64,000 nucleotides of DNA. It comes from Candidatus Hydrogenisulfobacillus filiaventi. Its GTDB lineage: Bacteria > Bacillota > Sulfobacillia > Sulfobacillales > R501. The first letter of the stretch is position 1. Each line of letters opens with the position of its first letter. The DNA is taken from positions 620,001 through 684,000 of the forward strand of contig LR778114.1 in assembly GCA_902809825.1 (NCBI GenBank), read 5' to 3'. Positions 1 through 64,000 of the stretch are shown here, piece after piece. The position numbers and the translations under genes were made by a program. The notes beneath the pieces were generated by a model that ran no database searches, was not told the origin of the DNA, and saw only the letters and a program-made list of their open reading frames with translations.

Positions 1-1191
1 GACCTGTTTACGTCCGAATCGGTGACCGAGGGGCACCCGGACAAGATCGCCGACCAGATTTCGGACGCCATTCTGGATGCCATCCTGGCCCAGGATCCGG
101 ATGCCCGGGTGGCGGCGGAAACGGTGGTGACCACCGGCATGGCACTGGTGGTGGGGGAGATCAGCACCGACTGTTACGTGGACATCCCCTCCATCGTCCG
201 CAACACCATCCGGGAAATCGGCTACACCCGGGCCAAGATGGGCTTCGATGCCGATACCGTGTCGGTGCTGACCGCCATTGACGAGCAGTCCCCCGACATC
301 GCCCAGGGGGTGAACCGGGCCCTGGAGGCGCGCACCGGGGCGGCCGACGACCCCTATGAGACGGTAGGGGCCGGGGACCAGGGCCTGGTCTTCGGCTTTG
401 CCTGCGACCAGACGCCGGAATTCATGCCGCTGCCCATCGCCCTGGCCCACCGCCTGGCGCGGCGGCTGGCCCAGGTCCGCCACGACGGCACCCTGCCCTT
501 CCTATGGCCGGACGGCAAGACCCAGGTCACGGTGGCGTACGAGGACGGCCGCCCGCATCACGTGGAGACGGTCCTGGTCTCCGCCCAGCATCAGCCCGAT
601 ACCGACCCCGGTCTCCTGGAGCAGGCCATCACCGAGGAGGTGATCCTGAAGGTCCTGGGGGAGGAATGGGCACATCCCGGGCTGCGCATCCTGGTCAACC
701 CCACCGGCCGCTTCGTGGTCGGGGGACCCCACGGTGACTCCGGGCTGACCGGCCGCAAGATCATCGTCGACACGTACGGAGGCTACGCCCGGCATGGCGG
801 GGGGGCCTTCTCCGGCAAGGACCCGACCAAGGTGGACCGCTCCGCCTCCTATGCCGCCCGCTGGGCGGCCAAGAACCTGGTGGCGGCCGGCTTGGCCCGG
901 CAGGTGGAGATCCAGATTGCCTACGCTATCGGGGTGGCACGGCCGCTGGCGGTCATGGTCCATTCCTTCGGCACCGGGGTGCTGGACGACCGCACCCTGG
1001 CCAAGGTGGTCGAGCGGGTGTTCGATTTCCGGCCGCTGGCCATCATCGATACCCTGGAACTCCGGCGCCCCCTCTACCGGCAGGTGGCGGCTTACGGGCA
1101 CTTTGGCCGCACCGATCTCGACCTGCCCTGGGAGCGGCTGAACCGGGTGGAGGCCTTGCAGGAGGCGGCCCGGGTGGCCAGCACCTTCTAG
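1..1191 (+). CDS. metK: S-adenosylmethionine synthase, 5' end cut off by the window
   Basis: Makes S-adenosylmethionine from ATP and methionine in the cytosol. The frame is open from base 1, and 396 residues are visible. The first visible residues already belong to the conserved N-terminus, with the GHPDK ATP-binding motif at visible residues 11-15, so only a few codons are missing. GAGDQG is at 123-128 and the phosphate-binding GGGAFSGKD loop at 266-274. The C-terminal domain is intact to a TAG stop. The length matches the family (about 385-400 residues). A GTG at base 22 lies inside the conserved region and is not the true start. Confidence 0.97.
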
Positions 1192-1248
1192 CCGGCGCCG
1201 GCCCGCCGCCGCGTCAGGCCGGCCGGCAACAACGCTCTTCGGCCCCCA

Positions 1249-1254
1249 TATGAT
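1249..1254 (+). promoter_or_regulatory. -10-like hexamer TATGAT
   Basis: TATGAT lies 25 bases before the ATG at 1279. The matching -35 position (1226-1231, GCAACA) is a poor fit. It is the only promoter-like element in the gap after metK. Confidence 0.3.
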
Positions 1255-1278
1255 AGTCGGGGACAGGGGGCGGGACCG

Positions 1279-1818
1279 ATGCATAACCTGGACCTGGCAG
1301 CCATCTTTGATTGGGCATGGGCGCGACCCGGCAGCGGGGCGCGCCTTTTGCTCCTGCTGCTGGCCTCCTACGGGGCGGCCTCGGCCGTCCTCAGCCTGTG
1401 GAGCCGCCTGCGGGCCCCCGCAGCTGCCCGTGACCCCGGCCTCAGCCTGGTGCTGGAAGTGGCGGCCTCCGCCGCCGGGGTGCAGTACGTGCTCGGTGAG
1501 GTGCTGCTCCTGCTGGAGGCGGCCTGGTGGTGGGAGGAGCCGGTGGAGATCCTGCTCCGCTGCCCCCGCCTGCGGGAGGAGGAACGGGCCGCATTGGCCG
1601 GCTGGACCGCCCGCATTCAGCGCGGGGGCTCGGTGGTGGTGGTGGACCCTGCCCTCTCCGCTGCCGAGACCCTGCGCCGCTGCCGCCATGCCCTCATCCT
1701 GTGGCTGGAGCTGGAGGACGCCGGACCCTCCCTGGCCCGCGGACTGGGGGCGCTGCGCCGCTTCCTGCTGGGGCCGCAAACCGCGTCCGCCCCCCGGGCC
1801 GCGGTGCGCGGCCGCTGA
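1279..1818 (+). CDS. Hypothetical protein, 179 aa, one N-terminal membrane segment
   Basis: I do not recognise a family. A hydrophobic stretch at about residues 20-35 (LLLLLLASYGAASAVLSL) suggests membrane anchoring. The rest is rich in Leu, Ala and Arg. A tryptophan and glutamate patch sits near residues 80-90, and a short VVVVDP beta-strand-like segment in the C-terminal half. It follows metK by 87 bases on the same strand. The ribosome-binding site is weak (GGGGGCGGG just before the ATG). Third-position GC bias supports coding. Confidence 0.6.
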   Translation: MHNLDLAAIFDWAWARPGSGARLLLLLLASYGAASAVLSLWSRLRAPAAARDPGLSLVLEVAASAAGVQYVLGEVLLLLEAAWWWEEPVEILLRCPRLREEERAALAGWTARIQRGGSVVVVDPALSAAETLRRCRHALILWLELEDAGPSLARGLGALRRFLLGPQTASAPRAAVRGR

Positions 1819-2025
1819 CCCCCCGATCCGGGAAGCCGACCGGGGCCGATTGCAGGAAATCCGGTCACCAAAGCGAAACATAATCCTGACGGGATTTTTC
1901 TGACTCGGCCTCCGCGGCGGACCCTGCGTGGTTCCGGCAGCCTGCCCTGCATCCACGTCCGCCGCCTCCCACGCTCATCCCGATCCGGCCGTCCCGCGGG
2001 ACGCGCGGAAAGAGGCATCGACAGC

Positions 2026-3813
2026 ATGGCAAGCGCCTCCTTGGCCCGACGGCGGCGCCGGGCCGAGCGCTATCTATGGGCGGTTACCGGCCTGGGGGTG
2101 CTCACCCTGGCGGTCCGTGCCCCCGTCCTGGTGCCGCAGCATTGGTGGGTGACGGGCATTACCCTGCTGATGGTGGCGGGCGGCAGCCTGTGGCCCATCC
2201 CGCTGCGGCGGGGCTATGTGGATTTCACGGGGGCCGGGGTGCTGCTGGCCTATCTCCTGGGGGGACCGGCCTCCGCCTTGTGGGCGCAGCTGGGCGGCAG
2301 CGCCCTGGGGCTGCTGTACCGCCGGCGGCCGCGTCTGCAGGCGGCGGCCAACCTCGGCATCCTGGCCACGGCCCTCTCCGCGGCCACCATGGCCGCCGGC
2401 CTGGTGCGGGGGACGGCCCTGCGCGCACTCACCCTCATCCTGGTCGACCTGGTGGTCAACCACGTGCTGGTGTGCGGCTACTTCGCCGTGGGGGAGGGAC
2501 CCCTGGAGGCGGTCGACGCCTGGCGGGCCCTGCGCTGGGACCTCACCGGGTGGATGGTGGGATTGCCGGCGGCCACCGCGGGCATCCTGCTCTCCTACCC
2601 TTACCCAGTGCTGGGGGAGGCCCTGACCGGGCTCATCTTCGTGACCGCGGTCTGGTTCCTGGCTCTGTGGGTGGGGGTGCGGCGCCTGCAGCGGCAAGCG
2701 CTGGTGGTGGCCGGATCCCTGGGGCAGGTGACCCAGGTACTGGATGGGGAGGCGCTGGAGGGGGTGGAGGCGCCGATTAGCCGGACCCTGGACTTTTCCG
2801 CCTGGGCCTTCTACCTGGGCCACGAGCCCGGCCGGCCCCTGGAATTGCGGGCGGCCCGGGGGGCTTGGGATGTGGGCCTGTTGCCGCCGCCCCGCCTGGA
2901 ACCGGGGGACGGCCTGGCGGGCTGGGCGTTGGCCACGGGGCAGCCGCTGCGCATCCCCGACCTGGATCAGGAGGCGGGGGGGCTGTTCGGCCCGGTGCGG
3001 GAGCCGGGACTGGCCGGCTTCCGGGCCGCGCTGCTGGTGCCCATGGTGAGCGGTCGGACCGTCACCGGCCTGGCGGTGCTGCTGCACCACGACGCCGGGC
3101 GCTACCGCGCCACCGACCTGGAACTGTCCCGCATCGTGGGCATGCAGGTCGGAACCACCGTCAAGACCCGCCATCTGCTGCACGAGACCCGGCGCCTCTC
3201 GGTCAGCGATCCCCTGATCCCCCAGCTGTTCAATTATCGCTATTTCGTCGGCCGGCTGGAGGAGGCGGTGGCGCGCGCCGCACGCGGGGAGGGGACCGGA
3301 TTCTCTGTGCTCTTCCTGGACCTGGACGGGTTCAAATGCGTCAATGACCGCTACGGGCACCTCAAGGGGGATGCGGTGCTGCGGGAGGCGGTGGAGGTGC
3401 TGCGGGGGGAGATCCGGCAGGAGGACGTGCTGGCCCGTTACGCGGGCGATGAGTTCGTTGCCCTGCTGCCGGGGGCGGGGGCGGAAGAGGCGGCCCGCGT
3501 GCGGGACCGCATCGGCCGCCGGATTGCCGCCCATGGGTTTAGCGGTGTGCGGGAGGTCCTTAGCATCAGTGTCGGGATCGCCACCTACGGAATCGACGGC
3601 GCCGACGTGGATACGCTTTTAAACGTGGCCGATCAGCGCATGTACCGCGAGAAGCGCCGGCATAAGGAGGCGGCGTCCGATCGGGAGGGCTGTTCGGGCG
3701 AAGGCGAAAAGCGCCGGGCGGACGTATCGCATTTGACTTTAGACACGGGGAATGCTATGCTGAGCCGGTCATCGACCGGATGGGAGATGGCAGAGAAAGG
3801 GGATATGGCTTGA
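2026..3813 (+). CDS. Membrane-anchored GAF-GGDEF diguanylate cyclase
   Basis: Predicted to make cyclic di-GMP from two GTP. The 595-residue protein has a multi-pass membrane region (about residues 15-215), a GAF-like sensory domain (about 225-395) and a GGDEF domain (about 405-555). The active-site loop reads AGDEF (473-477), a conservative variant of GGDEF. An RxxD product-inhibition site (RQED, 464-467) sits exactly five residues upstream, so allosteric feedback is likely. The phosphate and Mg segment [12 protein letters not shown] is present. The last 50 or so codons run through the promoter of the next gene and look non-conserved. The membrane domain resembles that of the HD-GYP protein encoded 1.3 kb downstream. 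Confidence 0.88.
3733..3761 (+). promoter_or_regulatory. Promoter for the cold-shock gene, inside the upstream reading frame
   Basis: TTGACT (3733-3738), a 17-base spacer and TATGCT (3756-3761) match the housekeeping sigma consensus well. It lies inside the 3' end of the diguanylate cyclase gene. Transcription would start near 3768, 48 bases before the cold-shock ATG, so this gene need not depend on read-through. Confidence 0.7.
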
Positions 3814-3815
3814 CC

Positions 3816-4013
3816 ATGATCGGACGCGTCAAGTGGTTCAGCGCGGAAAAGGGATACGGCTTCCTGGAGCGCGAGGATGGCGGAGACGTCTTCGTGCACT
3901 ACACCGCCATCAATGGCACTGGCTTCCGCACCCTGAACGAGGGTGAGCGGGTTGAGTTCGACATCGTGGAAGGAGAGCGTGGCCCTCAGGCCGCCAACGT
4001 CGTCCGCCTGTAA
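3816..4013 (+). CDS. Cold-shock domain protein (CspA family)
   Basis: A 65-residue single-stranded nucleic-acid-binding OB-fold protein, the standard length for the family. RNP1 (KGYGFLE) and RNP2 (DVFVHY) are both intact and the sequence begins MIGRVKWF as usual. The ATG at 3816 is preferred over an in-frame ATG at 3780 because AGAAAGGGGA precedes it and the family starts here. It has its own promoter and a strong terminator, so it is probably a single-gene transcript acting as an RNA chaperone. Confidence 0.95.
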
Positions 4014-4040
4014 GCCCGGTGCGGTAAGGCAGACACAGGA

Positions 4041-4063
4041 AAGCCGGTCATGCCGGCTTTTTT
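4041..4063 (+). terminator. Rho-independent terminator after the cold-shock gene
   Basis: A perfect 7-bp stem, AAGCCGG (4041-4047) with CCGGCTT (4053-4059), a 5-base loop and a run of six T (4058-4063). Confidence 0.88.
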
Positions 4064-4113
4064 GTTGCCCGGGGGCCGTTCTGGGGCCGCGGATACCGGG
4101 CTGACGGATGCGC

Positions 4114-4119
4114 TATAAT
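4114..4119 (+). promoter_or_regulatory. -10 element TATAAT of hpf
   Basis: A perfect TATAAT, 52 bases before the hpf ATG and just after the cold-shock terminator. The -35 position (4091-4096, GGATAC) is poor, so strength may depend on another sigma factor or an activator. Confidence 0.5.
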
Positions 4120-4171
4120 GAGGTACCGGCCGGAGGAGGCCGGGACTCACCCGAAAGAGGGGCGAACCGGG

Positions 4172-4705
4172 ATGAATGTGATCGTCCACGGCAAGAACGT
4201 GGCGGTGACTGCGGCCCTGAAGGACTACGTCACCCGCAAGCTGAATAAGCTGGACAAGTTCTTGGACCATCATCCCCACACCGCAGAAGCGGTCCTCAGT
4301 GTGGAGAAGACCCACCAAATTGTGGAAGTGACCATCCCTCTGGAAGGCGGGTTCATCCTCCGCGCCGAGGAATCCCAGCCCAACATGTACGCCTCAGTGG
4401 ACTTGGTCGTGGAGAAGCTCGAGAAGCAGATCGAGAAGTACAAGACCCGCCTCAAGAAGCGGACGGCGGTCGCGGCCGGTGCGGAGACGGCGGCACCGGC
4501 GGAAGAGACCGTGCCGGCTGCCGGGCCGCGCCTAGTGCGGCGCAAGACCTTCCCGGCCAAGCCCATGTCGCTCGACGAGGCCCTGATGCAGATGGACCTC
4601 CTGGGGCACGACTTTTTCGCTTTTTGGAACGTGGAGACCGAGAGCATGAACGTGTTGTACCGCCGGCGCGACGGGCAGTACGGCCTCCTGGAACCGCAGC
4701 CCTAG
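4172..4705 (+). CDS. hpf: Ribosome hibernation-promoting factor, long form
   Basis: Dimerises 70S ribosomes into inactive 100S particles in stationary phase or stress. The 177-residue protein has the S30AE domain (about residues 1-100, starting MNVIVHGKN), a charged alanine-rich linker (about 100-120) and the C-terminal dimerisation domain (about 120-177, with KPMSLDEALMQMDLLGHDFF). The two-domain long form is typical of Bacillota and many other bacteria that lack a separate RMF. The ATG at 4172 was chosen because AGAGGGG lies about 9 bases upstream and the domain begins there. It has its own -10 and terminator. The position near secA and prfB is conserved in Gram-positives. Confidence 0.95.
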   Translation: MNVIVHGKNVAVTAALKDYVTRKLNKLDKFLDHHPHTAEAVLSVEKTHQIVEVTIPLEGGFILRAEESQPNMYASVDLVVEKLEKQIEKYKTRLKKRTAVAAGAETAAPAEETVPAAGPRLVRRKTFPAKPMSLDEALMQMDLLGHDFFAFWNVETESMNVLYRRRDGQYGLLEPQP

Positions 4706-4713
4706 CAGATGAG

Positions 4714-4744
4714 CCGCCCGGGACACCCCGGGCGGTGATTTTTT
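4714..4744 (+). terminator. Rho-independent terminator after hpf
   Basis: A perfect 9-bp GC stem (CCGCCCGGG, 4714-4722, with CCCGGGCGG, 4727-4735), a 4-base loop and six T (4739-4744). Confidence 0.9.
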
Positions 4745-5071
4745 ATCCCCGGTGCAGAACCGGCAGGAACTACGGATAACCTTGTCGAATATCCCGCCGT
4801 CTCCGGTCGGCAAATCCTGTCGGGTAAGTTCCGCCTGGACAAGCTGCTGGAAACGGTTTTGAACCCGTCCGGTTCCTCGTGCAAGCAGCGGAGCAGCACC
4901 ACCCGGTTGAGCGGAGGGGTGGGCGCAAGGCAGGCACACGAGGTGTTCACCAGATGCGCGGCATCGTCAACCGGATTGTCAAGGCCCTCATCATTGGCGC
5001 CGGCTTTTACATGCTGTGAGGATCCGGAACCGAACGGGTTCGTTATCTTTGGGAGGAGGCGCACCACGCCC
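4745..5071. other. 327-bp gap between hpf and the HD-GYP gene
   Basis: No conserved gene is visible. It holds one 21-codon open frame (listed separately) and a short dyad, CGAAC-GG-GTTCG (5031-5042), before the ribosome-binding site of the HD-GYP gene. No good promoter was found. Open frames that extend the downstream gene into this gap lack the family's sequence and were not accepted. Confidence 0.6.
4954..5019 (+). CDS. Possible 21-residue hydrophobic peptide
   Basis: ATG to TGA encodes MRGIVNRIVKALIIGAGFYML, a basic N-terminus followed by a short hydrophobic helix. That looks like a small membrane peptide or a leader. There is no strong ribosome-binding site, and chance cannot be excluded at this length. 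It ends 52 bases before the HD-GYP start. Confidence 0.2.
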   Translation: MRGIVNRIVKALIIGAGFYML

Positions 5072-6403
5072 ATGCGATCCCGTATTTTTGGCTTGTATGT
5101 CGGTACGGTGATAGCAGCGGGCGCCTTTATTCTCCTTCTGAGTCTGCCGGGGTTGCGCATCACATGGGCAGCATGGGGCTTTACCGTTGCGGCAATGATA
5201 TCCTCGTTTTTTCTTGTAGTCCTCCCGCGTGGAAAGGGAGGGGTATCGGTTAGCCTCCCTATTATATATGCGGCAACAATAGCACTGGGTCCAGCAACGG
5301 GAGCCTGGATTGGTGCAATAGGGTCTTTAAGTGCCAAAGAAATTAGTGGGGAAGTTCCATGGTTTTCACTGCTGTTTAATCGGGCGCAGTTTGCGATTTC
5401 GGCCTGGTTGGCTGGAGAAACGTTTTATGGACTAGGAGGCACATTAGGACATAGCATAGAAACGGATGCAATTCCCCTGGCTCTTGCTGCAGCTGTGGCA
5501 TTTTCCACAAATGCGGGATTAGTTATGGTTGGCGTGTCGATGCGTATGGAAATGGCGTTTCGTGATACGTTTCGTGTTGCCTACAAGATTGTGCTTCCCA
5601 ACTTTATTCTAATGCTGCCATTGGGCTATCTGATGGTGGTCACTTACCGTGTGGGCGGCTGGCCGCTCGAGCTGCTGTTTGTGGCTCCCCTGGCCGCCCT
5701 GCGGTGGGTGTTTGCGCTGCTGGTGGCGGTGGGCAAGGTCTACCGCAACGGCATTAAGGCGCTCCTGGCGGGCATTGACGCCCGGGATCGCTATACCTAC
5801 GGGCATTCGGTGCGGGTGTCGCGGTATGCGCTGCTGTTGGCCCGCCAGTTGAAGCTGCCCGAGGACCTGACCGAGTCCATCGTCCATTCCGCCCTCCTGC
5901 ACGACCTCGGCAAGCTGGGGATGCCGGACGAGGTGCTGTACAAGCCGGTGCGGCTCAACAGCGAGGAGCTCAAGACGGTGCGCCGCCACCCGGTGCAGGG
6001 GAGCGCCATTCTGTTGCAGGCCCAGGTGTTCCCCTGTGTGAAGGACGGCATCCTCCATCATCACGAACGGTGGGACGGGCAGGGCTACCCCTCCGGTCTG
6101 CGCTCGGAGGAGATCCCGCTGTCCGCCCGGGTCATTGCGGTGGCCGACGCCTATGACGCCATGACCACCGATCGCCCTTACCGGAAGGCTTTGACCCATG
6201 AGCAGGCGGTAGAGGAGATCCGCCGCATGGCCGGGATCCAGTTCGACCCCAAGGTATCCGAGGCCTTCCTGGCGGTGGCCGACCGCGTGCGCCAGCTGGC
6301 CGCCCACCTGGCCCGGCGCGGGGATCCCTTCCCCGGCGACGTGGTGGAGGACCTGGGCGACCCCCTCGACGGCTTGCATCCGCACCCCCAATCTTCCAAT
6401 TAA
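5072..6403 (+). CDS. Membrane-anchored HD-GYP c-di-GMP phosphodiesterase
   Basis: Predicted to hydrolyse c-di-GMP, opposing the cyclase upstream. The 443-residue protein has a multi-pass membrane region (about residues 5-200) and a complete HD-GYP domain (about 230-410). The HD pair is H277-D278 within LLHDLGK, and the signature HHERWDGQGYP ends at residue 340. The ATG at 5072 follows GGGAGGAGG. The first 190 codons are much poorer in G+C (45-53% in the lines counted) than the rest (65-67%), and the change falls near the end of the membrane domain. This suggests a mosaic origin. The track-like longer frame from 4859 is rejected because its extra 71 residues look non-coding. Confidence 0.88.
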   Translation: MRSRIFGLYVGTVIAAGAFILLLSLPGLRITWAAWGFTVAAMISSFFLVVLPRGKGGVSVSLPIIYAATIALGPATGAWIGAIGSLSAKEISGEVPWFSLLFNRAQFAISAWLAGETFYGLGGTLGHSIETDAIPLALAAAVAFSTNAGLVMVGVSMRMEMAFRDTFRVAYKIVLPNFILMLPLGYLMVVTYRVGGWPLELLFVAPLAALRWVFALLVAVGKVYRNGIKALLAGIDARDRYTYGHSVRVSRYALLLARQLKLPEDLTESIVHSALLHDLGKLGMPDEVLYKPVRLNSEELKTVRRHPVQGSAILLQAQVFPCVKDGILHHHERWDGQGYPSGLRSEEIPLSARVIAVADAYDAMTTDRPYRKALTHEQAVEEIRRMAGIQFDPKVSEAFLAVADRVRQLAAHLARRGDPFPGDVVEDLGDPLDGLHPHPQSSN

Positions 6404-6425
6404 TGTAATTTGCGCCCGGGTTTGG

Positions 6426-6454
6426 TTGTGGGCCCGGGACCGGCATGCTAGAAT
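6426..6454 (+). promoter_or_regulatory. Promoter of secA with extended -10
   Basis: TTGTGG (6426-6431), a 17-base spacer and TAGAAT (6449-6454). A TGC directly before the -10 gives an extended -10 element. Transcription would start about 55 bases before the secA ATG. Confidence 0.65.
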
Positions 6455-6515
6455 GAGAACTTAGGATAGGGGAGGGCCGGTTCCGGTCCTTTTCCATTGA
6501 TTGGGGGACGTACGG

Positions 6516-9119
6516 ATGCTGAAGATGTTGTCGGCGTGGCTGAACCGCTTCAGCGAGCGGGAGGTCCGGCGATACCGGAGTGTGGTCGATGACATCAACC
6601 GGCTGGAGCCCGAATTCCAGCGTCTCTCCGACGAGGCCTTGAAGGCCAAGACTGAAGAATTCCGGGGGCGGCTCGACCAGGGGGAGACACTGGACGAACT
6701 GCTGCCCGAAGCCTTCGCTGCAGTGCGGGAAGCGGCGCGGCGGACCCTCAATATGCGCCATTTCGACGTGCAGCTGATCGGGGGCATGGTGCTGCACGAC
6801 GGGCGCATCGCCGAGATGAAGACCGGGGAAGGTAAGACCCTGGTCGCCACCTTGGCTGCCTACCTCAACGCCCTCCCGGGCCTGGGGGTCCACGTGGTGA
6901 CCGTGAACGACTACCTGGCGCGCCGGGATGCCAACTGGATGCGGCCCGTCTACGAAGCGCTGGGCCTGACCGTGGGCGTCATCCAGCACGACATGGAACC
7001 GCCGGCCCGCCGGGAGGCCTATGCGGCCGACATCACCTACGGCACCAACAACGAATTCGGGTTTGACTACCTGCGGGACAACATGGTCATGCGCCTGGAC
7101 GAAATGGTGCAGCGCGAGCTCCATTACGCCATCATCGACGAGGTGGACAGCATCCTCATCGACGAGGCCCGCACGCCGCTCATCATCTCCGGCCAGGCCG
7201 AGCACTCCACCGAACTCTACTACACCTTTGCCCGGATTGTGAACAATCTGCGCCCGGACGTGGACTACACCGTGGACGAGAAGATGAAGGCGGTGGCGCC
7301 GACCGAGGCCGGCATCGCCAAGGTGGAGCGCATGCTGGGCGTCAACAACCTGTACGATGCCAACAACCTGGACCTTTCCCACTTTTTGAACCAGGCCCTG
7401 CGCGCCAAGGCCCTCATGCGGCGGGACCGGGACTATGTGGTCAAGGACGGCGAGGTCATCATCGTCGACGAGTTCACGGGCCGGCTGATGTTCGGCCGCC
7501 GGTACTCGGACGGGCTCCATCAGGCGATTGAGGCCAAGGAAGGGGTCAAGATCGAGGAGGAGACCCAGACCCTGGCCACCATCACCTTCCAGAACTTCTT
7601 CCGGATGTACCGGAAGCTGGCCGGCATGACCGGCACCGCCATTACTGAGGAGGAGGAGTTCCGCAAGATCTACGGGCTGGATGTGATTGTGGTGCCCACC
7701 CACCGGCCCATGATCCGTATCGACTACCCGGATGTGGTCTACAAGACGGAAGCGGCCAAGTTCCGGGCGGTGGCGCGGGAGATCGAGGAGCTCTACCGGC
7801 AACGGCGGCCGGTGCTGGTCGGCACCACCTCCATCGAAAAGTCGGAGCGCCTGAGCGCCATGCTGCGGGAGCGGGGCATTCCCCATCAGGTGCTGAACGC
7901 CAAGTACCATGAGAAGGAGGCTGAAATCGTCGCCCAGGCCGGACAGCCGGGGATGGTCACCATCGCCACCAACATGGCCGGCCGTGGTACGGACATCGTG
8001 CTGGGCCCCGGGGTGGCGGAGATGGGAGGGCTCCACATCATCGGCACCGAGCGGCACGAGTCCCGCCGGATTGACAATCAGCTGCGCGGCCGTGCCGGCC
8101 GTCAGGGCGACCCCGGGTCCTCCCGCTTCTACCTGTCGCTGGAGGATGACTTCCTGCGCCTGTTCGCGGCGCCGACCCTGTCCGCCATCATGGACCGCCT
8201 GGGGGTAGGGGAGGACGAGCCCATCGAGAGCCCCATGCTCACCCGTGCCATTGAAGGGGCCCAGCGCAAGGTGGAGGCCCGCAACTTCGACCTCCGCAAG
8301 ACGGTGCTGCAGTACGACGACGTCATGAACCTGCAGCGCGAGGTGGTCTACAAGCAGCGGCGGGACATCCTCACCAAGGCCGAGTTGCGCGAGGACGTGC
8401 TGGCCATGATGGAGGCGGTGGTGGATGACGCGCTCGGCCTCTACTGCCCGCCCAGCGTGCACCCGGAGGAATGGAACACGGAGGGGCTTATCAAGGCTCT
8501 GGAGGAGGAATTCCTGCCGGCTGGCAGCCTGAAAGCGGAGGACGTGGCGGAAATGGGCCGCGAGGGCCTGCGCGAGTTCCTGGTGGAACGCGGGCGGGAG
8601 GCCTATGCGGCCAAGGAGGCGGAGATCGGGGCGGAGGCCATGCGCGAGCTCGAACGCATGGTCATGCTGCGGGTGGTCGACGAGCGCTGGATGGAGCACC
8701 TGGACGCCATGGATAACCTGCGGGAGGGCGTCGGCCTGCGGGCCTACGGCCAGCGGGATCCGCTGGTGGAGTACAAGAACGAGGCCTATGAGATGTACCA
8801 GAACATGGTCGGCGCCATCCGGGAAGAGGTGGTCCGCATCCTCTACCATGTGCAGCTGCAGCCCCAATTCAACTTCGAGCTGACGGAGCCGCTGGTGACC
8901 GTCACCCAGGAGCAGCACGGCAACGAGGTGTACGACATGACCCCGCCCCACCTGCAGGTGGTGGCCGGCGGCCGTCAGAGTGCGGCTACCGCGGGCCCCC
9001 GCCAGGGGGGTGAGGCGGCCCCGCCCGCCGGCAGGAAGCGGCCGGGCCGCAACGATCCCTGCTGGTGCGGGAGCGGCAAGAAGTACAAGCGCTGCCATGG
9101 GGCCATTGAACAGGGCTAA
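6516..9119 (+). CDS. secA: Preprotein translocase ATPase SecA
   Basis: Motor ATPase that drives secretory proteins through SecYEG. The 867-residue protein has Walker A TGEGKT (103-108), the DEAD-like motif in [18 protein letters not shown], the helicase segment [10 protein letters not shown] and the C-terminal SEC-C zinc-binding tail with Cys849, Cys851, Cys860 and His861. The ATG at 6516 follows GGGGGA. It has its own promoter and lies directly before prfB, an arrangement common in Gram-positives. Confidence 0.98.
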
Positions 9120-9143
9120 ACGCAGAAGGGGACACATCCGGAG

Positions 9144-10284
9144 ATGGTGAAGGACGATCTGCTGCAGGTGAAAGGTGAGCTGGAGGAGCTGCTGGAACGC
9201 ATAAGGGGGTCTCTTTGACCGGGAACGGCGGTTGGCGGAGGCGGCCCGCTACGAGGCGGCCATGGCCGCGCCCGACTTCTGGAACGACCCAGCCCAAGCC
9301 CAACGCGTCGGTAAGGCCCTGACCCAGGTCAAGGGGCCGGTGGAGGCCTTTGATGCGGCGGAAGCGCGGGTGCGCGACTGGGTCGAGCTGGCGGAGCTCG
9401 CGGCTGCCGAAGGTGATGAGGATACCGGGCAGGAACTCCTGCAGGAGGGCCGGCAGCTGGCAGCCGAGCTGCGGTCCATGGAGCTGGGCCTCATCCTGCA
9501 GGGACCCTACGACCATGAGAACGCCATCCTGACCCTGCACGCCGGTGCCGGTGGCACCGAAGCCCAGGATTGGGTGGAGATGCTGCTGCGGATGTACCTG
9601 CGCTGGGCCGAGCGGCACGGCTTCAAGACCACCGTGCTCGACCAGCTGCCGGGGGAGGAGGCCGGCCTCAAGAGCGTGAGCGTGCTGGTGAGCGGTCCCG
9701 ACGCCTTCGGTTTTCTGCGCGCCGAGCGGGGGGTGCACCGTCTCATCCGCATTTCCCCCTTTGACGCCTCCGGGCGCCGGCACACCTCCTTCGCCTCGGT
9801 GGAGGTCCTGCCGGACCTGCAGAACCCGGAGACGGTGGAGATCCGGCCTGAGGACCTGCGGGTGGACACCTTCCGCTCCTCCGGGGCCGGCGGCCAGCAC
9901 GTGAACAAGACCGAGTCCGCTGTGCGCATCACCCACCTGCCGACCGGCATTGTGGTCAGCTGCCAGTCCGAACGGTCCCAGCACTCCAACCGCGAGACGG
10001 CCATGCGCATGTTGCGCGCCCGCCTGGCGGAACTGAAGGAGCGGGAATGGGAGGAGCATATGGCCCGCATCCGGGGGCAGACCATGGCCATCGGCTGGGG
10101 GTCCCAGATCCGGACCTATGTGTTCCAGCCCACCGCGGCCGTGCGCGACCATCGCACCAAGCTCGAGATCGGCAACGTGCAGGCGGTGATGGACGGGGAG
10201 ATCGATCCCTTCATTGAGGCTTATCTGCAGCAGGAGGCACGGGAGTCGGTGGCGGGCGGGGCCGACGCCGGCGGTAGCCGGTGA
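9144..10284 (+). CDS. prfB: Peptide chain release factor 2, with programmed +1 frameshift
   Basis: RF2 ends translation at UGA and UAA. The zero frame runs ATG 9144 through 24 codons to an in-frame TGA (9216-9218). The rest, 355 residues, continues in the +1 frame from GAC at 9217. The product is about 379 residues. The catalytic GGQ is near residue 250, and the stop-codon-reading SPF motif is in [12 protein letters not shown]. The ribosome-binding site is AGAAGGGG (9124-9130). It probably shares the secA transcript (24-base gap). A predicted gene starting at 9232 would lose the N-terminal domain and the autoregulation. Confidence 0.97.
9203..9219 (+). promoter_or_regulatory. RF2 autoregulatory frameshift site
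   Basis: An internal Shine-Dalgarno-like AAGGGGG (9203-9209) lies just before the slippery CTT followed by TGA-C (9213-9219). This is the classical RF2 arrangement. Low RF2 lets the ribosome slip forward by one base on CTT. It differs from the well-known E. coli site only in the codon before CTT (TCT here). Confidence 0.93.
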
Positions 10285-10946
10285 GCCGCCTGCTGAAGGC
10301 CGCCATCGCCTTGGTGGCGCTGCTGGCGGTGCTGCAGGTGGGGGTGCCGGTGCTGGCGGCGCGGGCGGTGGCGGCGGAGTTGGCGCGCCGCGGCATTCCC
10401 GCGGCCCGCGTGCAGGTCACCGCCTTCCCCTTCTGGATGCTGGCCCAGGGCCGCTTTCAGGACCTGCGGGTCGCCGCCCCTTCCGCCCGGCTGGGGCCGG
10501 TGCCGGTGGAGGGCCTGACTGCGGACTGGCGCAACGGGCAGGTGGCCATCCGGCCGCTGGAGGCGGGCAACCTGGTGGTGCAGCGGGAGGGACGGCTCCA
10601 GGTCCGGTTCCGCCTCACGGGGACGGGGGTGGCCGACCTCCTGGCCTCGAGCGGGGTGGTGCGCAACCCGGTGGTGCACATCCATGATGGGATCCTGGAC
10701 GTCACCGGCACCCTAACCCTGGACGGGATCGCCCTTCCCCTCTCCACCAGCGGACGCCTGGGGCTGTCGCCGCATGGCCGCCACATTGTGTACCAGCCCG
10801 CCAACGTGGACGGCCTGGACCTCCCGGTTCCCACCGCCATTACCGTGCTCAACGTTTCCAGCCTGGGCCTGCCGCTGGCCCTGCATCTGACCGGCCTGGT
10901 GGTGGGCACGGGGACCGTGGCGGTGACGTTGGAGAACCGTCCATGA
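10281..10946 (+). CDS. DUF2993 family secreted or membrane-anchored protein
   Basis: A 221-residue protein with an N-terminal hydrophobic segment (about residues 5-28) that could be a signal peptide or anchor. A DUF2993-like beta-rich region follows. In actinobacterial relatives (LmeA) this family acts on or binds envelope phospholipid-linked molecules, but function here is unproven. The GTG at 10281 overlaps the prfB stop, and its own stop overlaps the next start, so the three genes are translationally coupled. Confidence 0.65.
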   Translation: MSRLLKAAIALVALLAVLQVGVPVLAARAVAAELARRGIPAARVQVTAFPFWMLAQGRFQDLRVAAPSARLGPVPVEGLTADWRNGQVAIRPLEAGNLVVQREGRLQVRFRLTGTGVADLLASSGVVRNPVVHIHDGILDVTGTLTLDGIALPLSTSGRLGLSPHGRHIVYQPANVDGLDLPVPTAITVLNVSSLGLPLALHLTGLVVGTGTVAVTLENRP

Positions 10947-11821
10947 CCCCTACGGTGGCGGTCCGCATCCCCGGCTGGCGGGTCTGGGGTCCCTTTGCCC
11001 TCATCGCCGCCGGCACGGCGGTTACCGCCCTCGGCATCGATGTGTTCTACGCTCCCAACCGTATCTCGGACGGCGGGGTGGCAGGCGTCGGCATCATCCT
11101 GTTGTACCTGCTGCACCTCCCTGTGTGGGTGACCCTGACCGCCCTCAATCTGCCCCTCTTGTGGCTGAGCCACCGGCTGTGGGGTGGCCGGGTGGGGGTC
11201 CGGACCGTGTTCGGCACCCTGATGCTGTCGTTGTGGGTGGGGGTCTTTGCCTCCCTGCACCTGCCGGCCGTCACCCACAACACCCTGCTGGCCGCCATCT
11301 ACGGCGGCATCCTTTCCGGCACCGGCCTCGGCCTGGTCTTCCGGTCCCGGGGTACCACCGGGGGCACCGACGTGCTGGCGCGGTTCTTAAGCCACGTGCT
11401 GCCCATCAGCATGGGCCAGGGGCTGCTGGCGGTGGACTTCGTAATCATCAGCGCGTACGGGCTGGTGTTCGATCCCCAGGCCGCCCTCTACTCCCTGATC
11501 GCCCTCTTCCTGTCCACCCGCGCGGTGGACCTGGTGCAGGAGGGCATTGCCTATGCCCGCGCCTTTACCATCATCTCCGACCGGCCGGACGAGATCGCCC
11601 GCGCCATCCTTTCCGAGATGGGGCGCGGGCTGACGCGCTGGGCGGGAGAAGGGGCCTATACCGGCCAGCATAAGACCATCTTGTTTGTCCTGGTCAGCCG
11701 CCCAGAGGTGACCCGGCTCAAGGAACTGGTCTACCGGGTGGATCCCCGGGCCTTCGTGGTGGTGGGCACCGTGCACGAGGTCATTGGGGAAGGCTTCCGC
11801 AGCCCGCCCGCCGAGGAGTAG
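10943..11821 (+). CDS. YitT/DUF2179 family membrane protein
   Basis: A 292-residue protein with five or six membrane segments (residues 1-190; includes FGTLMLSLWVGVFASLHLP) and a soluble C-terminal DUF2179 domain (about 205-290, with GQHKTILFVLVSRPEVTRLK). This layout defines the YitT family, common in Bacillota and without a firm function. It starts at an ATG overlapping the upstream gene by 4 bases. Confidence 0.88.
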   Translation: MTPTVAVRIPGWRVWGPFALIAAGTAVTALGIDVFYAPNRISDGGVAGVGIILLYLLHLPVWVTLTALNLPLLWLSHRLWGGRVGVRTVFGTLMLSLWVGVFASLHLPAVTHNTLLAAIYGGILSGTGLGLVFRSRGTTGGTDVLARFLSHVLPISMGQGLLAVDFVIISAYGLVFDPQAALYSLIALFLSTRAVDLVQEGIAYARAFTIISDRPDEIARAILSEMGRGLTRWAGEGAYTGQHKTILFVLVSRPEVTRLKELVYRVDPRAFVVVGTVHEVIGEGFRSPPAEE

Positions 11822-11837
11822 AGCCCGGCTATACTTC

Positions 11838-11849
11838 CGCACTAGTGCG
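11838..11849. repeat. 12-bp perfect palindrome CGCACTAGTGCG
   Basis: It lies 17 bases after the YitT stop and three bases after a -10-like TATACT (11830-11835). The layout would fit an operator over a transcription start for the hypothetical gene at 12069, but no -35 is visible. Confidence 0.4.
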
Positions 11850-11925
11850 TTAGGTGGACAGGGACGAACGGGCCGCTCTTGCTGGTATGACAGCGTTTCC
11901 ACTCCAAAAAGGCCGCCCCGGTGGT

Positions 11926-11942
11926 ACCCTGCCGGGCAGGGT
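11926..11942. repeat. Hairpin ACCCTGC-CGG-GCAGGGT in the leader of the 12069 gene
   Basis: A perfect 7-bp stem with a 3-base loop, preceded by GGTGGTACC. No T run follows, so it is not a simple terminator. Its role is unknown. Confidence 0.35.
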
Positions 11943-12068
11943 CTAATGCCTGCTGCGTGAATATTGGCACGGCTGGTATCATGAAGCCATCCTGACAACG
12001 GCAAGGCGCCGGTGGAGGTTTCTTCCATCCGGGACTTGGGGATCCTGGGAGCGGGAGGGAGATCGACG

Positions 12069-12386
12069 ATGGCAGCAGGAGATATGGCGGACCACCTGCC
12101 CATCCCCCTGGAGGGTTATGCGCCGGTGTGGTGGATCGACCGCACCCCGGTCCTGATCCCGGCCACCGTGCAGCCGACCGCCTGGCAGGCCTGGCGCTGG
12201 GGGGAGACCCTGGCCCCGCTGCTGGGCTGGGCGTATGACGGCACCGTGATCGCGGTGGCCAAGCGGCTGCGGCGGGCGGAGATGACCCTGCCGGAAGGCA
12301 CGGTGTGGGCGGTCGACGCCGCCTCCATCCCCTTCCTGCGCGTGCATGTCCCCCAGACCCATCCACCGGAGGCGGAGGAGGCCTAG
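12069..12386 (+). CDS. Hypothetical protein, 105 aa
   Basis: No recognised family. The protein is soluble, rich in Trp and Pro, and has no cysteine or membrane segment. The ATG at 12069 follows GGGAGGGA (12053-12060). It has an untypically long leader of about 247 bases from the upstream gene. Its stop overlaps the convergent LysR gene by three bases. Confidence 0.6.
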   Translation: MAAGDMADHLPIPLEGYAPVWWIDRTPVLIPATVQPTAWQAWRWGETLAPLLGWAYDGTVIAVAKRLRRAEMTLPEGTVWAVDAASIPFLRVHVPQTHPPEAEEA

Positions 12387-13288
12387 CCGCCGGTGTGACG
12401 GCCGCTGTCGAGGGCAAAGGCGATGAAGGCGGCGGCCACCGCATCCCGCCGGAGTTCGGCGGGGTCGTAGATGAGGTAGAGATGCCGGGACAGGTTGGTG
12501 CCCGCTACGTGCAGGGCGCGGATCCCCTGTCCCGGCATTTCGTGCAGGGCGGCCGCAGAGGCAAAACCGGCACCGGCGCCCGAGGCCACCGCCGCCAGCA
12601 GCGCGGGATGGGAATCCACCTCCAGCACCACCCGGAAACGGCCGGCGGCGCATCCCACGCGCTCCAGGGCCTCAAAGGCGGTCTTCTGGGTGCAGGAGCC
12701 TTCCTCTCGGACCACCAGCGGCAGGCCCGCCAGGCGATCCCGAGGCAACGGGTCCGGCAGGTCCGCGAAGGGAGGCCGGTCCGGGACCAGCAGCAGGATC
12801 TCATCATCGGCCACCGCGGCGTAGCGCAGGCTGGGATCCCGCGGCCGGCAGCCGATAAAGCCCAGGGAGGCGTGGCGGGCGACCACCGCCGCCTCCACTG
12901 CCCGGGAATCCAGGGTGGCCAGATGGATGTGCACCCCCGGGTGCGCGCCCAGGAAGGCGGCGGCCAGCCGGCTCACCAACCCGGCGCTGGGCGCGGTGCT
13001 GGCGGCCAGGCGCAGCTCCCCCGTGAGCCCTTCCGGGCCGGCCAGGCTCTCGGTGAGGGCCTCCCACCGTTGCAGGGTGTCCCGCGCGAAGGCCAGCAGC
13101 TTAAGGCCGGCAGCCGTCGGCACCAGGGGCGTGGTCTGACGGTCGAGCAGCGGCCGGCCCACCTCCCGTTCCAGGCGCTGCAGGCGGCGGCTGGCGTTCG
13201 GCTGGCTCATGGCCAGGGCACGGGCGGCGCGGCTGATGCTGCCCTCCTCCGCCGTGCGCAGCAGCAGCCTGAGGTCGTCGAGGTCCAT
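12383..13288 (-). CDS. LysR-family transcriptional regulator
   Basis: A 301-residue protein with an N-terminal winged HTH (about residues 1-60; SISRAARALAMSQPNASRR) and a C-terminal periplasmic-binding-like effector domain (about 90-290). The ribosome-binding site is AGGAGGG just before the ATG. It is divergent from selD and the two promoters overlap around a dyad, so it probably represses itself and controls selD. The effector is unknown. Sulfur-metabolism LysR proteins such as CysB or CysL are a reasonable comparison but no more. Confidence 0.9.
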   Translation of the reverse strand: MDLDDLRLLLRTAEEGSISRAARALAMSQPNASRRLQRLEREVGRPLLDRQTTPLVPTAAGLKLLAFARDTLQRWEALTESLAGPEGLTGELRLAASTAPSAGLVSRLAAAFLGAHPGVHIHLATLDSRAVEAAVVARHASLGFIGCRPRDPSLRYAAVADDEILLLVPDRPPFADLPDPLPRDRLAGLPLVVREEGSCTQKTAFEALERVGCAAGRFRVVLEVDSHPALLAAVASGAGAGFASAAALHEMPGQGIRALHVAGTNLSRHLYLIYDPAELRRDAVAAAFIAFALDSGRHTGG

Positions 13289-13319
13289 GCGCCCTCCTAT
13301 GCAAAATCCAGATAACTCC

Positions 13320-13348
13320 TTGAGGCCATTATACCATCAGAGTATGGT
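13320..13348. promoter_or_regulatory. Divergent promoters of lysR and selD with LysR-type dyad
   Basis: Rightward: TTGAGG (13320-13325), 17 bases, TATGGT (13343-13348), for selD. Leftward: a perfect TATAAT (complement of 13328-13333) for the LysR gene, with a weak -35. Between and over the -10 elements lies ACCAT (13333-13337), six bases, ATGGT (13344-13348), an inverted repeat of the size and position of a LysR box. Confidence 0.6.
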
Positions 13349-13379
13349 TTAAAGGCTTGCGGGAAGGGGGGAGGAACGC

Positions 13380-14426
13380 GTGGAGGCCAAGCGCCTGACG
13401 CAGATGACGTCCAAATCCGGGTGAGGTTGTAAGCTAGGTCCGGGTGACCTAGACGAAGCCTTAACCTTCCTGATGCCGGTGCTGGGCACCGACGATCGGG
13501 TGCTGGTCGGCAACGAGACCCATGACGATGCCGGGGTATACCGCATCTCGGACGACGTGGCCCTGGTGCAGACGGTGGACTTCTTCACCCCGGTGGTGGA
13601 CGACCCCGAGCACTTCGGGCGCATTGCGGCCGCCAACTCCCTCTCCGACGTGTACGCCATGGGCGGGATTCCGCTCACCGCCCTCAATCTGCTGGCGGTG
13701 CCGGAAGGGGTGCTGCCGCCGGCTACGCTGGGGGCCATGCTGCGGGGCGGGCAGGCCATGATCACCGCGGCCGGGGCGGTATTGATCGGGGGCCACTCGA
13801 TTGACGACCCCGAGCCCAAGATGGGGTACGCGGTGACCGGCACCGTTCACCCTGACCATGTGTGGCGCAACAGCACCGCCCGCGAAGGCGACCTCCTCTA
13901 CCTCACCAAGCCGGTGGGGACCGGGGTGGTGATCAAGGCCATCAAGGACGCGGTGGCGGAACCGGCGGAGACGGAGGCGGTCATCGCCTGGATGGAGCGC
14001 CTCAACCGGGGGGCGCGCGACCTCATCGTCGACACCATCCGGGATCCGTCCGCCTGCACCGACGTCACCGGCTTCGGCCTGTTGGGGCATGCCCTGGAGA
14101 TGGCGTTGGGGTCCGGCCTGACCCTGGCCATCCGGGCGGAGGCAGTGCCTCTGGTGGAGGGCAGCGAACGGCAGGCGCGGGCGGACCGCTTCCCCGCCGG
14201 CAGCCGCGACAACCTCCGCTATGTGGAGCCGTACCTGCTGGTGGAACGGCCGGTGCCGGACTGGCGGCTCGGACTGCTGGCCGACGCCGTCACCTCGGGC
14301 GGGCTGCTGTTTACCGTGCCGGAGGGCCGGGCGCCCGAACTGGAGGCAGAGGCGGCCCGGCGCGGGCAGCCGCTCTTCCGCATCGGCCGGGTGGAACGGG
14401 GCAAAAAGCCGCTGGTGGTCCGCTGA
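13380..14426 (+). CDS. selD: Selenide, water dikinase with selenocysteine at position 15
   Basis: Makes selenophosphate, the selenium donor for selenocysteine and selenouridine. GTG 13380 follows GGGGGAGG. The frame holds one internal TGA (13422-13424) and then continues to the TGA stop at 14424-14426. Reading the internal TGA as selenocysteine gives 348 residues, the usual SelD length. It also gives the N-terminal active-site motif SGUGCKL, with Sec15 at the catalytic Cys/Sec position and Lys18 at the essential lysine. The body carries DDAGVY, TVDFFTPVVDDP and NSLSDVYAMGG. A start at ATG 13473 would remove the active site. A hairpin follows the TGA at SECIS distance. Confidence 0.95.
13434..13452 (+). 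promoter_or_regulatory. Bacterial SECIS-like hairpin of selD
   Basis: A perfect 7-bp stem, CTAGGTC (13434-13440) with GACCTAG (13446-13452), and a loop CGGGT. The loop begins 16 bases after the TGA and contains consecutive G, as expected of bacterial SECIS elements recognised by SelB. It is inside the coding sequence, as in all bacterial selenoprotein genes. Confidence 0.85.
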
Positions 14427-14432
14427 CGCCGG

Positions 14433-14467
14433 CCGGGGATCCGCAAGGGGTCCCCGGTCCGTGTTTT
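14433..14467 (+). terminator. Probable terminator after selD
   Basis: A stem CCGGGGA (14433-14439) with TCCCCGG (14451-14457), extended inward to about 10 bp, followed within 7 bases by TTTT. It may serve both selD and the convergent cyclase gene. Confidence 0.6.
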
Positions 14468-14476
14468 GCGCCGCCC

Positions 14477-15712
14477 TCAGCTGCCGGTGGTCCCCGCGGG
14501 TCCGGGCTCGCCGTCCAACACCATCAGCCCCTGGCGGTCGACCAGGCGGTGGCGGCCGGCTTCCTTGGCCCGGTACAGGCGGCGGTCGGCCAGCCGGTAG
14601 GCGGCCGCGAAACTGTCGGCCTCGGCGGGCAGCTCCACCACCCCCAGGCTCACCCCCAGGGCGGGCACCGCCGCCGGCACCGCCCGGAAGAGGCCGGCCA
14701 CCCGTTCCCGCATCCGCTCGCTGAGGTGGGCCCCCAGCAGCACGGCCACAAATTCGTCCCCGCCCAGCCGCGCCACTAGGTCCTCCTCCTTCAGGCGGCC
14801 CCGCACCGCCTCCGTCACCGCCCGCAGGGCCGCGTCCCCGGCCTCATGGCCCAGGCGGTCGTTGAGGTCCTTGAAGTGGTCCAGGTCGAAGAGCACGAAC
14901 AGCGCCGGACGGGCGGGGGCAGCGAAGTAGGCCTCCAGTGCCCGCTCCAGACCCAGGCGGTTCAGGGCCCCGGTCAGCAGGTCATGGGTGGCCTGGCGGT
15001 GCAGCTGCCCCACCGCCTGGGAAAGGCGGACCTGCGCCAGCTGCATCTCCCGCAGGGGTAAGGCCCGGTCCGGGACGGGGTCGGCCCGGCTCAGCACCGC
15101 CAGGCCCTGCACGAAGCGGCGGCTCAACCACCAGGCCATCAGGCTCATGAGGGCCAGGATGGCCAGGCTGCCCCACAGCATCCGCACCACGATATAGCGG
15201 CCGAGATAAGGGAGGATGGCCGCCAGCGGCACCGACGCCGCCCAGGTGGCGCGGCGGGGGCGCCACCACACCAGCAGGGCGGTCCGCCCCTCCAGGGGCA
15301 GGCGGCGGATGGCATACCCGCGAGGCCGGCTGCGGATGAGGGCCAGGTTGCGGGGGTTGCCTTCCCGCCCGACCATGGCCGGCACGGTGCTCTCCAGGAT
15401 GCGGCCGCTGGTGGTGTCGACCCGGTAGTAGACCACCGGCAGGCCGGAGGCATGGGGGCGGATGACAGGCCCGGAGAGTTCGGTGTAAGGCAGGGCCACC
15501 CGCACGAAGGCGGCTTCGCCCCGGGCCTGGTTCCGCCACTGGTCCCGGATCCACGCCAAGCGGCCGTCCAGGCGGCTGGCCAGGGACTGCTGGAAGATGC
15601 TGCGGGCCACATGCACGTTGAGCCAGGTGGCGAGGCCCACAGCCAGGCAAAGGATGACGAACAGGTGCCACCAGAAGTACCAGAAGGCACTGAGGGCACT
15701 CCGACGCCGCAA
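14477..15712 (-). CDS. Membrane-bound diguanylate cyclase
   Basis: A 411-residue protein. One N-terminal membrane helix (about 10-32), an extracytoplasmic sensor region (about 35-170), a second helix near 175-195, then a GGDEF domain (about 245-395). The active loop is a canonical GGDEF. The residue pattern at the inhibitory-site position is KEED, not RxxD, so product inhibition through the primary I-site is not expected. This is in contrast to the cyclase at 2026. It converges on selD. Confidence 0.9.
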   Translation of the reverse strand: MRRRSALSAFWYFWWHLFVILCLAVGLATWLNVHVARSIFQQSLASRLDGRLAWIRDQWRNQARGEAAFVRVALPYTELSGPVIRPHASGLPVVYYRVDTTSGRILESTVPAMVGREGNPRNLALIRSRPRGYAIRRLPLEGRTALLVWWRPRRATWAASVPLAAILPYLGRYIVVRMLWGSLAILALMSLMAWWLSRRFVQGLAVLSRADPVPDRALPLREMQLAQVRLSQAVGQLHRQATHDLLTGALNRLGLERALEAYFAAPARPALFVLFDLDHFKDLNDRLGHEAGDAALRAVTEAVRGRLKEEDLVARLGGDEFVAVLLGAHLSERMRERVAGLFRAVPAAVPALGVSLGVVELPAEADSFAAAYRLADRRLYRAKEAGRHRLVDRQGLMVLDGEPGPAGTTGS

Positions 15713-15932
15713 GGTTCTCCTCCTGTTCCTCCGCCGGCCTGGGTCCGCCGCCGGCCCGGCCGGCAGCGGGTGTATGTGGCTGATCGTAAGGCTTTTTCCG
15801 ACGGGATCCTATCATCTTTCGGCGCAATTGCCGGCAGCAAGCGGGCGCCCGGCGCGTCAGGGCGGCGGCCCGGGGGCCGGTGTGCTATGTTTACGGTACG
15901 GTGGGCGGCGGCTAGGAGGGGAGGCGGGGCCG

Positions 15933-16379
15933 GTGGATGCGGAAGCGGTGATGACACGACGGGTCTTGGCGGTGCAGCCGGGGGATACCGTGCGCCAGGC
16001 GCTGGAGCTGCTGCGGACCCATACCATCAGCGGATTGGCGGTGGTCAGCGCGGAAGGCCGCCCCCTGGGGGTGATCACCAGCGGGGATGTGCTGCGCTAC
16101 ATCCACCGGCACGCCCAGCGCATCTACCAGCTGCCGCTGGGACTGGACGTCCGCACCCGCGAGGAGACCTGGCAGGAGGAGCGGGGCCGTTTCCTGGCCC
16201 TGCCGGTGGAACGGGTGATGAGCCGGGGGGTGGTGACGGTCTCCCCGGAAACCCCGTTGGGCCGGATTGCCGAACTGATGCTGAGTCAGAACGTCCGTCG
16301 CGTGTTCGTGGTGCGCGAGGGCCGGCTGGCGGGCGTGGTGACCCGCAGCGACGTGGTGCGCGGCCTTCTGCGGCCGTGA
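15933..16379 (+). CDS. Tandem CBS-domain protein
   Basis: A 148-residue protein made of two CBS motifs (about residues 1-60 and 88-148), each starting with the pattern VMTRR/VMSRG and ending in GVITSGDV or GVVTRSDV. Stand-alone CBS pairs bind adenosyl ligands and sense energy or SAM state. The partner is unknown. The GTG at 15933 follows AGGAGGGGAGG. Longer upstream reading has no domain support. Confidence 0.85.
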   Translation: MDAEAVMTRRVLAVQPGDTVRQALELLRTHTISGLAVVSAEGRPLGVITSGDVLRYIHRHAQRIYQLPLGLDVRTREETWQEERGRFLALPVERVMSRGVVTVSPETPLGRIAELMLSQNVRRVFVVREGRLAGVVTRSDVVRGLLRP

Positions 16380-16422
16380 GGCCGGCGGCAAAGAGGGAGG
16401 GGCGGGCCGGGGGCCCGAGACG

Positions 16423-17343
16423 GTGAGCGTAATCGTACTGGGAAGCATCAATCTGGACATGACCGCCCGGGTCGACCACATCGTGGGTCCCGGGGAGACG
16501 CTGGTGGCCTCCGATGTGCTGGTGAGCCCGGGGGGCAAGGGGGCCAATCAGGCGCTGGCGGCCCGCCGCATGGGAGCCGACACCGTGCTGGTGGGCAGCG
16601 TGGGCGATGACGCCTTCGCCATGCAGGCCCTGCGCCTCCTGCGCCAGGCCGGGGTGGACCTGTCCCGCATCCAGGTCGTGGACCGGGCCACCGGCCTGGC
16701 CTGGGTGGCGGTGGACCGGGCCGGGCAGAATGCCATCACCGTCATCCCCGGCGCCAACGCCGTCACGGGGGCGGAGGCGCTGGAGGCGGTGCGGCGGCTG
16801 CTGGGCCCGCGCGACACCCTGGTCCTGCAGCTGGAAATCCCTCTGGAGACGGTGGCGGCGGCGGTGAACCTGGCCCGGGCGGCGGGGGCGCGGGTGCTGC
16901 TCGACCCGGCCCCTGCCCCGTCGGCGTTGCCGGACGCCTGCTGGCAGGTGGATATCCTCACCCCCAACCAGGGGGAGGCGGGCCAGTTGCTGGGGGGACC
17001 CGCGGTCCGGGACGTGCGCGAGGCCAAGGCGGCCGCCCGCGCCCTGCGCCAGCGGGGACCCAAGGTGGCGGTGGTCAAGCTCGGGGAGGCCGGGGTGGTG
17101 TGGGCCACCGCCCAGGGGGTGTTCTACCTGCCGGCCGAGCCGGTGACGGCGGTGGACAGCACCGGGGCGGGGGACGCCTTCGCCGGGGCCCTGGCTGCCC
17201 GCCTGGACGCGGGGGATCCCCTTCCCGAGGCCATGCGCCTCGCTAACCGGGCCGCGGCCGTGTCCACCACCCGCCGGGGGGCGCAGGTCTCCTTCCCCGA
17301 TCGCGAGGAGGTGGCGGCATGGCCGGACGGGCCGTCCCGCTGA
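16423..17343 (+). CDS. rbsK: Ribokinase (PfkB family)
   Basis: Phosphorylates ribose to ribose 5-phosphate. The 306-residue protein has the N-terminal sugar-binding motif GSINLDMTARV, the conserved GGKGANQALAARRMG segment and the C-terminal anion-hole and catalytic-base motif DSTGAGDAFAGAL. It overlaps the nucleoside hydrolase gene by 25 bases. The two enzymes would form a nucleoside salvage route: nucleoside to base plus ribose, then ribose 5-phosphate. Confidence 0.93.
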   Translation: MSVIVLGSINLDMTARVDHIVGPGETLVASDVLVSPGGKGANQALAARRMGADTVLVGSVGDDAFAMQALRLLRQAGVDLSRIQVVDRATGLAWVAVDRAGQNAITVIPGANAVTGAEALEAVRRLLGPRDTLVLQLEIPLETVAAAVNLARAAGARVLLDPAPAPSALPDACWQVDILTPNQGEAGQLLGGPAVRDVREAKAAARALRQRGPKVAVVKLGEAGVVWATAQGVFYLPAEPVTAVDSTGAGDAFAGALAARLDAGDPLPEAMRLANRAAAVSTTRRGAQVSFPDREEVAAWPDGPSR

Positions 17344-18251
17344 TCCTGGACATGGACCCGGGGGTCGATGACGCCCTGGCCCTGGTGACCGCCCTGCGCG
17401 GGGGCCGGGTAGCGGGGGTGAGCACGGTGGCCGGTAACGCCGCCGCGGCTGACACCTGCCGCAACGCCCGCCTGGTGCTGGCCCGGGCGGGGTCCCCAGG
17501 TCTGCCGGTGGCGGCGGGCGCCGAACGGCCGTTGTTTGCGGACCCGCTGCCCGCCGAAGCCGTACACGGTCCCCATGGCTTGTGGCAGGCGGAGGAGGCG
17601 CCCGGGCCGCTGCCGACACCCTGGCCGGAGCCGGCCTGGCGGTGGCTGGGCCGGCTGCTGGAAGGCACGGAGCCGGTGGATCTCCTGGCCACCGGTCCCC
17701 TCACCAACCTGGCCCGGGTATTCCTGTGGTTTGACGGCCGCCCGCCGGCCCTCGACACCCTGGTGATCATGGGGGGCTCCCTGAGTGCCGGCAACGTGAC
17801 CCCGACCGCCGAATACAACCTGTACGCCGATCCCGAGGCCGCCGAGGTGGTGCTGGCGGCCGCCGGCCGCGGCCGCACCCGGCTGGTAGGGCTCGACGTC
17901 ACCCGGCGGGTCCGCTTCACCCGTGGGGATGCAGCCCGCCTGGCCGGTCTGGGCGGGACCTTGGGCCCCTGGCTGGCGGAGGTGGTGACCGCCTATGTGG
18001 AGGCCGCCGCCCGCCGCCATCCCCAGGGGCCGCCGGGGGCCGCCATCCATGATGTGGTGGCCCTCGCGGCCCTGGAACAGCCCGAGCTGTTCGAATGGGA
18101 GGAGCGGCCGCTGGGGGTGGTGACCACCGGCCCCTGGCGCGGCAGCCTGCTGCCGTTGCCGCCGGAGGCGGGGCGGGCGCCGGTGGCGGTGGCCCGCCGG
18201 GTGGATGTGGAGGGCTTCGGGCGCTGGTTCTGGCGCCGGCTGGGGCTGTAA
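17319..18251 (+). CDS. Inosine/uridine-preferring nucleoside hydrolase
   Basis: Cleaves the N-glycosidic bond of ribonucleosides. The 310-residue protein begins with the Ca-binding DMDPGVDDALAL motif near residue 11 and carries the TGPLTNLA and NVTPTAEYNLYADPEAA segments that shape the active site. It is coupled to ribokinase by overlap. Whether it prefers purine or pyrimidine nucleosides cannot be read from the sequence. Confidence 0.93.
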   Translation: MAGRAVPLILDMDPGVDDALALVTALRGGRVAGVSTVAGNAAAADTCRNARLVLARAGSPGLPVAAGAERPLFADPLPAEAVHGPHGLWQAEEAPGPLPTPWPEPAWRWLGRLLEGTEPVDLLATGPLTNLARVFLWFDGRPPALDTLVIMGGSLSAGNVTPTAEYNLYADPEAAEVVLAAAGRGRTRLVGLDVTRRVRFTRGDAARLAGLGGTLGPWLAEVVTAYVEAAARRHPQGPPGAAIHDVVALAALEQPELFEWEERPLGVVTTGPWRGSLLPLPPEAGRAPVAVARRVDVEGFGRWFWRRLGL

Positions 18252-18323
18252 CCCGCCCTGCCGGGACGGCGTTAACCCCCATAAGCGGGTGCTTCCGCAA
18301 TTTGGGGAAAGGCGGTGACGGGC

Positions 18324-18482
18324 ATGGAGCACGGGGCGGAACCGGATCGGCGGCCTCGCCGCGCCAGCTACTACCTCTACCCCTGGCAGATCCGTCACAT
18401 TCAGCGCCTGGCCCGCGAAACCGGGCGGCCACCGTCCGAGGTCCTGCGCGAGGTGCTGACCCGGGCCCTGGGTGAGGGGTAG
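18324..18482 (+). CDS. Small ribbon-helix-helix (CopG-like) protein, 52 aa
   Basis: A short gene of 53 codons. The core reads YYLYPWQIRHIQRLARETG, then PPSEVLREVLTRAL, a beta-strand plus two helices as in CopG/Arc/MetJ-type DNA-binding proteins. GGGGAAAGG precedes it. A GTG at 18315 is an alternative start. No toxin gene is adjacent, so it may be a free-standing regulator. Confidence 0.6.
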   Translation: MEHGAEPDRRPRRASYYLYPWQIRHIQRLARETGRPPSEVLREVLTRALGEG

Positions 18483-18493
18483 CCCGTTTGCCC

Positions 18494-20056
18494 TTATCCG
18501 TTCCTGTTGCCGGCGGCCCCGTTGGCGGGGCCGCCCGGCGTTTGCGCCAGCCGCGCCTCCAGGAGGGCCCGGGCCAGGTCCGGCCCCGGGTCCATGCCGA
18601 AGGTGCCCAGCAGGAGCAGGGTGGCGCCGGGGGTCAGACGGGCCACCGCTGCCTGTAGGGCCTCCTCCAGTTCCGGGTACACCACGATCGGCAGCCCCGC
18701 CTCCCGGGCGGCGGCCTCGAAGGCGGCCTGCTCCTCCGGGCGGACGCGGTAATCCGCGGACAGGGCCGCCACCGCCTGCCGGCTCAGGCTCACCAGCAAG
18801 GGGGCGAAGTCCAGCCGCCGGTTCCAGGCCGCCAGGCGCCGGGCGATGGCGGCATTGACGGCCGGGCCCCGGTTGCCGCGCAGGGCGTTAACCACCACCA
18901 GCCGCGTCCCCCGGATCCCCTGCCCGGCCAGGGTTTCCAGCACCGCGTCGTAGCTGGCGCTGTTCATGGCCACGTCGTCCAGGATGCGGTATGGGCCCAC
19001 CCGCTGCTCGGCCAGCCGTCGCACCGGCGCCTCCAGGCCGGGCAGGGCCGCCAATACCCGGCCGGGGTTGGCCCCCAATTCCAGGGCGGCCCCCAGTGCC
19101 GCTACGGCGTTGTAGAGGTTGTGGCGGCCGGGCAGGGCCAGACGTTCCTCGATCACCGTCTTAAGGCCCCAGCGGGACCGGGCGCGCGGGGACAGCCGGA
19201 TCCGGAAGCGCCAGCCGCCGTCCCAGACCGCGTCTTCCAGGCGCAGGTCGGCCTTGGCCCCCGCCCCGAAGAACAGCACCGGGACCCGGCTCACGGCCGC
19301 AAAGCCGGCCACCACCGGGTCGTCGGCGTTGAGGAGGGCCAGGGCCGGCGGGGTGAGCGCCGCCACCAGGCGGCGCTTGGCGGCGGTGTATCCCGCCAGG
19401 TCGCCGTGAAAGTCGAGGTGGTCGGGGCTCAGGTTGGTCACCACCCCCACCCGGAAGGTCAGCCCTGCCACCCGGTCCAGGGCCAGGGCATGGGAGGAGA
19501 CCTCGATCACGGCGTGGCGGGCGCCGTGGCGGCGGGCGCTGTCCAGAAACCGGGCCAGGTCCGGTGCCTCGGGGGTGGTCCAGGCCGGCCGGAAGCGGCG
19601 GCCGCCGTCGAAGACCTCGGCGGTGGTCCAATAGGCGACGGGCCGGCCCGGCAGGCCGGCTTCCAGCAGGTGCGCGATATGGGAGGCGGTGGTGGTCTTG
19701 CCGTTGGTGCCGGTGACCCCGGCCAGGGTGAAGCCGGCCGCAGGATGGTCCCACAGGCGGGCGGCCAGCTCCGGCAGGAGGGCGCGGGGCCGGGGGGCCC
19801 GGACCAGCGGGACCGCCGGCGGCAGGCCCGGCGGCCGCGCCGCCCCCTCCGCCAACAGGACCGCCACCGCTCCCCTGCCCACGGCTTCGGCGGCGAAGAC
19901 CGCCCCGTCCCGCCGGCTGCCGGCCAGGGCCACAAACAGCGCCCCCGGTCCCGCCGCCCGGCTGTCCAGCACCAGGTCCTCCACCCGGGTGGAGCCGTCC
20001 CCCTCCAGCCGGCAGGGCAGGCCCCGGCACAGCTCCTCTAGACGTAGGCCCGGCAT
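18494..20056 (-). CDS. MurE-like Mur ligase, divergent C-terminus
   Basis: A 520-residue ATP-dependent ligase. The N-terminal MurE-type domain (DSRAAGPGALFVAL), the central P-loop TGTNGKTTT, the EVSSHALALDRV segment and TNLSPDHLDFHGD are all MurE-like. The C-terminal domain lacks the DNPR amino-acid-selecting motif and the GKGHE motif of canonical MurE. The usual DYAHTPD region reads DDVAMNSASYDAV. It is therefore unlikely to be the housekeeping peptidoglycan MurE. It probably adds another amino acid or acts on a related nucleotide substrate. No division or cell-wall genes surround it. Confidence 0.85.
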   Translation of the reverse strand: MPGLRLEELCRGLPCRLEGDGSTRVEDLVLDSRAAGPGALFVALAGSRRDGAVFAAEAVGRGAVAVLLAEGAARPPGLPPAVPLVRAPRPRALLPELAARLWDHPAAGFTLAGVTGTNGKTTTASHIAHLLEAGLPGRPVAYWTTAEVFDGGRRFRPAWTTPEAPDLARFLDSARRHGARHAVIEVSSHALALDRVAGLTFRVGVVTNLSPDHLDFHGDLAGYTAAKRRLVAALTPPALALLNADDPVVAGFAAVSRVPVLFFGAGAKADLRLEDAVWDGGWRFRIRLSPRARSRWGLKTVIEERLALPGRHNLYNAVAALGAALELGANPGRVLAALPGLEAPVRRLAEQRVGPYRILDDVAMNSASYDAVLETLAGQGIRGTRLVVVNALRGNRGPAVNAAIARRLAAWNRRLDFAPLLVSLSRQAVAALSADYRVRPEEQAAFEAAAREAGLPIVVYPELEEALQAAVARLTPGATLLLLGTFGMDPGPDLARALLEARLAQTPGGPANGAAGNRNG

Positions 20057-20114
20057 GCTGTCCCCTCCCCGCCTTCTCGGCCATCCGCCAACAGGGTATG
20101 CCGCGCCCGCGCGG

Positions 20115-20143
20115 CTGCCACCGGCGCCACCGCAGCATAGGCT
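20115..20143 (+). promoter_or_regulatory. Promoter candidate of the GNAT gene
   Basis: CTGCCA (20115-20120), a 17-base spacer and TAGGCT (20138-20143), about 29 bases before the ATG. A near-identical ATAGGCTAGGGC stretch occurs at 56368-56379 before the XRE gene. Confidence 0.45.
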
Positions 20144-20171
20144 AAGGGCGCAAGGCAGGGAGGCGAACCGT

Positions 20172-20669
20172 ATGCGCGTGGAGGGACCGGCTGCGGGGAC
20201 CCGTCACGGCGGCTACCGCCTGGGCCGCCTGGGCTGGCGGGACCTGCCCCAGGTGGCGGCCCTGGAACGGCAGGTCTTCCCGGAGCCCATGCCCCTGGGC
20301 CGGCTGGTGCGGGTGTACCTGCGTCCGGGGGTGGTGTACCTGGCCGCCCATCCCGTCGGGCACCGGCGGCTGGCGGCTTACTTCGGGTTCGAACGCTGGC
20401 CGGGCAGTCAGGGGGCGCATGTGCTGGCCAACGCCACCCATCCGGCCGACCGGCGCCGGGGCCTGGCCCGGGCCCTCCTTACCTGGGGCACGGCCTGGGC
20501 GCGGGAGCGGGGGGTGCGCTGGATGGTAGGGGAGGTGCGGGTCTCCAACCAGCCGCAGCTGGCGCTGCTGGACGCCCTCGGCTGGCAGGTGGGCGGCCGC
20601 CTGCCCCGCTTCTTCGGCAACGGCGAGGACGCCTGGCTGGTGTACCGCTGCCTGGACGACAGCCCCTAG
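20172..20669 (+). CDS. GNAT-family acetyltransferase
   Basis: A 165-residue protein of RimI-like architecture. The acetyl-CoA-binding motif A is at ATHPADRRRGLARALL (RRxGLA), followed by the NQPQLALLDALGWQ segment typical of the family. The ATG at 20172 follows AGGGAGGC. The substrate is unknown. Confidence 0.8.
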   Translation: MRVEGPAAGTRHGGYRLGRLGWRDLPQVAALERQVFPEPMPLGRLVRVYLRPGVVYLAAHPVGHRRLAAYFGFERWPGSQGAHVLANATHPADRRRGLARALLTWGTAWARERGVRWMVGEVRVSNQPQLALLDALGWQVGGRLPRFFGNGEDAWLVYRCLDDSP

Positions 20670-20727
20670 GCGCCGGGTTTGCGTGCCGGCCGCGCCTGGC
20701 GCATGATAACCCCGGAGGGATGGCGGG

Positions 20728-21801
20728 GTGCACCAGGGGCGGCAGCGGGGCCGGCAGGCGGCGGGGATGGTGCTGGGGGTCCTGCTGCTACTGGCGGCCG
20801 CCGCCGATGCCCTCCTGCCCCGCCCCCGGCCCTGGCCCCGGGAACCGGCGGGGCCGGTGCCGGACTTCAGCCACGTCTTCCTCATCGTGCTGGAGAATCA
20901 CAGCCCGGCCAGCCTGCTGCACAACCCGCGCGCGCCCTACATCCGGCACCTGGCGGCCACCTGGGGCTACGAGGCGGACGACTACGGGGTGACCCATCCC
21001 AGCCTGCCCAATTACATTGCCCTCCTGGCCGGCCGCACCGGCGGCAGCCACAGCGACAGCCCGGCCCAGCAGTTCGGTTTTCCGACCCTGGCCGGGCAGC
21101 TGGACGCACACCACCTGTCCTGGCAGGCGGTGATGCAGGGTCTCCCCGCCCCCGGCTACACCGGGGCCTGGTATCCCCCGCCTCCGGCCGCACCCCGCTA
21201 CGCCCGCAAGCACGACCCCTTCCTGGCCTTCCCCGCCCTGGCCCGCGACCGCCGGCGGGTGGTGCCCCTGCGGGTGCTGGCCCGGGAGCTCCGGGACGGG
21301 CAGGTGCCGCGGCTGGTGTGGATCACCCCCGACCTCTGTCATGACATGCACGGCCAGCCCCCCGGCCGCGGGCGGGCCTGCCCCCCGTCCGACCCCGGGC
21401 GGCTGGTGGCGGACGGCGACCGCTTCCTGGCCCGCTGGGTGCCCCGCATCCTGCATTCCACCGCCTGGCGCGGGCAGGCCGTGATCTTCATCACCTGGGA
21501 TGAGAGCGGCCGCCCCTCAGGGTTGGAGGGCTGGCGGGCCTATTTTGCGGCCGGGCCGGGGGCGCCGCCGTTGCTGCCCGCCTGGCCGCCGGCGGGGCTG
21601 ATCGGGGGCGGACGGGTACCGTTGATCGTCATCGCCCGCGGGGGTCCTCATCCCCTGGTGTTGGACTGGCCCGCCGACCATTACGCCGTGCTCAAGACCA
21701 TCGAGGCCGGCTGGCATCTCGGCTATCTCGGGCATGCTGCCAGTCCGGCGGTGCCGGTACTGTGGCCCTTCTGGCACGGGCGGCCCGGCCGCCGGCCGTG
21801 A
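20728..21801 (+). CDS. Exported phosphoesterase (acid phosphatase/phospholipase C family)
   Basis: A 357-residue protein with an N-terminal signal or anchor (about residues 12-30, MVLGVLLLLAAAADALL). It matches the phosphoesterase superfamily that contains bacterial phospholipase C: VFLIVLENHSPASLL near the start, THPSLPNYIALLAG, then FITWDES in the C-terminal half. It probably hydrolyses phosphate esters outside the membrane. The GTG at 20728 follows GGAGGG by 9 bases; ATG 20767 is an alternative. Confidence 0.8.
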   Translation: MHQGRQRGRQAAGMVLGVLLLLAAAADALLPRPRPWPREPAGPVPDFSHVFLIVLENHSPASLLHNPRAPYIRHLAATWGYEADDYGVTHPSLPNYIALLAGRTGGSHSDSPAQQFGFPTLAGQLDAHHLSWQAVMQGLPAPGYTGAWYPPPPAAPRYARKHDPFLAFPALARDRRRVVPLRVLARELRDGQVPRLVWITPDLCHDMHGQPPGRGRACPPSDPGRLVADGDRFLARWVPRILHSTAWRGQAVIFITWDESGRPSGLEGWRAYFAAGPGAPPLLPAWPPAGLIGGGRVPLIVIARGGPHPLVLDWPADHYAVLKTIEAGWHLGYLGHAASPAVPVLWPFWHGRPGRRP

Positions 21802-21835
21802 TGGTCCTCCCCGAGGCAGGAAAGGACGTGAGAGG

Positions 21836-23249
21836 ATGCCGGATCATGCGGTTCCCGAGGATTACCGGATGGAGCAGGATTCCCTGGGGCCGGTGCGGGT
21901 ACCCGCCTGGGCCTATTGGGGGGCCCAGACCCAACGGGCGGTGGAGAACTTCCCCATCAGCGGGCTGCGCCTGCCGCGGCGCTTCATCCGCGCCCAGGGC
22001 ATCATCAAATGGGCAGCCGCCCGCGCCAACCGCGCGGTGGGGGCCCTGGACCCCGGGCGGGCCGAGGCCATCATGACCGCCGCCGAGGAGGTCATCGACG
22101 GGCGCTGGGATGCGCATTTCGTGGTCGATGTCTATCAGGCGGGGGCCGGGACCTCCCAGAACATGAACGCCAACGAGGTCATCGCCCGGCGGGCGCGGGA
22201 GATCCTGGGCGCGGTGGAGGATGTGCGCCGGGTGCATCCTAACGACCACGTCAACCTGGCCCAGTCCACCAACGACACCATCCACGTGGCCATCCACATC
22301 GCGGGGGCGGAGGCGGTGGTGCAGGACCTGCTCCCCGCCCTGGAACGGATGGAGGCGGTGCTGCGGGCCAAGGCGCAGGGCTGGATGGGGATCATCAAGA
22401 CCGGCCGCACCCACCTGCAGGATGCCGTCCCCCTGCGCCTGGGCCAGGAGGTGGGGCTGGGCGGGGGCGCTGGCCGGCTGGCGGCGGGCCCTGGCCGAGC
22501 GGGTGGCGGTGCTGTACCCCATCGGCTTCGGGGGCAACGCAGTAGGGACCGGTATCAACGCCCATCCCGACTTCCCCCGCCTGGCGGTGGAGGGGGTGGC
22601 GGAGCGGACGGGGCTGCCCTTCCGGCTGCCCGACAACATGTTCACCTTCATCCAGAACCTGGACGCCGTGCTGGAGGTCTCCGGCCTCCTGCGGGGGCTG
22701 GCCACCGCCCTGGGCAAGATCGCCAACGATGTGCGCCTGCTGAGCTCGGGCCCGCGGGCGGGGCTGGCGGAGCTTAAGCTGCCGGCGGTGCAGCCGGGCT
22801 CTTCCATCATGCCGGGCAAGGTCAACCCGGTGATGGCGGAGATGCTCAACATGGTAGGCTTCCAGGTCCTGGGCCATGACGCCGCCGTGCAGGCGGCGGT
22901 GGGGGCGGCCCAGCTGGAGCTGAACGTCATGATGCCGGTGGTGGCCTACAATCTGCTGATGGCAGTCACCATCCTGGCCAATGCGGTCCAGGCCTTCACC
23001 ACCCGCGCGTTGGAGGGCCTGGAGGCCGACCCCGGCCGCATCGGGTCCTATGTGGAGATGAACACCGCCCTCGCCACGGCCCTCAATCCCTACCTCGGCT
23101 ACGACCGGGCAGCGGAGGTGGCCAAGGCTGCCTACGCAGAGGGCAAGAGCGTGCGCCAAGTGGTGTTGGAGCGCGGCCTGCTGCCGGCGGCGGAGCTGGA
23201 CCGGATCCTGGACCCGGCCCGGCTGGCGGGACCGGAGACCGTCGTGTAG
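21836..23249 (+). pseudogene. fumC: Class II fumarase interrupted by a frameshift
   Basis: Two frames together make one fumarase/aspartase-family enzyme of about 470 residues. ATG 21836 follows AGGAAAGGA. Frame one carries TGRTHLQDAVPLRLGQEVG and ends its homology near 22456. Homology resumes at TGG 22458 in another frame (WAGALAGWRRALAERV) and continues through GSSIMPGKVNPVM to the stop. GRTH rather than GRTQ favours fumarase over aspartase. Compared with the E. coli FumC spacing LGQEISGW, one residue is missing at the junction. A 2-base deletion is therefore more likely than a 1-base insertion. It lies in a G-rich run, so an assembly error is possible; otherwise it is a recent pseudogene. 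Confidence 0.85.
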
Positions 23250-23332
23250 GCCGGCAGGGCCGCCCGGCCCTTGCCGCAGCGACGGGATGGTTTTCATACT
23301 GGACCTAGCCGTCGGGAAGGGAGGCGCGAGAG

Positions 23333-23689
23333 ATGGAGATCACCCTGGGCCGGGTAGGGGATGCCCCTACGCCGCCGGGGGCGGTGCGGGTGCTGGTGGA
23401 CCGCCTGTGGCCGCGGGGAATATCCAAGGCGTCCGCCCCCTGGGATCACTGGCTGAAGGAGGTGGCCCCCTCCGACGGCCTGCGCCGCTGGTATCACGCC
23501 CACCCCGGGGAGCAGGCGGAATTTGCCCGCCGCTACCGGGAGGAGTTGCAGGACCCCGTGCACCAGGCGGCGCTGGCCCGCCTGCGGGAGCTGGGGCGCA
23601 GCGCGCCCCTGATGCTCCTCACCTTCGGACGCGACATCGACCATAGCCAGCTGCCGGTGCTGCGCGCGGTCCTCGAGGCGGAATCCTAG
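23333..23689 (+). CDS. DUF488 family protein
   Basis: A 118-residue protein with the family signature VDRLWPRGISK and a C-terminal LMLLTFGRDIDHSQ. DUF488/YeaO proteins are widespread and poorly understood. The ATG follows GGGAGGCGAGAG. It ends overlapping the convergent membrane-protein gene by four bases. Confidence 0.85.
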   Translation: MEITLGRVGDAPTPPGAVRVLVDRLWPRGISKASAPWDHWLKEVAPSDGLRRWYHAHPGEQAEFARRYREELQDPVHQAALARLRELGRSAPLMLLTFGRDIDHSQLPVLRAVLEAES

Positions 23690-24969
23690 CCGGGGGAGGG
23701 TGTTCGGAAACGGGCCATCTCCGGGGCCCGCTCCCCGACTGCTGCCAGGGCCGATCCCGCCGCGGCCGCCACCCCCGCCAGGGTGAGGAGCAGCCCGGCT
23801 GCCAGGACGGGGGCCTCCCGCAGCAGCAGGCCAGCGGTGGCAAGCCACACCCCCCCTGTCGTGGTCCAGGTGTAGGAGCGCACCCAGCGGTCGGGCAGCA
23901 GGTCGGTCAGGCGGGGCAGGGGGCCTTCGGCCCACCGGCGGCTGTAGCGGTGCAGCCAGAGGAGAAAGGGCAGGATGCGGGACAAAAAGCCCTGGATGGA
24001 GATGCCCAACCAGCCGTTCAGATAGAGGAAGAAGGCAGCGCCGGCCCAGGGCACCACCCCGCCGGTGGCCAGCCCGGCCGCCGTCAGGGCCAGGCTCAGG
24101 GCCAGGTTGAGGGATCCCAGCCCCATGGCCACCATGGCCGCATCTGCCGGCTTACGCGGGCGGGCGCGCCAGGCGGCCGTCACGTCCCCCAGGTAGAGGG
24201 CGGCGGTGGCGGCGGCCAAGAGGGCCGCGGCCGCCGCCAGCGGTCCGCCGTGGGGGGCGGCCATGGCCAGCCCCACGCTCAGCACCAGCCCACCCAGGAC
24301 CCAGGGGCTGTGGCGGGGATTGGCGGGTCCACCCAGGAACATGGGCAGCAGCTTGTAGGAGACGCCGGTGAGGATGGCGGCGAACCAGCCCCCCAGCCCC
24401 AGAGCCAGGTGCCAGGGCAGTAGGGGCTGCGGGGGCCGGCCGGCCGCCCAGCGGGCGGCCATGGCCAGGCCCATGCCGGCCGCCCCCAGCAGGCTCACGA
24501 GGCCCACGCTCACAAAAGCGCCGCTGACGGGGCGCTGGCGGGCACCGCGGGCGGTGGCGACCAGATTGGCGGCCAGGAGCAGCAGGCCGATGGTGAGCAG
24601 GCTGCCTCCGGTTAGCATCCAGGCCGGACGGGCGGTGGCCATGCCGGCGGTCAGCAGGACCACCCCCAGGCTGTGCAGGCCGGCCTGGACGGCGCCCAGG
24701 CGGGGTCGGGCCAGGCGCCGGTTGAGCAGGACCGGGGCCAGCTGATAGAGGGCGCCGCTCATAAAGGCGGTGATGAAGCCCAGGGTGAGCAAGTGGACCG
24801 CCGCCAGCACTCCGGGGGCGGTGTAGGCTCCGGCCAGCACGGTCCGCCGCGCGCCCAGGAGGGCCGCCAGCCCGGCCAGCCAGCCGCTGAAGCCCAGGGC
24901 GAAGAAGCTGATCGGCAGCCAGAAGGGTGGGGTTTGTTCGGTATAGGGGCGGCCCAGGATCACGGGCAT
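23686..24969 (-). CDS. Polytopic membrane protein, NnrS/heme-copper oxidase subunit I-like (paralog A)
   Basis: A 427-residue protein with about 12 membrane segments. It shares three His-containing motifs with the protein at 26962: AAVHLLTLGFITAFMSGALYQL, ending before PV; GVSYKLLPMF preceded by a His-rich helix (WHLALGLGGWF); and LNGWLGISIQG with PFLLWLHRY. Conserved membrane histidines suggest haem or metal binding, as in NnrS and the subunit I superfamily, but the family call is tentative. The ATG at 24969 follows GGAGG. It is divergent from the Crp/Fnr gene. Confidence 0.65.
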   Translation of the reverse strand: MPVILGRPYTEQTPPFWLPISFFALGFSGWLAGLAALLGARRTVLAGAYTAPGVLAAVHLLTLGFITAFMSGALYQLAPVLLNRRLARPRLGAVQAGLHSLGVVLLTAGMATARPAWMLTGGSLLTIGLLLLAANLVATARGARQRPVSGAFVSVGLVSLLGAAGMGLAMAARWAAGRPPQPLLPWHLALGLGGWFAAILTGVSYKLLPMFLGGPANPRHSPWVLGGLVLSVGLAMAAPHGGPLAAAAALLAAATAALYLGDVTAAWRARPRKPADAAMVAMGLGSLNLALSLALTAAGLATGGVVPWAGAAFFLYLNGWLGISIQGFLSRILPFLLWLHRYSRRWAEGPLPRLTDLLPDRWVRSYTWTTTGGVWLATAGLLLREAPVLAAGLLLTLAGVAAAAGSALAAVGERAPEMARFRTPSPG

Positions 24970-25067
24970 CGCAGAACCTCCTTCCGCCGGCAAGCGGCAT
25001 CTTTCACGGTACCGATTATGGCACGGGCCAGCATGAGAGCTGGTGCGGCAACGCACAATCGGGGGGG

Positions 25068-25730
25068 ATGGGCGTGAAAGCGGTCCAGCTGGAACTGTTC
25101 CGGTCCCTGCCGCCGGGGGTGCTGGAGGCGGCGGGGGTCACCCGTCGTTATGCGGCCGGCGAGGTGGCCTTTACCCAGGGGGATCCCACCACCGGGCTGT
25201 GGGTGGTGCTGGAAGGGCGCCTGGCCATGGAGCGGGTGGGGCCGGATGGGGTGGTGTATACAACCGGCGTCCAGCTGCCGGGGGAGATGGTGGGCATGGC
25301 CGGGCTTTGGGACCAGTCCGGTTATCCGGCCTCGGCGCGGGCGCTGGAGACCCCCACCGTGCTGCTGTGGATGAGCCGGGAGCAGTTCTTTGCCCTCCAC
25401 CGCCGCTACCCGGAGTTCGCGCTGGCGGTCAGCCGCTCCTTGGCCGCCCGCCTGCGCTTGGTGCTGGAGACCATTGCCGATACCCGCGGGCGCCCGGTGC
25501 CGCGCCAGCTGGCGGTGTTCCTCAGCACCCTCTACCGACGCTCGGGCCCCGATATCGCCCTCACCCACGAGGACTTGGCCCACATGATCGGGGTGCGGCG
25601 GGAGACGGTCAGCCGGGTGCTGCGCGAGTTTGCACAACGGGGCTGGATTGCGGTGCACTATGGCCGTATCCGCGTCCTGGACCCCACCCCCCTGGAGGCG
25701 GTGGGGGAGCTGATGTCTGACGATGGGTAG
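25068..25730 (+). CDS. Crp/Fnr-family transcriptional regulator
   Basis: A 220-residue protein with a cyclic-nucleotide-binding-like sensor domain (about 10-125; YAAGEVAFTQGDPTTGLWVVLEGRL) and a C-terminal HTH_CRP (about 140-215; THEDLAHMIGVRRETVSRVLREF). It has no Cys in the N-terminal region, so it is not an [4Fe-4S] FNR. It may sense a ligand, NO through haem, or redox by another route. The ATG at 25068 follows a G-rich site. An FNR-type dyad follows the gene, so it likely controls the operon downstream. Confidence 0.9.
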   Translation: MGVKAVQLELFRSLPPGVLEAAGVTRRYAAGEVAFTQGDPTTGLWVVLEGRLAMERVGPDGVVYTTGVQLPGEMVGMAGLWDQSGYPASARALETPTVLLWMSREQFFALHRRYPEFALAVSRSLAARLRLVLETIADTRGRPVPRQLAVFLSTLYRRSGPDIALTHEDLAHMIGVRRETVSRVLREFAQRGWIAVHYGRIRVLDPTPLEAVGELMSDDG

Positions 25731-25748
25731 TGAAAAATGGGGGGGATG

Positions 25749-25762
25749 GTGATCGGGATCAC
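25749..25762 (+). promoter_or_regulatory. FNR/CRP-type operator GTGATC-GG-GATCAC
   Basis: A perfect 14-bp inverted repeat that contains TGAT-N4-ATCA, the FNR half-site arrangement. It is 19 bases after the Crp/Fnr stop and 88 bases before the first DUF2249 start. No clear -10 was found downstream. Confidence 0.7.
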
Positions 25763-25849
25763 GGAGCCCGACGGGCACGGGGGCGGAAGATAGCGGTGGC
25801 GGCGGGAACCGTTCTCGCCTTATCCGAAATCCCAAGGAGGCGACGCCTG

Positions 25850-26104
25850 ATGGCAAGCACCGAGACCCCCAATCCGGCCGTGGTCATCAACGCCCCCGTG
25901 CTGCCCCCGGCGGTGCGGCACGAGACCATCTTCGGCGTGTTTGCAGCCGTGCCGTTGCATCACACCGTGCTGCTGGTCAACGACCACGACCCCAAGCCGC
26001 TGCTGTACCAGCTGGACGCCGAGCAGCCCGGCACCTTCACGTACGAATATCTGGAGCGCGGGCCGGGGCGCTACGCCATTCAATTGACGCGCGTCAAGCC
26101 CTGA
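25850..26104 (+). CDS. DUF2249 protein 1
   Basis: An 84-residue protein with the DUF2249 pattern RHETIFGVF near the start and LLVNDHDPKPLLYQL in the middle. DUF2249 genes often occur with haemerythrin, NnrS or denitrification genes, and their role is not established. The ATG at 25850 follows AAGGAGG by 9 bases. First gene of a seven-gene operon. Confidence 0.75.
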   Translation: MASTETPNPAVVINAPVLPPAVRHETIFGVFAAVPLHHTVLLVNDHDPKPLLYQLDAEQPGTFTYEYLERGPGRYAIQLTRVKP

Positions 26105-26131
26105 GCCCGCGGGAAAAGGGGAGGCAGGGGC

Positions 26132-26437
26132 ATGGCCTGGACGAAGGAAGCCATTGAGCACCAGCTGGAGGAGGTTTACGACCCCGAGGTGGGGCTCAAC
26201 ATCGTGGAGATGGGTTTGGTCTACGACTTGCAGGTGGATGAGGCGGGCAATGTGCGCGTGCTCATGACCCTTACCACCCCTGGCTGCCCCATGCACGGCT
26301 CCATCGCGGAAGGGGTGGAGCGGTTGCTCAACGGGCTGCCGGGCATCGGCAAGGTCCAGGTCGATTTGACTTTCGATCCGCCCTGGGAGCCGCGCATGAT
26401 GAAGGAGTCCGCCCTGCACAAGCTGGGCTGGACGTAG
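26132..26437 (+). CDS. DUF59/MIP18 family protein (SufT/PaaD-like)
   Basis: A 101-residue protein with the family core DPEVGLNIVEMGLVYDL and the conserved TTPGCPMHGSIAEGV, holding the reactive Cys. Relatives help in iron-sulfur cluster maturation. Its place between DUF2249 genes suggests support for a metalloprotein in the same operon. The ribosome-binding site is GGGGAGG. Confidence 0.88.
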   Translation: MAWTKEAIEHQLEEVYDPEVGLNIVEMGLVYDLQVDEAGNVRVLMTLTTPGCPMHGSIAEGVERLLNGLPGIGKVQVDLTFDPPWEPRMMKESALHKLGWT

Positions 26438-26458
26438 GCGGACGAAGGAGGCGGCAGC

Positions 26459-26710
26459 ATGGCGCCCAAGCGGCTGGATGTGCGGGACGACCTGCGCGAG
26501 GGACGGGAACCGTTCCAGCGCATCATGGACTTTGTGGACGGACTGGAGCCGGGGGAGAGCTGGGAGCTGTTGGCCACCTTCCGGCCTGACCCCCTGATCC
26601 GGGTCATGAGCCGGCGCGGCTACCGCCATGCGGCCGAGGAGTGGGACGACGGCACCTGGTGCATCACCTTCCTGGCGGAAGCCGCCGCGGAAGGGGGGCA
26701 GGAGGCATGA
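26459..26710 (+). CDS. DUF2249 protein 2
   Basis: An 83-residue protein beginning with KRLDVRDDLREGREPFQRI, the LDVR...PF..I pattern typical of DUF2249. The C-terminus continues VMSRRGYRHAAEEWDDGTW. The ribosome-binding site is GAAGGAGG. Its stop overlaps the next start (ATGA). Confidence 0.75.
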   Translation: MAPKRLDVRDDLREGREPFQRIMDFVDGLEPGESWELLATFRPDPLIRVMSRRGYRHAAEEWDDGTWCITFLAEAAAEGGQEA

Positions 26711-26937
26711 GCGCTGCCGAACCGCCGGTGCTGGACAACCGCGGGCTGGAGCCGCCGCAGCCGTTCATGCGCACCCTGGAGGTGTTGGACGGCTGGGGTC
26801 CGGGTCCCCACCGGCTGACCATCATCAACGACCGCGAACCCCTCTTCCTGTATCCCGAGCTGGAGGAGCGGGGGCTGCGCTGGACGGTGGATGCGCGGCC
26901 GGAGGGGGTCTACATCACCATCTATACCCCGGATTAG
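26707..26937 (+). CDS. DUF2249 protein 3
   Basis: A 76-residue protein with VLDNRGLEPPQPFMRTLEVL and LTIINDREPLFLYPELEERG, the DUF2249 core with Asn replacing Val of LDVR. Coupled to the gene before by a 4-base overlap. The three DUF2249 copies differ enough to suggest separate tasks. Confidence 0.75.
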   Translation: MSAAEPPVLDNRGLEPPQPFMRTLEVLDGWGPGPHRLTIINDREPLFLYPELEERGLRWTVDARPEGVYITIYTPD

Positions 26938-26961
26938 GGACGGAAGGTCGAGGTGAGGGCA

Positions 26962-28275
26962 ATGGGTCTGGCGGCACCACCAAACACCGAGAACGCGCCG
27001 CCCCTGGTCCTGCCCATGCTGTTTATGGTCACCGGGCTGGCCGGGTTCCTGGGCGGACTCGCCGACCTGCTGGTCTCCGGCCGCGATCTCCTACAGTTCC
27101 TGTTCGGGGCCCCGGCCGTGCTGGCGGCGGTGCACTTCTTCACCCTGGGCTTCATCAGCATGGTGATGATGGGAGCCATGTACCAGCTGGTGCCGGTGGT
27201 CATGAACACCACCGTGGCCAGTGTCTCCCTGGGTTACTGGCACTACGCCTTCTATCTGGTGGGGGTGGTGCTCCTCATCACAGGCCTAGGGGTGTTTGCG
27301 CCGGTAGCCATGATTGTTGGGGGCAGCAGCATCCTCATCGGCGCGGTCCTCTTCCTGGTCAACATGGCCCGTACCATGGCCCGGGCGCGGGCCTGGTCGC
27401 TGTCGGGGGTTTTCCTGGTGGCCTCCCTGACCTACCTGGCGGCGACCGTCAGCTTCGGCTGGCTGCTGGCCTGGAACTTCTTCCACCCCTGGCTGGGGAC
27501 GGGTGCGCACACGCCCATGCTGCTCACCCACCTCTCGCTGGGGCTGGCGGGTTGGTTCAGCCTCACCTTGATGGGCGTCTCCTACAAGCTTTTGCCCATG
27601 TTCATCCTCTCCCCGGGCCGCGCCCCGGCCGGGCGCTGGGTGTTTGGCCTCCTGAACGCCGCCCTCCTTGCCGTGGTGGCGGGCACCTGGGTAGCCCCCC
27701 GCACCTCCCTAGGGGTGGCAGGGCTGCTGGGATTGATGGGGTCGATTGCCTACCTGGTCGATGTGGGAGTGATGGTGGCGGAGCGGCGCCGACGCCAGCT
27801 CGACCCCGCGGTCCGGACGGCGTTGGCTGGGCCGGTGGCGCTGGCGCTATGGTGGCTGCTACTGGCCTGGGCTCTTCTGGTCCCCTCGCCCGGGCGGTGG
27901 GCGGCGGTCTTCTTCCTGTTGTTTAACGGATGGCTGGGGCTGTCCCTGACCGGCTACCTGCAGAAGATCGTCCCCTTTCTGGTGTGGCTCCACCGCTACG
28001 GGCGGGGGATCGGCCAGGGCCGCCTGCCCCGGATCAAGGACCTGCTGCCGGAACGCTGGTCCTGGCAGGTGGCGGGCCTGTACGGGCCCGGGCTGGTGGC
28101 GGCGGTGGCCGCCCTCCTGGCCGGCAGCGGCCCCTTGCTAGCGGTGGGGCTGGGGTTGGAAATCCTGGGGGTGATCCGCCTGCTGGTGGCGGTGCTGGCG
28201 GCCCTGTGGGGGAAGCCGCGGCTGGAGGCGGTGCGGCCGGCGGTACCGGCCGCGTGGGGGAAGGTGAAGCCGTGA
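26962..28275 (+). CDS. Polytopic membrane protein, NnrS/heme-copper oxidase subunit I-like (paralog B)
   Basis: A 437-residue protein with about 12 membrane segments, clearly a paralog of the protein at 23686. The His motifs are AAVHFFTLGFISMVMMGAMY, LTHLSLGLAGWF before GVSYKLLPMF, and LFNGWLGLSLTG with PFLVWLHRY. GTG 26953 is an alternative start. It overlaps the ABC ATPase gene, so the operon couples this protein to the exporter. Haem- or NO-linked function is an inference from the superfamily resemblance. Confidence 0.65.
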   Translation: MGLAAPPNTENAPPLVLPMLFMVTGLAGFLGGLADLLVSGRDLLQFLFGAPAVLAAVHFFTLGFISMVMMGAMYQLVPVVMNTTVASVSLGYWHYAFYLVGVVLLITGLGVFAPVAMIVGGSSILIGAVLFLVNMARTMARARAWSLSGVFLVASLTYLAATVSFGWLLAWNFFHPWLGTGAHTPMLLTHLSLGLAGWFSLTLMGVSYKLLPMFILSPGRAPAGRWVFGLLNAALLAVVAGTWVAPRTSLGVAGLLGLMGSIAYLVDVGVMVAERRRRQLDPAVRTALAGPVALALWWLLLAWALLVPSPGRWAAVFFLLFNGWLGLSLTGYLQKIVPFLVWLHRYGRGIGQGRLPRIKDLLPERWSWQVAGLYGPGLVAAVAALLAGSGPLLAVGLGLEILGVIRLLVAVLAALWGKPRLEAVRPAVPAAWGKVKP

Positions 28276-29240
28276 CGGAAACCGGGAGCACCTTGCTCGA
28301 GATCCGGGACCTGGTGAAGACCTATCGGGGCGGGGTGACGGCCAACCGCGGCATCTCCCTCCGCCTGGAGGCCGGCCAGATCGTGGGCATCCTCGGTCCC
28401 AACGGGGCGGGCAAATCCACCCTCCTGCGTCAGATTGTGGGCCTGACCCGGCCTACGTCGGGGAGCGTACGCCTGGGCGGGCGAGTGGTGGAGGCGGGGC
28501 GGATGTGGGTCAAGGAGCGCATCGCCTACCTGCCGCAGCACCCGTTGGCCCTGGCTGACCTGACGGTGGCTCAGGCCATTACCTACAGCGCCCGGCTGCG
28601 GGGGGTGCCGGCGGCAGAGGCGGCCCGCCGCACCCGCCGCCTGCTGGAAAGTCTGGAGCTGGCTCCCTTGGCCGGCCGGCCCCTCTATACCCTCTCCGGC
28701 GGCGAGCACCGCCTGGCCGGGATTGCGACTGTGCTGGCGGCGCCGGCAGCGGTGGTGGCCCTGGACGAGCCCACCAATGAGCTCGACCCCCTGATGCGCC
28801 GGCGGGTGTGGGAGGAGATCCGGGGGCTCAAGCGCCCCGACCGGCTGGTGCTGCTGGTCTCCCACAACGTGCTGGAGGCCGAACGGGTGTTGGATCGGGT
28901 GGTCATCCTCCATCAAGGGCAGGTGGTAGCCGACGGAACTCCGGCCGCCCTGCGGGCGGCGGTAGGGGAGTCGGTGCGCATCGCGGCGGTGTTTGAGGGC
29001 CCGCCCCCCGTCGGCCTGGCCGCAGCCGGGGAGGTGGAGGAACGGGACGAGGCCCGGGGCCGCCTGGTACTGCGTGTAGACCCGGCCCGGGTCCCCGCCG
29101 TACTGGCGCGCGTGGTGGCGGCTCCCGCCCGTCTCACAGGGGTGGAGGTCAGCCGCAGCGGCCTGGAGGACATCTACCTGGCCTGGCGGGAGCGGCTGGA
29201 GGGGCAGCGCCGGGGAGGGCAGGAGCGACATGGACCGTAA
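28272..29240 (+). CDS. ABC transporter ATP-binding protein (NatA/CcmA-like)
   Basis: A 322-residue protein. Walker A GPNGAGKST, the signature LSGGEH and Walker B VVALDEPTNELDP are all intact; a C-terminal regulatory region of about 90 residues follows. The GTG at 28272 overlaps the membrane-protein stop. With the permease it forms an ABC-2 type exporter of unknown cargo. NosF-like or CcmA-like roles in copper-site or haem traffic would fit the setting but are not shown by sequence. Confidence 0.9.
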   Translation: MTETGSTLLEIRDLVKTYRGGVTANRGISLRLEAGQIVGILGPNGAGKSTLLRQIVGLTRPTSGSVRLGGRVVEAGRMWVKERIAYLPQHPLALADLTVAQAITYSARLRGVPAAEAARRTRRLLESLELAPLAGRPLYTLSGGEHRLAGIATVLAAPAAVVALDEPTNELDPLMRRRVWEEIRGLKRPDRLVLLVSHNVLEAERVLDRVVILHQGQVVADGTPAALRAAVGESVRIAAVFEGPPPVGLAAAGEVEERDEARGRLVLRVDPARVPAVLARVVAAPARLTGVEVSRSGLEDIYLAWRERLEGQRRGGQERHGP

Positions 29241-29976
29241 GCCGGACGCCGGCCGGGCCGGGCCGGTGGTGATGCTGGGCATCCTGTTCCGGATGCAACT
29301 GGCGCGCCTGCGCCAGAGCTGGCGACCGTACCTGGTCGTGAGTGCGGTGATGCCGGCCGGCATCGTCCTGCTCCTGCACCTGGTGGATCCGCATATGAGC
29401 CTGTCCCTCCGGCAGCAGGTGGTGTGGGGGGCGATGCTGCTGGCCGCTTCCATCAGCGGGATCGTGATGCTGTCCCAGCATGTGGCCCATCTCAAAGCGT
29501 CGGGTGCGCTGGACCATTACCGGGTGCTGCCGGTCTCCCTGGCCGGCCTCATCCTGGTGCTGGCGGTGGTGTACGGGTTGTTCGCCTGGCCCGGCATCCT
29601 GCTGATCGGGCTGGAGGGGGCCTGGCTGGACCACGTGGCCTGGAGCGCCGGCCCGGCCTGGGTGGCGGTCTTCCTGCTGGAAGGCCTGGCCCTGGGGGGG
29701 ATTGGGGCCCTGATCGGGCTCCTGGCCCCCCAGGAGGGCCTGGCGGGCCTGTTCGGCAACCTGGTCATGATGGGGGTGCTCTTCGGGGGCATGGTGCCGC
29801 TGCCGCCAGGCCCAGTGCGGCTAGCGGCCGACCTGCTTCCCTCCGGGTTTGGCCTCGCCCTGCTGCGCAGCCTGGCGTTGGGGCAGCCCGCCGGTGGCGG
29901 TTTATGGGCGGGCCTGACCGCCTACGCCCTGGTGGTGTGGGCCCTGGCTAGCCGGGTGGTGGCCCGGCCTGAATAG
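29230..29976 (+). CDS. ABC-2 type transporter permease
   Basis: A 248-residue protein with six predicted membrane segments, from VSAVMPAGIVLLLHL to LTAYALVVWALASRVV. It overlaps the ATPase gene by 11 bases and is the last gene of the operon before a strong terminator. Substrate unknown. Confidence 0.8.
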   Translation: MDRKPDAGRAGPVVMLGILFRMQLARLRQSWRPYLVVSAVMPAGIVLLLHLVDPHMSLSLRQQVVWGAMLLAASISGIVMLSQHVAHLKASGALDHYRVLPVSLAGLILVLAVVYGLFAWPGILLIGLEGAWLDHVAWSAGPAWVAVFLLEGLALGGIGALIGLLAPQEGLAGLFGNLVMMGVLFGGMVPLPPGPVRLAADLLPSGFGLALLRSLALGQPAGGGLWAGLTAYALVVWALASRVVARPE

Positions 29977-29988
29977 GGCCGAGAGGAG

Positions 29989-30015
29989 GCGGCCGCCTGC
30001 CGGCGGCCGCTTTTT
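29989..30015 (+). terminator. Terminator of the DUF2249-ABC operon
   Basis: A perfect 9-bp stem GCGGCCGCC (29989-29997) with GGCGGCCGC (30002-30010), a 4-base loop, then TTTTT and more T. Confidence 0.92.
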
Positions 30016-30019
30016 CTTT

Positions 30020-30025
30020 TATAAT
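30020..30025 (+). promoter_or_regulatory. -10 element TATAAT of the DHA2 transporter gene
   Basis: A perfect TATAAT directly after the terminator T run and 36 bases before the ATG at 30061. The -35 position falls within the terminator stem (CTGCCG, 29997-30002) and is weak. Confidence 0.5.
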
Positions 30026-30060
30026 TTAAGCAATCCTCCGGCAACAGGGGTGGGCGGCGC

Positions 30061-31491
30061 ATGAACGAGGCTCGGCGGGACGCTTGGGCACTGGTGGTCA
30101 TTGTTACCGGGACCCTCATCGCGGCGGTGGATACTACCATCGTGGTGCTGGCGCTGCCGACCATGATGCGGGACCTGCACGCCAGCCTGAGCGGGGTGGT
30201 GTGGGTGATCATGGCCTACCTGCTGGTCATCACCCTGGTGGCCACCCAGGTCGGCCGGCTGGGCGACATGTTCGGGCGGGTCCGCATGTACGAGTGGGGC
30301 TTCGTCATCTTCATCCTGGGCTCCCTGCTCTGCGGCCTGGCCACCACCGAGACCGCCCTCATCGGGTTCCGGGTGCTGCAGGGGCTGGGCGGGGCGCTGG
30401 TGACCGCGAACAGCGGGGCGGTCATCGCCGACACCTTTCCGGCCCAGCGGCGGGGCCGGGCCTACGGCTTCACCTCTGTGGGCTGGAATCTGGGGGCCAT
30501 CCTCGGCATCCTCCTGGGCGGCTTCATCACCACCTTCTTCTCCTGGCGCTATATCTTTCTGATCAACGTCCCCATCGGCGCCTTCGCAGTGGGGGTGGCC
30601 TGGATGGTCCTGCGCGACCGGGGGGAGCGCATCCCCCGCGCCCTGGACTGGGCGGGCATGATCACCCTCGGCGGCGGGCTGTTCGCGCTGCTGCTGGCCA
30701 TGGTGGACCTGAGCGCAGGCCCGCCCGACGCCCGTATTGAGACGCTGGCGGTGCTGGGGCTGGCGGGGCTGGTGGCCTTCGCCCTCTTCGAGCGGCGGGT
30801 CCCCCATCCCCTGCTGGACTTCCGGCTGTTCCAGAACCGGGTGGTGGGAGCCTCCTTCCTGGCCGCCTTCTTCCAGAGCCTGGGCAACTTCGCCGTCCTT
30901 TTCCTGGTCATCATGTACCTGCAGGGGGTACGGGGATTAACCCCCCTGGACGCCTCCCTGCTCCTGGTGCCCGGCTACCTGGTCGGCGGGCTCCTGGGCC
31001 CGGTGTCGGGCCGCCTGGCGGACCGGGTGGGGCCGGTATGGCCGGCCACGGTGGGGCTGGCGGTGCAGGGACTGGCCATCTTCCTCTACGCCCACCTGCG
31101 GCCAGGGACCCCGCTGGGGTGGGTGGTGGCGGCCAGCGTGGTCAACGGCGTGGGCAGTGCCGGCTTCTTCCCCGCCAACAACGCCGCCGTCATGAAGGGG
31201 GCGCCGCCGGGTGCCTTCGGCATCGCCTCCGGGATGCTGCGGACCTTTGCCAATGTAGGCATGGTCCTCTCCTTCGCCACCGCCATCCTGGTTTCCTCGG
31301 CCGCCATCCCTCGCCGGGTGGCTTTCGCCATCTTTGTCGGGACCACTGCCCTACGCGGGCGCCTGCTGTATACCTTTAACCATGGCATCCATGCCGCCTT
31401 CTACCTGTCGATCGGGTTGGTGCTGGTGGCGGCTGGGTTCTCGCTTTGGCGTGGTCCGGTGGCGGAGGCGGAACAGAAGGCCGCCGGTTAG
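30061..31491 (+). CDS. MFS drug exporter, DHA2 (14-TM) family
   Basis: A 476-residue protein with about 14 membrane segments. The DHA2 start TLIAAVDTTIVVLALPTM, motif A GRLGDMFGRVRMY and motif C GWNLGAILGILLGGFI are present. A proton-driven exporter of small organic molecules by family; the substrate is unknown. It has a separate -10 and no operon partner. Confidence 0.9.
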   Translation: MNEARRDAWALVVIVTGTLIAAVDTTIVVLALPTMMRDLHASLSGVVWVIMAYLLVITLVATQVGRLGDMFGRVRMYEWGFVIFILGSLLCGLATTETALIGFRVLQGLGGALVTANSGAVIADTFPAQRRGRAYGFTSVGWNLGAILGILLGGFITTFFSWRYIFLINVPIGAFAVGVAWMVLRDRGERIPRALDWAGMITLGGGLFALLLAMVDLSAGPPDARIETLAVLGLAGLVAFALFERRVPHPLLDFRLFQNRVVGASFLAAFFQSLGNFAVLFLVIMYLQGVRGLTPLDASLLLVPGYLVGGLLGPVSGRLADRVGPVWPATVGLAVQGLAIFLYAHLRPGTPLGWVVAASVVNGVGSAGFFPANNAAVMKGAPPGAFGIASGMLRTFANVGMVLSFATAILVSSAAIPRRVAFAIFVGTTALRGRLLYTFNHGIHAAFYLSIGLVLVAAGFSLWRGPVAEAEQKAAG

Positions 31492-31511
31492 GCGGATCCG
31501 CCCGGCGGCGG

Positions 31512-32690
31512 TTAGCGCGCCGGGGCGCCAGCGGCGGCGGCGGCGACGAGGGCCAGGAGGCCGGCGGCGGCGGCGGCCGCTTCCAGCCCGGCCCGGGCTG
31601 CCAGCCAGCCGGCCCCCCAGGAGCCGGCGGTAGCGGCCAGCCCCATCAGCCCGGCGCGCAGGGCAAAGACCCGCGCCCGCCGGGCGGGGGGCAGGCTTTC
31701 CTGGGTCCAGACGGCGAGCGTGACCCCGAACACGCCGTTGGCGAAGCCCAGCACCCCTACCAGTGCCACCCCGGGGGCAAAGCCCGGTAGGTGGGGAAGC
31801 AAGGGCAGCAGCAGCCCGAAGCCGCCCAGGGCCCCTGCCGCCAGCCGGCGGGGCGGATGCGGGCCCAGCCAGCGCTGCAGGCGGTTGGCGCCCAGGGCCG
31901 CGCCCAGGGACAGGGCCAGCAGCAGCCAGGCGACGGCGGCGGAAGGGCGGTGCCAGGCGCGGGCGAGGGGGGCCAGCAGCAGGTTGGCGGCGGCGGTGGC
32001 GGCAGCACCGGCCGCCGCCGCGGTCAGCAGGCGCACCAGGCGCGGGTCGGGGGCCGTCCCCCCGGGCGGCTCCGGGGCCGGCGGGGCCGCCTCCCACGGC
32101 GGCAGGCTGGCCAGGAGCAGCGCAGAAGCCAGGAAACTCAAACCGTCGAGCCCGAAGGCGGGGCCGGGCCCGGCGGTGCGGATGAGGGCGGCTGCGCCCG
32201 TATAGGCGCAGAGGTCGCCCAGGTGGTTCCACTGCGCCAGCCGGGCCAGACCCCGGCGGTTGGCCGCCGGATCGGCGGCCAGGCGCGGCTCCGCCGCCCG
32301 CAGCAGCGGCCGGTGGATGGCGTCGGCCAGGGCCAGGAGCAGCACCAGCAGGGTGGCCTCCGCCACCCCCCGGCTGAGGGCCAGCAGGCTGACTGCCGCC
32401 GCCCGCAGGACATCGGCGGCCACCAGGGCGGGGCGGGGCCGCAACCGTCCGATCATCCCGGCGGCAACCAGGCTCAACAGGGCCGGGGGCAGGGTGCCCA
32501 GCCCCAGCAGCAGCCCCAGCACCAGGGGGCGATGGCCGCCGGCCCGCAAGGCATAGACCATGAGGGCGACCTCGAACAGGTCGTCCCCCAGGTGGGAGAT
32601 CCACTGGGCGGCCAGGAGGCGGCGGAAGGCGGCGGGCAGGAGCGGGAGGGAGGTGGCGGAGCCCGCGGCCGTGGGCGGCTGCCGGCTCAC
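31512..32690 (-). CDS. MFS transporter (MFS_3-like)
   Basis: A 392-residue protein with about 12 membrane segments and high alanine and leucine. QWISHLGDDLFEVALMVYAL is the usual first helix of the MFS_3/enterobactin-exporter-like group. The GTG at 32690 overlaps the thioredoxin-like gene stop, so it is translationally coupled. A longer reading from 32777 has no domain support. Last gene of the regulator-hydrolase-thioredoxin operon. Confidence 0.78.
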   Translation of the reverse strand: MSRQPPTAAGSATSLPLLPAAFRRLLAAQWISHLGDDLFEVALMVYALRAGGHRPLVLGLLLGLGTLPPALLSLVAAGMIGRLRPRPALVAADVLRAAAVSLLALSRGVAEATLLVLLLALADAIHRPLLRAAEPRLAADPAANRRGLARLAQWNHLGDLCAYTGAAALIRTAGPGPAFGLDGLSFLASALLLASLPPWEAAPPAPEPPGGTAPDPRLVRLLTAAAAGAAATAAANLLLAPLARAWHRPSAAVAWLLLALSLGAALGANRLQRWLGPHPPRRLAAGALGGFGLLLPLLPHLPGFAPGVALVGVLGFANGVFGVTLAVWTQESLPPARRARVFALRAGLMGLAATAGSWGAGWLAARAGLEAAAAAAGLLALVAAAAAGAPAR

Positions 32691-33283
32691 TCCGCCTCCG
32701 GGGCGGGCGGCTGCCAGTTGGCCTGCACCTTGTGGGCCCAGAGGCTCTGCGGATAGCGCAGGCGCAGCTCCCGCCACGGGCGGTAGAGCTCAATCTCCCG
32801 CCCGGTGGCCTGATGGCGGGCCGCCCCCAGCCAGTACCAGGCCTCGGGGACCCAGCCGCTGGCGGGAAAGGCCGTGATCACCTGCTCGAAGAGGGCGGCC
32901 GCCTGTTCATAGGCCTCGCGGCGCATGGCCCATTCCCCCTGGACCAGGATGAGCCAGGGCAGGAATTCGGCGGCCGGCAGGTAGCCGGGCTGCCGCCGCA
33001 GCAGGGCCCCGTCCGGCTCTAGTGCCAGCAGCTCCGGGAACCACAGCAGGCCCCGCCCGCGGGTGAAAGGGTGGCCCTCGGTCAGGCGCAGGGGCACCCA
33101 TTCTGTGAGGGCCTGGCGCACGGCCGAACGGGGGAAGGTACCCTGGTCCATGAGCCGGCAGCCGGAACAGCCGGGCCGGAAGACGAAGACGAAAACCGGC
33201 CGCCCGCTGCGGCCGGCCTCCTCCAGGGCCTGCTCCGGATCGGCGTACCACGCCACGGCGGGCACTGCCTCCGATTCCGCCAT
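32687..33283 (-). CDS. Thioredoxin-like protein with TPR-like C-terminus
   Basis: A 198-residue protein. Residues 1-105 look like a thioredoxin fold with the redox motif FRPGCSGC (Cys39, Cys42). Residues 110-190 form TPR-like helices (YEQAAALFEQVITAFPASG). No signal peptide, so it is cytoplasmic. The ribosome-binding site is GAAAGGAGGG. Confidence 0.75.
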   Translation of the reverse strand: MAESEAVPAVAWYADPEQALEEAGRSGRPVFVFVFRPGCSGCRLMDQGTFPRSAVRQALTEWVPLRLTEGHPFTRGRGLLWFPELLALEPDGALLRRQPGYLPAAEFLPWLILVQGEWAMRREAYEQAAALFEQVITAFPASGWVPEAWYWLGAARHQATGREIELYRPWRELRLRYPQSLWAHKVQANWQPPAPEAE

Positions 33284-33302
33284 GGAGCCCTCCTTTCTGC
33301 CG

Positions 33303-34058
33303 TCAGGGGGTCAGATAGGTTTCCAACCAGGCCTCCACCTGGGCACGAGCCTCGGCCACCGCCGCCTGCTGGGCCGGATCGGCCGCATCCCGCCAGTCGT
33401 GGGGCAGCCCCTCCAGGCGCCGGTAGTCCCACCGCTCCGGGTACTTGGTGACGGTGGTGGCCATGAGGTAGAACTCCTCATCCCAGTCCTCACGCAGGGT
33501 GTGATCCTGGGCGCCGTGCAGCAGCAGCACCGCTGCGCTGCCGATGCGGGGCACCCGGTAGGTGATGTCCCAGTCGCCCAGGGTCTTCTTGGCCTCCTCG
33601 GCCGGCCAGCCGGCGTCGGGGTAACGGTCCTTGAGGAACTCCAGGGTGGGGCTGCCGGAGACCGACACCACCGCCCGCACATTGCGGGCCCGGTTGTCGG
33701 CGGCAATCCACATGGCCAGCATGCCCCCGTCCCCGAACCCGATCAGGCCCACCGGCCGCTCCCCCCAGGCCTCCAACACGGCCGCCATCTCGCGCCGGGC
33801 CGCTTCCCAGACCGGGATGTACACGCTGTAGAGGGGCTCATAGACCAACTTGGGCAGCAGCTCCTCCCGCCGCTCGCGCAGCAGGGGCAGGTCCCAATAG
33901 GCCACCACCCAGCGGTCGGGGCGGGCGGGCGTCCATAACTCGGGCCCCGCATCGCGGGGCCCCAGTTCGGGCACCACCACCACCACCGGCCGGGTGGTAT
34001 CCTCCAGCCCTTCCGTGGCCCGGAAAGGCACCCCCTCCACCGTCACCGTCCGCATCAC
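33303..34058 (-). CDS. Alpha/beta-hydrolase-fold protein lacking the usual nucleophile
   Basis: A 251-residue protein with the alpha/beta-hydrolase layout. The Asp-bearing LLLHGAQDH loop is near residue 200 and the His-bearing LPHDW near 225. The nucleophile elbow, normally GxSxG, reads GFGDG (107-111), with Gly at the serine position (109) and Asp at 110. It may be non-catalytic, or use Asp110 in a shifted elbow. It overlaps the regulator gene by four bases. Confidence 0.72.
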   Translation of the reverse strand: MMRTVTVEGVPFRATEGLEDTTRPVVVVVPELGPRDAGPELWTPARPDRWVVAYWDLPLLRERREELLPKLVYEPLYSVYIPVWEAARREMAAVLEAWGERPVGLIGFGDGGMLAMWIAADNRARNVRAVVSVSGSPTLEFLKDRYPDAGWPAEEAKKTLGDWDITYRVPRIGSAAVLLLHGAQDHTLREDWDEEFYLMATTVTKYPERWDYRRLEGLPHDWRDAADPAQQAAVAEARAQVEAWLETYLTP

Positions 34059-34654
34059 TTCTGGCCCTCCGTTCCGTCGGGGCTGAGGACCGCGGTGGAG
34101 GGGCGGATGGGGATGAAGAACCGGCAGCGCATCCGTTCGCCGTCATCGGCGATGTTGATCACCGGCACCTTCCAGTGCTGGCTCAACACCCGGGTTTCGG
34201 CCTCGCAGACGGTGGGGTTGCCCTTCCAGTAAGGGAAGGGGCAGGAGCGCATCTCGATCCACCAGCCGTTGGTGCTGGGCTGCCAGCTCATGTTGCGGTG
34301 CTCCTGGCGGGCCAGCTCCTCCAGCGGCCGGTGCAGGTCGTTGCCGTAGTAATCGTCGATGTACACGTCCAGGATGCGCCGGTAGAGCTCCGGCCCCGCC
34401 GCGTCCTCCATGGCCGCCAGGAGCCGCCGCAAGGGCTGGGTGTCGCCCGAGGCCCGCTTGGGCAGGGAGTAGTAGGCGGTCCGGCGGGTGCCCGGCACCC
34501 GCGAGGAGACCACCAGCCGCTCCGCCACCAGGTCGTGCAGTTCCCGCTGCACGTGCCGCCGGGAAACCCCCAGATGCTTGCTTAAGAGTTCGCTGGTGAC
34601 CGTCCCATGCTCGGCCATGAACTGCAGCAATGCCGCGCGCAGGTGGCGTGACAT
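34055..34654 (-). CDS. HTH regulator with C-terminal cysteines, SufR-like
   Basis: A 199-residue protein. A winged HTH occupies about residues 1-65 (LSKHLGVSRRHVQREL). The C-terminal half carries Cys138, Cys150 and Cys177 in the pattern SCPF...VCEAE...RCRF, like the [4Fe-4S]-binding region of SufR-type repressors. Thus an iron-sulfur or redox sensor is likely. The ATG at 34654 follows GAGAGGGGG. First gene of the leftward operon to 31512, and 58 bases downstream of the lipoate ligase stop. Confidence 0.75.
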   Translation of the reverse strand: MSRHLRAALLQFMAEHGTVTSELLSKHLGVSRRHVQRELHDLVAERLVVSSRVPGTRRTAYYSLPKRASGDTQPLRRLLAAMEDAAGPELYRRILDVYIDDYYGNDLHRPLEELARQEHRNMSWQPSTNGWWIEMRSCPFPYWKGNPTVCEAETRVLSQHWKVPVINIADDGERMRCRFFIPIRPSTAVLSPDGTEGQK

Positions 34655-34712
34655 GGGCCCACCCCCTCTCCGTACCCGGCCGCAAAACCCCATCAATGCC
34701 TATCGTACCAAA

Positions 34713-35804
34713 TCACCCTTGAGGGGCAACCCCTTCGGCCTGCTCCAGCTCACCCAGCCGGGTCGGGTTGGCGAAGGCCTGCACCAGGTCCGCTGCGGTC
34801 AGGCCGCCGACCCCGATGCGGGCGAAGGCCTCCTCCACCGCCTGGGCGAAGCCCGGGCTGCGGGGCGCCTGGCCCTGAAGCGCCTCCTGCAGGGGGGTAA
34901 GGGCGTCGGCCGGCTCCACGAAGAAATCGCCCCCGATCCAGGCCTGCTCGATGCGGCCCTCGTTCTCCAGCCAGACGGCCCGTACCAGGCCGTTGGGCAC
35001 CTTGTGGAGCCCTTCGTACAGGTAGACGCCGTCCCGGATCTTCACCCCGGGCGTACGCCAGCCTTCGTTCTGGAAGACGAAGGCGGGGTCGAACAACCGC
35101 GCCTCGAACTCGCGGGTGCGCGCCTCCTCGGCCTCGGTCAGGGTGCCGGGTTCCAGGGGCTCCTCCAGCAGCTCCCCGTAAGCCTCAGCCAGGATGCGGG
35201 CGCCCTCCTCATGGCTGGGGGTGCGCTCGCCCAGCTCCTCGCGCAGGGTGGTCATGTAGTCGCGCAGGCTGGTCAGCATCTTGTCGCGGAACTTCTCCGA
35301 AGGCACCTTCAGCACCTGCACCATGAGGTCGCGGTCAAAGTCGAACAGGAGGCTGCCCACGAACACCAGGCTCTGCCCCAGGGTGGCGGCGCCGGTACCC
35401 CCCAGCTTGCGGGGGCCCACCACGATGTCGTTCAGGGGCCGGATCTCGGCCGGGACCCCCATCTTTTGATAGGCGTTGATCACGCCCGGCAGCAGGGCGG
35501 CGAAAAGGTCGTTGACGGACGAGTGTCCGCCGGGAAAGATGAGGTGGAAGAAGACCTGTCCCGGATCCAGCAGCACGGCACCGCCCCCCACCATGCGGCG
35601 GGCAATGGGGATGTCGTGCGCGCGGCAAAAGTCCACCGCCACCTCCCGGCTGGCCAGCTGATGGTAGCCGATGGACACAAAGGGCCGCTCCGGCACCGCC
35701 GTGATCAGGGTCATGGGGTCGCCGTCCCGGGCCAGGTCGGCCACGGCGTGAAAGGCGGCGATGGATCGCTCCCGCGACACGGTACCCAGGTTCAGATAGC
35801 GCAT
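34713..35804 (-). CDS. lplA: Lipoate-protein ligase of the sHdr pathway
   Basis: A 363-residue LplA/BirA-fold enzyme that attaches lipoate to lysine, here probably on the LbpA proteins next door. The lipoyl-AMP-binding segment RRMVGGGAVLLDPGQVFFHL is intact, as is the KLGGTGAATLGQSLVF segment with the catalytic lysine. The length includes a C-terminal accessory domain. A lipoate assembly enzyme is a known member of sHdr loci. The ATG at 35804 lacks a close Shine-Dalgarno sequence (GGGAGGG is about 20 bases away). Confidence 0.88.
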   Translation of the reverse strand: MRYLNLGTVSRERSIAAFHAVADLARDGDPMTLITAVPERPFVSIGYHQLASREVAVDFCRAHDIPIARRMVGGGAVLLDPGQVFFHLIFPGGHSSVNDLFAALLPGVINAYQKMGVPAEIRPLNDIVVGPRKLGGTGAATLGQSLVFVGSLLFDFDRDLMVQVLKVPSEKFRDKMLTSLRDYMTTLREELGERTPSHEEGARILAEAYGELLEEPLEPGTLTEAEEARTREFEARLFDPAFVFQNEGWRTPGVKIRDGVYLYEGLHKVPNGLVRAVWLENEGRIEQAWIGGDFFVEPADALTPLQEALQGQAPRSPGFAQAVEEAFARIGVGGLTAADLVQAFANPTRLGELEQAEGVAPQG

Positions 35805-35855
35805 GCAATTCGGGTTGCCCCGTTCCCTCCCCGGAACTGCCGTGATGCCGCTAAC

Positions 35856-35890
35856 GGGTTCCGGCGGCCGCATCCGGCCGGCCGGAACCC
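35856..35890 (-). repeat. Strong inverted repeat in the lplA leader
   Basis: GGGTTCCGGC (35856-35865) and GCCGGAACCC (35881-35890) pair perfectly, with a further 5-bp GGCCG/CGGCC extension inside. In the leftward transcript it sits 51 bases before the lplA start and has no T run. It could be an mRNA-processing or attenuation site between dsrE and lplA. Confidence 0.6.
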
Positions 35891-35985
35891 TCCTCCTCTG
35901 TTTTCATACCGCAGGCGGGCCGGCCCTGACAGCCGCCATTCGGGGGCAGCCGGCCGGTGCAAGGGTCGCAGTTGCACTGAAAGTA

Positions 35986-36360
35986 CTAGAACGTCATAAC
36001 CAGGTCGGACGCGAGCGCGGTTTCGTTGACGAAGGTCCCGCCCACCACGTCCGACACCTCGGGAATGAGATCCTCCTTGGTCATGTTGTTGAGGGCCAGG
36101 CTGGGGGCGCAAACCAGGAAGGTGACCCCGGCCTCGATGGCCTGGTCGATGAAATAGCGCAGCGTCTGGCCGCCTTCCATGATCGTGGCGGTTTCGGGCA
36201 CACCCTTCTTGAGCAGGGCGGTGCCGCGCATGGTGAACAGCATCGTCACCTCATGGCCCAGCAGGGCGGCGGCGGTGGCGAGGAAGAAGGGGGAGCCGGT
36301 GCGTTCGGGGGTATCGGGACCGGAGGTGTGGATATACAGGATTTTTTTGGTTTCGTCCAT
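35986..36360 (-). CDS. DsrE-family sulfur-carrier protein 1
   Basis: A 124-residue DsrE/F-fold protein starting ILYIHTSGPDTPERTGSPFF. One conserved Cys lies in TFLVCAPSLALNNM (near residue 82), a position used for persulfide transfer in DsrE3-type proteins. The ribosome-binding site is GGAGGT. It sits between lbpA and lplA, in keeping with passing sulfur to the sHdr complex. Confidence 0.87.
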   Translation of the reverse strand: MDETKKILYIHTSGPDTPERTGSPFFLATAAALLGHEVTMLFTMRGTALLKKGVPETATIMEGGQTLRYFIDQAIEAGVTFLVCAPSLALNNMTKEDLIPEVSDVVGGTFVNETALASDLVMTF

Positions 36361-36570
36361 CCTCGGGGGTACCTCCTTCAGGCAGGGGATCCAGGACGGA
36401 CCGGCGCCTTGGCCTGCCGGCCGGGCGCGGAGGTCCGGCGCCCCGGGCGTGCCGCTGCCGGCCCGGGAGCGAAGGCCGGCAGCAGGTGCTCGGGCAGCGC
36501 GAAGGGGTGCTGCCGGCCCGGGGCCGGGACGGACCCGGGCGGTGCCCCGTCCGATCCGCCCGGACGCCGG

Positions 36571-36999
36571 CTAGCACTGGATGTTGTCCGCCTCAATCTT
36601 AGCCTCATAGGCCTTGAGGGCCTCGTCCCCGGTGACCAGCTGGGCCTTGTCCGCCTCCCAGTCCGACGGCTGGATGCGGAAGAGCCAGTTGTCGTAGGGG
36701 GCGTTGTTGAGCATTTCCGGGTCAGCCTCTACCGCCTTGTTAATTTCGGCGATGGTGCCGGAGACGGGAGTGGAGATTCCGCCGACCCACTTGCCGCTCT
36801 CGAGGCTTCCGCCGGTCTGTCCGCGCTTCAGGGTCCGCCCCGGGGGCTTCAGGTGGCAGACCAGCATCTTGCCGGCCAGCTTCTGGCCGGCGTCTGTGAT
36901 GCCGACCTCGATGAGGTCCCCCACCGGCCGGGCCCAGACGTGCTTGTCGATCCAGTAGTATCGATCCTCGGGAACGTTACATCCGCGTACGACGGCCAT
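36571..36999 (-). CDS. lbpA: Lipoate-binding protein LbpA (GcvH-like) 1
   Basis: A 142-residue lipoyl-domain protein, related to GcvH but specialised for sulfur oxidation. The lipoyl lysine is K70 in SLESGKWVG. The start MAVVRGCNVPE aligns with the second copy (MAEIQGCDVPE), which decides ATG 36999 over ATG 37011. The C-terminus ends in Cys. No glycine-cleavage genes occur in the window, and the sHdr neighbours make the sulfur role firm by context. Confidence 0.92.
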   Translation of the reverse strand: MAVVRGCNVPEDRYYWIDKHVWARPVGDLIEVGITDAGQKLAGKMLVCHLKPPGRTLKRGQTGGSLESGKWVGGISTPVSGTIAEINKAVEADPEMLNNAPYDNWLFRIQPSDWEADKAQLVTGDEALKAYEAKIEADNIQC

Positions 37000-37125
37000 C
37001 AACCATCCCATCCTTGTTCGGGCGCCCCCGAGAGGCGGAGGGGCACCGCTGTAATGTGGGGCAAGAACGCTGGCGGCCACCGCGATCCGGCCCACCGCCC
37101 CCAGCATAGGAGTTTAGGGCGCAGA

Positions 37126-37155
37126 TATCTACATCCAAACGTACCTTCCGTTCAA
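37126..37155 (-). promoter_or_regulatory. Leftward promoter of lbpA-dsrE-lplA
   Basis: On the minus strand, TTGAAC (complement of 37150-37155), an 18-base spacer and TAGATA (complement of 37126-37131), about 127 bases before the lbpA ATG. Confidence 0.5.
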
Positions 37156-37180
37156 AAACCGCTTCACCCCTTTTCGGATA

Positions 37181-37236
37181 GGTCAATATACTTTGATGAA
37201 TTTGAAAAAACCGGTATAGGCGCGTCAGAATTGACC
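37181..37236. repeat. Inverted repeat GGTCAAT...ATTGACC between the sHdr promoters
   Basis: GGTCAAT (37181-37187) and ATTGACC (37230-37236), 42 bases apart, lie between the two promoters. They could be two operator half-sites for a regulator that acts on both directions. Confidence 0.4.
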
Positions 37237-37343
37237 GGGTTGGCTAGGTAAAAACGACTAGAGCGGGCCCGAACCGACGTTTCTGTCGCTCTTACTTCAA
37301 CCGCTTACCGAACGCGGCGCAAGGATTCAGGCCGGTTGGGCAA

Positions 37344-37372
37344 TTGGTACTGAGTTAATCGAGTGATACACT
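37344..37372 (+). promoter_or_regulatory. Rightward promoter of the sHdr operon
   Basis: TTGGTA (37344-37349), a 17-base spacer and TACACT (37367-37372) with TGA just before the -10 (extended -10). Transcription would start near 37379, about 67 bases before the dsrE ATG. Confidence 0.6.
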
Positions 37373-37445
37373 GCCGTCGAGCCTAAGGTGAATGGCTAAC
37401 TAGTCATTAGTAATCATCGAGCACGGGAGAGGGAAGGCGAGGACC

Positions 37446-37814
37446 ATGGCGCGTTTTCTCTACGTCCAGACCGCCGGGCGGGAGCGGCCGGAACGCTGCT
37501 TTACGGTGTTCTTCATGGCGACCGCGGCCCGGGCGATGGACCACGAGGCCGAGATCGTCTTCACCCAGACCGGACTCTCGATGTTCGAGCCCGGCTTCGC
37601 TCAGGCGACCGGCGCCTTGGACGGGAGCAAGCGCACGCTGGCCGATTTTATCCGCATGGCCGTCGACAACGACGTGACCTTTTACGGATGCCGCCTCAGC
37701 CTGCCGCTCTGCAAGCTGCAGCCGGAGGACGTCGAATGGCCGATGCGGTGGATCGGGGCAGCCGACCTGCACGACCTCCTGCTCGATGCGGACCGCGTGG
37801 TCTACCTGAGCTGA
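37446..37814 (+). CDS. DsrE-family sulfur-carrier protein 2
   Basis: A 122-residue DsrE-fold protein starting MARFLYVQTAGRERPERCF. It has Cys18, and a Cys pair in FYGCRLSLPLCK (about 78 and 85). The region corresponds to the reactive Cys loop of the first copy. First gene of the sHdr operon. Probable persulfide donor to the complex; the direction of transfer cannot be read from sequence. Confidence 0.87.
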   Translation: MARFLYVQTAGRERPERCFTVFFMATAARAMDHEAEIVFTQTGLSMFEPGFAQATGALDGSKRTLADFIRMAVDNDVTFYGCRLSLPLCKLQPEDVEWPMRWIGAADLHDLLLDADRVVYLS

Positions 37815-37840
37815 TCGATTCCGGTTAACGCCCGAAGGGG

Positions 37841-38566
37841 GTGCTGAACGTGGAGGAAACCGAGGGCCACACCATGATTCAGGACCTCGATGAAATCGGC
37901 AATTTCGACGCCGAAAGCCTCCTGCAGGCGATCAAGTCGGATATCCGGTATCACGAGGTCATTCATGGCTGCCTCAACTGCGGCATCTGCAGCGGTTCGT
38001 GCCCGTCCCACCGGTTCTTCGACTACTCGCCCCGCATCGTGATCCAGACCGTGCTCAACGGCGATGCGGAAAAGGTCAAAGAGATGATGGACGAGTACAT
38101 CTGGGCCTGCGCCCAGTGCTACACCTGCGCGCTGCGGTGCCCGTTCCACAACTCGCCCGGCGGCCTGGTCATGATCATGCGCGAGGTGGCGGTGTGGCGC
38201 GGCATGCCGGCGGTGTCGCGGCTGCTGAAGCCCTACGGCCGCGTGCTGCTGAAGGTGCTGTCCATCGGTAACCAGCTGACGCCCGACATGATCCAGCCGG
38301 ACTTCTTCCCCGACTGGGGGCCCAAGATTCCGTGGAGCTCGACGGACCTTGCCATCAAGCGTAAGGCGATTCCGGTGTACACCTTGCAGGTAACCACCTC
38401 GGCCTGGAAGGTCTCCCCGGAGACTTCGTACGAGTTGTACACCATCTACGAAGAGACCGGGATCTTCAAACTCGTCGAAGACGTCGACCCCAACCTCTTT
38501 GAAGTGGTCAACGACATGGTCCAGGAGCTGCGGGAGCAGGTCGAAGAGGAACGGGCCCGGAGCTAG
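37841..38566 (+). CDS. hdrC1: sHdrC1, iron-sulfur subunit of the sulfur-oxidising Hdr-like complex
   Basis: A 241-residue protein with two [4Fe-4S] motifs: Cys44, 47, 50, 54 (CLNCGICSGSCP) and Cys90, 93, 96, 100 (CAQCYTCALRCP). It passes electrons between HdrA-type flavin and HdrB-type cubane or non-cubane clusters. Order dsrE-hdrC1-hdrB1-hdrA-hyp-hdrC2-hdrB2-lbpA is that of sHdr loci in sulfur oxidisers. The GTG at 37841 is used; an ATG at 37874 is an alternative. Confidence 0.94.
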   Translation: MLNVEETEGHTMIQDLDEIGNFDAESLLQAIKSDIRYHEVIHGCLNCGICSGSCPSHRFFDYSPRIVIQTVLNGDAEKVKEMMDEYIWACAQCYTCALRCPFHNSPGGLVMIMREVAVWRGMPAVSRLLKPYGRVLLKVLSIGNQLTPDMIQPDFFPDWGPKIPWSSTDLAIKRKAIPVYTLQVTTSAWKVSPETSYELYTIYEETGIFKLVEDVDPNLFEVVNDMVQELREQVEEERARS

Positions 38567-38599
38567 CCCGCCGGCATCCTGCAAAAGAGGAGGTTCGCG

Positions 38600-39805
38600 A
38601 TGGCCACGCAAATTCGCGCAAGCGGTTGGGAATTCGTGACCAAGAAGGTCGACAAGCGGGAGATCCGCGACAACCCCCCTGAGGATCCCCGGGAGCTGCT
38701 GGCGGAGCTGGAGGCCAAGGGCGAGGTCAAGGTCATCCACATCAAGCCGGAGAACAAGCCGGTGGAAGTGGAGACCATGCTCGGCCGCAAGAAGCGGATC
38801 CCGACCAACAAGCTCTGGCACCACAAGTCCTGCGGTCAGTGCGGGAACATCCCCGGCTACCCCACCTCCATTATGTGGTTCATGAACAAGCTCGGGCTGG
38901 AGTACCTGGACGAAACCCACCAGACCTCCTGCACGGCGTGGAACTACCACGGGTCCGGTACCTCCAACCTGGTGGCCCTGGCCAGCGTGGCGGTGCGCAA
39001 CTGGCACCGGGCTTATGAGACCGGCTACTACCCGCTCATCCACTGCGGCACCTCCTTCGGCAACTACAAGGAGATGCGCAACCTGCTGGTCGAGCACAAG
39101 GAGCTGCGCGACGAGGTGCGGCGGGTGCTGGCCAAGGTGGGCCGGGAGCTGGTCATCCCCGAGGAGATCGTCCACTACAGTGAGTGGCTGCACGTGATGC
39201 GGCACGAGGTGGCCAAGCTCAAGGTCTACGACGTGTCCAACGTCATCGCCACCGTCCACCCCGCCTGCCACGTGTGGAAGATGATCCCCGAGGACGTGAT
39301 CTACGACCCCATGGTGTACGGCGGCGAGCGGCCGGCCCCCACCACCTCGGTGCTGCTGGCCCTGGGCGCCAACGTGGCCGACTACTCCACCTGGTATGAC
39401 TGCTGCGGCTTCGGCTTCCGGCACATCCTGACCGAGCGGGAGTTCTCGCGGTCGTTCTCCTTGGAGCGGAAGATCAAGGTCATGGTCGAGGAGGCCAACT
39501 CCGACGTGGCCATCACCCAGGACACCGGCTGCACCACCACCCTCGACAAGAACCAGTGGATCGGCAAGGCCCACGGGTACAACTACGAGCTGCCGGTGAT
39601 GTCCGACGTCCAGTTCGCCGCCCTGGCCGCGGGGGCCGACCCCTACAAGATCGTCCAGCTGCAGTGGCACACCTCCAGCTGGGAGAAGCTGCTGGACAAG
39701 ATCGGCATCGACTGGCGGTCCTCCAAGGCGGCCTACGAGGAGTACCTGGCGGAGCTCAAGGCCGGGCGCGAACCCGATCAGCTCTACATCCCGCCCGTGC
39801 GCTAA
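38600..39805 (+). CDS. hdrB1: sHdrB1, cysteine-rich subunit
   Basis: A 401-residue HdrB-type protein. Cluster-binding candidates are Cys78 and 81 (HKSCGQCGNIPGYP), Cys111, Cys268-269 (DCCGFG) and Cys311 (DTGCTTT). In methanogen HdrB the second CCG motif ends in CxxC; here the tail reads GCTTT, so one ligand is missing, as expected of sHdrB1. A basic 70-residue N-terminal extension precedes the first cluster motif. The ribosome-binding site is AAGAGGAGG. Confidence 0.93.
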   Translation: MATQIRASGWEFVTKKVDKREIRDNPPEDPRELLAELEAKGEVKVIHIKPENKPVEVETMLGRKKRIPTNKLWHHKSCGQCGNIPGYPTSIMWFMNKLGLEYLDETHQTSCTAWNYHGSGTSNLVALASVAVRNWHRAYETGYYPLIHCGTSFGNYKEMRNLLVEHKELRDEVRRVLAKVGRELVIPEEIVHYSEWLHVMRHEVAKLKVYDVSNVIATVHPACHVWKMIPEDVIYDPMVYGGERPAPTTSVLLALGANVADYSTWYDCCGFGFRHILTEREFSRSFSLERKIKVMVEEANSDVAITQDTGCTTTLDKNQWIGKAHGYNYELPVMSDVQFAALAAGADPYKIVQLQWHTSSWEKLLDKIGIDWRSSKAAYEEYLAELKAGREPDQLYIPPVR

Positions 39806-39841
39806 TCGGCCACCCATTCGGGAAAAAGGGGAGGAAAAACC

Positions 39842-40888
39842 GTGGCAACGCAGGTGATGGTAATCGGAGGAGGCCCGGCCGGGCTCCGGGCGGCCAAGTC
39901 GCTGGCGGACTTCGGCATGGATGTCATCCTCGTGGAACAGAACGGCTACCTGGGCGGTGCGGTGGCGACCCACCAGTACCAGGTGCTGATGCCCGACTTC
40001 TCCAGCGGTCCCCAGCTGATTAAGGAGCTGTCCGACGCCGTCAACCAGAACGACCGGGTGACCGTGGCCCTCAACACCCAGGTGGGCAACGTGCGTGAGC
40101 GCGGGCAGGGCTTCCAGGTGGAGCTGACCGGCGGCACCAAGAAGACCGTGGATGTGTCCGCAGTCGTGCTGGCCACCGGGTTCGACCACTTCGACCCCCG
40201 CAAGGACCCCAAGTACGGCTACGGCCTCTTCCCGGACGTCATCACCGGCGCCGAGCTGGAGGAGATGCTGGCTAAGGGCCCGGTGAAGCGGCCGTCCAAC
40301 GGCGAGACTCCCAAGTCGGTGGCCTTCATCTACTGCGTCGGCTCCCGTGACCGCCACGTGGGCCACACCTACTGCTCGCGGGTGTGCTGCGCGGTGTCCA
40401 CCAAGCAGGGCATCGAGCTGCGCCACCAGCTGCCGGATGCCAAGATCGCCATGTTCTACATGGACGTCCGTACCTACGGCCTGTGGGAGGACACCCTCTA
40501 CTGGCGGGCCCAGGAGGACGAAGGCGTCATCTACGTGAAGGGCCGTATCGCCGAGATCACGCAGCAGAAGGGCACCCCCGTCCTGAAGGGCGAGGACACC
40601 CTGGTGCGCGGGCCCTTCGAGTGGCCCTTCGACCTGGTGGTGCTGGCGGCCGGCATGGAGCCCAGCGCGGGCACCAAGGCCATGGCGGCCAAGTTCGGGG
40701 TCGACCTCGAGGAGCACGGCTTCGTGAAGCGGACCGGATCCATCGCCTCCAGCGCGCTGACCTCCAAGCCGGGGGTGTTCGTGGCCGGCGCGGCCAGCGG
40801 CCCCAAGGCCATCGAGGACTCCATCACCGAGGGCGACGCGGCGGCTGCGGAGGCGTTCCGTTACCTGAAGTCTCGGGTCTTGGCCTAA
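39842..40888 (+). CDS. hdrA: sHdrA, flavoprotein subunit
   Basis: A 348-residue FAD protein. The N-terminal Rossmann motif is VIGGGPAGLRAAKSL; a cysteine group (Cys165, 178, 182, 183 in YCVGSRD...TYCSRVCC) binds an iron-sulfur cluster. It is shorter than methanogen HdrA, as usual for sHdrA. It starts at GTG 39842 after GGGGAGG. Probably the flavin centre that moves electrons from sulfur oxidation to the respiratory chain. Confidence 0.94.
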   Translation: MATQVMVIGGGPAGLRAAKSLADFGMDVILVEQNGYLGGAVATHQYQVLMPDFSSGPQLIKELSDAVNQNDRVTVALNTQVGNVRERGQGFQVELTGGTKKTVDVSAVVLATGFDHFDPRKDPKYGYGLFPDVITGAELEEMLAKGPVKRPSNGETPKSVAFIYCVGSRDRHVGHTYCSRVCCAVSTKQGIELRHQLPDAKIAMFYMDVRTYGLWEDTLYWRAQEDEGVIYVKGRIAEITQQKGTPVLKGEDTLVRGPFEWPFDLVVLAAGMEPSAGTKAMAAKFGVDLEEHGFVKRTGSIASSALTSKPGVFVAGAASGPKAIEDSITEGDAAAAEAFRYLKSRVLA

Positions 40889-40898
40889 AAGGGGCGTG

Positions 40899-41714
40899 AT
40901 GGGTGTGACCGAGGTAGAGGCGTTTCGCGCCCGGATTCAGAGCCCGGCGCTGGAGCCGGTGTGGCGGATGGCGCGGGAGAACATCGACAACCTGCCCTTC
41001 GATGACCTGCTGCAGGGGCTGGAGCGCTCTTCGCAGGTGATCCGCCACATCACCAACCCGCGGCACATCGCCATGGCGACGGAGAGCGACTGGGAGGAGG
41101 CGGTGCGCAAGCTGCGCAGCGGCCGGCGGCACCTGAGCGAGATCACCGGCCACATGGACCTGAGCCGCTTCCGCCTCTACCTGGCCTCGCTGGTTGAGGA
41201 CGACACCGGCAGCGTGGAGGACCGGGTGCAGGCCTTCGCCCTCTCCCTGCCCATGCTGCCGGCGGAGGTGGCCAAGGACATTGCCATCGAGTTCCTGCAC
41301 CTCGCGGCGCCGCGGCGGTACCCCCTGGTGACGGAATGGGTCTACTCCCACCGCACCGGGACCGGCGCACTGCCCTACCTGCTGGAGTTCACCAACGAGC
41401 CGGGGCAGAACGGCAAGGACCGGTTCCGCCAGTGGGGCGCGGGGTACCAGGGCGTGGCGGATCAGCTGCGCGTGCTGGAAGAGGAGTTGGATCGGCAGGG
41501 GCTGGCCAAGTGGGGCGCCTTCTCGGTGGACATGGTGCTGGCCTACTTCTACGCCGACTACCTCTACAAGATGTACTTCCAGACCACCTCGCGCTCGCTG
41601 TTCGGGGCCTTTCCCACCGCCTACGGGGTGATCTCTTACCTGCTGGGTCTACCCATCCCCAAGGAGGCCATGCCCACCGGACAAGGCTGGGAAGCGCCGA
41701 GTGACTGGATGTAA
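40899..41714 (+). CDS. Conserved hypothetical protein of sHdr operons (Hyp)
   Basis: A 271-residue soluble protein with no cysteine motif and no membrane helix, rich in charged helices. The position between hdrA and hdrC2 is that of the 'hyp' gene found in sHdr operons. Function unknown; a structural subunit is possible. The ATG at 40899 follows AAAAGGGG. GTG 40896 is an alternative. Confidence 0.88.
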   Translation: MGVTEVEAFRARIQSPALEPVWRMARENIDNLPFDDLLQGLERSSQVIRHITNPRHIAMATESDWEEAVRKLRSGRRHLSEITGHMDLSRFRLYLASLVEDDTGSVEDRVQAFALSLPMLPAEVAKDIAIEFLHLAAPRRYPLVTEWVYSHRTGTGALPYLLEFTNEPGQNGKDRFRQWGAGYQGVADQLRVLEEELDRQGLAKWGAFSVDMVLAYFYADYLYKMYFQTTSRSLFGAFPTAYGVISYLLGLPIPKEAMPTGQGWEAPSDWM

Positions 41715-41738
41715 CCGCGACGTAAGGAGGTGACCGTG

Positions 41739-42437
41739 GTGCCCAAGGGAGCCGGAATTCACGAGCGCTCACTGGTTGACGACGACCAGATTATCGAGTT
41801 CGAGAACTACGTCATGGACGGGGTCGACATCTCCGGCCGCTGGAACACCTTCATCAAACCGCGGGTCCACGCTGATTTCGAGACCCAGACGTTGGACGAG
41901 ATCCGCCGCGACCTGACGGGGGCCAGCATTGACCGCTGCATCCAGTGCGGGATGTGCACGGCGGGCTGCACGGTGCAGTCGGAGGTGCCCGATTTCAACC
42001 CCCGGGCCTACATTTACTGGGTGCGCACCGGCCGGGTGGATGAACTGAAGAAGCACGCCGACACCATCTGGCGCTGCGTGGGCTGCTACAACTGCACCCA
42101 CCACTGCCCCAAGGGCGTGAACACGGCCGAGGTCATTGAGGCTATCGGCCAGTGGTTGCACAAGGTGGTGCCCGAGAAGATGAGCGAGACCTTCCGGGCC
42201 AACCACGAGGCCTACCGGCATCATCTGGCCGAGCACGGGCGCCTCAACCTGGCTCTCCTGCAGGCCGACTTTCTGCGCCGCGTGGGACGCACGCAGGAGC
42301 TGTTCTCCCCGGAGATGAAGAAGACGGCCATCAAGACCATGCTGGACGGGCGCGCCATCCGCACCATGATGATCGGACGGCCTGCGAAGTGGCGCGCCAG
42401 CCGGCGGGTCCTACTCGGGCAAGCGGGAGGGCAATGA
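41739..42437 (+). CDS. hdrC2: sHdrC2, iron-sulfur subunit
   Basis: A 232-residue protein with two [4Fe-4S] motifs: Cys67, 70, 73, 77 (CIQCGMCTAGC) and Cys113, 116, 119, 123 (CVGCYNCTHHC). The GTG at 41739 was chosen because AAGGAGG (41724-41730) would overlap an upstream GTG at 41730; GTG 41736 is possible. Pairs with HdrB2 as the second half of the complex. Confidence 0.93.
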   Translation: MPKGAGIHERSLVDDDQIIEFENYVMDGVDISGRWNTFIKPRVHADFETQTLDEIRRDLTGASIDRCIQCGMCTAGCTVQSEVPDFNPRAYIYWVRTGRVDELKKHADTIWRCVGCYNCTHHCPKGVNTAEVIEAIGQWLHKVVPEKMSETFRANHEAYRHHLAEHGRLNLALLQADFLRRVGRTQELFSPEMKKTAIKTMLDGRAIRTMMIGRPAKWRASRRVLLGQAGGQ

Positions 42438-42438
42438 C

Positions 42439-43359
42439 ATGGCGTTACAAACGGGGTACTTTCCGGGCTGCTCCCTGAAGACCATCGACCGCGCCTATGA
42501 CCTCAGCACCCGCATCGTGGCGCGGGACCTGGGCATCGACCTGGTCGAGGTGGAGGACTACTCCTGCTGCGGCGCCGGCGAGCTGAAGGGGGAAGGCATC
42601 CGCAGCCACTTCCTGCCGGCCCGCAACCTGAGCCACCTGCTGCAGCAGGGGCAGAACGAAGTGGTGGTCTCCTGCAACGTCTGTTACCATGAGCTGTCGC
42701 GGACGGCCTACAACTTCGGCCTGGGCGGCGAGACCGCCAACGCCATCCAGAACCTGCTGGAAGCGGCGGAGGAGAAGCCGCTGACGGAGAAGCCGTCGGT
42801 GCGCAACACCCTCGAATACCTGACCGACGTGGTGGGGCTGGACGAGATCAAGGCCCACGTGAAGCGGCCCCTGACCGGCCTGCGCGTGGCCCCCTACTAC
42901 GGCTGCCTCTACCACCGGCCGGGCGACATGCTCTCCTCCATCCAGATCGCAGGGGAGGACCCCGAGCGGCCGCACTTCATGCATGACCTGCTGGAGGCCA
43001 TCGGGGCCACGGTGGTGGAGCACCCGGCCGAAACCCTCTGCTGCGGCGGTAAGAACCTCCTGTCCGATGAGCGGGTGAGCGGGCGCCTGACCGGGCGGAT
43101 CCTCTCCCAGGCCAAGGGCAGCGGGGCCGACGTGCTCTCCCTCATGTGCCCCAAGTGCGCGGGCGGGCTGGACGCCCTGCAGTTCCGGGCCATCAATGCC
43201 GTCGGGGAGGGCGCCCGCCTGCCGGTGATGTACTACACCCAGCTGGTGGGGCTGGCTTTCGGCCACAGCCCGCGGGAGCTGTACATCGGCGACATGGAGT
43301 CCGACGCCCTGGAACTGGTCAACCGCTTCCTGAGCGGGGCGAAGATGGCCAACGTCTAG
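42439..43359 (+). CDS. hdrB2: sHdrB2, CCG-domain subunit
   Basis: A 306-residue HdrB-type protein with both CCG domains: Cys11, Cys43-44 and Cys79/82 (SCNVCY), then YYGCLYHRP, LCCGGKN and MCPKCAGG in the C-terminal half. The set would bind two non-cubane [4Fe-4S] clusters, the site of disulfide chemistry in HdrB. One base separates it from hdrC2. Unlike HdrB1 it keeps both full motifs. Confidence 0.95.
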   Translation: MALQTGYFPGCSLKTIDRAYDLSTRIVARDLGIDLVEVEDYSCCGAGELKGEGIRSHFLPARNLSHLLQQGQNEVVVSCNVCYHELSRTAYNFGLGGETANAIQNLLEAAEEKPLTEKPSVRNTLEYLTDVVGLDEIKAHVKRPLTGLRVAPYYGCLYHRPGDMLSSIQIAGEDPERPHFMHDLLEAIGATVVEHPAETLCCGGKNLLSDERVSGRLTGRILSQAKGSGADVLSLMCPKCAGGLDALQFRAINAVGEGARLPVMYYTQLVGLAFGHSPRELYIGDMESDALELVNRFLSGAKMANV

Positions 43360-43491
43360 GCGGAAGCAACGCGGGTGCGCCGCTGATGGGACCGGAACGG
43401 TCGCGGGTCGGATGGGGCGCTGATTGGGGCGCCCCTTCCCGCGCACCCGGACCGCCATCGGAGTACGCGGGACTGAGGAGGCGGAGGAACG

Positions 43492-43935
43492 ATGGCCGAG
43501 ATCCAAGGTTGCGACGTCCCGGAGTCGCTGTACTATGACCTCGAGAATAACGTGTGGGTACGGCCGGACACGGACGACACCATTCTGGTGGGCATGACCG
43601 ACCCTGCCCAGACCCTTTCCGGCAAGATCCTGTTCTGCCGTCCCAAGCGCAAGGGGACCCATGTGACGCGGGGGCATTCCCTGGCCTCGCTGGAAAGCGG
43701 CAAGTGGGCGGGTCCGCTGGTGAGCCCCCTGGACGGGGAGATCGTGGAGGTCAATCAGCGCCTGCTGGAGGAGCCGGCGCTCTTGAACATCGACCCCTAC
43801 GGTCAGGCGTGGATCATCCGCCTCAAGCCCGACCCGGGCCAAAGTTGGGACCATTTGTACACCGGGGACGAAGCGATCCGGCGCTACCGGGAGATCATTC
43901 AACGCGACAAGATTCAGTGCATGCGGTGCAGCTAG
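43492..43935 (+). CDS. lbpA: Lipoate-binding protein LbpA 2
   Basis: A 147-residue GcvH-like protein, paralog of the leftward copy. The lipoyl lysine is K71 in SLESGKWAG. The C-terminus ends in IQCMRCS, with two Cys (one in copy 1). The ribosome-binding site is GAGGCGGAGG. A 132-base gap after hdrB2 has no terminator, so it is likely in the same transcript. Confidence 0.92.
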   Translation: MAEIQGCDVPESLYYDLENNVWVRPDTDDTILVGMTDPAQTLSGKILFCRPKRKGTHVTRGHSLASLESGKWAGPLVSPLDGEIVEVNQRLLEEPALLNIDPYGQAWIIRLKPDPGQSWDHLYTGDEAIRRYREIIQRDKIQCMRCS

Positions 43936-43959
43936 CATTCCCTTGGGGGTGGGAGGGTC

Positions 43960-44229
43960 ATGAGCGACCTCGACGTGATTGTAGCCACCTCGCAGTGGTG
44001 CACGACCTGCCCGGCCACCGTCAATACCTGGAAGAACCTGGAGTCCAAGTACCGCATCAACGTGCGGGAGCTGGACGTGGGGACCGTGGAAGGCCGGGAG
44101 CTGGCGGTCAAGCTGTACATCCGCAGCGTTCCCTCCACCATCGTTAACAACGAGATTGTGCACGTCGGCACCATCGACCGGCGTACGGCGGAGGACCTGC
44201 TGGCCAAGTGGGGGGTGTCCCGGCGCTGA
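43960..44229 (+). CDS. Thioredoxin/glutaredoxin-like protein at the end of the sHdr operon
   Basis: An 89-residue thioredoxin-fold protein with the redox motif CTTC (Cys14, Cys17) and the cis-proline in IRSVPSTIV. It starts 24 bases after lbpA2 and ends before a terminator, so it belongs to the sHdr operon. It may reduce the lipoamide or persulfide carriers. Confidence 0.85.
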   Translation: MSDLDVIVATSQWCTTCPATVNTWKNLESKYRINVRELDVGTVEGRELAVKLYIRSVPSTIVNNEIVHVGTIDRRTAEDLLAKWGVSRR

Positions 44230-44243
44230 GCCGGGCTCCGGCG

Positions 44244-44271
44244 GCCGGCCGGGGTTACCCGGCCGGCTCTT
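44244..44271 (+). terminator. Terminator of the sHdr operon
   Basis: A perfect 10-bp stem GCCGGCCGGG (44244-44253) with CCCGGCCGGC (44258-44267), a GTTA loop, and TCTTTTGT. Confidence 0.88.
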
Positions 44272-44307
44272 TTGTGTCTCCGCCCCCGGCGGTATGCTGG
44301 GGCGGGG

Positions 44308-45150
44308 GTGAGAGGATTGGCCGGATTACGGGATCGGCTGTGGGCGGCCGGCTTCCCTGACCTGGTGGAGGGCGCGGGCCTCGATCAGGCGGAGGATGGG
44401 GTAGTGCGGGCGGTGGCGGTGGCGGGGGAGGACCAGCCGGGCCTGCTGGCGCTCTGGGGACCGCCCCCGCCGCGGGGGGCGGTCCTGGGCCCCGCCGGCC
44501 GGGCACGGGCGCTGGCGGCGGCCCGGGCGGGCACTCCGGCGGGCCCGCCCCTGCGGGTGCGCCCGTACCGCAAGCTGGTCACCTACGTGCCGGCCGGCTA
44601 CCTGGAGGCCGTGCGGCAGGCCCTGGGCGACGCGGGTGCCGGTCACATCGGCCTCTACAGCCACTGCACCTTTGCCGCCCGCGGGCAGGGCACCTTCCTG
44701 CCCCTGGCCGGGGCCAATCCCTTCCTGGGGGCGGTAGGGCGCCTGGAGGAGGCGGATGAGTGGCGGCTGGAAACCCTGGTGCCGGCCTGGCTGGCGGATC
44801 GGGTGGAGGCGGCCCTGCTGGCGGCCCACCCCTATGAGGAAGTGGCCTACGACTGGTTCGAGCTCGCCAACGAGGTCCGCTACCCGCGCGCCCTGGCCGA
44901 CGGCGAGGGCGGCTGGTGGACCGCCTGCCTGGACCCGGAGCTGGCGGCGGCTGCGGTCGCGGCCGGGGCGCGGGCGGTGGTCTGCGAGCACTATGCCCCG
45001 GAGGCGCGCTGGGCGCTGGCCCGGGCGGGCATCCCCTGCCGGGTGGAGGCGCCGGGGGCGATCCTGCTGCCCGGTCTCGAACGCCTGGTGGCGCAGGCGG
45101 CCCCCGGGGCGGGGGGAGGAGGCCGGTCCCGTGACGGGGCGGGTGATTGA
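44308..45150 (+). CDS. NIF3-like protein dominated by the CutA-like insertion domain
   Basis: A 280-residue protein. Residues about 90-200 match the insertion domain of YqfO-type NIF3 proteins (GHIGLYSHCTFAARGQGT, then HPYEEVAYDWFEL). The flanking NIF3 halves are short: the usual N-terminal metal-binding His region is not recognisable, and the C-terminal part keeps only AVVCEHYAPEA. It may be a reduced, perhaps non-catalytic, member. The start is uncertain (GTG 44308 or TTG 44317). It overlaps rnhA by 20 bases. Confidence 0.7.
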   Translation: MRGLAGLRDRLWAAGFPDLVEGAGLDQAEDGVVRAVAVAGEDQPGLLALWGPPPPRGAVLGPAGRARALAAARAGTPAGPPLRVRPYRKLVTYVPAGYLEAVRQALGDAGAGHIGLYSHCTFAARGQGTFLPLAGANPFLGAVGRLEEADEWRLETLVPAWLADRVEAALLAAHPYEEVAYDWFELANEVRYPRALADGEGGWWTACLDPELAAAAVAAGARAVVCEHYAPEARWALARAGIPCRVEAPGAILLPGLERLVAQAAPGAGGGGRSRDGAGD

Positions 45151-45610
45151 GGTCTATACCGATGGGGCCTGCCGCAACAACCAGGCGCCGGGTGGTCAGC
45201 CCGGCGGCTGGGGGGTGGTGTTTGCGGACGGACGCGAGTACGCCGGGGCGGAGGCGGCCACCACCAACAACCGCATGGAGCTGACCGCCGCCATCGAGGC
45301 CCTGCGGCGGACGGAACCGGGCGCCCGGGTGCGCGTGTACAGCGACTCCGCCTACCTGGTGAACGCCTTCCGGCAGAACTGGTTTCGGGGCTGGGAGCAG
45401 CGGGGCTGGCGCAATGCCCGCGGCCAGCCGGTGGAGAACCAGGACCTCTGGCGGGAGCTCCTGCGCCTGGCCGGCGAGCGGGAGGTGGAGTGGGTCAAGG
45501 TGGCCGGGCACCGCGGCCACCCCCTCAACGAACGGGCCGACCGCCTGGCCACGGCGGCGGCGGACGGTCTCAGGACGTCAGGGCGCGGTAGCGGTCCAGG
45601 ACCGCGGTGA
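45131..45610 (+). CDS. rnhA: Ribonuclease HI
   Basis: Cleaves the RNA strand of RNA-DNA hybrids. The 159-residue protein carries the four carboxylates in context: YTDGAC (Asp11), NNRMELTAAIEAL, YSDSAYLVNAF and NERADRLA. The catalytic-centre His lies in VAGHRGHPLNERAD. The GTG at 45131 lies within the upstream gene. It converges on the transglycosylase gene with a 41-base overlap. Confidence 0.95.
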   Translation: MTGRVIEVYTDGACRNNQAPGGQPGGWGVVFADGREYAGAEAATTNNRMELTAAIEALRRTEPGARVRVYSDSAYLVNAFRQNWFRGWEQRGWRNARGQPVENQDLWRELLRLAGEREVEWVKVAGHRGHPLNERADRLATAAADGLRTSGRGSGPGPR

Positions 45611-46106
45611 CGTAATGCTCCGTCTCCGGGAAGGGGGGGATGCCACCGGCGGCCTCCACCGCCCCCGGTCCGGCATTGTAGGCCGCCAGGGCGAGCGGCA
45701 GGCTGCCCCCGAACTGCTGCAGCAGCCCCGCCAGGTAGCGGGCGCCGCCCAGCACGTTGGCGGCGGGGTTGTAGGGGTCCACCCCCAGGGCGCGGGCAGT
45801 GGCCGGCATCAGCTGCATGAGGCCGATGGCGCCTTTGTCGCTGACCGCGGCCGGATTGTCGCCCGACTCGGTCAGGGCCACCGCCTGCAGCAGAGCGGGG
45901 CTGAGGCCGGTGGCCGCGGCCGCCTGCTGGAACAGCGGGGCGAGAGCGGGGGGCGCCGGCGGCACGGTGCCCGCGCCGGCCGGCGGCGGGGCCGCGCCCG
46001 GGGCCGGAGCCAAATCCAGACTGAATCCGCCGGCCAGGGTTCCCGTCAGCTCACTAAGAATCCGGGTCAGCAGTGCCGCCAGGGCCGCTTCGGCAATGCC
46101 GTCCAT
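45570..46106 (-). CDS. Lytic transglycosylase (SLT domain)
   Basis: Cleaves peptidoglycan between MurNAc and GlcNAc. The 178-residue protein has a proline-alanine-rich spacer (about 30-55) and an SLT domain (about 55-175). The catalytic Glu is in AVALTESGDNP and the conserved AIGLMQLMPATA and ALAAYNAGPGAV segments follow. There is no obvious cleavable signal peptide; the first 30 residues form an amphipathic helix. Export route unclear. Confidence 0.9.
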   Translation of the reverse strand: MDGIAEAALAALLTRILSELTGTLAGGFSLDLAPAPGAAPPPAGAGTVPPAPPALAPLFQQAAAATGLSPALLQAVALTESGDNPAAVSDKGAIGLMQLMPATARALGVDPYNPAANVLGGARYLAGLLQQFGGSLPLALAAYNAGPGAVEAAGGIPPFPETEHYVTAVLDRYRALTS

Positions 46107-46282
46107 CGCCCCTTCCTCCCTCCGTCGTACACTGGATGCCTGCCTCCATGCTAAGGCCCCGCCCCCGCGGGGTACAACTTTTAACGGGCTGCGGGAAGGA
46201 TCCCAGCTCCCGGCAAAGGTGGGGACGGATGGTGGTATAACGAAGGCAGGGGGCCGGGAAGGCCCGGGAGGGGGCGGGCAGC

Positions 46283-47947
46283 ATGGCGGAGACGCACCGG
46301 CATTTTCACATGCGGATCGGGGGGATGACCTGTCCCAGCTGTGACCGGCATGTCCAGGCGGCCCTGGAGTCAGCGGGGGCGCTGGCGGTCACGGCCGATT
46401 TCCGGCGCGGGGGGGCGTGGTTCACGGCGCCGGCCGGGTTTGATCCCGCAGCGGCGGAGGCAGCGGTCCGCGCGGCCGGCTACCGGCCCCTGGGCCTGGA
46501 GGCGGAGGATCCGGCCGCACCCCGGCAGCAGCCCGGCAGCTCCGGGTTCGACTACGACCTTCTCATCCTGGGATCCGGCAGTGCCGCCTTCGCCGCCGCC
46601 ATCGAGGCCCGGGACGCGGGCGCGCGGGTGGGCATGGTGGAGCGCGGCACCGTGGGCGGCACCTGTGTCAACATCGGCTGCGTGCCCTCCAAGTTCTCGC
46701 TGCGGGCAGCGGAGGTGGCCTGGACCGTGGCCCACCCCGGCCTGGCCGGGATCGCGCCCGGCCCCGGGAGCCTGGACCCGGCGGCCCTGGCGGCGGAGCG
46801 CCGGGAGCTGGTGGAGGCCATGCGCCGATCCAAGTACGAGGACCTGCTGGGCGATTACGGTATCGACCTGCTGCGGGGGGAGGCGCGCTTTCTGGACCCG
46901 GTGACGGTGGCGGCCGGGGCGCGGACGGTCCGGGCCGGCCGTATCCTGGTGGCCACCGGGGCGCGCCCGGCGGTGCCGCCGGTGCCGGGCCTGGACCGGG
47001 TGCCCTTTCTGACCAGCACCGAAGCCTTGGCCCTGGACCGGGTCCCGGCCAGCCTCATCATCCTGGGCGGGGGCTTTGTGGGTCTGGAACTGGGGCAGTT
47101 CTTCCGGCGGGCAGGGGCGGAGGTCACCATGCTGCTGCGGGGACGTTCCCTGCTGGGCCAGTACAGCCCGGAGACCGGCGCCACCCTGCTGCGGGCCCTG
47201 GAGGGGGAGGGTCTCCGCTTCCGCTTCGGGACGGAGGTGCTGGCCGTAGAGGGGGACAGCCGGGAGGTCTGCCTGCGCGTGCGCCGTGAGGGGCGGGAAG
47301 AGGAGCTGCGCGCGGGCGCCCTGCTGGTCGCGACCGGGCGCCTGCCTCAGACAGAGGGTCTCGACCTGCCGGCAGCCGGCCTGGCTCCGGGCCCGCGCGG
47401 GGAGGTGGTCACCGGGCCCGACCTCGCCACCGCCAATGCCCGCATTTACGCCGCCGGCGACGTCACCGGCGGGCCGCAATTCGTCTATGTGGCCGCCTAT
47501 GAGGGCAAACTGGCGGCCCGCAACGCCCTCGGCCTCGACCCGGCCCCCCTGCTCCTGGACCTGGAAGCGGTGCCGCAGGTCATGTTCACCGACCCGGGCG
47601 TGGCGGCGGTGGGCTGGGGGGAACGCCAGGCGCGCGCCGCCGGGCTGGAGGTGGTGACCGCCACCGTGCCCCTGGAGGCGGTGGCGCGGGCCCAGGTGAA
47701 CCGGGCCGGCCCCGGCTTCATCCGCATGGTGGCCGAGGCGGCCGGCGGCCGGATCCGGGGGGTGGAGATGGTGGGGCCCGAGGCGGGCGAGGTGATCTAC
47801 GCCGCCACCCTGGCGGTCAAGGCCGGGCTTACCGTGGACGACCTGGCCGGCACCTTCGCTCCCTACCTCACCATGGCCGAGGGCCTGCGGCTGGCGGCCC
47901 TGGCCTTCGCCAAGGATGTCAGCCGGCTGTCCTGCTGCGCCGGCTAG
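46283..47947 (+). CDS. merA: Mercuric(II) reductase with N-terminal HMA domain
   Basis: Reduces Hg(II) to Hg(0) using NADPH. The 554-residue protein begins with an HMA metal-binding domain (GMTCPSCDRHV, Cys17 and Cys20). The FAD/NAD(P) disulfide oxidoreductase core follows, with redox motif GTCVNIGCVPSK (Cys128, Cys133), and ends with the mercury-binding C-terminal pair Cys551-Cys552 in LSCCAG. That C-terminus separates MerA from lipoamide dehydrogenases. No merR, merT or merP is nearby. Confidence 0.93.
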   Translation: MAETHRHFHMRIGGMTCPSCDRHVQAALESAGALAVTADFRRGGAWFTAPAGFDPAAAEAAVRAAGYRPLGLEAEDPAAPRQQPGSSGFDYDLLILGSGSAAFAAAIEARDAGARVGMVERGTVGGTCVNIGCVPSKFSLRAAEVAWTVAHPGLAGIAPGPGSLDPAALAAERRELVEAMRRSKYEDLLGDYGIDLLRGEARFLDPVTVAAGARTVRAGRILVATGARPAVPPVPGLDRVPFLTSTEALALDRVPASLIILGGGFVGLELGQFFRRAGAEVTMLLRGRSLLGQYSPETGATLLRALEGEGLRFRFGTEVLAVEGDSREVCLRVRREGREEELRAGALLVATGRLPQTEGLDLPAAGLAPGPRGEVVTGPDLATANARIYAAGDVTGGPQFVYVAAYEGKLAARNALGLDPAPLLLDLEAVPQVMFTDPGVAAVGWGERQARAAGLEVVTATVPLEAVARAQVNRAGPGFIRMVAEAAGGRIRGVEMVGPEAGEVIYAATLAVKAGLTVDDLAGTFAPYLTMAEGLRLAALAFAKDVSRLSCCAG

Positions 47948-47988
47948 GGGGGAGCGGTGCGCGGCGGGGAGCGCACCCGCGCGGGAAG

Positions 47989-48038
47989 ATTAACCGGAAA
48001 TTCGCACAACCTTAAAGGGCTGCTAACGGGGTCGTAAC
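47989..48038 (+). promoter_or_regulatory. PhoP-box-like array of 11-bp-spaced repeats
   Basis: Hexamers at exact 11-bp steps: ATTAAC (47989), ATTCGC (48000, degenerate), CTTAAA (48011), GCTAAC (48022) and CGTAAC (48033). Four share a TAA core, and all have five-base spacers. PhoP of Gram-positives binds TT(A/C/T)ACA-type repeats with this period. It ends 69 bases before the phosphate-type transporter start. Confidence 0.6.
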
Positions 48039-48107
48039 CGACATCCTGCACGATGGCAACGGGCGCCTGGCTGCGGATGCGGCGCCATGCCGGAAAGGAG
48101 TGAACCC

Positions 48108-49484
48108 ATGTCGACCCGACGGCCGACCCTGACCGAGGCCCTCAACGAAGCCCCCTTGGGCCTCTTCCACCTGCGGGCCATGGTGACCGCAGGGGTGGGA
48201 TTCTTCACGGACGCCTACGACCTTTTCATCATTGGGGTGGCCCTGGTCCTCATCAAGCAGGTATGGCACCCGTCCTCCTATATGCTGGGTCTGGTGGGAT
48301 CCACCTCCCTGATTGCCGCCTTCCTGGGTGCCTTCATCTTCGGGCGGCTGGCGGACGTCTACGGCCGCAAGGCGGTCTACGGCCTGGAGGCCGCCCTCAT
48401 GGCCCTGGCCGCGCTGGCCTCGGCCCTGGCCCCCAACATCCTCTGGCTCATCATCTTCCGCTTCATCCTCGGCGTCGGCATCGGCGGGGACTACCCGGTA
48501 TCGGCGGTGCTGATGAGCGAGTACGCCAACACCCGCGACCGCGGCAAGCTGGTGGGGATGGTCTTCTCCATGCAGGCCCTGGGCCTGGTGGCCGGCCCCA
48601 TCGTGGCCCTCACCATCCTGGGGGCGGGGGCCAGTCCCGACCTGGCCTGGCGGCTGATGCTGGGGTTGGGGGCCCTGCCGGCCCTGGGCATCATCTACCT
48701 GCGGCGGACCATGCCGGAATCGCCCCGCTACCTGGCGCGGGTGAAGGGCGAGACCGAGCGGGCGGTGCGGCAGATGGAACACTTCAGCGCCCATGCCGTG
48801 GAGGCGGAGACGGCCCCGGAGCCGCCGGTGCGGGCGCGGCTCGGCCGCTATCTCGTGACCCTGGTAGGTACCGCCGGCACCTGGTTTGTGTTTGACTACG
48901 CCTACTACGGCAACAGCATCTCCACCCCCCTCATCATGAAGATGGTGGCGCCGCATGCCGCCCTCGCCACCAGCATTGCCTGGACCCTGATTGTGTTCGC
49001 GGTGGCGGCCGTACCCGGGTACATCCTGGCCTTCAGCCTGATGGACCGCATCGGGCACCGCAAGCTGCAGCTGATCGGCTTCGCGGTCATGGGCCTCGCC
49101 TTCCTGGCCATCGGTGCCATCCCCGGCCTCACCCGCATGGTGGTCCCATTCCTGCTCCTCTACGGGCTCAGTTACTTCTTTGCCGAATTCGGCCCCAACG
49201 TCACCACCTTTGTACTGGCGGCGGAACTGTACCCTGTCAACCTCCGCACCACCGGCCACGGGCTGTCGGCCGGGGTGGCCAAGGTGGGCGCCTTCATCGG
49301 GGTCTTCGTCTTCCCGGTGCTGGCCAAGGCCCTGGGATTGGCCGGGACCCTCGAGGTCACCTTCGGCTTCTCCGTGGTGGGTTTCCTCCTGACCCTCCTG
49401 CTGCCGGAACCGGCGCGGCAGGACCTGGAGACCATTTCGGGCGAGGACACGGGCCACTCCCCGGCCGCGGCGCACCTCGGCTGA
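48108..49484 (+). CDS. MFS transporter, phosphate:H+ symporter type (PHO84-like)
   Basis: A 458-residue protein with 12 membrane segments. FTDAYDLFIIGVALVLI and GIGGDYPVSAVLMSEYA are the hallmarks of the PHO84/MHS-like group; PHO84-type members carry inorganic phosphate. The ATG at 48108 follows GGAAAGGAG; ATG 48087 is less likely. The repeat array upstream resembles PhoP boxes, which supports phosphate as substrate. Other organic acids remain possible. Confidence 0.8.
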   Translation: MSTRRPTLTEALNEAPLGLFHLRAMVTAGVGFFTDAYDLFIIGVALVLIKQVWHPSSYMLGLVGSTSLIAAFLGAFIFGRLADVYGRKAVYGLEAALMALAALASALAPNILWLIIFRFILGVGIGGDYPVSAVLMSEYANTRDRGKLVGMVFSMQALGLVAGPIVALTILGAGASPDLAWRLMLGLGALPALGIIYLRRTMPESPRYLARVKGETERAVRQMEHFSAHAVEAETAPEPPVRARLGRYLVTLVGTAGTWFVFDYAYYGNSISTPLIMKMVAPHAALATSIAWTLIVFAVAAVPGYILAFSLMDRIGHRKLQLIGFAVMGLAFLAIGAIPGLTRMVVPFLLLYGLSYFFAEFGPNVTTFVLAAELYPVNLRTTGHGLSAGVAKVGAFIGVFVFPVLAKALGLAGTLEVTFGFSVVGFLLTLLLPEPARQDLETISGEDTGHSPAAAHLG

Positions 49485-49497
49485 TCCCGGTACCGGC

Positions 49498-49536
49498 AGG
49501 GCCGCCCCCCGCGGGGGCGGCCCTGTGGCGTGTTTT
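49498..49536 (+). terminator. Terminator after the phosphate-type transporter
   Basis: A perfect 12-bp stem AGGGCCGCCCCC (49498-49509) with GGGGGCGGCCCT (49513-49524), then TTTT at 49533-49536. Confidence 0.75.
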
Positions 49537-49539
49537 GGC

Positions 49540-49716
49540 TCAAAACAGGTCCGGCACCCAGCGGTAGCCGGTACAGAGGCAGTCATCGGCGCAGCGCCCG
49601 CAGGTGGCGCAGCGGTGGGTGGGGCAGAGGGCCGCCTGACAGTCGGGGCAGTGTTCGCTGCCCGCCTCGCCGCACCAGGCGCAGGGTTCTGTCGCATCGG
49701 TATCGGGCATGACCAT
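49540..49716 (-). CDS. Small cysteine-rich zinc-binding protein, 58 aa
   Basis: A 58-residue protein with ten Cys in paired CxxC-like units: CAWCGE, HCPDCQ, LCPTHRCATCGRCADDCLC. It resembles a B-box or treble-clef zinc protein. The ATG at 49716 follows GGGAGGG. Function unknown. Confidence 0.65.
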   Translation of the reverse strand: MVMPDTDATEPCAWCGEAGSEHCPDCQAALCPTHRCATCGRCADDCLCTGYRWVPDLF

Positions 49717-49951
49717 CCCTCCCGGGCGGTAGCATGCCCGGCGGCCATGGCCGGCAACCGGTGGACCGTTCCGGGCAATCCGGAAGGGCCGGGGATGAAC
49801 CGGCGGGCCGGGCGGGAGGGGGCGGCGATACCAGCGGTAGGCGTGCCCCGCCGGATGGCCGGGGGACGCGCGGCGGGGGAGGACCTGGCCGGTATTCCCG
49901 GCCGGGGCGCCCCGGCAGACAGCCCTGTTTTTCCGGGCCGCCCGCCGCCGG

Positions 49952-50407
49952 CTAGGGGGTCGGCGGCGGCAACGGGCCCAGCTCCAGGCGCCAGAAGACC
50001 GGGGCCCCATGGGCGGGCCGGCCCTCGGGCAGCCGCTCCAGGGGCATGCGGCGATGCCGGGCGGGGGCAGCCACCCCGACCGCGAAGGCGCGGGTGTCGT
50101 AATCGACCTGCCGCACCCCATAGACGGCGGCTACGGTCCGGATGAAGGTCATGACCGCGGCAGCGGCCTGGGCCCAGTCCTGATCGGACATGCCGTACCA
50201 GTAACGGCCCTGCCACATGGCCAGGCGCACCGTGATCTTGTCGTTCCAGAACACGGTCTGGGAGCGCTCGCCCAGCCCGGTCTCCTCGAGGGCGTCCTGC
50301 AGGGGGGCGGGATCGGACCGCCGCGGGTGCCAGAAAACGAGGTCGATGTAGAGGCTGACCCGGCCGGCCCGCACCGGCGGCTTCTCATCGTGCAGATAGA
50401 CGGGCAT
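49952..50407 (-). CDS. Hypothetical protein, 151 aa
   Basis: No family recognised. A soluble protein rich in Trp and Arg (VFWHPRR, WQGRYWYGMSDQDW), with a proline-rich tail. It has a good ribosome-binding site (AAAGGAGGG) and lies 13 bases downstream of cysE, so it is probably in the same transcript. Confidence 0.7.
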   Translation of the reverse strand: MPVYLHDEKPPVRAGRVSLYIDLVFWHPRRSDPAPLQDALEETGLGERSQTVFWNDKITVRLAMWQGRYWYGMSDQDWAQAAAAVMTFIRTVAAVYGVRQVDYDTRAFAVGVAAPARHRRMPLERLPEGRPAHGAPVFWRLELGPLPPPTP

Positions 50408-50420
50408 GGCGGTCCCTCCT

Positions 50421-51380
50421 TTACGGTTGGTCGCCGGGAGCCGGCGGACGCGCCTTGTTGGCCTTCAGGGTCAACTGCGAGACCGCCAGGACCCGGCTGC
50501 CGGGGGGCACGCTGTCGGTCAGCCAGACGTTGCCCCCGATGACGCTGCCGCGGCCGATCACGGTCTGGCCGCCCAGGATGGTGGCCCCGGAGTAGATGAC
50601 CACGTCGTCCTCGATGGTGGGATGCCGCTTCTGGCCGCGGATTATCTGCCCGTTTTGGTCCTTGGGGAAGTTGAGCGCTCCCAGGGTGACCCCCTGATAG
50701 AGGCTGACCCGCTCCCCGATGACGGTGGTCTCCCCCACCACCACCCCGGTGCCGTGGTCGATGAAGAAGTAGGCTCCGATGCGGGCACCGGGATGGATAT
50801 CGATCCCCGTCTGCCCGTGGGCGATTTCGGTCATCAGGCGGGGCAGCAGGGGCACCCCCTGCCGGTGCAGCTCGTGGGCGATGCGGTAGACCACGATAGC
50901 CCGGAAGCCCGGGTAGGTGGTGATGATTTCGGCATGGTCGCGGGCGGCCGGATCCCCTTCGTAGGTCGCCTCCACATCCGTCAGCAGGATGCGATGGATC
51001 TCGGGCAGGCGGCCCAGCACGTGCTCGGAGATGGCGATGGCGTGGTCCAGGTCCGGGCAGACCTTCTCGCCCGGCGGGCAATCGTGGCTGAAGGCGCGGT
51101 GGACCTGGTGGGCCAGGTCCCAGCCCAGCACCCCCAGCAGTTCCAGCCGGCTCTGCCGGCGGGACGGCTCGACCGCCTCCTCCCAGGGGTGCTCCACCGG
51201 GAAGAGGACGCTAAAAAAGCGGTTAATGAGGCGTTCCACCGCCATCCGCCGGGCAGGGGACGGGCGCAGGGGCGGTTCCTCCCCGTACTGGTCCTGGGAC
51301 TCCAGGGCATTGACCAGCCCGTAGAGCCGCCCGAGGGCGAAAGGGCCGGTACCGGCCGCAGGGGAGAGGCGGGTGTCCAC
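50421..51380 (-). CDS. cysE: Serine O-acetyltransferase (EpsC-type)
   Basis: Acetylates serine for cysteine synthesis. The 319-residue protein has the N-terminal helical domain and a C-terminal left-handed beta-helix of hexapeptide repeats. The active-site segment is [19 protein letters not shown], followed by [20 protein letters not shown]. The long N-terminus is that of the EpsC-like group. The GTG at 51380 follows AAAGGAGG by 7 bases. Confidence 0.92.
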
Positions 51381-51402
51381 GGCGGGACCTCCTTTAATCG
51401 GC

Positions 51403-52785
51403 TTAACGGCTGTCGCCGTACTCCTGCCAGAGGCGGGCCAGGGTGCGCGCGCCCCGCAGGAAGTTGTCGAGGTGGAAGTGTTCGTCGGGGGCGTGGAAGT
51501 GTTCGTCGGGCAGCGCGAAACCCAGCAGCACCGACGGCAGGCCCAGGTTGCGCTGGAAGGTGTCCACCACCGGGATGGACCCTCCCATGCGGATAAAGGC
51601 CGGCTCCCGGTCCCAGAGCGCGGCCACGGCCCGCCGGGCGGCCAGCACCGCGGGATGCTCCCGGGGGAGCAGGATGGCGGGGTCGGCCTCGCCCGGCAGG
51701 ACCTCCACTTCCACCCCTGGCGGGCAGGCGGCGCGGATGGCATCGGCAACCGCCGCCAGGACCTGCCCGGGATCCTGGTCCGGCACCAGCCGGCAGCTCA
51801 GCTTGGCGCGGGCGCGGGCGGGGATGATGGTCTTGCGGCCCTCGCCGGTGAACCCCGACCAGAGGCCGTTGACCTCGAGGGTGGGCCGGCCCCAGATGCG
51901 CTCCAGGGTGGTGTAGCCGGCCTCGCCGAAGAGGTCGGGGGCCCCGGTCTCGGCCAGGAACCCGGCTTCGGAGAAGGGCAGCCGCGCCCATTCCTCCCGC
52001 TCGGCGGGGCTGAGGGGGACCACCCCGTCGTAGAAGCCCGGCACCGTCACCCGCCCGGCCGCGTCATGCAGCCCGGCCAGGATGGCAGCCAGGGCATGGG
52101 CGGGATTGGCTACCGCTCCCCCGTAGACCCCGGAGTGCAGGTCCTGGGCCGGGCCCCGCACCTCCACCTCCAGGTTGCACAGCCCCCGCAGCCCGTAACA
52201 GAGCGCCGGTACGCCGGGGGCATACATGGGGGTGTCGGAGATGACCGCCGCATCGGCGGCCAGTTCCGCCTGATGGGCCGCGATGTAGGCCCCCAAGTGG
52301 GGGCTGCCGATCTCCTCCTCCCCCTCCACCAGGAATTCCACGTTGAGGGGCAGCCGGCCCACCGTGCGCAGCCAGGCTTCCACCGCCAGCACCTGCATCA
52401 GCACCTGGCCCTTGTCGTCGCTGGCACCGCGGGCGTAAATGGCGCCGTCGCGTACCGTGGGGGTGAAAGGGGGAGTGGTCCAGGCCGATTCCGGGTCCAC
52501 CGGCTGCACGTCGTAATGCCCGTACAGGAGGAGGGTGGGGGCCCCCGGCAGGTGGTGCCAGCCGCCCCGCACCACCGGATGACCGTCCGGCAGGGGATCG
52601 ACCCGCACCTCTTCCAGGCCGGCCGCCCGCAGCCGGCCCGCCAACCAGGCAGCCGCGCGCTCCATGTCGGCGCGGTGGGCGGACAGGGCCGAGATGGAGG
52701 GGATGGCCAGGAACTCCCCCAGTTCCCCGATCCAGCGCGCACACCGGCCGGTCAGGTACTCGTCCACGGCAGCAGGGAACGCCAT
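51403..52785 (-). CDS. M20-family metallopeptidase
   Basis: A 460-residue zinc-dependent dipeptidase or aminoacylase-like enzyme. Metal-site motifs: [29 protein letters not shown] and, at the C-terminus, [17 protein letters not shown]. Catalytic Asp is in HYDVQP. It precedes cysE by 22 bases and likely shares its transcript; peptide-derived amino acids may feed cysteine synthesis. Confidence 0.92.
51472..51510. repeat. 18-bp tandem repeat inside the M20 peptidase gene
   Basis: GTGGAAGTGTTCGTCGGG occurs at 51472-51489 and at 51493-51510, a 21-bp period. It encodes the two DEHFH units of the C-terminal motif. The two units align with a conserved non-repeated segment in relatives, so it is not a clear insertion. 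Confidence 0.8.
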
Positions 52786-52844
52786 CGCATCCGGCCTCCC
52801 TGGCCCGTCCGGCTCCCGGCAGGGGGCCGCGGGCCCGTTTTCGC

Positions 52845-52850
52845 TATAAT
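52845..52850 (+). promoter_or_regulatory. -10 element TATAAT of tpx
   Basis: A perfect TATAAT, 108 bases before the tpx start. The -35 position is GC-rich and poor. Confidence 0.4.
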
Positions 52851-52957
52851 CATAGCCGAAGCCGGGGGGAGGGGATACCCGCGCGCCGGCCAGCGCACCC
52901 GAGCGGCTTCATTGAGAATGGGATCCGTTCCCGAACACCTGGAATGGAGGGATGACC

Positions 52958-53476
52958 ATGACCCCCGAACGGGAGAAGGCGGTGACCTTCAAGGGGCGGC
53001 CCCTGACCCTGCTGGGCCCGCGCCTGGAGGCCGGGGACGCCGCGCCGGATTTCAGCCTGACCCGCAACGACCTCAGCACTGCGACCCTGGCTGACTATGC
53101 GGGCCAGGTGCTGCTGCTGGCCTCGGTACCCTCCCTGGATACCCCCGTCTGCGACCAGGAGACGCGGCGCTTCAACCAGGAGGCGGCGGCACTCGGACCG
53201 GGGGTGCGCATTCTGACCATTTCCATGGACCTGCCCTTTGCCCAGGCCCGCTGGTGCGGGGCGGCGGGGGTGGACCGGGTGGAGACCCTGTCCGACTATA
53301 AAGACCGCACCTTCGGGTACGCCTACGGGGTGTACATCAAGGAGCTGGGCCTGCTGGCGCGGGCGGTGTTCGTGGTCGACCGCAACGGCCGCCTGGCTTA
53401 TGTGGAGTATGTCCCCGAGGTGGGGCAGCATCCCGACTACGACGCGGCCCTGGCGGCTGTGCGCCGCCTGCAGTGA
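52958..53476 (+). CDS. tpx: Thiol peroxidase
   Basis: Reduces peroxides with thioredoxin. The 172-residue protein has the peroxidatic Cys65 in SLDTPVCDQETRRFN and the resolving Cys100 in ARWCG. This is the standard atypical 2-Cys layout. The ATG at 52958 is preferred over ATG 52952 because GGAGGG would touch the latter. Confidence 0.95.
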   Translation: MTPEREKAVTFKGRPLTLLGPRLEAGDAAPDFSLTRNDLSTATLADYAGQVLLLASVPSLDTPVCDQETRRFNQEAAALGPGVRILTISMDLPFAQARWCGAAGVDRVETLSDYKDRTFGYAYGVYIKELGLLARAVFVVDRNGRLAYVEYVPEVGQHPDYDAALAAVRRLQ

Positions 53477-53526
53477 AGCGGGCCCGGGCGGGCGGGACCG
53501 GGTGCCGGCCCCGCCCGCGCGGCCGC

Positions 53527-53748
53527 TCAGGACACCGGTCCGCTGCCCGGCAACAGGTCGAAGACCAGCACAAACAGCACCGCAATGCCGAGAAAAACGG
53601 CGTAGGTGAGGAACCAGCGCCGGTAGCGCCACCAGATGTAACCCGCCGCTAGCAGCGACAGGGCCAGGGTCACCGGCCATACCACGTTGAGGATTACATT
53701 GACGGTGAAAAGCCCGTAAAGGGCGGTTTCCTTGAGCCCGCGTCCCAC
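53527..53748 (-). CDS. Small membrane protein, 73 aa
   Basis: Two predicted membrane helices (about 15-37 and 45-65) separated by WWRYRRW. No family recognised. It converges on tpx. Confidence 0.5.
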   Translation of the reverse strand: MGRGLKETALYGLFTVNVILNVVWPVTLALSLLAAGYIWWRYRRWFLTYAVFLGIAVLFVLVFDLLPGSGPVS

Positions 53749-53924
53749 CCTGCGGCCTGCCTCCTCTTGCGCCTCTGGGGGCGGATTGACTCCATTATCG
53801 CCGACCCGCCGTCGGCAGGGCAGCCCCCGCCCGCAGGTGCCACCGGGCCCGGTTTGGTGTACCCTAGCCCACGACGACGGCCGGACGGCTGCTGATACGG
53901 ACGGGCGGGAGGCGGTATCCCTCG

Positions 53925-55037
53925 ATGGCGGAAACCCCGGAACTCTTCAACGAAATCGCCCACCATTACGACCTGTGGAGCTCATTGTTGTCAGCGGCCG
54001 GGATCCGCGCCTGGCATCAGGCGGCGGTGGAGCGCCTGCGCCTCACCCCCGGCCTCCGGGTGCTGGATGTGGGCTGCGGCACCGGGACGGTGACCCGGAC
54101 CATGGCGGCGGCGGTCGGCCCCCAAGGCCAGGTGACCGGCCTCGACCCCTCGGCTGGGATGCTGGATCAGGCGCGGCGGGAGCCCCTGCCGCCCGGGGCC
54201 GCCCCGGTGCGCTGGGTGCAGGGCTTCGGGGAGGAGTTGCCGTTTCCCGACAGCAGCTTCGACCGCGTGACGGCCCAGTTCTCCCTGCGCAACATGCGCG
54301 ACTGGCGCCGGGGCCTGGCGGAGATGGTGCGGGTGCTGAAGCCGGGCGGGCTGCTGGCGGTGCTGGACCTGGTCCAGCCCACCACCACCCTGGGCGCGCT
54401 GGCCATGCGGGCCCTGGAGGGGGTCACGCGGCCGTTGTCGGTGCCGAAGCTGGAGCCCTACCGCTGGCTGGGCCGTTCGCTTCTGCACGCCGCCACCGGG
54501 GCGGAACTGACGGCGGCCATGGCCGCCGTGGCCGGGTCGGAGGTGGCCACCACCACCCATTGGCTGGGGGACCTAGTGCTGCTGGCGGTGGTGCGGCGGG
54601 CGGCGGTGCCGCTGCCGGGGCCGGCCCCACGGCGGACACCGCGGGCGGTCTGGGCCACTGACGGCTCCCTCACCGCCCTGCGGGCGGGGGCGTGGATCCG
54701 GGACCACCTGGCGCCGGGAATGGAGGTGCATGTGGTCACGGTCTGTCCCCCGCCTCCGGACGACGCGCAGGTGGCCGCCACCGACCGGGTGGCCTGGCTG
54801 CGCCATCGGGATGCCAGCCTGGAGGTGCTGCCGGGGGACCGGTTCACGGTGGTGCCGGTGCTGCTGGACGGGCAGCCCGGCCCTCGCCTGGTGGAATACG
54901 TGCGCCGGGTGGAGGCCGAACTGCTGGTGGTGGGGCGCAAGGCCCGTACCCGCGGCGCCCGCGAGCTGTTGGGGGACGTGGCGGCCTTCGCCTTCCGCCA
55001 TGCCTCCTGCCCGGTGCTGGCCGTGGATGGCCCCTGA
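53925..55037 (+). CDS. MenG/UbiE-like methyltransferase fused to a universal-stress-protein domain
   Basis: A 370-residue protein. Residues 1-225 form a class I SAM methyltransferase close to MenG/UbiE: the start ELFNEIAHHYDLWSSLLSAAG, motif I VLDVGCGTGTVTRTM and RVLKPGGLLAVLDL are present. Residues about 240-370 are a USP-like domain (WATDGSLTALRAGAWI, then ELLVVGRKARTRGARELLGD). The fusion is unusual. It may methylate menaquinone precursor under a nucleotide-responsive or stress-linked control, or have another small-molecule substrate. The ATG at 53925 is supported by the usual start of the family. Confidence 0.85.
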   Translation: MAETPELFNEIAHHYDLWSSLLSAAGIRAWHQAAVERLRLTPGLRVLDVGCGTGTVTRTMAAAVGPQGQVTGLDPSAGMLDQARREPLPPGAAPVRWVQGFGEELPFPDSSFDRVTAQFSLRNMRDWRRGLAEMVRVLKPGGLLAVLDLVQPTTTLGALAMRALEGVTRPLSVPKLEPYRWLGRSLLHAATGAELTAAMAAVAGSEVATTTHWLGDLVLLAVVRRAAVPLPGPAPRRTPRAVWATDGSLTALRAGAWIRDHLAPGMEVHVVTVCPPPPDDAQVAATDRVAWLRHRDASLEVLPGDRFTVVPVLLDGQPGPRLVEYVRRVEAELLVVGRKARTRGARELLGDVAAFAFRHASCPVLAVDGP

Positions 55038-55043
55038 CCGGGC

Positions 55044-56276
55044 TTAGGCGCGCAAGGCGGCCATGCCCAGGGCCAGAAAGCCGCAGGCCACCGCCGCCAG
55101 CAGGCGGCTGCGGGCGGGGGACAGGCGGTAGGGCCCCATCACCGCCGGGTCCCGGGCCAGGGCCAGGTAGAGGAGGATGGTGACGGGCAGGTAGAGGGCG
55201 CCCGCCGCCTGGGCCCAGACCGCCACCGGGCCCAGGGCGAAGCCGGGGACCAGCACCGGCAGCCCCGCCCCGGTCAGGGTGAGGAGGTGGATGGCCGCTG
55301 CCCGCCCGCGGGGCGGGGCGCCAGGGTCCGGTCCGCTGCCGAGCAGGGGGATACCCTGGGCCAGCATCCAGGTCGAGGTGAGGGAGACGGTGACGGCGGC
55401 CAGCAGCCCGGCCTCCGCGATGCCCACCGTCAGCAGCCGCGCAACCAGGGGGCCGGCGTGGGCCGCGACCCAGCTCAGGGGATGGGCGCTGCCACCGGCG
55501 CCCAGGTCCAGCAGGGCCCCGGCCGCCATGGCCAGGGCCGCGAACAGTCCCTGGCCCGCTGCTCCCCAGCGCAGGTCGGCCCGCCCCTCCGCCGGGGTGC
55601 GGATGCGGCCGGCCAGCACGGCGTTCTGCTGCCAGTCCAGCATCCAGGGGGCGATCGAATTCCCGGCCAGGGCCAACAGCAGGAAGCCGGTGTGCAGGGT
55701 GAGAGGGCCGCCGGCCAGGACCGGCCAGGGCTGCCGCGGCGGCAGCAGGAGCAGGAAGGCGGCCACGAAGGCCAGGCTGCCCGCCGAGAGGCCCAGCAGC
55801 CAGCGTTCCACCTCCCGGTAGGGGCGCCAGAGGCTGAGGAAGGTCACCAGCGCCCAGGCGGCGCCCAGCCCCGCCGGCACCGGAACCCCCCACAGGCGCA
55901 GAGCCCGGGCCATGCCGGCAAACTCCGTCACGAGGATGACCGTGTTGAGGGCGTATAGCACCAGGCTGTTGAGGGCAGCCGGCCACGGTCCCCAGCGCCG
56001 GCGCAGCAGGACCCCCACCGGCCGGCGGCTGCCCAGGGCCACGCTCAGGGCCAGGGACTGCACCAGGTAGGTGGCCGGCACCAGCAGCCCCAACGCTCCC
56101 AGGTACCAGGCCAGGTGGTCGTTGCCGCCGGTGATGAGGTAGGCCACCATGCCGCCGGCGTCATTGTCGGCCATGAGACCCAGGACCCCGGGGCCCCACA
56201 CGGCCAGCCAGGAACCGAAACGGCCCCGGGCGGCGGCCCGGTCCGGGCCCGCCCGGCGGATGGGGGTTTCCTGCAT
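55044..56276 (-). CDS. NRAMP-family-like transporter with altered metal site
   Basis: A 410-residue protein with 11 or so membrane segments. The TM1 motif GPGVLGLMADNDAGGMVAY replaces the canonical DPGN with DAGG. In TM6 the canonical Met-Pro-His segment reads GNSIAPWMLDWQQ. Both differ from Mn/Fe transporters, so the substrate may be another cation. The ATG at 56276 follows GGGGAGGC by 8 bases. Confidence 0.75.
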   Translation of the reverse strand: MQETPIRRAGPDRAAARGRFGSWLAVWGPGVLGLMADNDAGGMVAYLITGGNDHLAWYLGALGLLVPATYLVQSLALSVALGSRRPVGVLLRRRWGPWPAALNSLVLYALNTVILVTEFAGMARALRLWGVPVPAGLGAAWALVTFLSLWRPYREVERWLLGLSAGSLAFVAAFLLLLPPRQPWPVLAGGPLTLHTGFLLLALAGNSIAPWMLDWQQNAVLAGRIRTPAEGRADLRWGAAGQGLFAALAMAAGALLDLGAGGSAHPLSWVAAHAGPLVARLLTVGIAEAGLLAAVTVSLTSTWMLAQGIPLLGSGPDPGAPPRGRAAAIHLLTLTGAGLPVLVPGFALGPVAVWAQAAGALYLPVTILLYLALARDPAVMGPYRLSPARSRLLAAVACGFLALGMAALRA

Positions 56277-56403
56277 CGCCACCGCCTCCCCGCGTCGCTG
56301 GCTATGCTATTCCGCGGCCGGGGCGGGTGCCATCCGGCAACGGGGGGACCGGCCGCGGGGGCCGGGCATAGGCTAGGGCAAACGCGGGAAAGGGCGGGCC
56401 GGG

Positions 56404-56994
56404 ATGACAGGCGGGGAGTCGGACCTGGTGGAACTCATCCGCGCCCGCATGCGGGCGGAGGGCTGGAGTGTGCGCGCTCTGGCGCGGGCGGCAGGGGTTC
56501 ATCCCAGCGCCGTCTCCCGGGTGCTCAACCGGCGCCGGCTGCCGACTTGGCGCTGGCTGGCCCGGGTGGGCCCGCTGTTGGGGTTCGGGCCCCGGGAATG
56601 GGCCTTGGCGGGGATGCCGGTACCCGCCCGCGGACCGGGGACCAGCCTGGAGGACCAGCTGCGCCTGGCGGCCGGCCTGCCCCCGGACCTCCTGGACCGG
56701 CTGCGGCAGGAGTACGAGCGCCTCAAGACCGAGCTGCGGGCCGGCTGCGACCGTGCCGCCCTCGCCCGCCGTGCCCGGGCGGCGCTGGATCGGGCCGGGG
56801 ATACCGGCTGGCGGCGGCGCCTGGAGGGCCTGGTGCAGCAGCTGGAGGCAGGCCGGGGGGAGGCGGCCGTGGCGGCGGGGGCCGCCCTGCGGTACTGGCT
56901 GCTGGAGGCCGACCTGGTGCCCGATGACCACATCCCGGGCGGGTTCCTGGATGATGCCCTGGTGGTAGCTTGGGCGGAGGCGGAGGGCCGCTGA
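56404..56994 (+). CDS. XRE HTH protein with C-terminal DUF1232-like region
   Basis: A 196-residue protein. An XRE-type HTH is near residues 10-65 (WSVRALARAAGVHPSAVSRV), a charged helical linker follows, and the C-terminus ends DLVPDDHIPGGFLDDALVV, the DUF1232 signature (PDxIPxxxxDD). That region is usually in small membrane-associated proteins. The combination of DNA-binding with DUF1232 is uncommon. Confidence 0.75.
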   Translation: MTGGESDLVELIRARMRAEGWSVRALARAAGVHPSAVSRVLNRRRLPTWRWLARVGPLLGFGPREWALAGMPVPARGPGTSLEDQLRLAAGLPPDLLDRLRQEYERLKTELRAGCDRAALARRARAALDRAGDTGWRRRLEGLVQQLEAGRGEAAVAAGAALRYWLLEADLVPDDHIPGGFLDDALVVAWAEAEGR

Positions 56995-56999
56995 AGGCG

Positions 57000-57994
57000 G
57001 CTCACACGCCTGGGATGGCGGTTCCGGTCCGGTTTCCTACGCCCGTCCCTCCAGGGTTTGCAAAGCCCACGAGGCCGTACCGATGCTTCGGGGTGATCAT
57101 GGCCGATCGGGGGTGATCGGCAGCTGCAGGTGAAGGAACCGGCCAAGGCCGGCCCCACCAACTCGGTCCAGGGAGCGGGCGATGCATGGAGTGACAGGCG
57201 ACCCGGAGGGTGTAGTGGGCAGTGACCAACCTCCCGGGAGCCATCGCGCGTGACCACGGCTTCGGGTGCTTCCTCCAGCCGTCCCGCCTGATGTTAGTGC
57301 CCGGCTGCCGTAGCGAGGCGGCGCCTGTGGATACTATTTCTCCGGCTTTGATGAATGCTTGCGCCGGAGTAGGTAGCCGCGCAAAGCGGACAAGGCCTGA
57401 AGGTGCCTTCGCGGGTAGCGGCTTGGCCCGACCGGCGGTCTCGAGCATGGTCCGCAGTTCTTCCCTTCAGCCGATGCAACCTCGGCGGCGGCCAGTAGGC
57501 AATCGCGGGGTGCCGGCCGCCGCCAGTTCCGGCCACCGGACCGCATCCGGGCCGACATTGGTTCCTGGACCAGGTGAAGGGGCGACCGTGACGGGAAGGC
57601 CTGCGACCGGGCATCCAGGGTGCGGTGGCGGCTGCCCGGCAGGACGGGGTGCTACCGTCGCTCCGGTGCCTCGAGTGACACCAGGATCCTCCCGCCCGGG
57701 CCCTGGAAGTGCGCTTCCATGCTTGGCACTTAGCGCCCTCTACGGTCGGCCACCCGGATCCGCGACCGTCAGCCGGGCGACGACGCTCCAATCCGGTGCC
57801 ACTCCCACGAAACTGGCGTGCCGGAGAGAGACCGCGGGCCGCTTGCTTGGCCGGAGGGTTCCCAGGGCTACGGGGAGGCGGGTCCGGCCGGGGTATCAGA
57901 GTTTACCCGCACACGGCTGGGAGAGGGCAGACGGGATCAGCGGGTGCTGGCGGGGGGGACGGGAAGGCCTTACCATCGCCAATGGAGACGGACC
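57000..57994. other. About 1 kb without a convincing gene
   Basis: Open frames here are short or overlapping, on both strands, and none has a recognisable domain. Codon-position bias is weak compared with neighbours. It holds one inverted repeat (57102-57121) and two near-copies of CGGGGTGATC just before it. There are no terminal repeats or transposase signatures. It could be a decayed gene region or hold an uncharacterised RNA. Confidence 0.6.
57102..57121. repeat. Inverted repeat GCCGATC-GGGGGT-GATCGGC
   Basis: A perfect 7-bp stem with a six-base loop, about 108 bases after the XRE stop. No T run follows, so termination is not evident. Confidence 0.5.
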
Positions 57995-58696
57995 ATGGCC
58001 GGATGCGGGGCGATGATCATGTTGTGGGCGGGGGTGGATGTGGGCTCCCTGCAGACCCCGGCCTATGTGGCCTGGCTCACGGGGAGCGGCCTTTTATGCT
58101 TCGACGGGTATGTGCCGGATGTCCGGCATCCGTTGCCCGTCCCGCCCGCGGGGTGGGCCAGACCGACCGCCGTGGCGTTGGATGCGCCGCAGGACCTTCC
58201 GGCCGGCGGCCGGGATCGGCGGGCGGCCGATGCGGCGGCGGGCACCCCCACCGGGCGGATGCCGGCCGGACGCTTGCAATTGCAGCAGCAGTCTCTCTAC
58301 CGGGAGCTGATTGCGGCAGGGGTGGACCTGTTCTGGGCGGTCTACATCCGTGGCAGCGGGCGTGTGCCCGGGCTGGCGGCGATGGCGCCCGCCCGGGGGT
58401 CCCTGGTGCTGGAGACTTATCCCCGCAAGGTCCTACGGAAGCTGCTTCCGTCCGGCATTCCCCTCCCCTCGAAACGGAAGCAGACCGCCCGCTACATCGA
58501 CCTGGCCTGGACGGTGGTCCGCCGGCAAGGTTGCTGGGCTCCCGGCGTCGTGCGGCCGACGGTGGACCAGGTCGACGCGGCGCTTTGCGCCTTAGCCGCC
58601 CGGGGGGCCGGAAGCTGGAGGTGGCTGGGACTCCCGCCGCGGCCCGATTGCCGGGAACAGGGCCTGCGCGAGGGGTACATTCTGGCGCCCTGGTGA
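57995..58696 (+). CDS. DUF429 (RNase H-like fold) protein
   Basis: A 233-residue protein with the DUF429 pattern: WAGVDVGS at the start, VALDAPQDLPAGGRDR, and SLVLETYPRKVLRKL. The family has a predicted RNase H-like nuclease fold without known substrate. The ATG at 57995 follows GGAGA; ATG 58013 and 58019 are alternatives. Confidence 0.8.
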   Translation: MAGCGAMIMLWAGVDVGSLQTPAYVAWLTGSGLLCFDGYVPDVRHPLPVPPAGWARPTAVALDAPQDLPAGGRDRRAADAAAGTPTGRMPAGRLQLQQQSLYRELIAAGVDLFWAVYIRGSGRVPGLAAMAPARGSLVLETYPRKVLRKLLPSGIPLPSKRKQTARYIDLAWTVVRRQGCWAPGVVRPTVDQVDAALCALAARGAGSWRWLGLPPRPDCREQGLREGYILAPW

Positions 58697-58789
58697 GGGC
58701 AGGCCCCGCGCCTTTTCCAGTGGCGGGGGAGGTGTTAGCATGGTCCGGGGTGTCCATCAGGTCCTGGGGCGAAAAAGGAGGCGACCCGC

Positions 58790-59242
58790 ATGGAACGGCG
58801 GCAGGCCCGGCTACGGGCCCGGGCGTTCATCCAGCAGGAGCCGGGAGGGCCCTTTCTGCTGGTCCGTCACCGGCATCCCGAACGGGGGGAGGATTTCTGG
58901 TGCCTGCCCGGGGGCTGGGTGGAGCCGGGGGAGAGCCTGGCCGACGCCGTCCGGCGCGAGGTGGCGGAGGAGACGGGTCTCACCGTGGAGCCGGAGGGCC
59001 TGGTCAGCCTGATGGAGTTCCGCAGCGGCCCCGCGGCGGGCTCGGTGGAGGGGGTGTTCCGGGCCCGGGTGACCGGCGGCCGTCTCAGCTTGGGGGTGGA
59101 CCCGGAGGTGGAGACCCCGCATCTGGCTGATGTACGCTGGTGGCGTTGGGAGGAGGCCGCCGGCCAGGACCTGCGCCCCCGCGAGTTGATCCGGCGCCTG
59201 GCTGCGGGCCAGGAGCCGGTGCCGTACACGGAAGTGCCCTGA
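58790..59242 (+). CDS. Nudix hydrolase
   Basis: A 150-residue protein with a complete Nudix box GGWVEPGESLADAVRREV followed by AEETGL. Hydrolyses a nucleoside diphosphate linked to another moiety; the substrate cannot be told. The ribosome-binding site is AAAGGAGG. Confidence 0.93.
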   Translation: MERRQARLRARAFIQQEPGGPFLLVRHRHPERGEDFWCLPGGWVEPGESLADAVRREVAEETGLTVEPEGLVSLMEFRSGPAAGSVEGVFRARVTGGRLSLGVDPEVETPHLADVRWWRWEEAAGQDLRPRELIRRLAAGQEPVPYTEVP

Positions 59243-59290
59243 CGCGCCGGGAGGAGGGCGACAGGAACGGCACACGATCCGGACTGGGGG

Positions 59291-60571
59291 ATGGGGGAGG
59301 AGGAAAAGGTCTTCAAGGACCCCGTGCACGGCTACATCTACGTGCGCGACCCCCTCATCTGGGATCTCATCAATACCCGCGAGGTCCAGCGCCTGCGGCG
59401 CATCCGCCAGCTGGGCCTCACCTACCTGACCTATCCGGGCGGGGAGCACAGCCGTTTCTCCCATGTCCTGGGGGTCTACGAGGTCATCCGGCAGGCCTTG
59501 GGGGCCTTCCGGCGCAACCGTTACCCCTGGCCGCACGAGTGGGACCGGCTGACCATGGCCGCCGGCCTGCTGCACGATGTCGGCCACGGGCCCTTCTCGC
59601 ATGCTACCGAGGACCTGACCGGCGGGCATCATGAGGCCTGGACCGAACGCATCATCCTGGACCCCGCCACCGAGGTCCATCAGGTCCTGCGCCGGGTCGC
59701 GCCCGAATTCCCCGGCCAGGTGGCGGACGTGATCGGCAAACGCTTCGGGAATCCCCTGGTGGTCTCCCTGGTCTCCGGACAGCTGGACGCCGACCGCCTG
59801 GACTACCTGATGCGCGATTCCCTCTTTACGGGGGTGGACTACGGGCAGTTCGACCTGGCCCGCATCCTGCGCGTCATCCGTCCGCTGGGCGACCGGCTGG
59901 TGGTAAAGCGCACCGGGCTGCACACGGTGGAGGCCTATCTCCTGGCCCGCTACTTCATGTATTGGCAGGTCTATTACCACCCCGTCTGCCGGGCGGCTGA
60001 GGTGCTGCTGCATAAGCTGCTGCTGCGGGCCCGCGACCTCCTGGCCGGCGGCCGCCCGCCCGCCCTGCCCCATCCGGCGCTGGGGCCCTGGCTGCAGGGG
60101 GAGGTGGGGCTGGAGGATTACCTGGAACTGGACGACTACGTGCTGTTCACCGCCTTCGCCCTCTGGCGGCGGGAGGCGGACCCCGTGCTGGCGGACCTGG
60201 CCGGCCGGCTGCTGGACCGCCGCCTCTTCGCCTACTACGATTACCATCCCCGCAGCCCGCGGGCCTTCGGGGAGATCGAGGCCTTGGTGGCGGAGGCGGG
60301 GTTCGACCCCCGCTACTACTGTGATGTCGACCAGACCAGCGGCATTTATTACGACTATTATCTGGGCGGCGAGGCGGGAGCGGGCGAGAACGGCCAGCCG
60401 CTCTTCCTGTGGAGCGAGGAGGACGGCCTGGTGGAGATGTCCCGGCTGTCCAAGCCCATCAACGGGGTGGCCCGGGAGTCGCTGGTGGAGGCGCGTCTGT
60501 ATGTCCCGCGGGAGATCGGGGGGCATCCCCGGCTGGGCCCGCTGGTGGCGGACCTGGCCCGCGGACGCTGA
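59291..60571 (+). CDS. HD-domain phosphohydrolase, YwfO/dGTPase-like
   Basis: A 426-residue protein. It begins VFKDPVHGYIYV, as B. subtilis YwfO, and has the HD metal-site pieces RFSHVLGVYEV, LLHDVGHGPFSHATED and LVSGQLDADRLDYLMRDS. Relatives hydrolyse dNTPs. The next gene, csaA, is 13 bases downstream, so the two may be co-transcribed. Confidence 0.9.
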   Translation: MGEEEKVFKDPVHGYIYVRDPLIWDLINTREVQRLRRIRQLGLTYLTYPGGEHSRFSHVLGVYEVIRQALGAFRRNRYPWPHEWDRLTMAAGLLHDVGHGPFSHATEDLTGGHHEAWTERIILDPATEVHQVLRRVAPEFPGQVADVIGKRFGNPLVVSLVSGQLDADRLDYLMRDSLFTGVDYGQFDLARILRVIRPLGDRLVVKRTGLHTVEAYLLARYFMYWQVYYHPVCRAAEVLLHKLLLRARDLLAGGRPPALPHPALGPWLQGEVGLEDYLELDDYVLFTAFALWRREADPVLADLAGRLLDRRLFAYYDYHPRSPRAFGEIEALVAEAGFDPRYYCDVDQTSGIYYDYYLGGEAGAGENGQPLFLWSEEDGLVEMSRLSKPINGVARESLVEARLYVPREIGGHPRLGPLVADLARGR

Positions 60572-60584
60572 AAGGAGGGCGGCG

Positions 60585-60938
60585 GTGGACGAGACCGGAC
60601 CGGAGGAATGGCAGTCGCCGGAAGCGTTCTTCCGCTTCCGGCTGGCGGTGGGGCGGGTGCTGCACTGCGAGCCCAACCCCAAGGCCCGCAAGCCGGCCTA
60701 CGTGCTGGAGGTGGACTTCGGGCCCTACGGGGTGAAACGCAGCTCGGCCCAGCTCACCCGCCGCTACCGGCCCGAGGAACTGGTCGGCCGGCAGGTGGTG
60801 GCGGTGCTGAACTTCCCCCCCAAGCGGGTGGCGGGGGTGGTGTCGGAGGTCCTGGTCCTGGGCGCCATGCCGGAGGCGGGCGACGTGGTGCTGCTGCAGC
60901 CCGACCGGCCGGTGGCGGAGGGAACCCTCATCGGGTGA
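60585..60938 (+). CDS. csaA: CsaA-like tRNA-binding-domain protein
   Basis: A 117-residue OB-fold protein of the EMAP II type, with FRLAVGRVLHCEPNP, KPAYVLEVDFG and VLNFPPKRVAG. CsaA acts as a secretion-linked chaperone in B. subtilis. The GTG at 60585 follows AAAGGAGGG. Confidence 0.9.
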   Translation: MDETGPEEWQSPEAFFRFRLAVGRVLHCEPNPKARKPAYVLEVDFGPYGVKRSSAQLTRRYRPEELVGRQVVAVLNFPPKRVAGVVSEVLVLGAMPEAGDVVLLQPDRPVAEGTLIG

Positions 60939-60953
60939 AGGCGGGGGAAGCCG

Positions 60954-61973
60954 GTGTACGCGATTCGCATCCATGAGCCGGGAGGACCCGGCGTGCTGCG
61001 CTACGAGGAAGTCCCCGTCCCCGAGCCGGGATGGGGGGAGGTCCGCATCCGCGTGCGGGCGGCGGCGGTCAACCACCGGGACCTCTGGATCCGGCAGGGG
61101 CTGTTCGGCGGGTTCGCGGAACCCTTCATTCCCGGCAGTGACGCCGCCGGGGAGGTGGACGCCCTGGGCCCTGGGGTGAGCGGCCTGGCGCCGGGGGACC
61201 GGGTGGTGGTGAATCCCGGCCTGTCCTGCGGCCGTTGCGCCGCCTGCCTGGCCGGGATGCAAAACGCCTGTCCGCACTTCCGCATCTTTGACGGCACCTA
61301 CGCCGAGTATGCGGTGCTGCCGGCCGCCAACCTGCTGCCGATGCCGAGCGGGCTCACCTTTGCCGAGGCGGCGTCCATCGGGGTACCCTTCATCACCGCG
61401 GAGGACTTCCTGACCCGCTCCGGGCTGCTGCCGGGGCAGACGGTGGTCGTCTGGGCGGCCACCGGCGGGCTGGGACTGGCTACGGTGCAGCTGGCGCGCC
61501 TCAGGGGGGCGCGGGTGCTGGCGGTGACCCGGGATCCCGGCAAGGCCGAGGCCCTGCGCGGGCGCCAGTTCGACGAGGTGCTGCTGTGGGACGGCCAGAG
61601 TGACCTGACCGGGGAGGTGCGGGCCCGGACCGGGGAGGGGCCGGAACTGGTGGTGGATTCCCTGGGCAGCGCCACCTTCCGCCAATCCCTGGCGATGGTG
61701 CGGCGCGGCGGTACAGTGGTGACGGTGGGGGCCACCACCGGCGGGCGGGTGGAACTGGAACTGGGGGAGGTGTTCCGCCGTCGCCTGACCGTCCTGGGCG
61801 CCTACCTGGGGGCCTCCGGCATCCTGGGCCGCCTTCTTCCCCTCTTTGCCCGCGGGGTGCTGCAGCCGGTGATTGAGCACACCTTTCCCCTGGAACAGGC
61901 CGACCAGGCCCACGAGCAGCTGGAGGCAGGCGCCGTGTTCGGCAAGCTCATTCTCGAGCCGCCGGGGGCCTAG
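60954..61973 (+). CDS. Medium-chain zinc-type dehydrogenase
   Basis: A 339-residue MDR enzyme. The Rossmann motif is in VWAATGGLGLATVQLARL, and the structural zinc loop is CGRCAACLAGMQNACP. The catalytic Cys38-like ligand is replaced (NHRDLW), as in quinone reductase-like members, so an alcohol dehydrogenase role is not certain. GTG start. It converges on the secreted-protein gene with a 26-base overlap. Confidence 0.85.
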   Translation: MYAIRIHEPGGPGVLRYEEVPVPEPGWGEVRIRVRAAAVNHRDLWIRQGLFGGFAEPFIPGSDAAGEVDALGPGVSGLAPGDRVVVNPGLSCGRCAACLAGMQNACPHFRIFDGTYAEYAVLPAANLLPMPSGLTFAEAASIGVPFITAEDFLTRSGLLPGQTVVVWAATGGLGLATVQLARLRGARVLAVTRDPGKAEALRGRQFDEVLLWDGQSDLTGEVRARTGEGPELVVDSLGSATFRQSLAMVRRGGTVVTVGATTGGRVELELGEVFRRRLTVLGAYLGASGILGRLLPLFARGVLQPVIEHTFPLEQADQAHEQLEAGAVFGKLILEPPGA

Positions 61974-62715
61974 GGGCCGGCAGGCCCAGGCCGGCCTCCC
62001 GCCGGCCCAGCTGGGGCCAGGGCGGATGGGGGACCGCCAGCAGGGGGGTGCCTCCGGCCGGGTCGAGCAATAGCGCCACCGGTTGGCCCGGCTGCAGGCG
62101 GGCCAATTCCGGGACCAGTTCCGGGGGCTGCTGGGCCAGGTCCAGGGTCCACCGCCGGCCGTCGGCCGCCTGCAGGGTGAGGCGGCCGTTGGCGACCGCC
62201 TGCACGGTGGTGTCCACACGCCGGGGCGGCGCTGCCAGCAGGGTCACCACCACCCGGGACCCGGTGCGCACCCCGAAGGCGTCGGCCGGATGGCCCGCCG
62301 TCAAGGTGGGGAGACCGGCCTGGCGGGCATGTGCGAGGTCGAGGGCGAGGGGCGGTCCCTTGCCGGCGTCCAGGCCCCACCCGTCCAGGCGGCGGACCAG
62401 GCGTCCGCGGGCTGCGGGCAGGAGCAGGAGGGTGTGGGGGCGTTTCCCGTCCCCGCTTCCGCCCAGCCAGATCCCCTCCTCTCCCGGCAGCAGGCTGCCC
62501 GGGCCGGCCGGATAGGCCAGGGCCCGCAGATGGACCTGCGACCAGGGTAGCTCCAGCAGACGGCCGTGCCCGCCGGCCGCCTGCAGGGTGAGGTGGCCGG
62601 TGTCCACCGCCGTGATCTCCACCGGCAGGGCGGGACGGGGGGACGCCGCCGCAGCCGGGACGGCGGCCAGACTCAGGGCCAGCGCCGCCATGCCGGCTAC
62701 CCAGTTCCGCGCCAT
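61948..62715 (-). CDS. Secreted hypothetical protein, 255 aa
   Basis: The first 25 residues (MARNWVAGMAALALSLAAV, then Ala-rich) form a signal peptide with likely cleavage after AAA. The rest is beta-rich with two similar segments (GHLTLQAAGGHGRLLELPW and GRLTLQAADGRRWTLDL), which look like an internal repeat. No family recognised. The ATG at 62715 follows AGAGGTGATG. Confidence 0.65.
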   Translation of the reverse strand: MARNWVAGMAALALSLAAVPAAAASPRPALPVEITAVDTGHLTLQAAGGHGRLLELPWSQVHLRALAYPAGPGSLLPGEEGIWLGGSGDGKRPHTLLLLPAARGRLVRRLDGWGLDAGKGPPLALDLAHARQAGLPTLTAGHPADAFGVRTGSRVVVTLLAAPPRRVDTTVQAVANGRLTLQAADGRRWTLDLAQQPPELVPELARLQPGQPVALLLDPAGGTPLLAVPHPPWPQLGRREAGLGLPAPRPPAARE

Positions 62716-62805
62716 GGGTGCATCACCTCTTTCCGGAAACAGCCGTCTGCCTTTAATCTGCCGGTCCCGCGCCCGGTTATGCGGGGCCCGGGCGGCTGGC
62801 GGATG

Positions 62806-62835
62806 TTGGGAGGCGGCCCCCCGGGGACCTATAAT
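62806..62835 (+). promoter_or_regulatory. Promoter of the SHOCT-like gene
   Basis: TTGGGA (62806-62811), an 18-base spacer and a perfect TATAAT (62830-62835), 22 bases before the ATG. Confidence 0.6.
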
Positions 62836-62856
62836 GGGAGCAGGGGGGTGAAGGCG

Positions 62857-63120
62857 ATGGCCGTCTTCATGATGGGGCATACAGGCAATCCGTTGCTGGT
62901 CCTGGCGGTAATGATGACCAGCAGCATGCTGGTGTTCCTGGGGATGATCACCATGGCCTACCGGGTCCTGACCGGCCCCCGGGACCACCCGGCGCCGCGG
63001 ACGCCGCCGCCGGATCCGCTGGAGGTGGCCCGGGAGCGCTATGCGCGGGGGGAGATCGACCACCGCGAGTTCGAGCGCATCGCCGCCAACCTGCTTAGGA
63101 GCGAGCGGCCGAAGCCGTGA
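62857..63120 (+). CDS. SHOCT-domain small membrane protein
   Basis: An 87-residue protein with one membrane helix (about 12-40) and a C-terminal SHOCT motif DPLEVARERYARGEIDHREF. SHOCT proteins are small adaptors of unknown function. GTG 62848 is an alternative start. It converges on the histidine kinase gene with a 26-base overlap. Confidence 0.78.
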   Translation: MAVFMMGHTGNPLLVLAVMMTSSMLVFLGMITMAYRVLTGPRDHPAPRTPPPDPLEVARERYARGEIDHREFERIAANLLRSERPKP

Positions 63121-64000
63121 CCGCGTGCGGCGCCGCCAGCGGCAGGACCACCCGGAAGAGGGCGCCGGGTCCGTCACTGCGGTTGGCGGCGCTGACCGTG
63201 CCCTTCTGGGCCTCCACCGAGGCCCGTACGATGGCCAGGCCCAGGCCTGCCCCGCCCTGGTGGCGGCTGCGGCCCCGGTCCCCGCGGTAAAAGCGCTCAA
63301 ACAGGTGGGGGAGGTCGGCCTCGCGGATGCCGGGGCCGCGGTCGGCCACGGTCAGGACCCCCTGGTTGCCTTCCCGGGCGGCGGTGACGGTGATGGGCTG
63401 GCCGGGCGGGGTGTAGCGGTGCGCATTGTCCAGGAGATTGAAGAGCACCTCCTGCATGCGTTCGGGATCGGCCCACACCGTCACCGGCTGGGCCTGCACC
63501 GCCACCCGCCCCTCGCCGTACAGCCCGGTCAGGGTCGGTGCCAGCCCCGCCAGCCAGGCCGCCAGGTCCAGCGCCTGCGGGTGCACCTGGGTTTCCGGGC
63601 TGGCATCCAGGCGGGAGAGGGTGAGCAGCGACTCCACCAGGCGCTGCATGCGGGCCGTCTGCTGGCGCATGGCGGCCAGGGCGGTGGCACTTTCGGCGGC
63701 GTCCAGCTCACCGGCGTCCAGCAGGCTCAAAAATCCGCGGATAGCGGTCAGGGGCGTGCGCAGCTCGTGGGAGGCGTCGGCCAGGAAGCGGCGCATCTGC
63801 TCCTGGCTGGCGCGTTCCCCGGCGAAGGCGTCCGCCACTGCCCGTGACATGGTGTTGATCGCCTCCCCCAGCCGGGCCAGCTCCTCGGGTGCCCCGGCCA
63901 GGTCGGCGGTGGTGCCGTAATTGCCGGCCGCAATGCGGCTGGTGGCCTTCAGCATGCGCTGCAGGGGGGCCAGGCTGCGGTTGACGGAAATGAGCCCCAT
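63095..64000 (-). CDS. Sensor histidine kinase, N-terminus beyond the window
   Basis: The visible 301 residues hold a HAMP linker (about 1-70; LAPLQRMLKATSRIAAGNYG), HisKA with the phospho-accepting His in ASHELRTPLTAI, and a HATPase_c domain with NLLDNAHRYTPPG and GPGIREADLPHLFERFYRG, then GAGLGLAIV. HAMP is normally preceded by a membrane sensor, so the ATG at 64000 is almost surely internal and the gene continues. The response regulator should lie upstream of this gene, outside the window. Confidence 0.92.
   Translation of the reverse strand: MGLISVNRSLAPLQRMLKATSRIAAGNYGTTADLAGAPEELARLGEAINTMSRAVADAFAGERASQEQMRRFLADASHELRTPLTAIRGFLSLLDAGELDAAESATALAAMRQQTARMQRLVESLLTLSRLDASPETQVHPQALDLAAWLAGLAPTLTGLYGEGRVAVQAQPVTVWADPERMQEVLFNLLDNAHRYTPPGQPITVTAAREGNQGVLTVADRGPGIREADLPHLFERFYRGDRGRSRHQGGAGLGLAIVRASVEAQKGTVSAANRSDGPGALFRVVLPLAAPHAVTASAARS

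Follow-up and report, generated by a model that had tools for sequence, protein, structure and literature searches.

A selenocysteine-containing selenophosphate synthetase predicted from an in-frame UGA in Candidatus Hydrogenisulfobacillus filiaventi R50

Selenophosphate synthetase (SelD) is the second most widespread selenoprotein family of prokaryotes (PMC4561486, PMC1794560). Selenocysteine (Sec) occurs in about 19% of the prokaryotic SelDs of a reference set, always at the same position (PMC4561486). The nearest named SelD loci to the one described here belong to Sulfobacillus, and an earlier study reported Sec-FdhA from every Sulfobacillus genome that it covered (PMC4378227). In the literature searched, no report of Sec-SelD was found for the Sulfobacillus-related order. 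The selD gene of R50 lies in the 64,000-nucleotide stretch of DNA that was analysed as a whole (the window; positions 620001–684000 of the single 2,570,337-bp contig), with a G+C content of 70.4% (70.55% for the genome; PMC10080006).

The selD frame consists of 348 codons and a TGA stop at 14424–14426, with a single internal TGA at codon 15 (Table 1). The translation around the internal TGA is VEAKRLTQMTSKSG-U-GCKLGPGDLDEAL, with the immediate context KSG-U-GCKLGPGDL. The preliminary description had proposed the open frame from the GTG at 13380, the one TGA, the motif SG-U-GCKL and the total of 348 residues, and direct reading of the frame confirms all four. TIGR00476, the SelD equivalog model, matches the frame with 357.9 bits (curated cut-off 125 bits) in an alignment that starts at residue 5 and spans the TGA; PRK00943 matches the product with 314.2 bits, above its cut-off. 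Identity to SelD of the order relatives is 55–67%. In an alignment with solved SelD proteins (3u0o and 2yye), U15 corresponds to the Cys of the N-terminal loop and K18 to its Lys, in agreement with the earlier assignment of a Cys/Sec site followed three residues on by Lys. The warning that a call from the downstream ATG would lose the active site also holds: the ORF from the ATG at 13473, the longest uninterrupted one in the frame, encodes 317 amino acids and lacks the active-site loop. Automatic gene calling could thus miss the active site of selD. A bacterial selenoprotein is recognised by an in-frame UGA that is conserved and flanked by homologous sequence, and by homologues with Cys at the UGA site, and both are found here. 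The gene almost certainly encodes a Sec-containing selenophosphate synthetase, in which UGA specifies Sec at the catalytic residue. The hairpin directly after the stop codon suggests that selD is a single-gene unit. A LysR-type regulator (12383–13288, minus strand) is divergent from selD; the pairing does not look conserved, because selD in a Sulfobacillus-type locus (L153) has neighbours that differ from those in R50.

Table 1. Positions of selD, its signals and the related genes (window positions unless stated otherwise)
Feature	Position	Strand	Basis or detail
Shine-Dalgarno GGAGG, 5 nt upstream of the GTG	13370–13374	+	direct reading
selD CDS (GTG start, TGA stop), predicted selenophosphate synthetase	13380–14426	+	TIGR00476, PRK00943 and order relatives
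In-frame TGA, predicted Sec, residue 15, catalytic position	13422–13424	+	relatives and alignment with solved SelD
SECIS hairpin CUAGGUC-CGGGU-GACCUAG, perfect 7-bp stem, 5-nt loop	13434–13452	+	folding, pairing in relatives, rare codons
Intrinsic-terminator-like hairpin directly 3' of the selD stop	14431–14459	+	pattern scan: 12 pairs plus T-run
FdhA-type molybdopterin oxidoreductase, second selenoprotein	genome 1784168–1785442 (L048)	-	TGA in SCNRTUHAPSVVGL
tRNA-Sec-shaped tRNA-Cys(GCA)	genome 364062–364151 (L004 1497–1590)	-	tRNA-Sec model, 56 bits, above gathering score
selD, locus L153	about 2669–3679
Sec-shaped tRNA-Cys, locus L153	10427–10519
Sec-shaped tRNA-Cys, locus L154	2269–2359

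The hairpin that follows the UGA agrees with the bacterial SECIS model of PMC13188914 in all its terms. The model has a loop of 3–9 nt, a stem of 4–16 bp, a G at loop position 1 or 2, a distance of 16–37 nt after the UGA and an MFE of at most -7.5 kcal/mol; in R50, the loop (CGGGU) closes a stem of 7 bp, has its G at position 2 and starts 16 nt after the UGA, and the isolated hairpin (13430–13465) folds with -9.8 kcal/mol. In some relatives, the loop is CAGAG, and the G rule is then satisfied only if the outer C and G pair. The stem draws on rare codons: both of its Leu residues are encoded by CTA, which makes up 1.3% of the Leu codons in the genes of the window, and its Gly by GGT (6.8%). From synonymous codon usage, a fully Watson–Crick stem has a probability of about 9e-6 (0 of 20,000 samples); with G-U pairs allowed, a 7-pair stem arises in 3.9% of the synonymous samples. 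By MFE, the 45-nt stretch does not fold more stably than its synonymous shuffles; this score is uninformative because GC-rich alternatives fold elsewhere, and pairing within the stem in question was scored in its place. Across 28 distinct sequences of the order, 91% of the stem cells are paired, compared with 20–55% for slid controls. Covariation is modest, with a two-sided change in one pair; three of the seven pairs are invariant, at bases that are also under constraint from the protein sequence. Sec homologues keep a mean of 6.2 of the seven pairs and Cys homologues 4.1, a difference that we regard as supporting rather than decisive because the two sets differ in taxonomy. The Rfam scan of the region gave no SECIS family match, a result that is uninformative for bacterial SECIS elements.

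The Sec-decoding trait is complete in the R50 genome (selA, selB, selC and selD). SelA matches PF03841 with 480 bits, SelB has 627 amino acids with the SelB β-barrel and winged-helix domains, and the tRNA-Sec with the UCA anticodon scores 74.8 bits. The genome search proposed in the preliminary description therefore finds all three of the genes it named (selA, selB and tRNA-Sec), and the claim that the organism decodes UGA as Sec is supported at the sequence level. The genes are dispersed, with selD at 633 kb, selC at 722 kb, selA at 814 kb and selB at 1373 kb. The single in-frame TGA of the FdhA-type oxidoreductase is located at the known FdhA Sec site and is followed by a SECIS-like 7-bp hairpin with the loop GGUCU. 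SelD as the sole selenoprotein of R50 was rejected, as FdhA has this in-frame TGA. The Sec-FdhA reported for Sulfobacillus (PMC4378227), of which R50 thus has a counterpart, is a further selenoprotein of this Sec-decoding system; the enzyme differs from SelD. No internal stop was found inside the large-subunit matches of the NiFe hydrogenases in the R50 genome. The selenouridine synthase YbbB/SelU had no TIGR03167 match over the cut-off (the top match scored 21 bits across 26 positions). As this synthase is absent, selenophosphate in R50 probably serves Sec only.

We propose that the ribosome initiates at the GTG and that, at the UGA, SelB bound to the hairpin and carrying Sec-tRNA(UCA) would insert Sec as residue 15. 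Sec15 and Lys18, located in the N-terminal selenium-binding loop, would then take part in the conversion of selenide and ATP to selenophosphate, which SelA would use to make the Sec-tRNA needed for the synthesis of FdhA and of SelD as well. We infer both the presence of Sec15 in the protein and the catalytic roles of Sec15 and Lys18 from the families.

R50 contains a second tRNA of the tRNA-Sec shape. ARAGORN calls it tRNA-Cys(GCA), with a length of 94 nt; the variable arm is long, and the sequence has U73 and an encoded CCA. A canonical tRNA-Cys is also present in R50, at 828721. The same form was found by pattern search in at least 14 order relatives, and nine aligned copies have the anticodon, the discriminator and the T-loop in common. 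The body reads 7/5 in R50 and 8/5, with a regular T-stem, in Sulfobacillus-type copies. The known selC* tRNA-Cys is defined by a tRNA-Sec-like body with a GCA or UCA anticodon and U73, an 8/4 structure and an A51a bulge in the T-stem (review PMC7609411). The R50 tRNA shares the tRNA-Sec-like body, the GCA anticodon and U73, whereas the 8/4 body and the A51a bulge are absent from it and from the Sulfobacillus-type copies. It resembles selC* tRNA-Cys, is related to it, and is more unusual than selD itself. In two Sulfobacillus-type genomes (G010, G017), the Sec-shaped tRNA-Cys is located some 7–14 kb from selD, in a stretch that also has tRNA-Ser and tRNA-Arg genes; in R50 the distance is about 270 kb. 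It is conceivable, although we consider it unlikely, that the tRNA-Sec(UCA) and this tRNA-Cys(GCA, 7/5 or 8/5) act side by side in R50 and its relatives, the second being delivered by SelB or a special route to particular Cys codons and so linking Cys and Sec decoding.

The presence of a tRNA-Sec-like tRNA-Cys might be taken to mean that the UGA of selD specifies Cys or Trp, one of the standard amino acids, through this tRNA or through reassignment of the code. This is very improbable: the GCA anticodon does not pair with UGA, the stop codon of selD itself is TGA, and tRNA-Sec(UCA), selA and selB are all present. As a GCA anticodon cannot read UGA, the assignment of Sec to SelD is unaffected by the Sec-shaped tRNA-Cys, and for SelD itself the data suggest nothing beyond an ordinary Sec-SelD.

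Within the order, 37 of the 41 genomes of relatives gave a SelD match. Since every one of the 37 has exactly one in-frame TGA, a chance TGA is excluded. All order relatives read at the base level have the TGA at the codon-15 site, and nearly all SelDs so read keep KSG*GCKLGP; homologues from Paenibacillus, Brevibacillus and Lentibacillus have TGC or TGT at the site. These Cys codons are one base away from TGA, as would be expected if a sequencing error or disabling mutation had turned a Cys-SelD gene into an apparent selenoprotein gene or a pseudogene; we give this almost no weight, as the identical TGA recurs in independently sequenced relatives, the remaining frame is intact and conserved, and the SECIS hairpin is located 3' of the TGA. 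Translation from the ATG at 13473 into a SelD-like protein with a function independent of the active-site loop has the uninterrupted ORF in its favour and is scarcely credible, given the Shine-Dalgarno sequence 5' of the GTG and upstream codons kept as protein (RLTQMTSKSG-U-GCKLGP) from the order through to Paenibacillus. Among 151 genomes of the order and class, with SelB scored as present only over the profile cut-off, TGA-SelD and SelB are both present in 98 and both absent in 41, with 12 discordant (Fisher p ~1.6e-24, uncorrected for relatedness). A UGA SelD occurs without SelB over the cut-off in nine genomes, several of which are fragmented drafts. Three order relatives (G018, G026 and G040) have no full SelD match and no SelB over the cut-off; as two of these are 96–97% complete, Sec decoding may have been lost there.

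The analysis settles how selD of R50 is to be annotated, with the start at the GTG and Sec at residue 15, and indicates that UGA is decoded as Sec in R50 and in most of its sequenced order relatives. No word starting with "selen" occurs in the R50 genome paper (PMC10080006), so that selenium would be worth adding to the growth media of this organism, which oxidises H2 and produces organics. What is known of selenoproteins in general is unchanged. The Cys-SelDs of Paenibacillus, Brevibacillus and 3u0o have the family and the neighbouring residues (GCGCK) in common with R50 SelD, but a Cys codon where R50 selD has UGA, and the hairpin of the Paenibacillus and Brevibacillus genes is weak (mean of 4.1 of 7 pairs). 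With the Sec-SelDs (the bacterial family; SPS2 in eukaryotes), R50 SelD shares the family match, the Sec site, the Lys three residues on and the SECIS element within the coding sequence, and it shows no substantive difference apart from its order, that of the Sulfobacillus relatives. As Sec-SelD is a well-known type of selenoprotein, the R50 enzyme is an ordinary member of it and not a new type.
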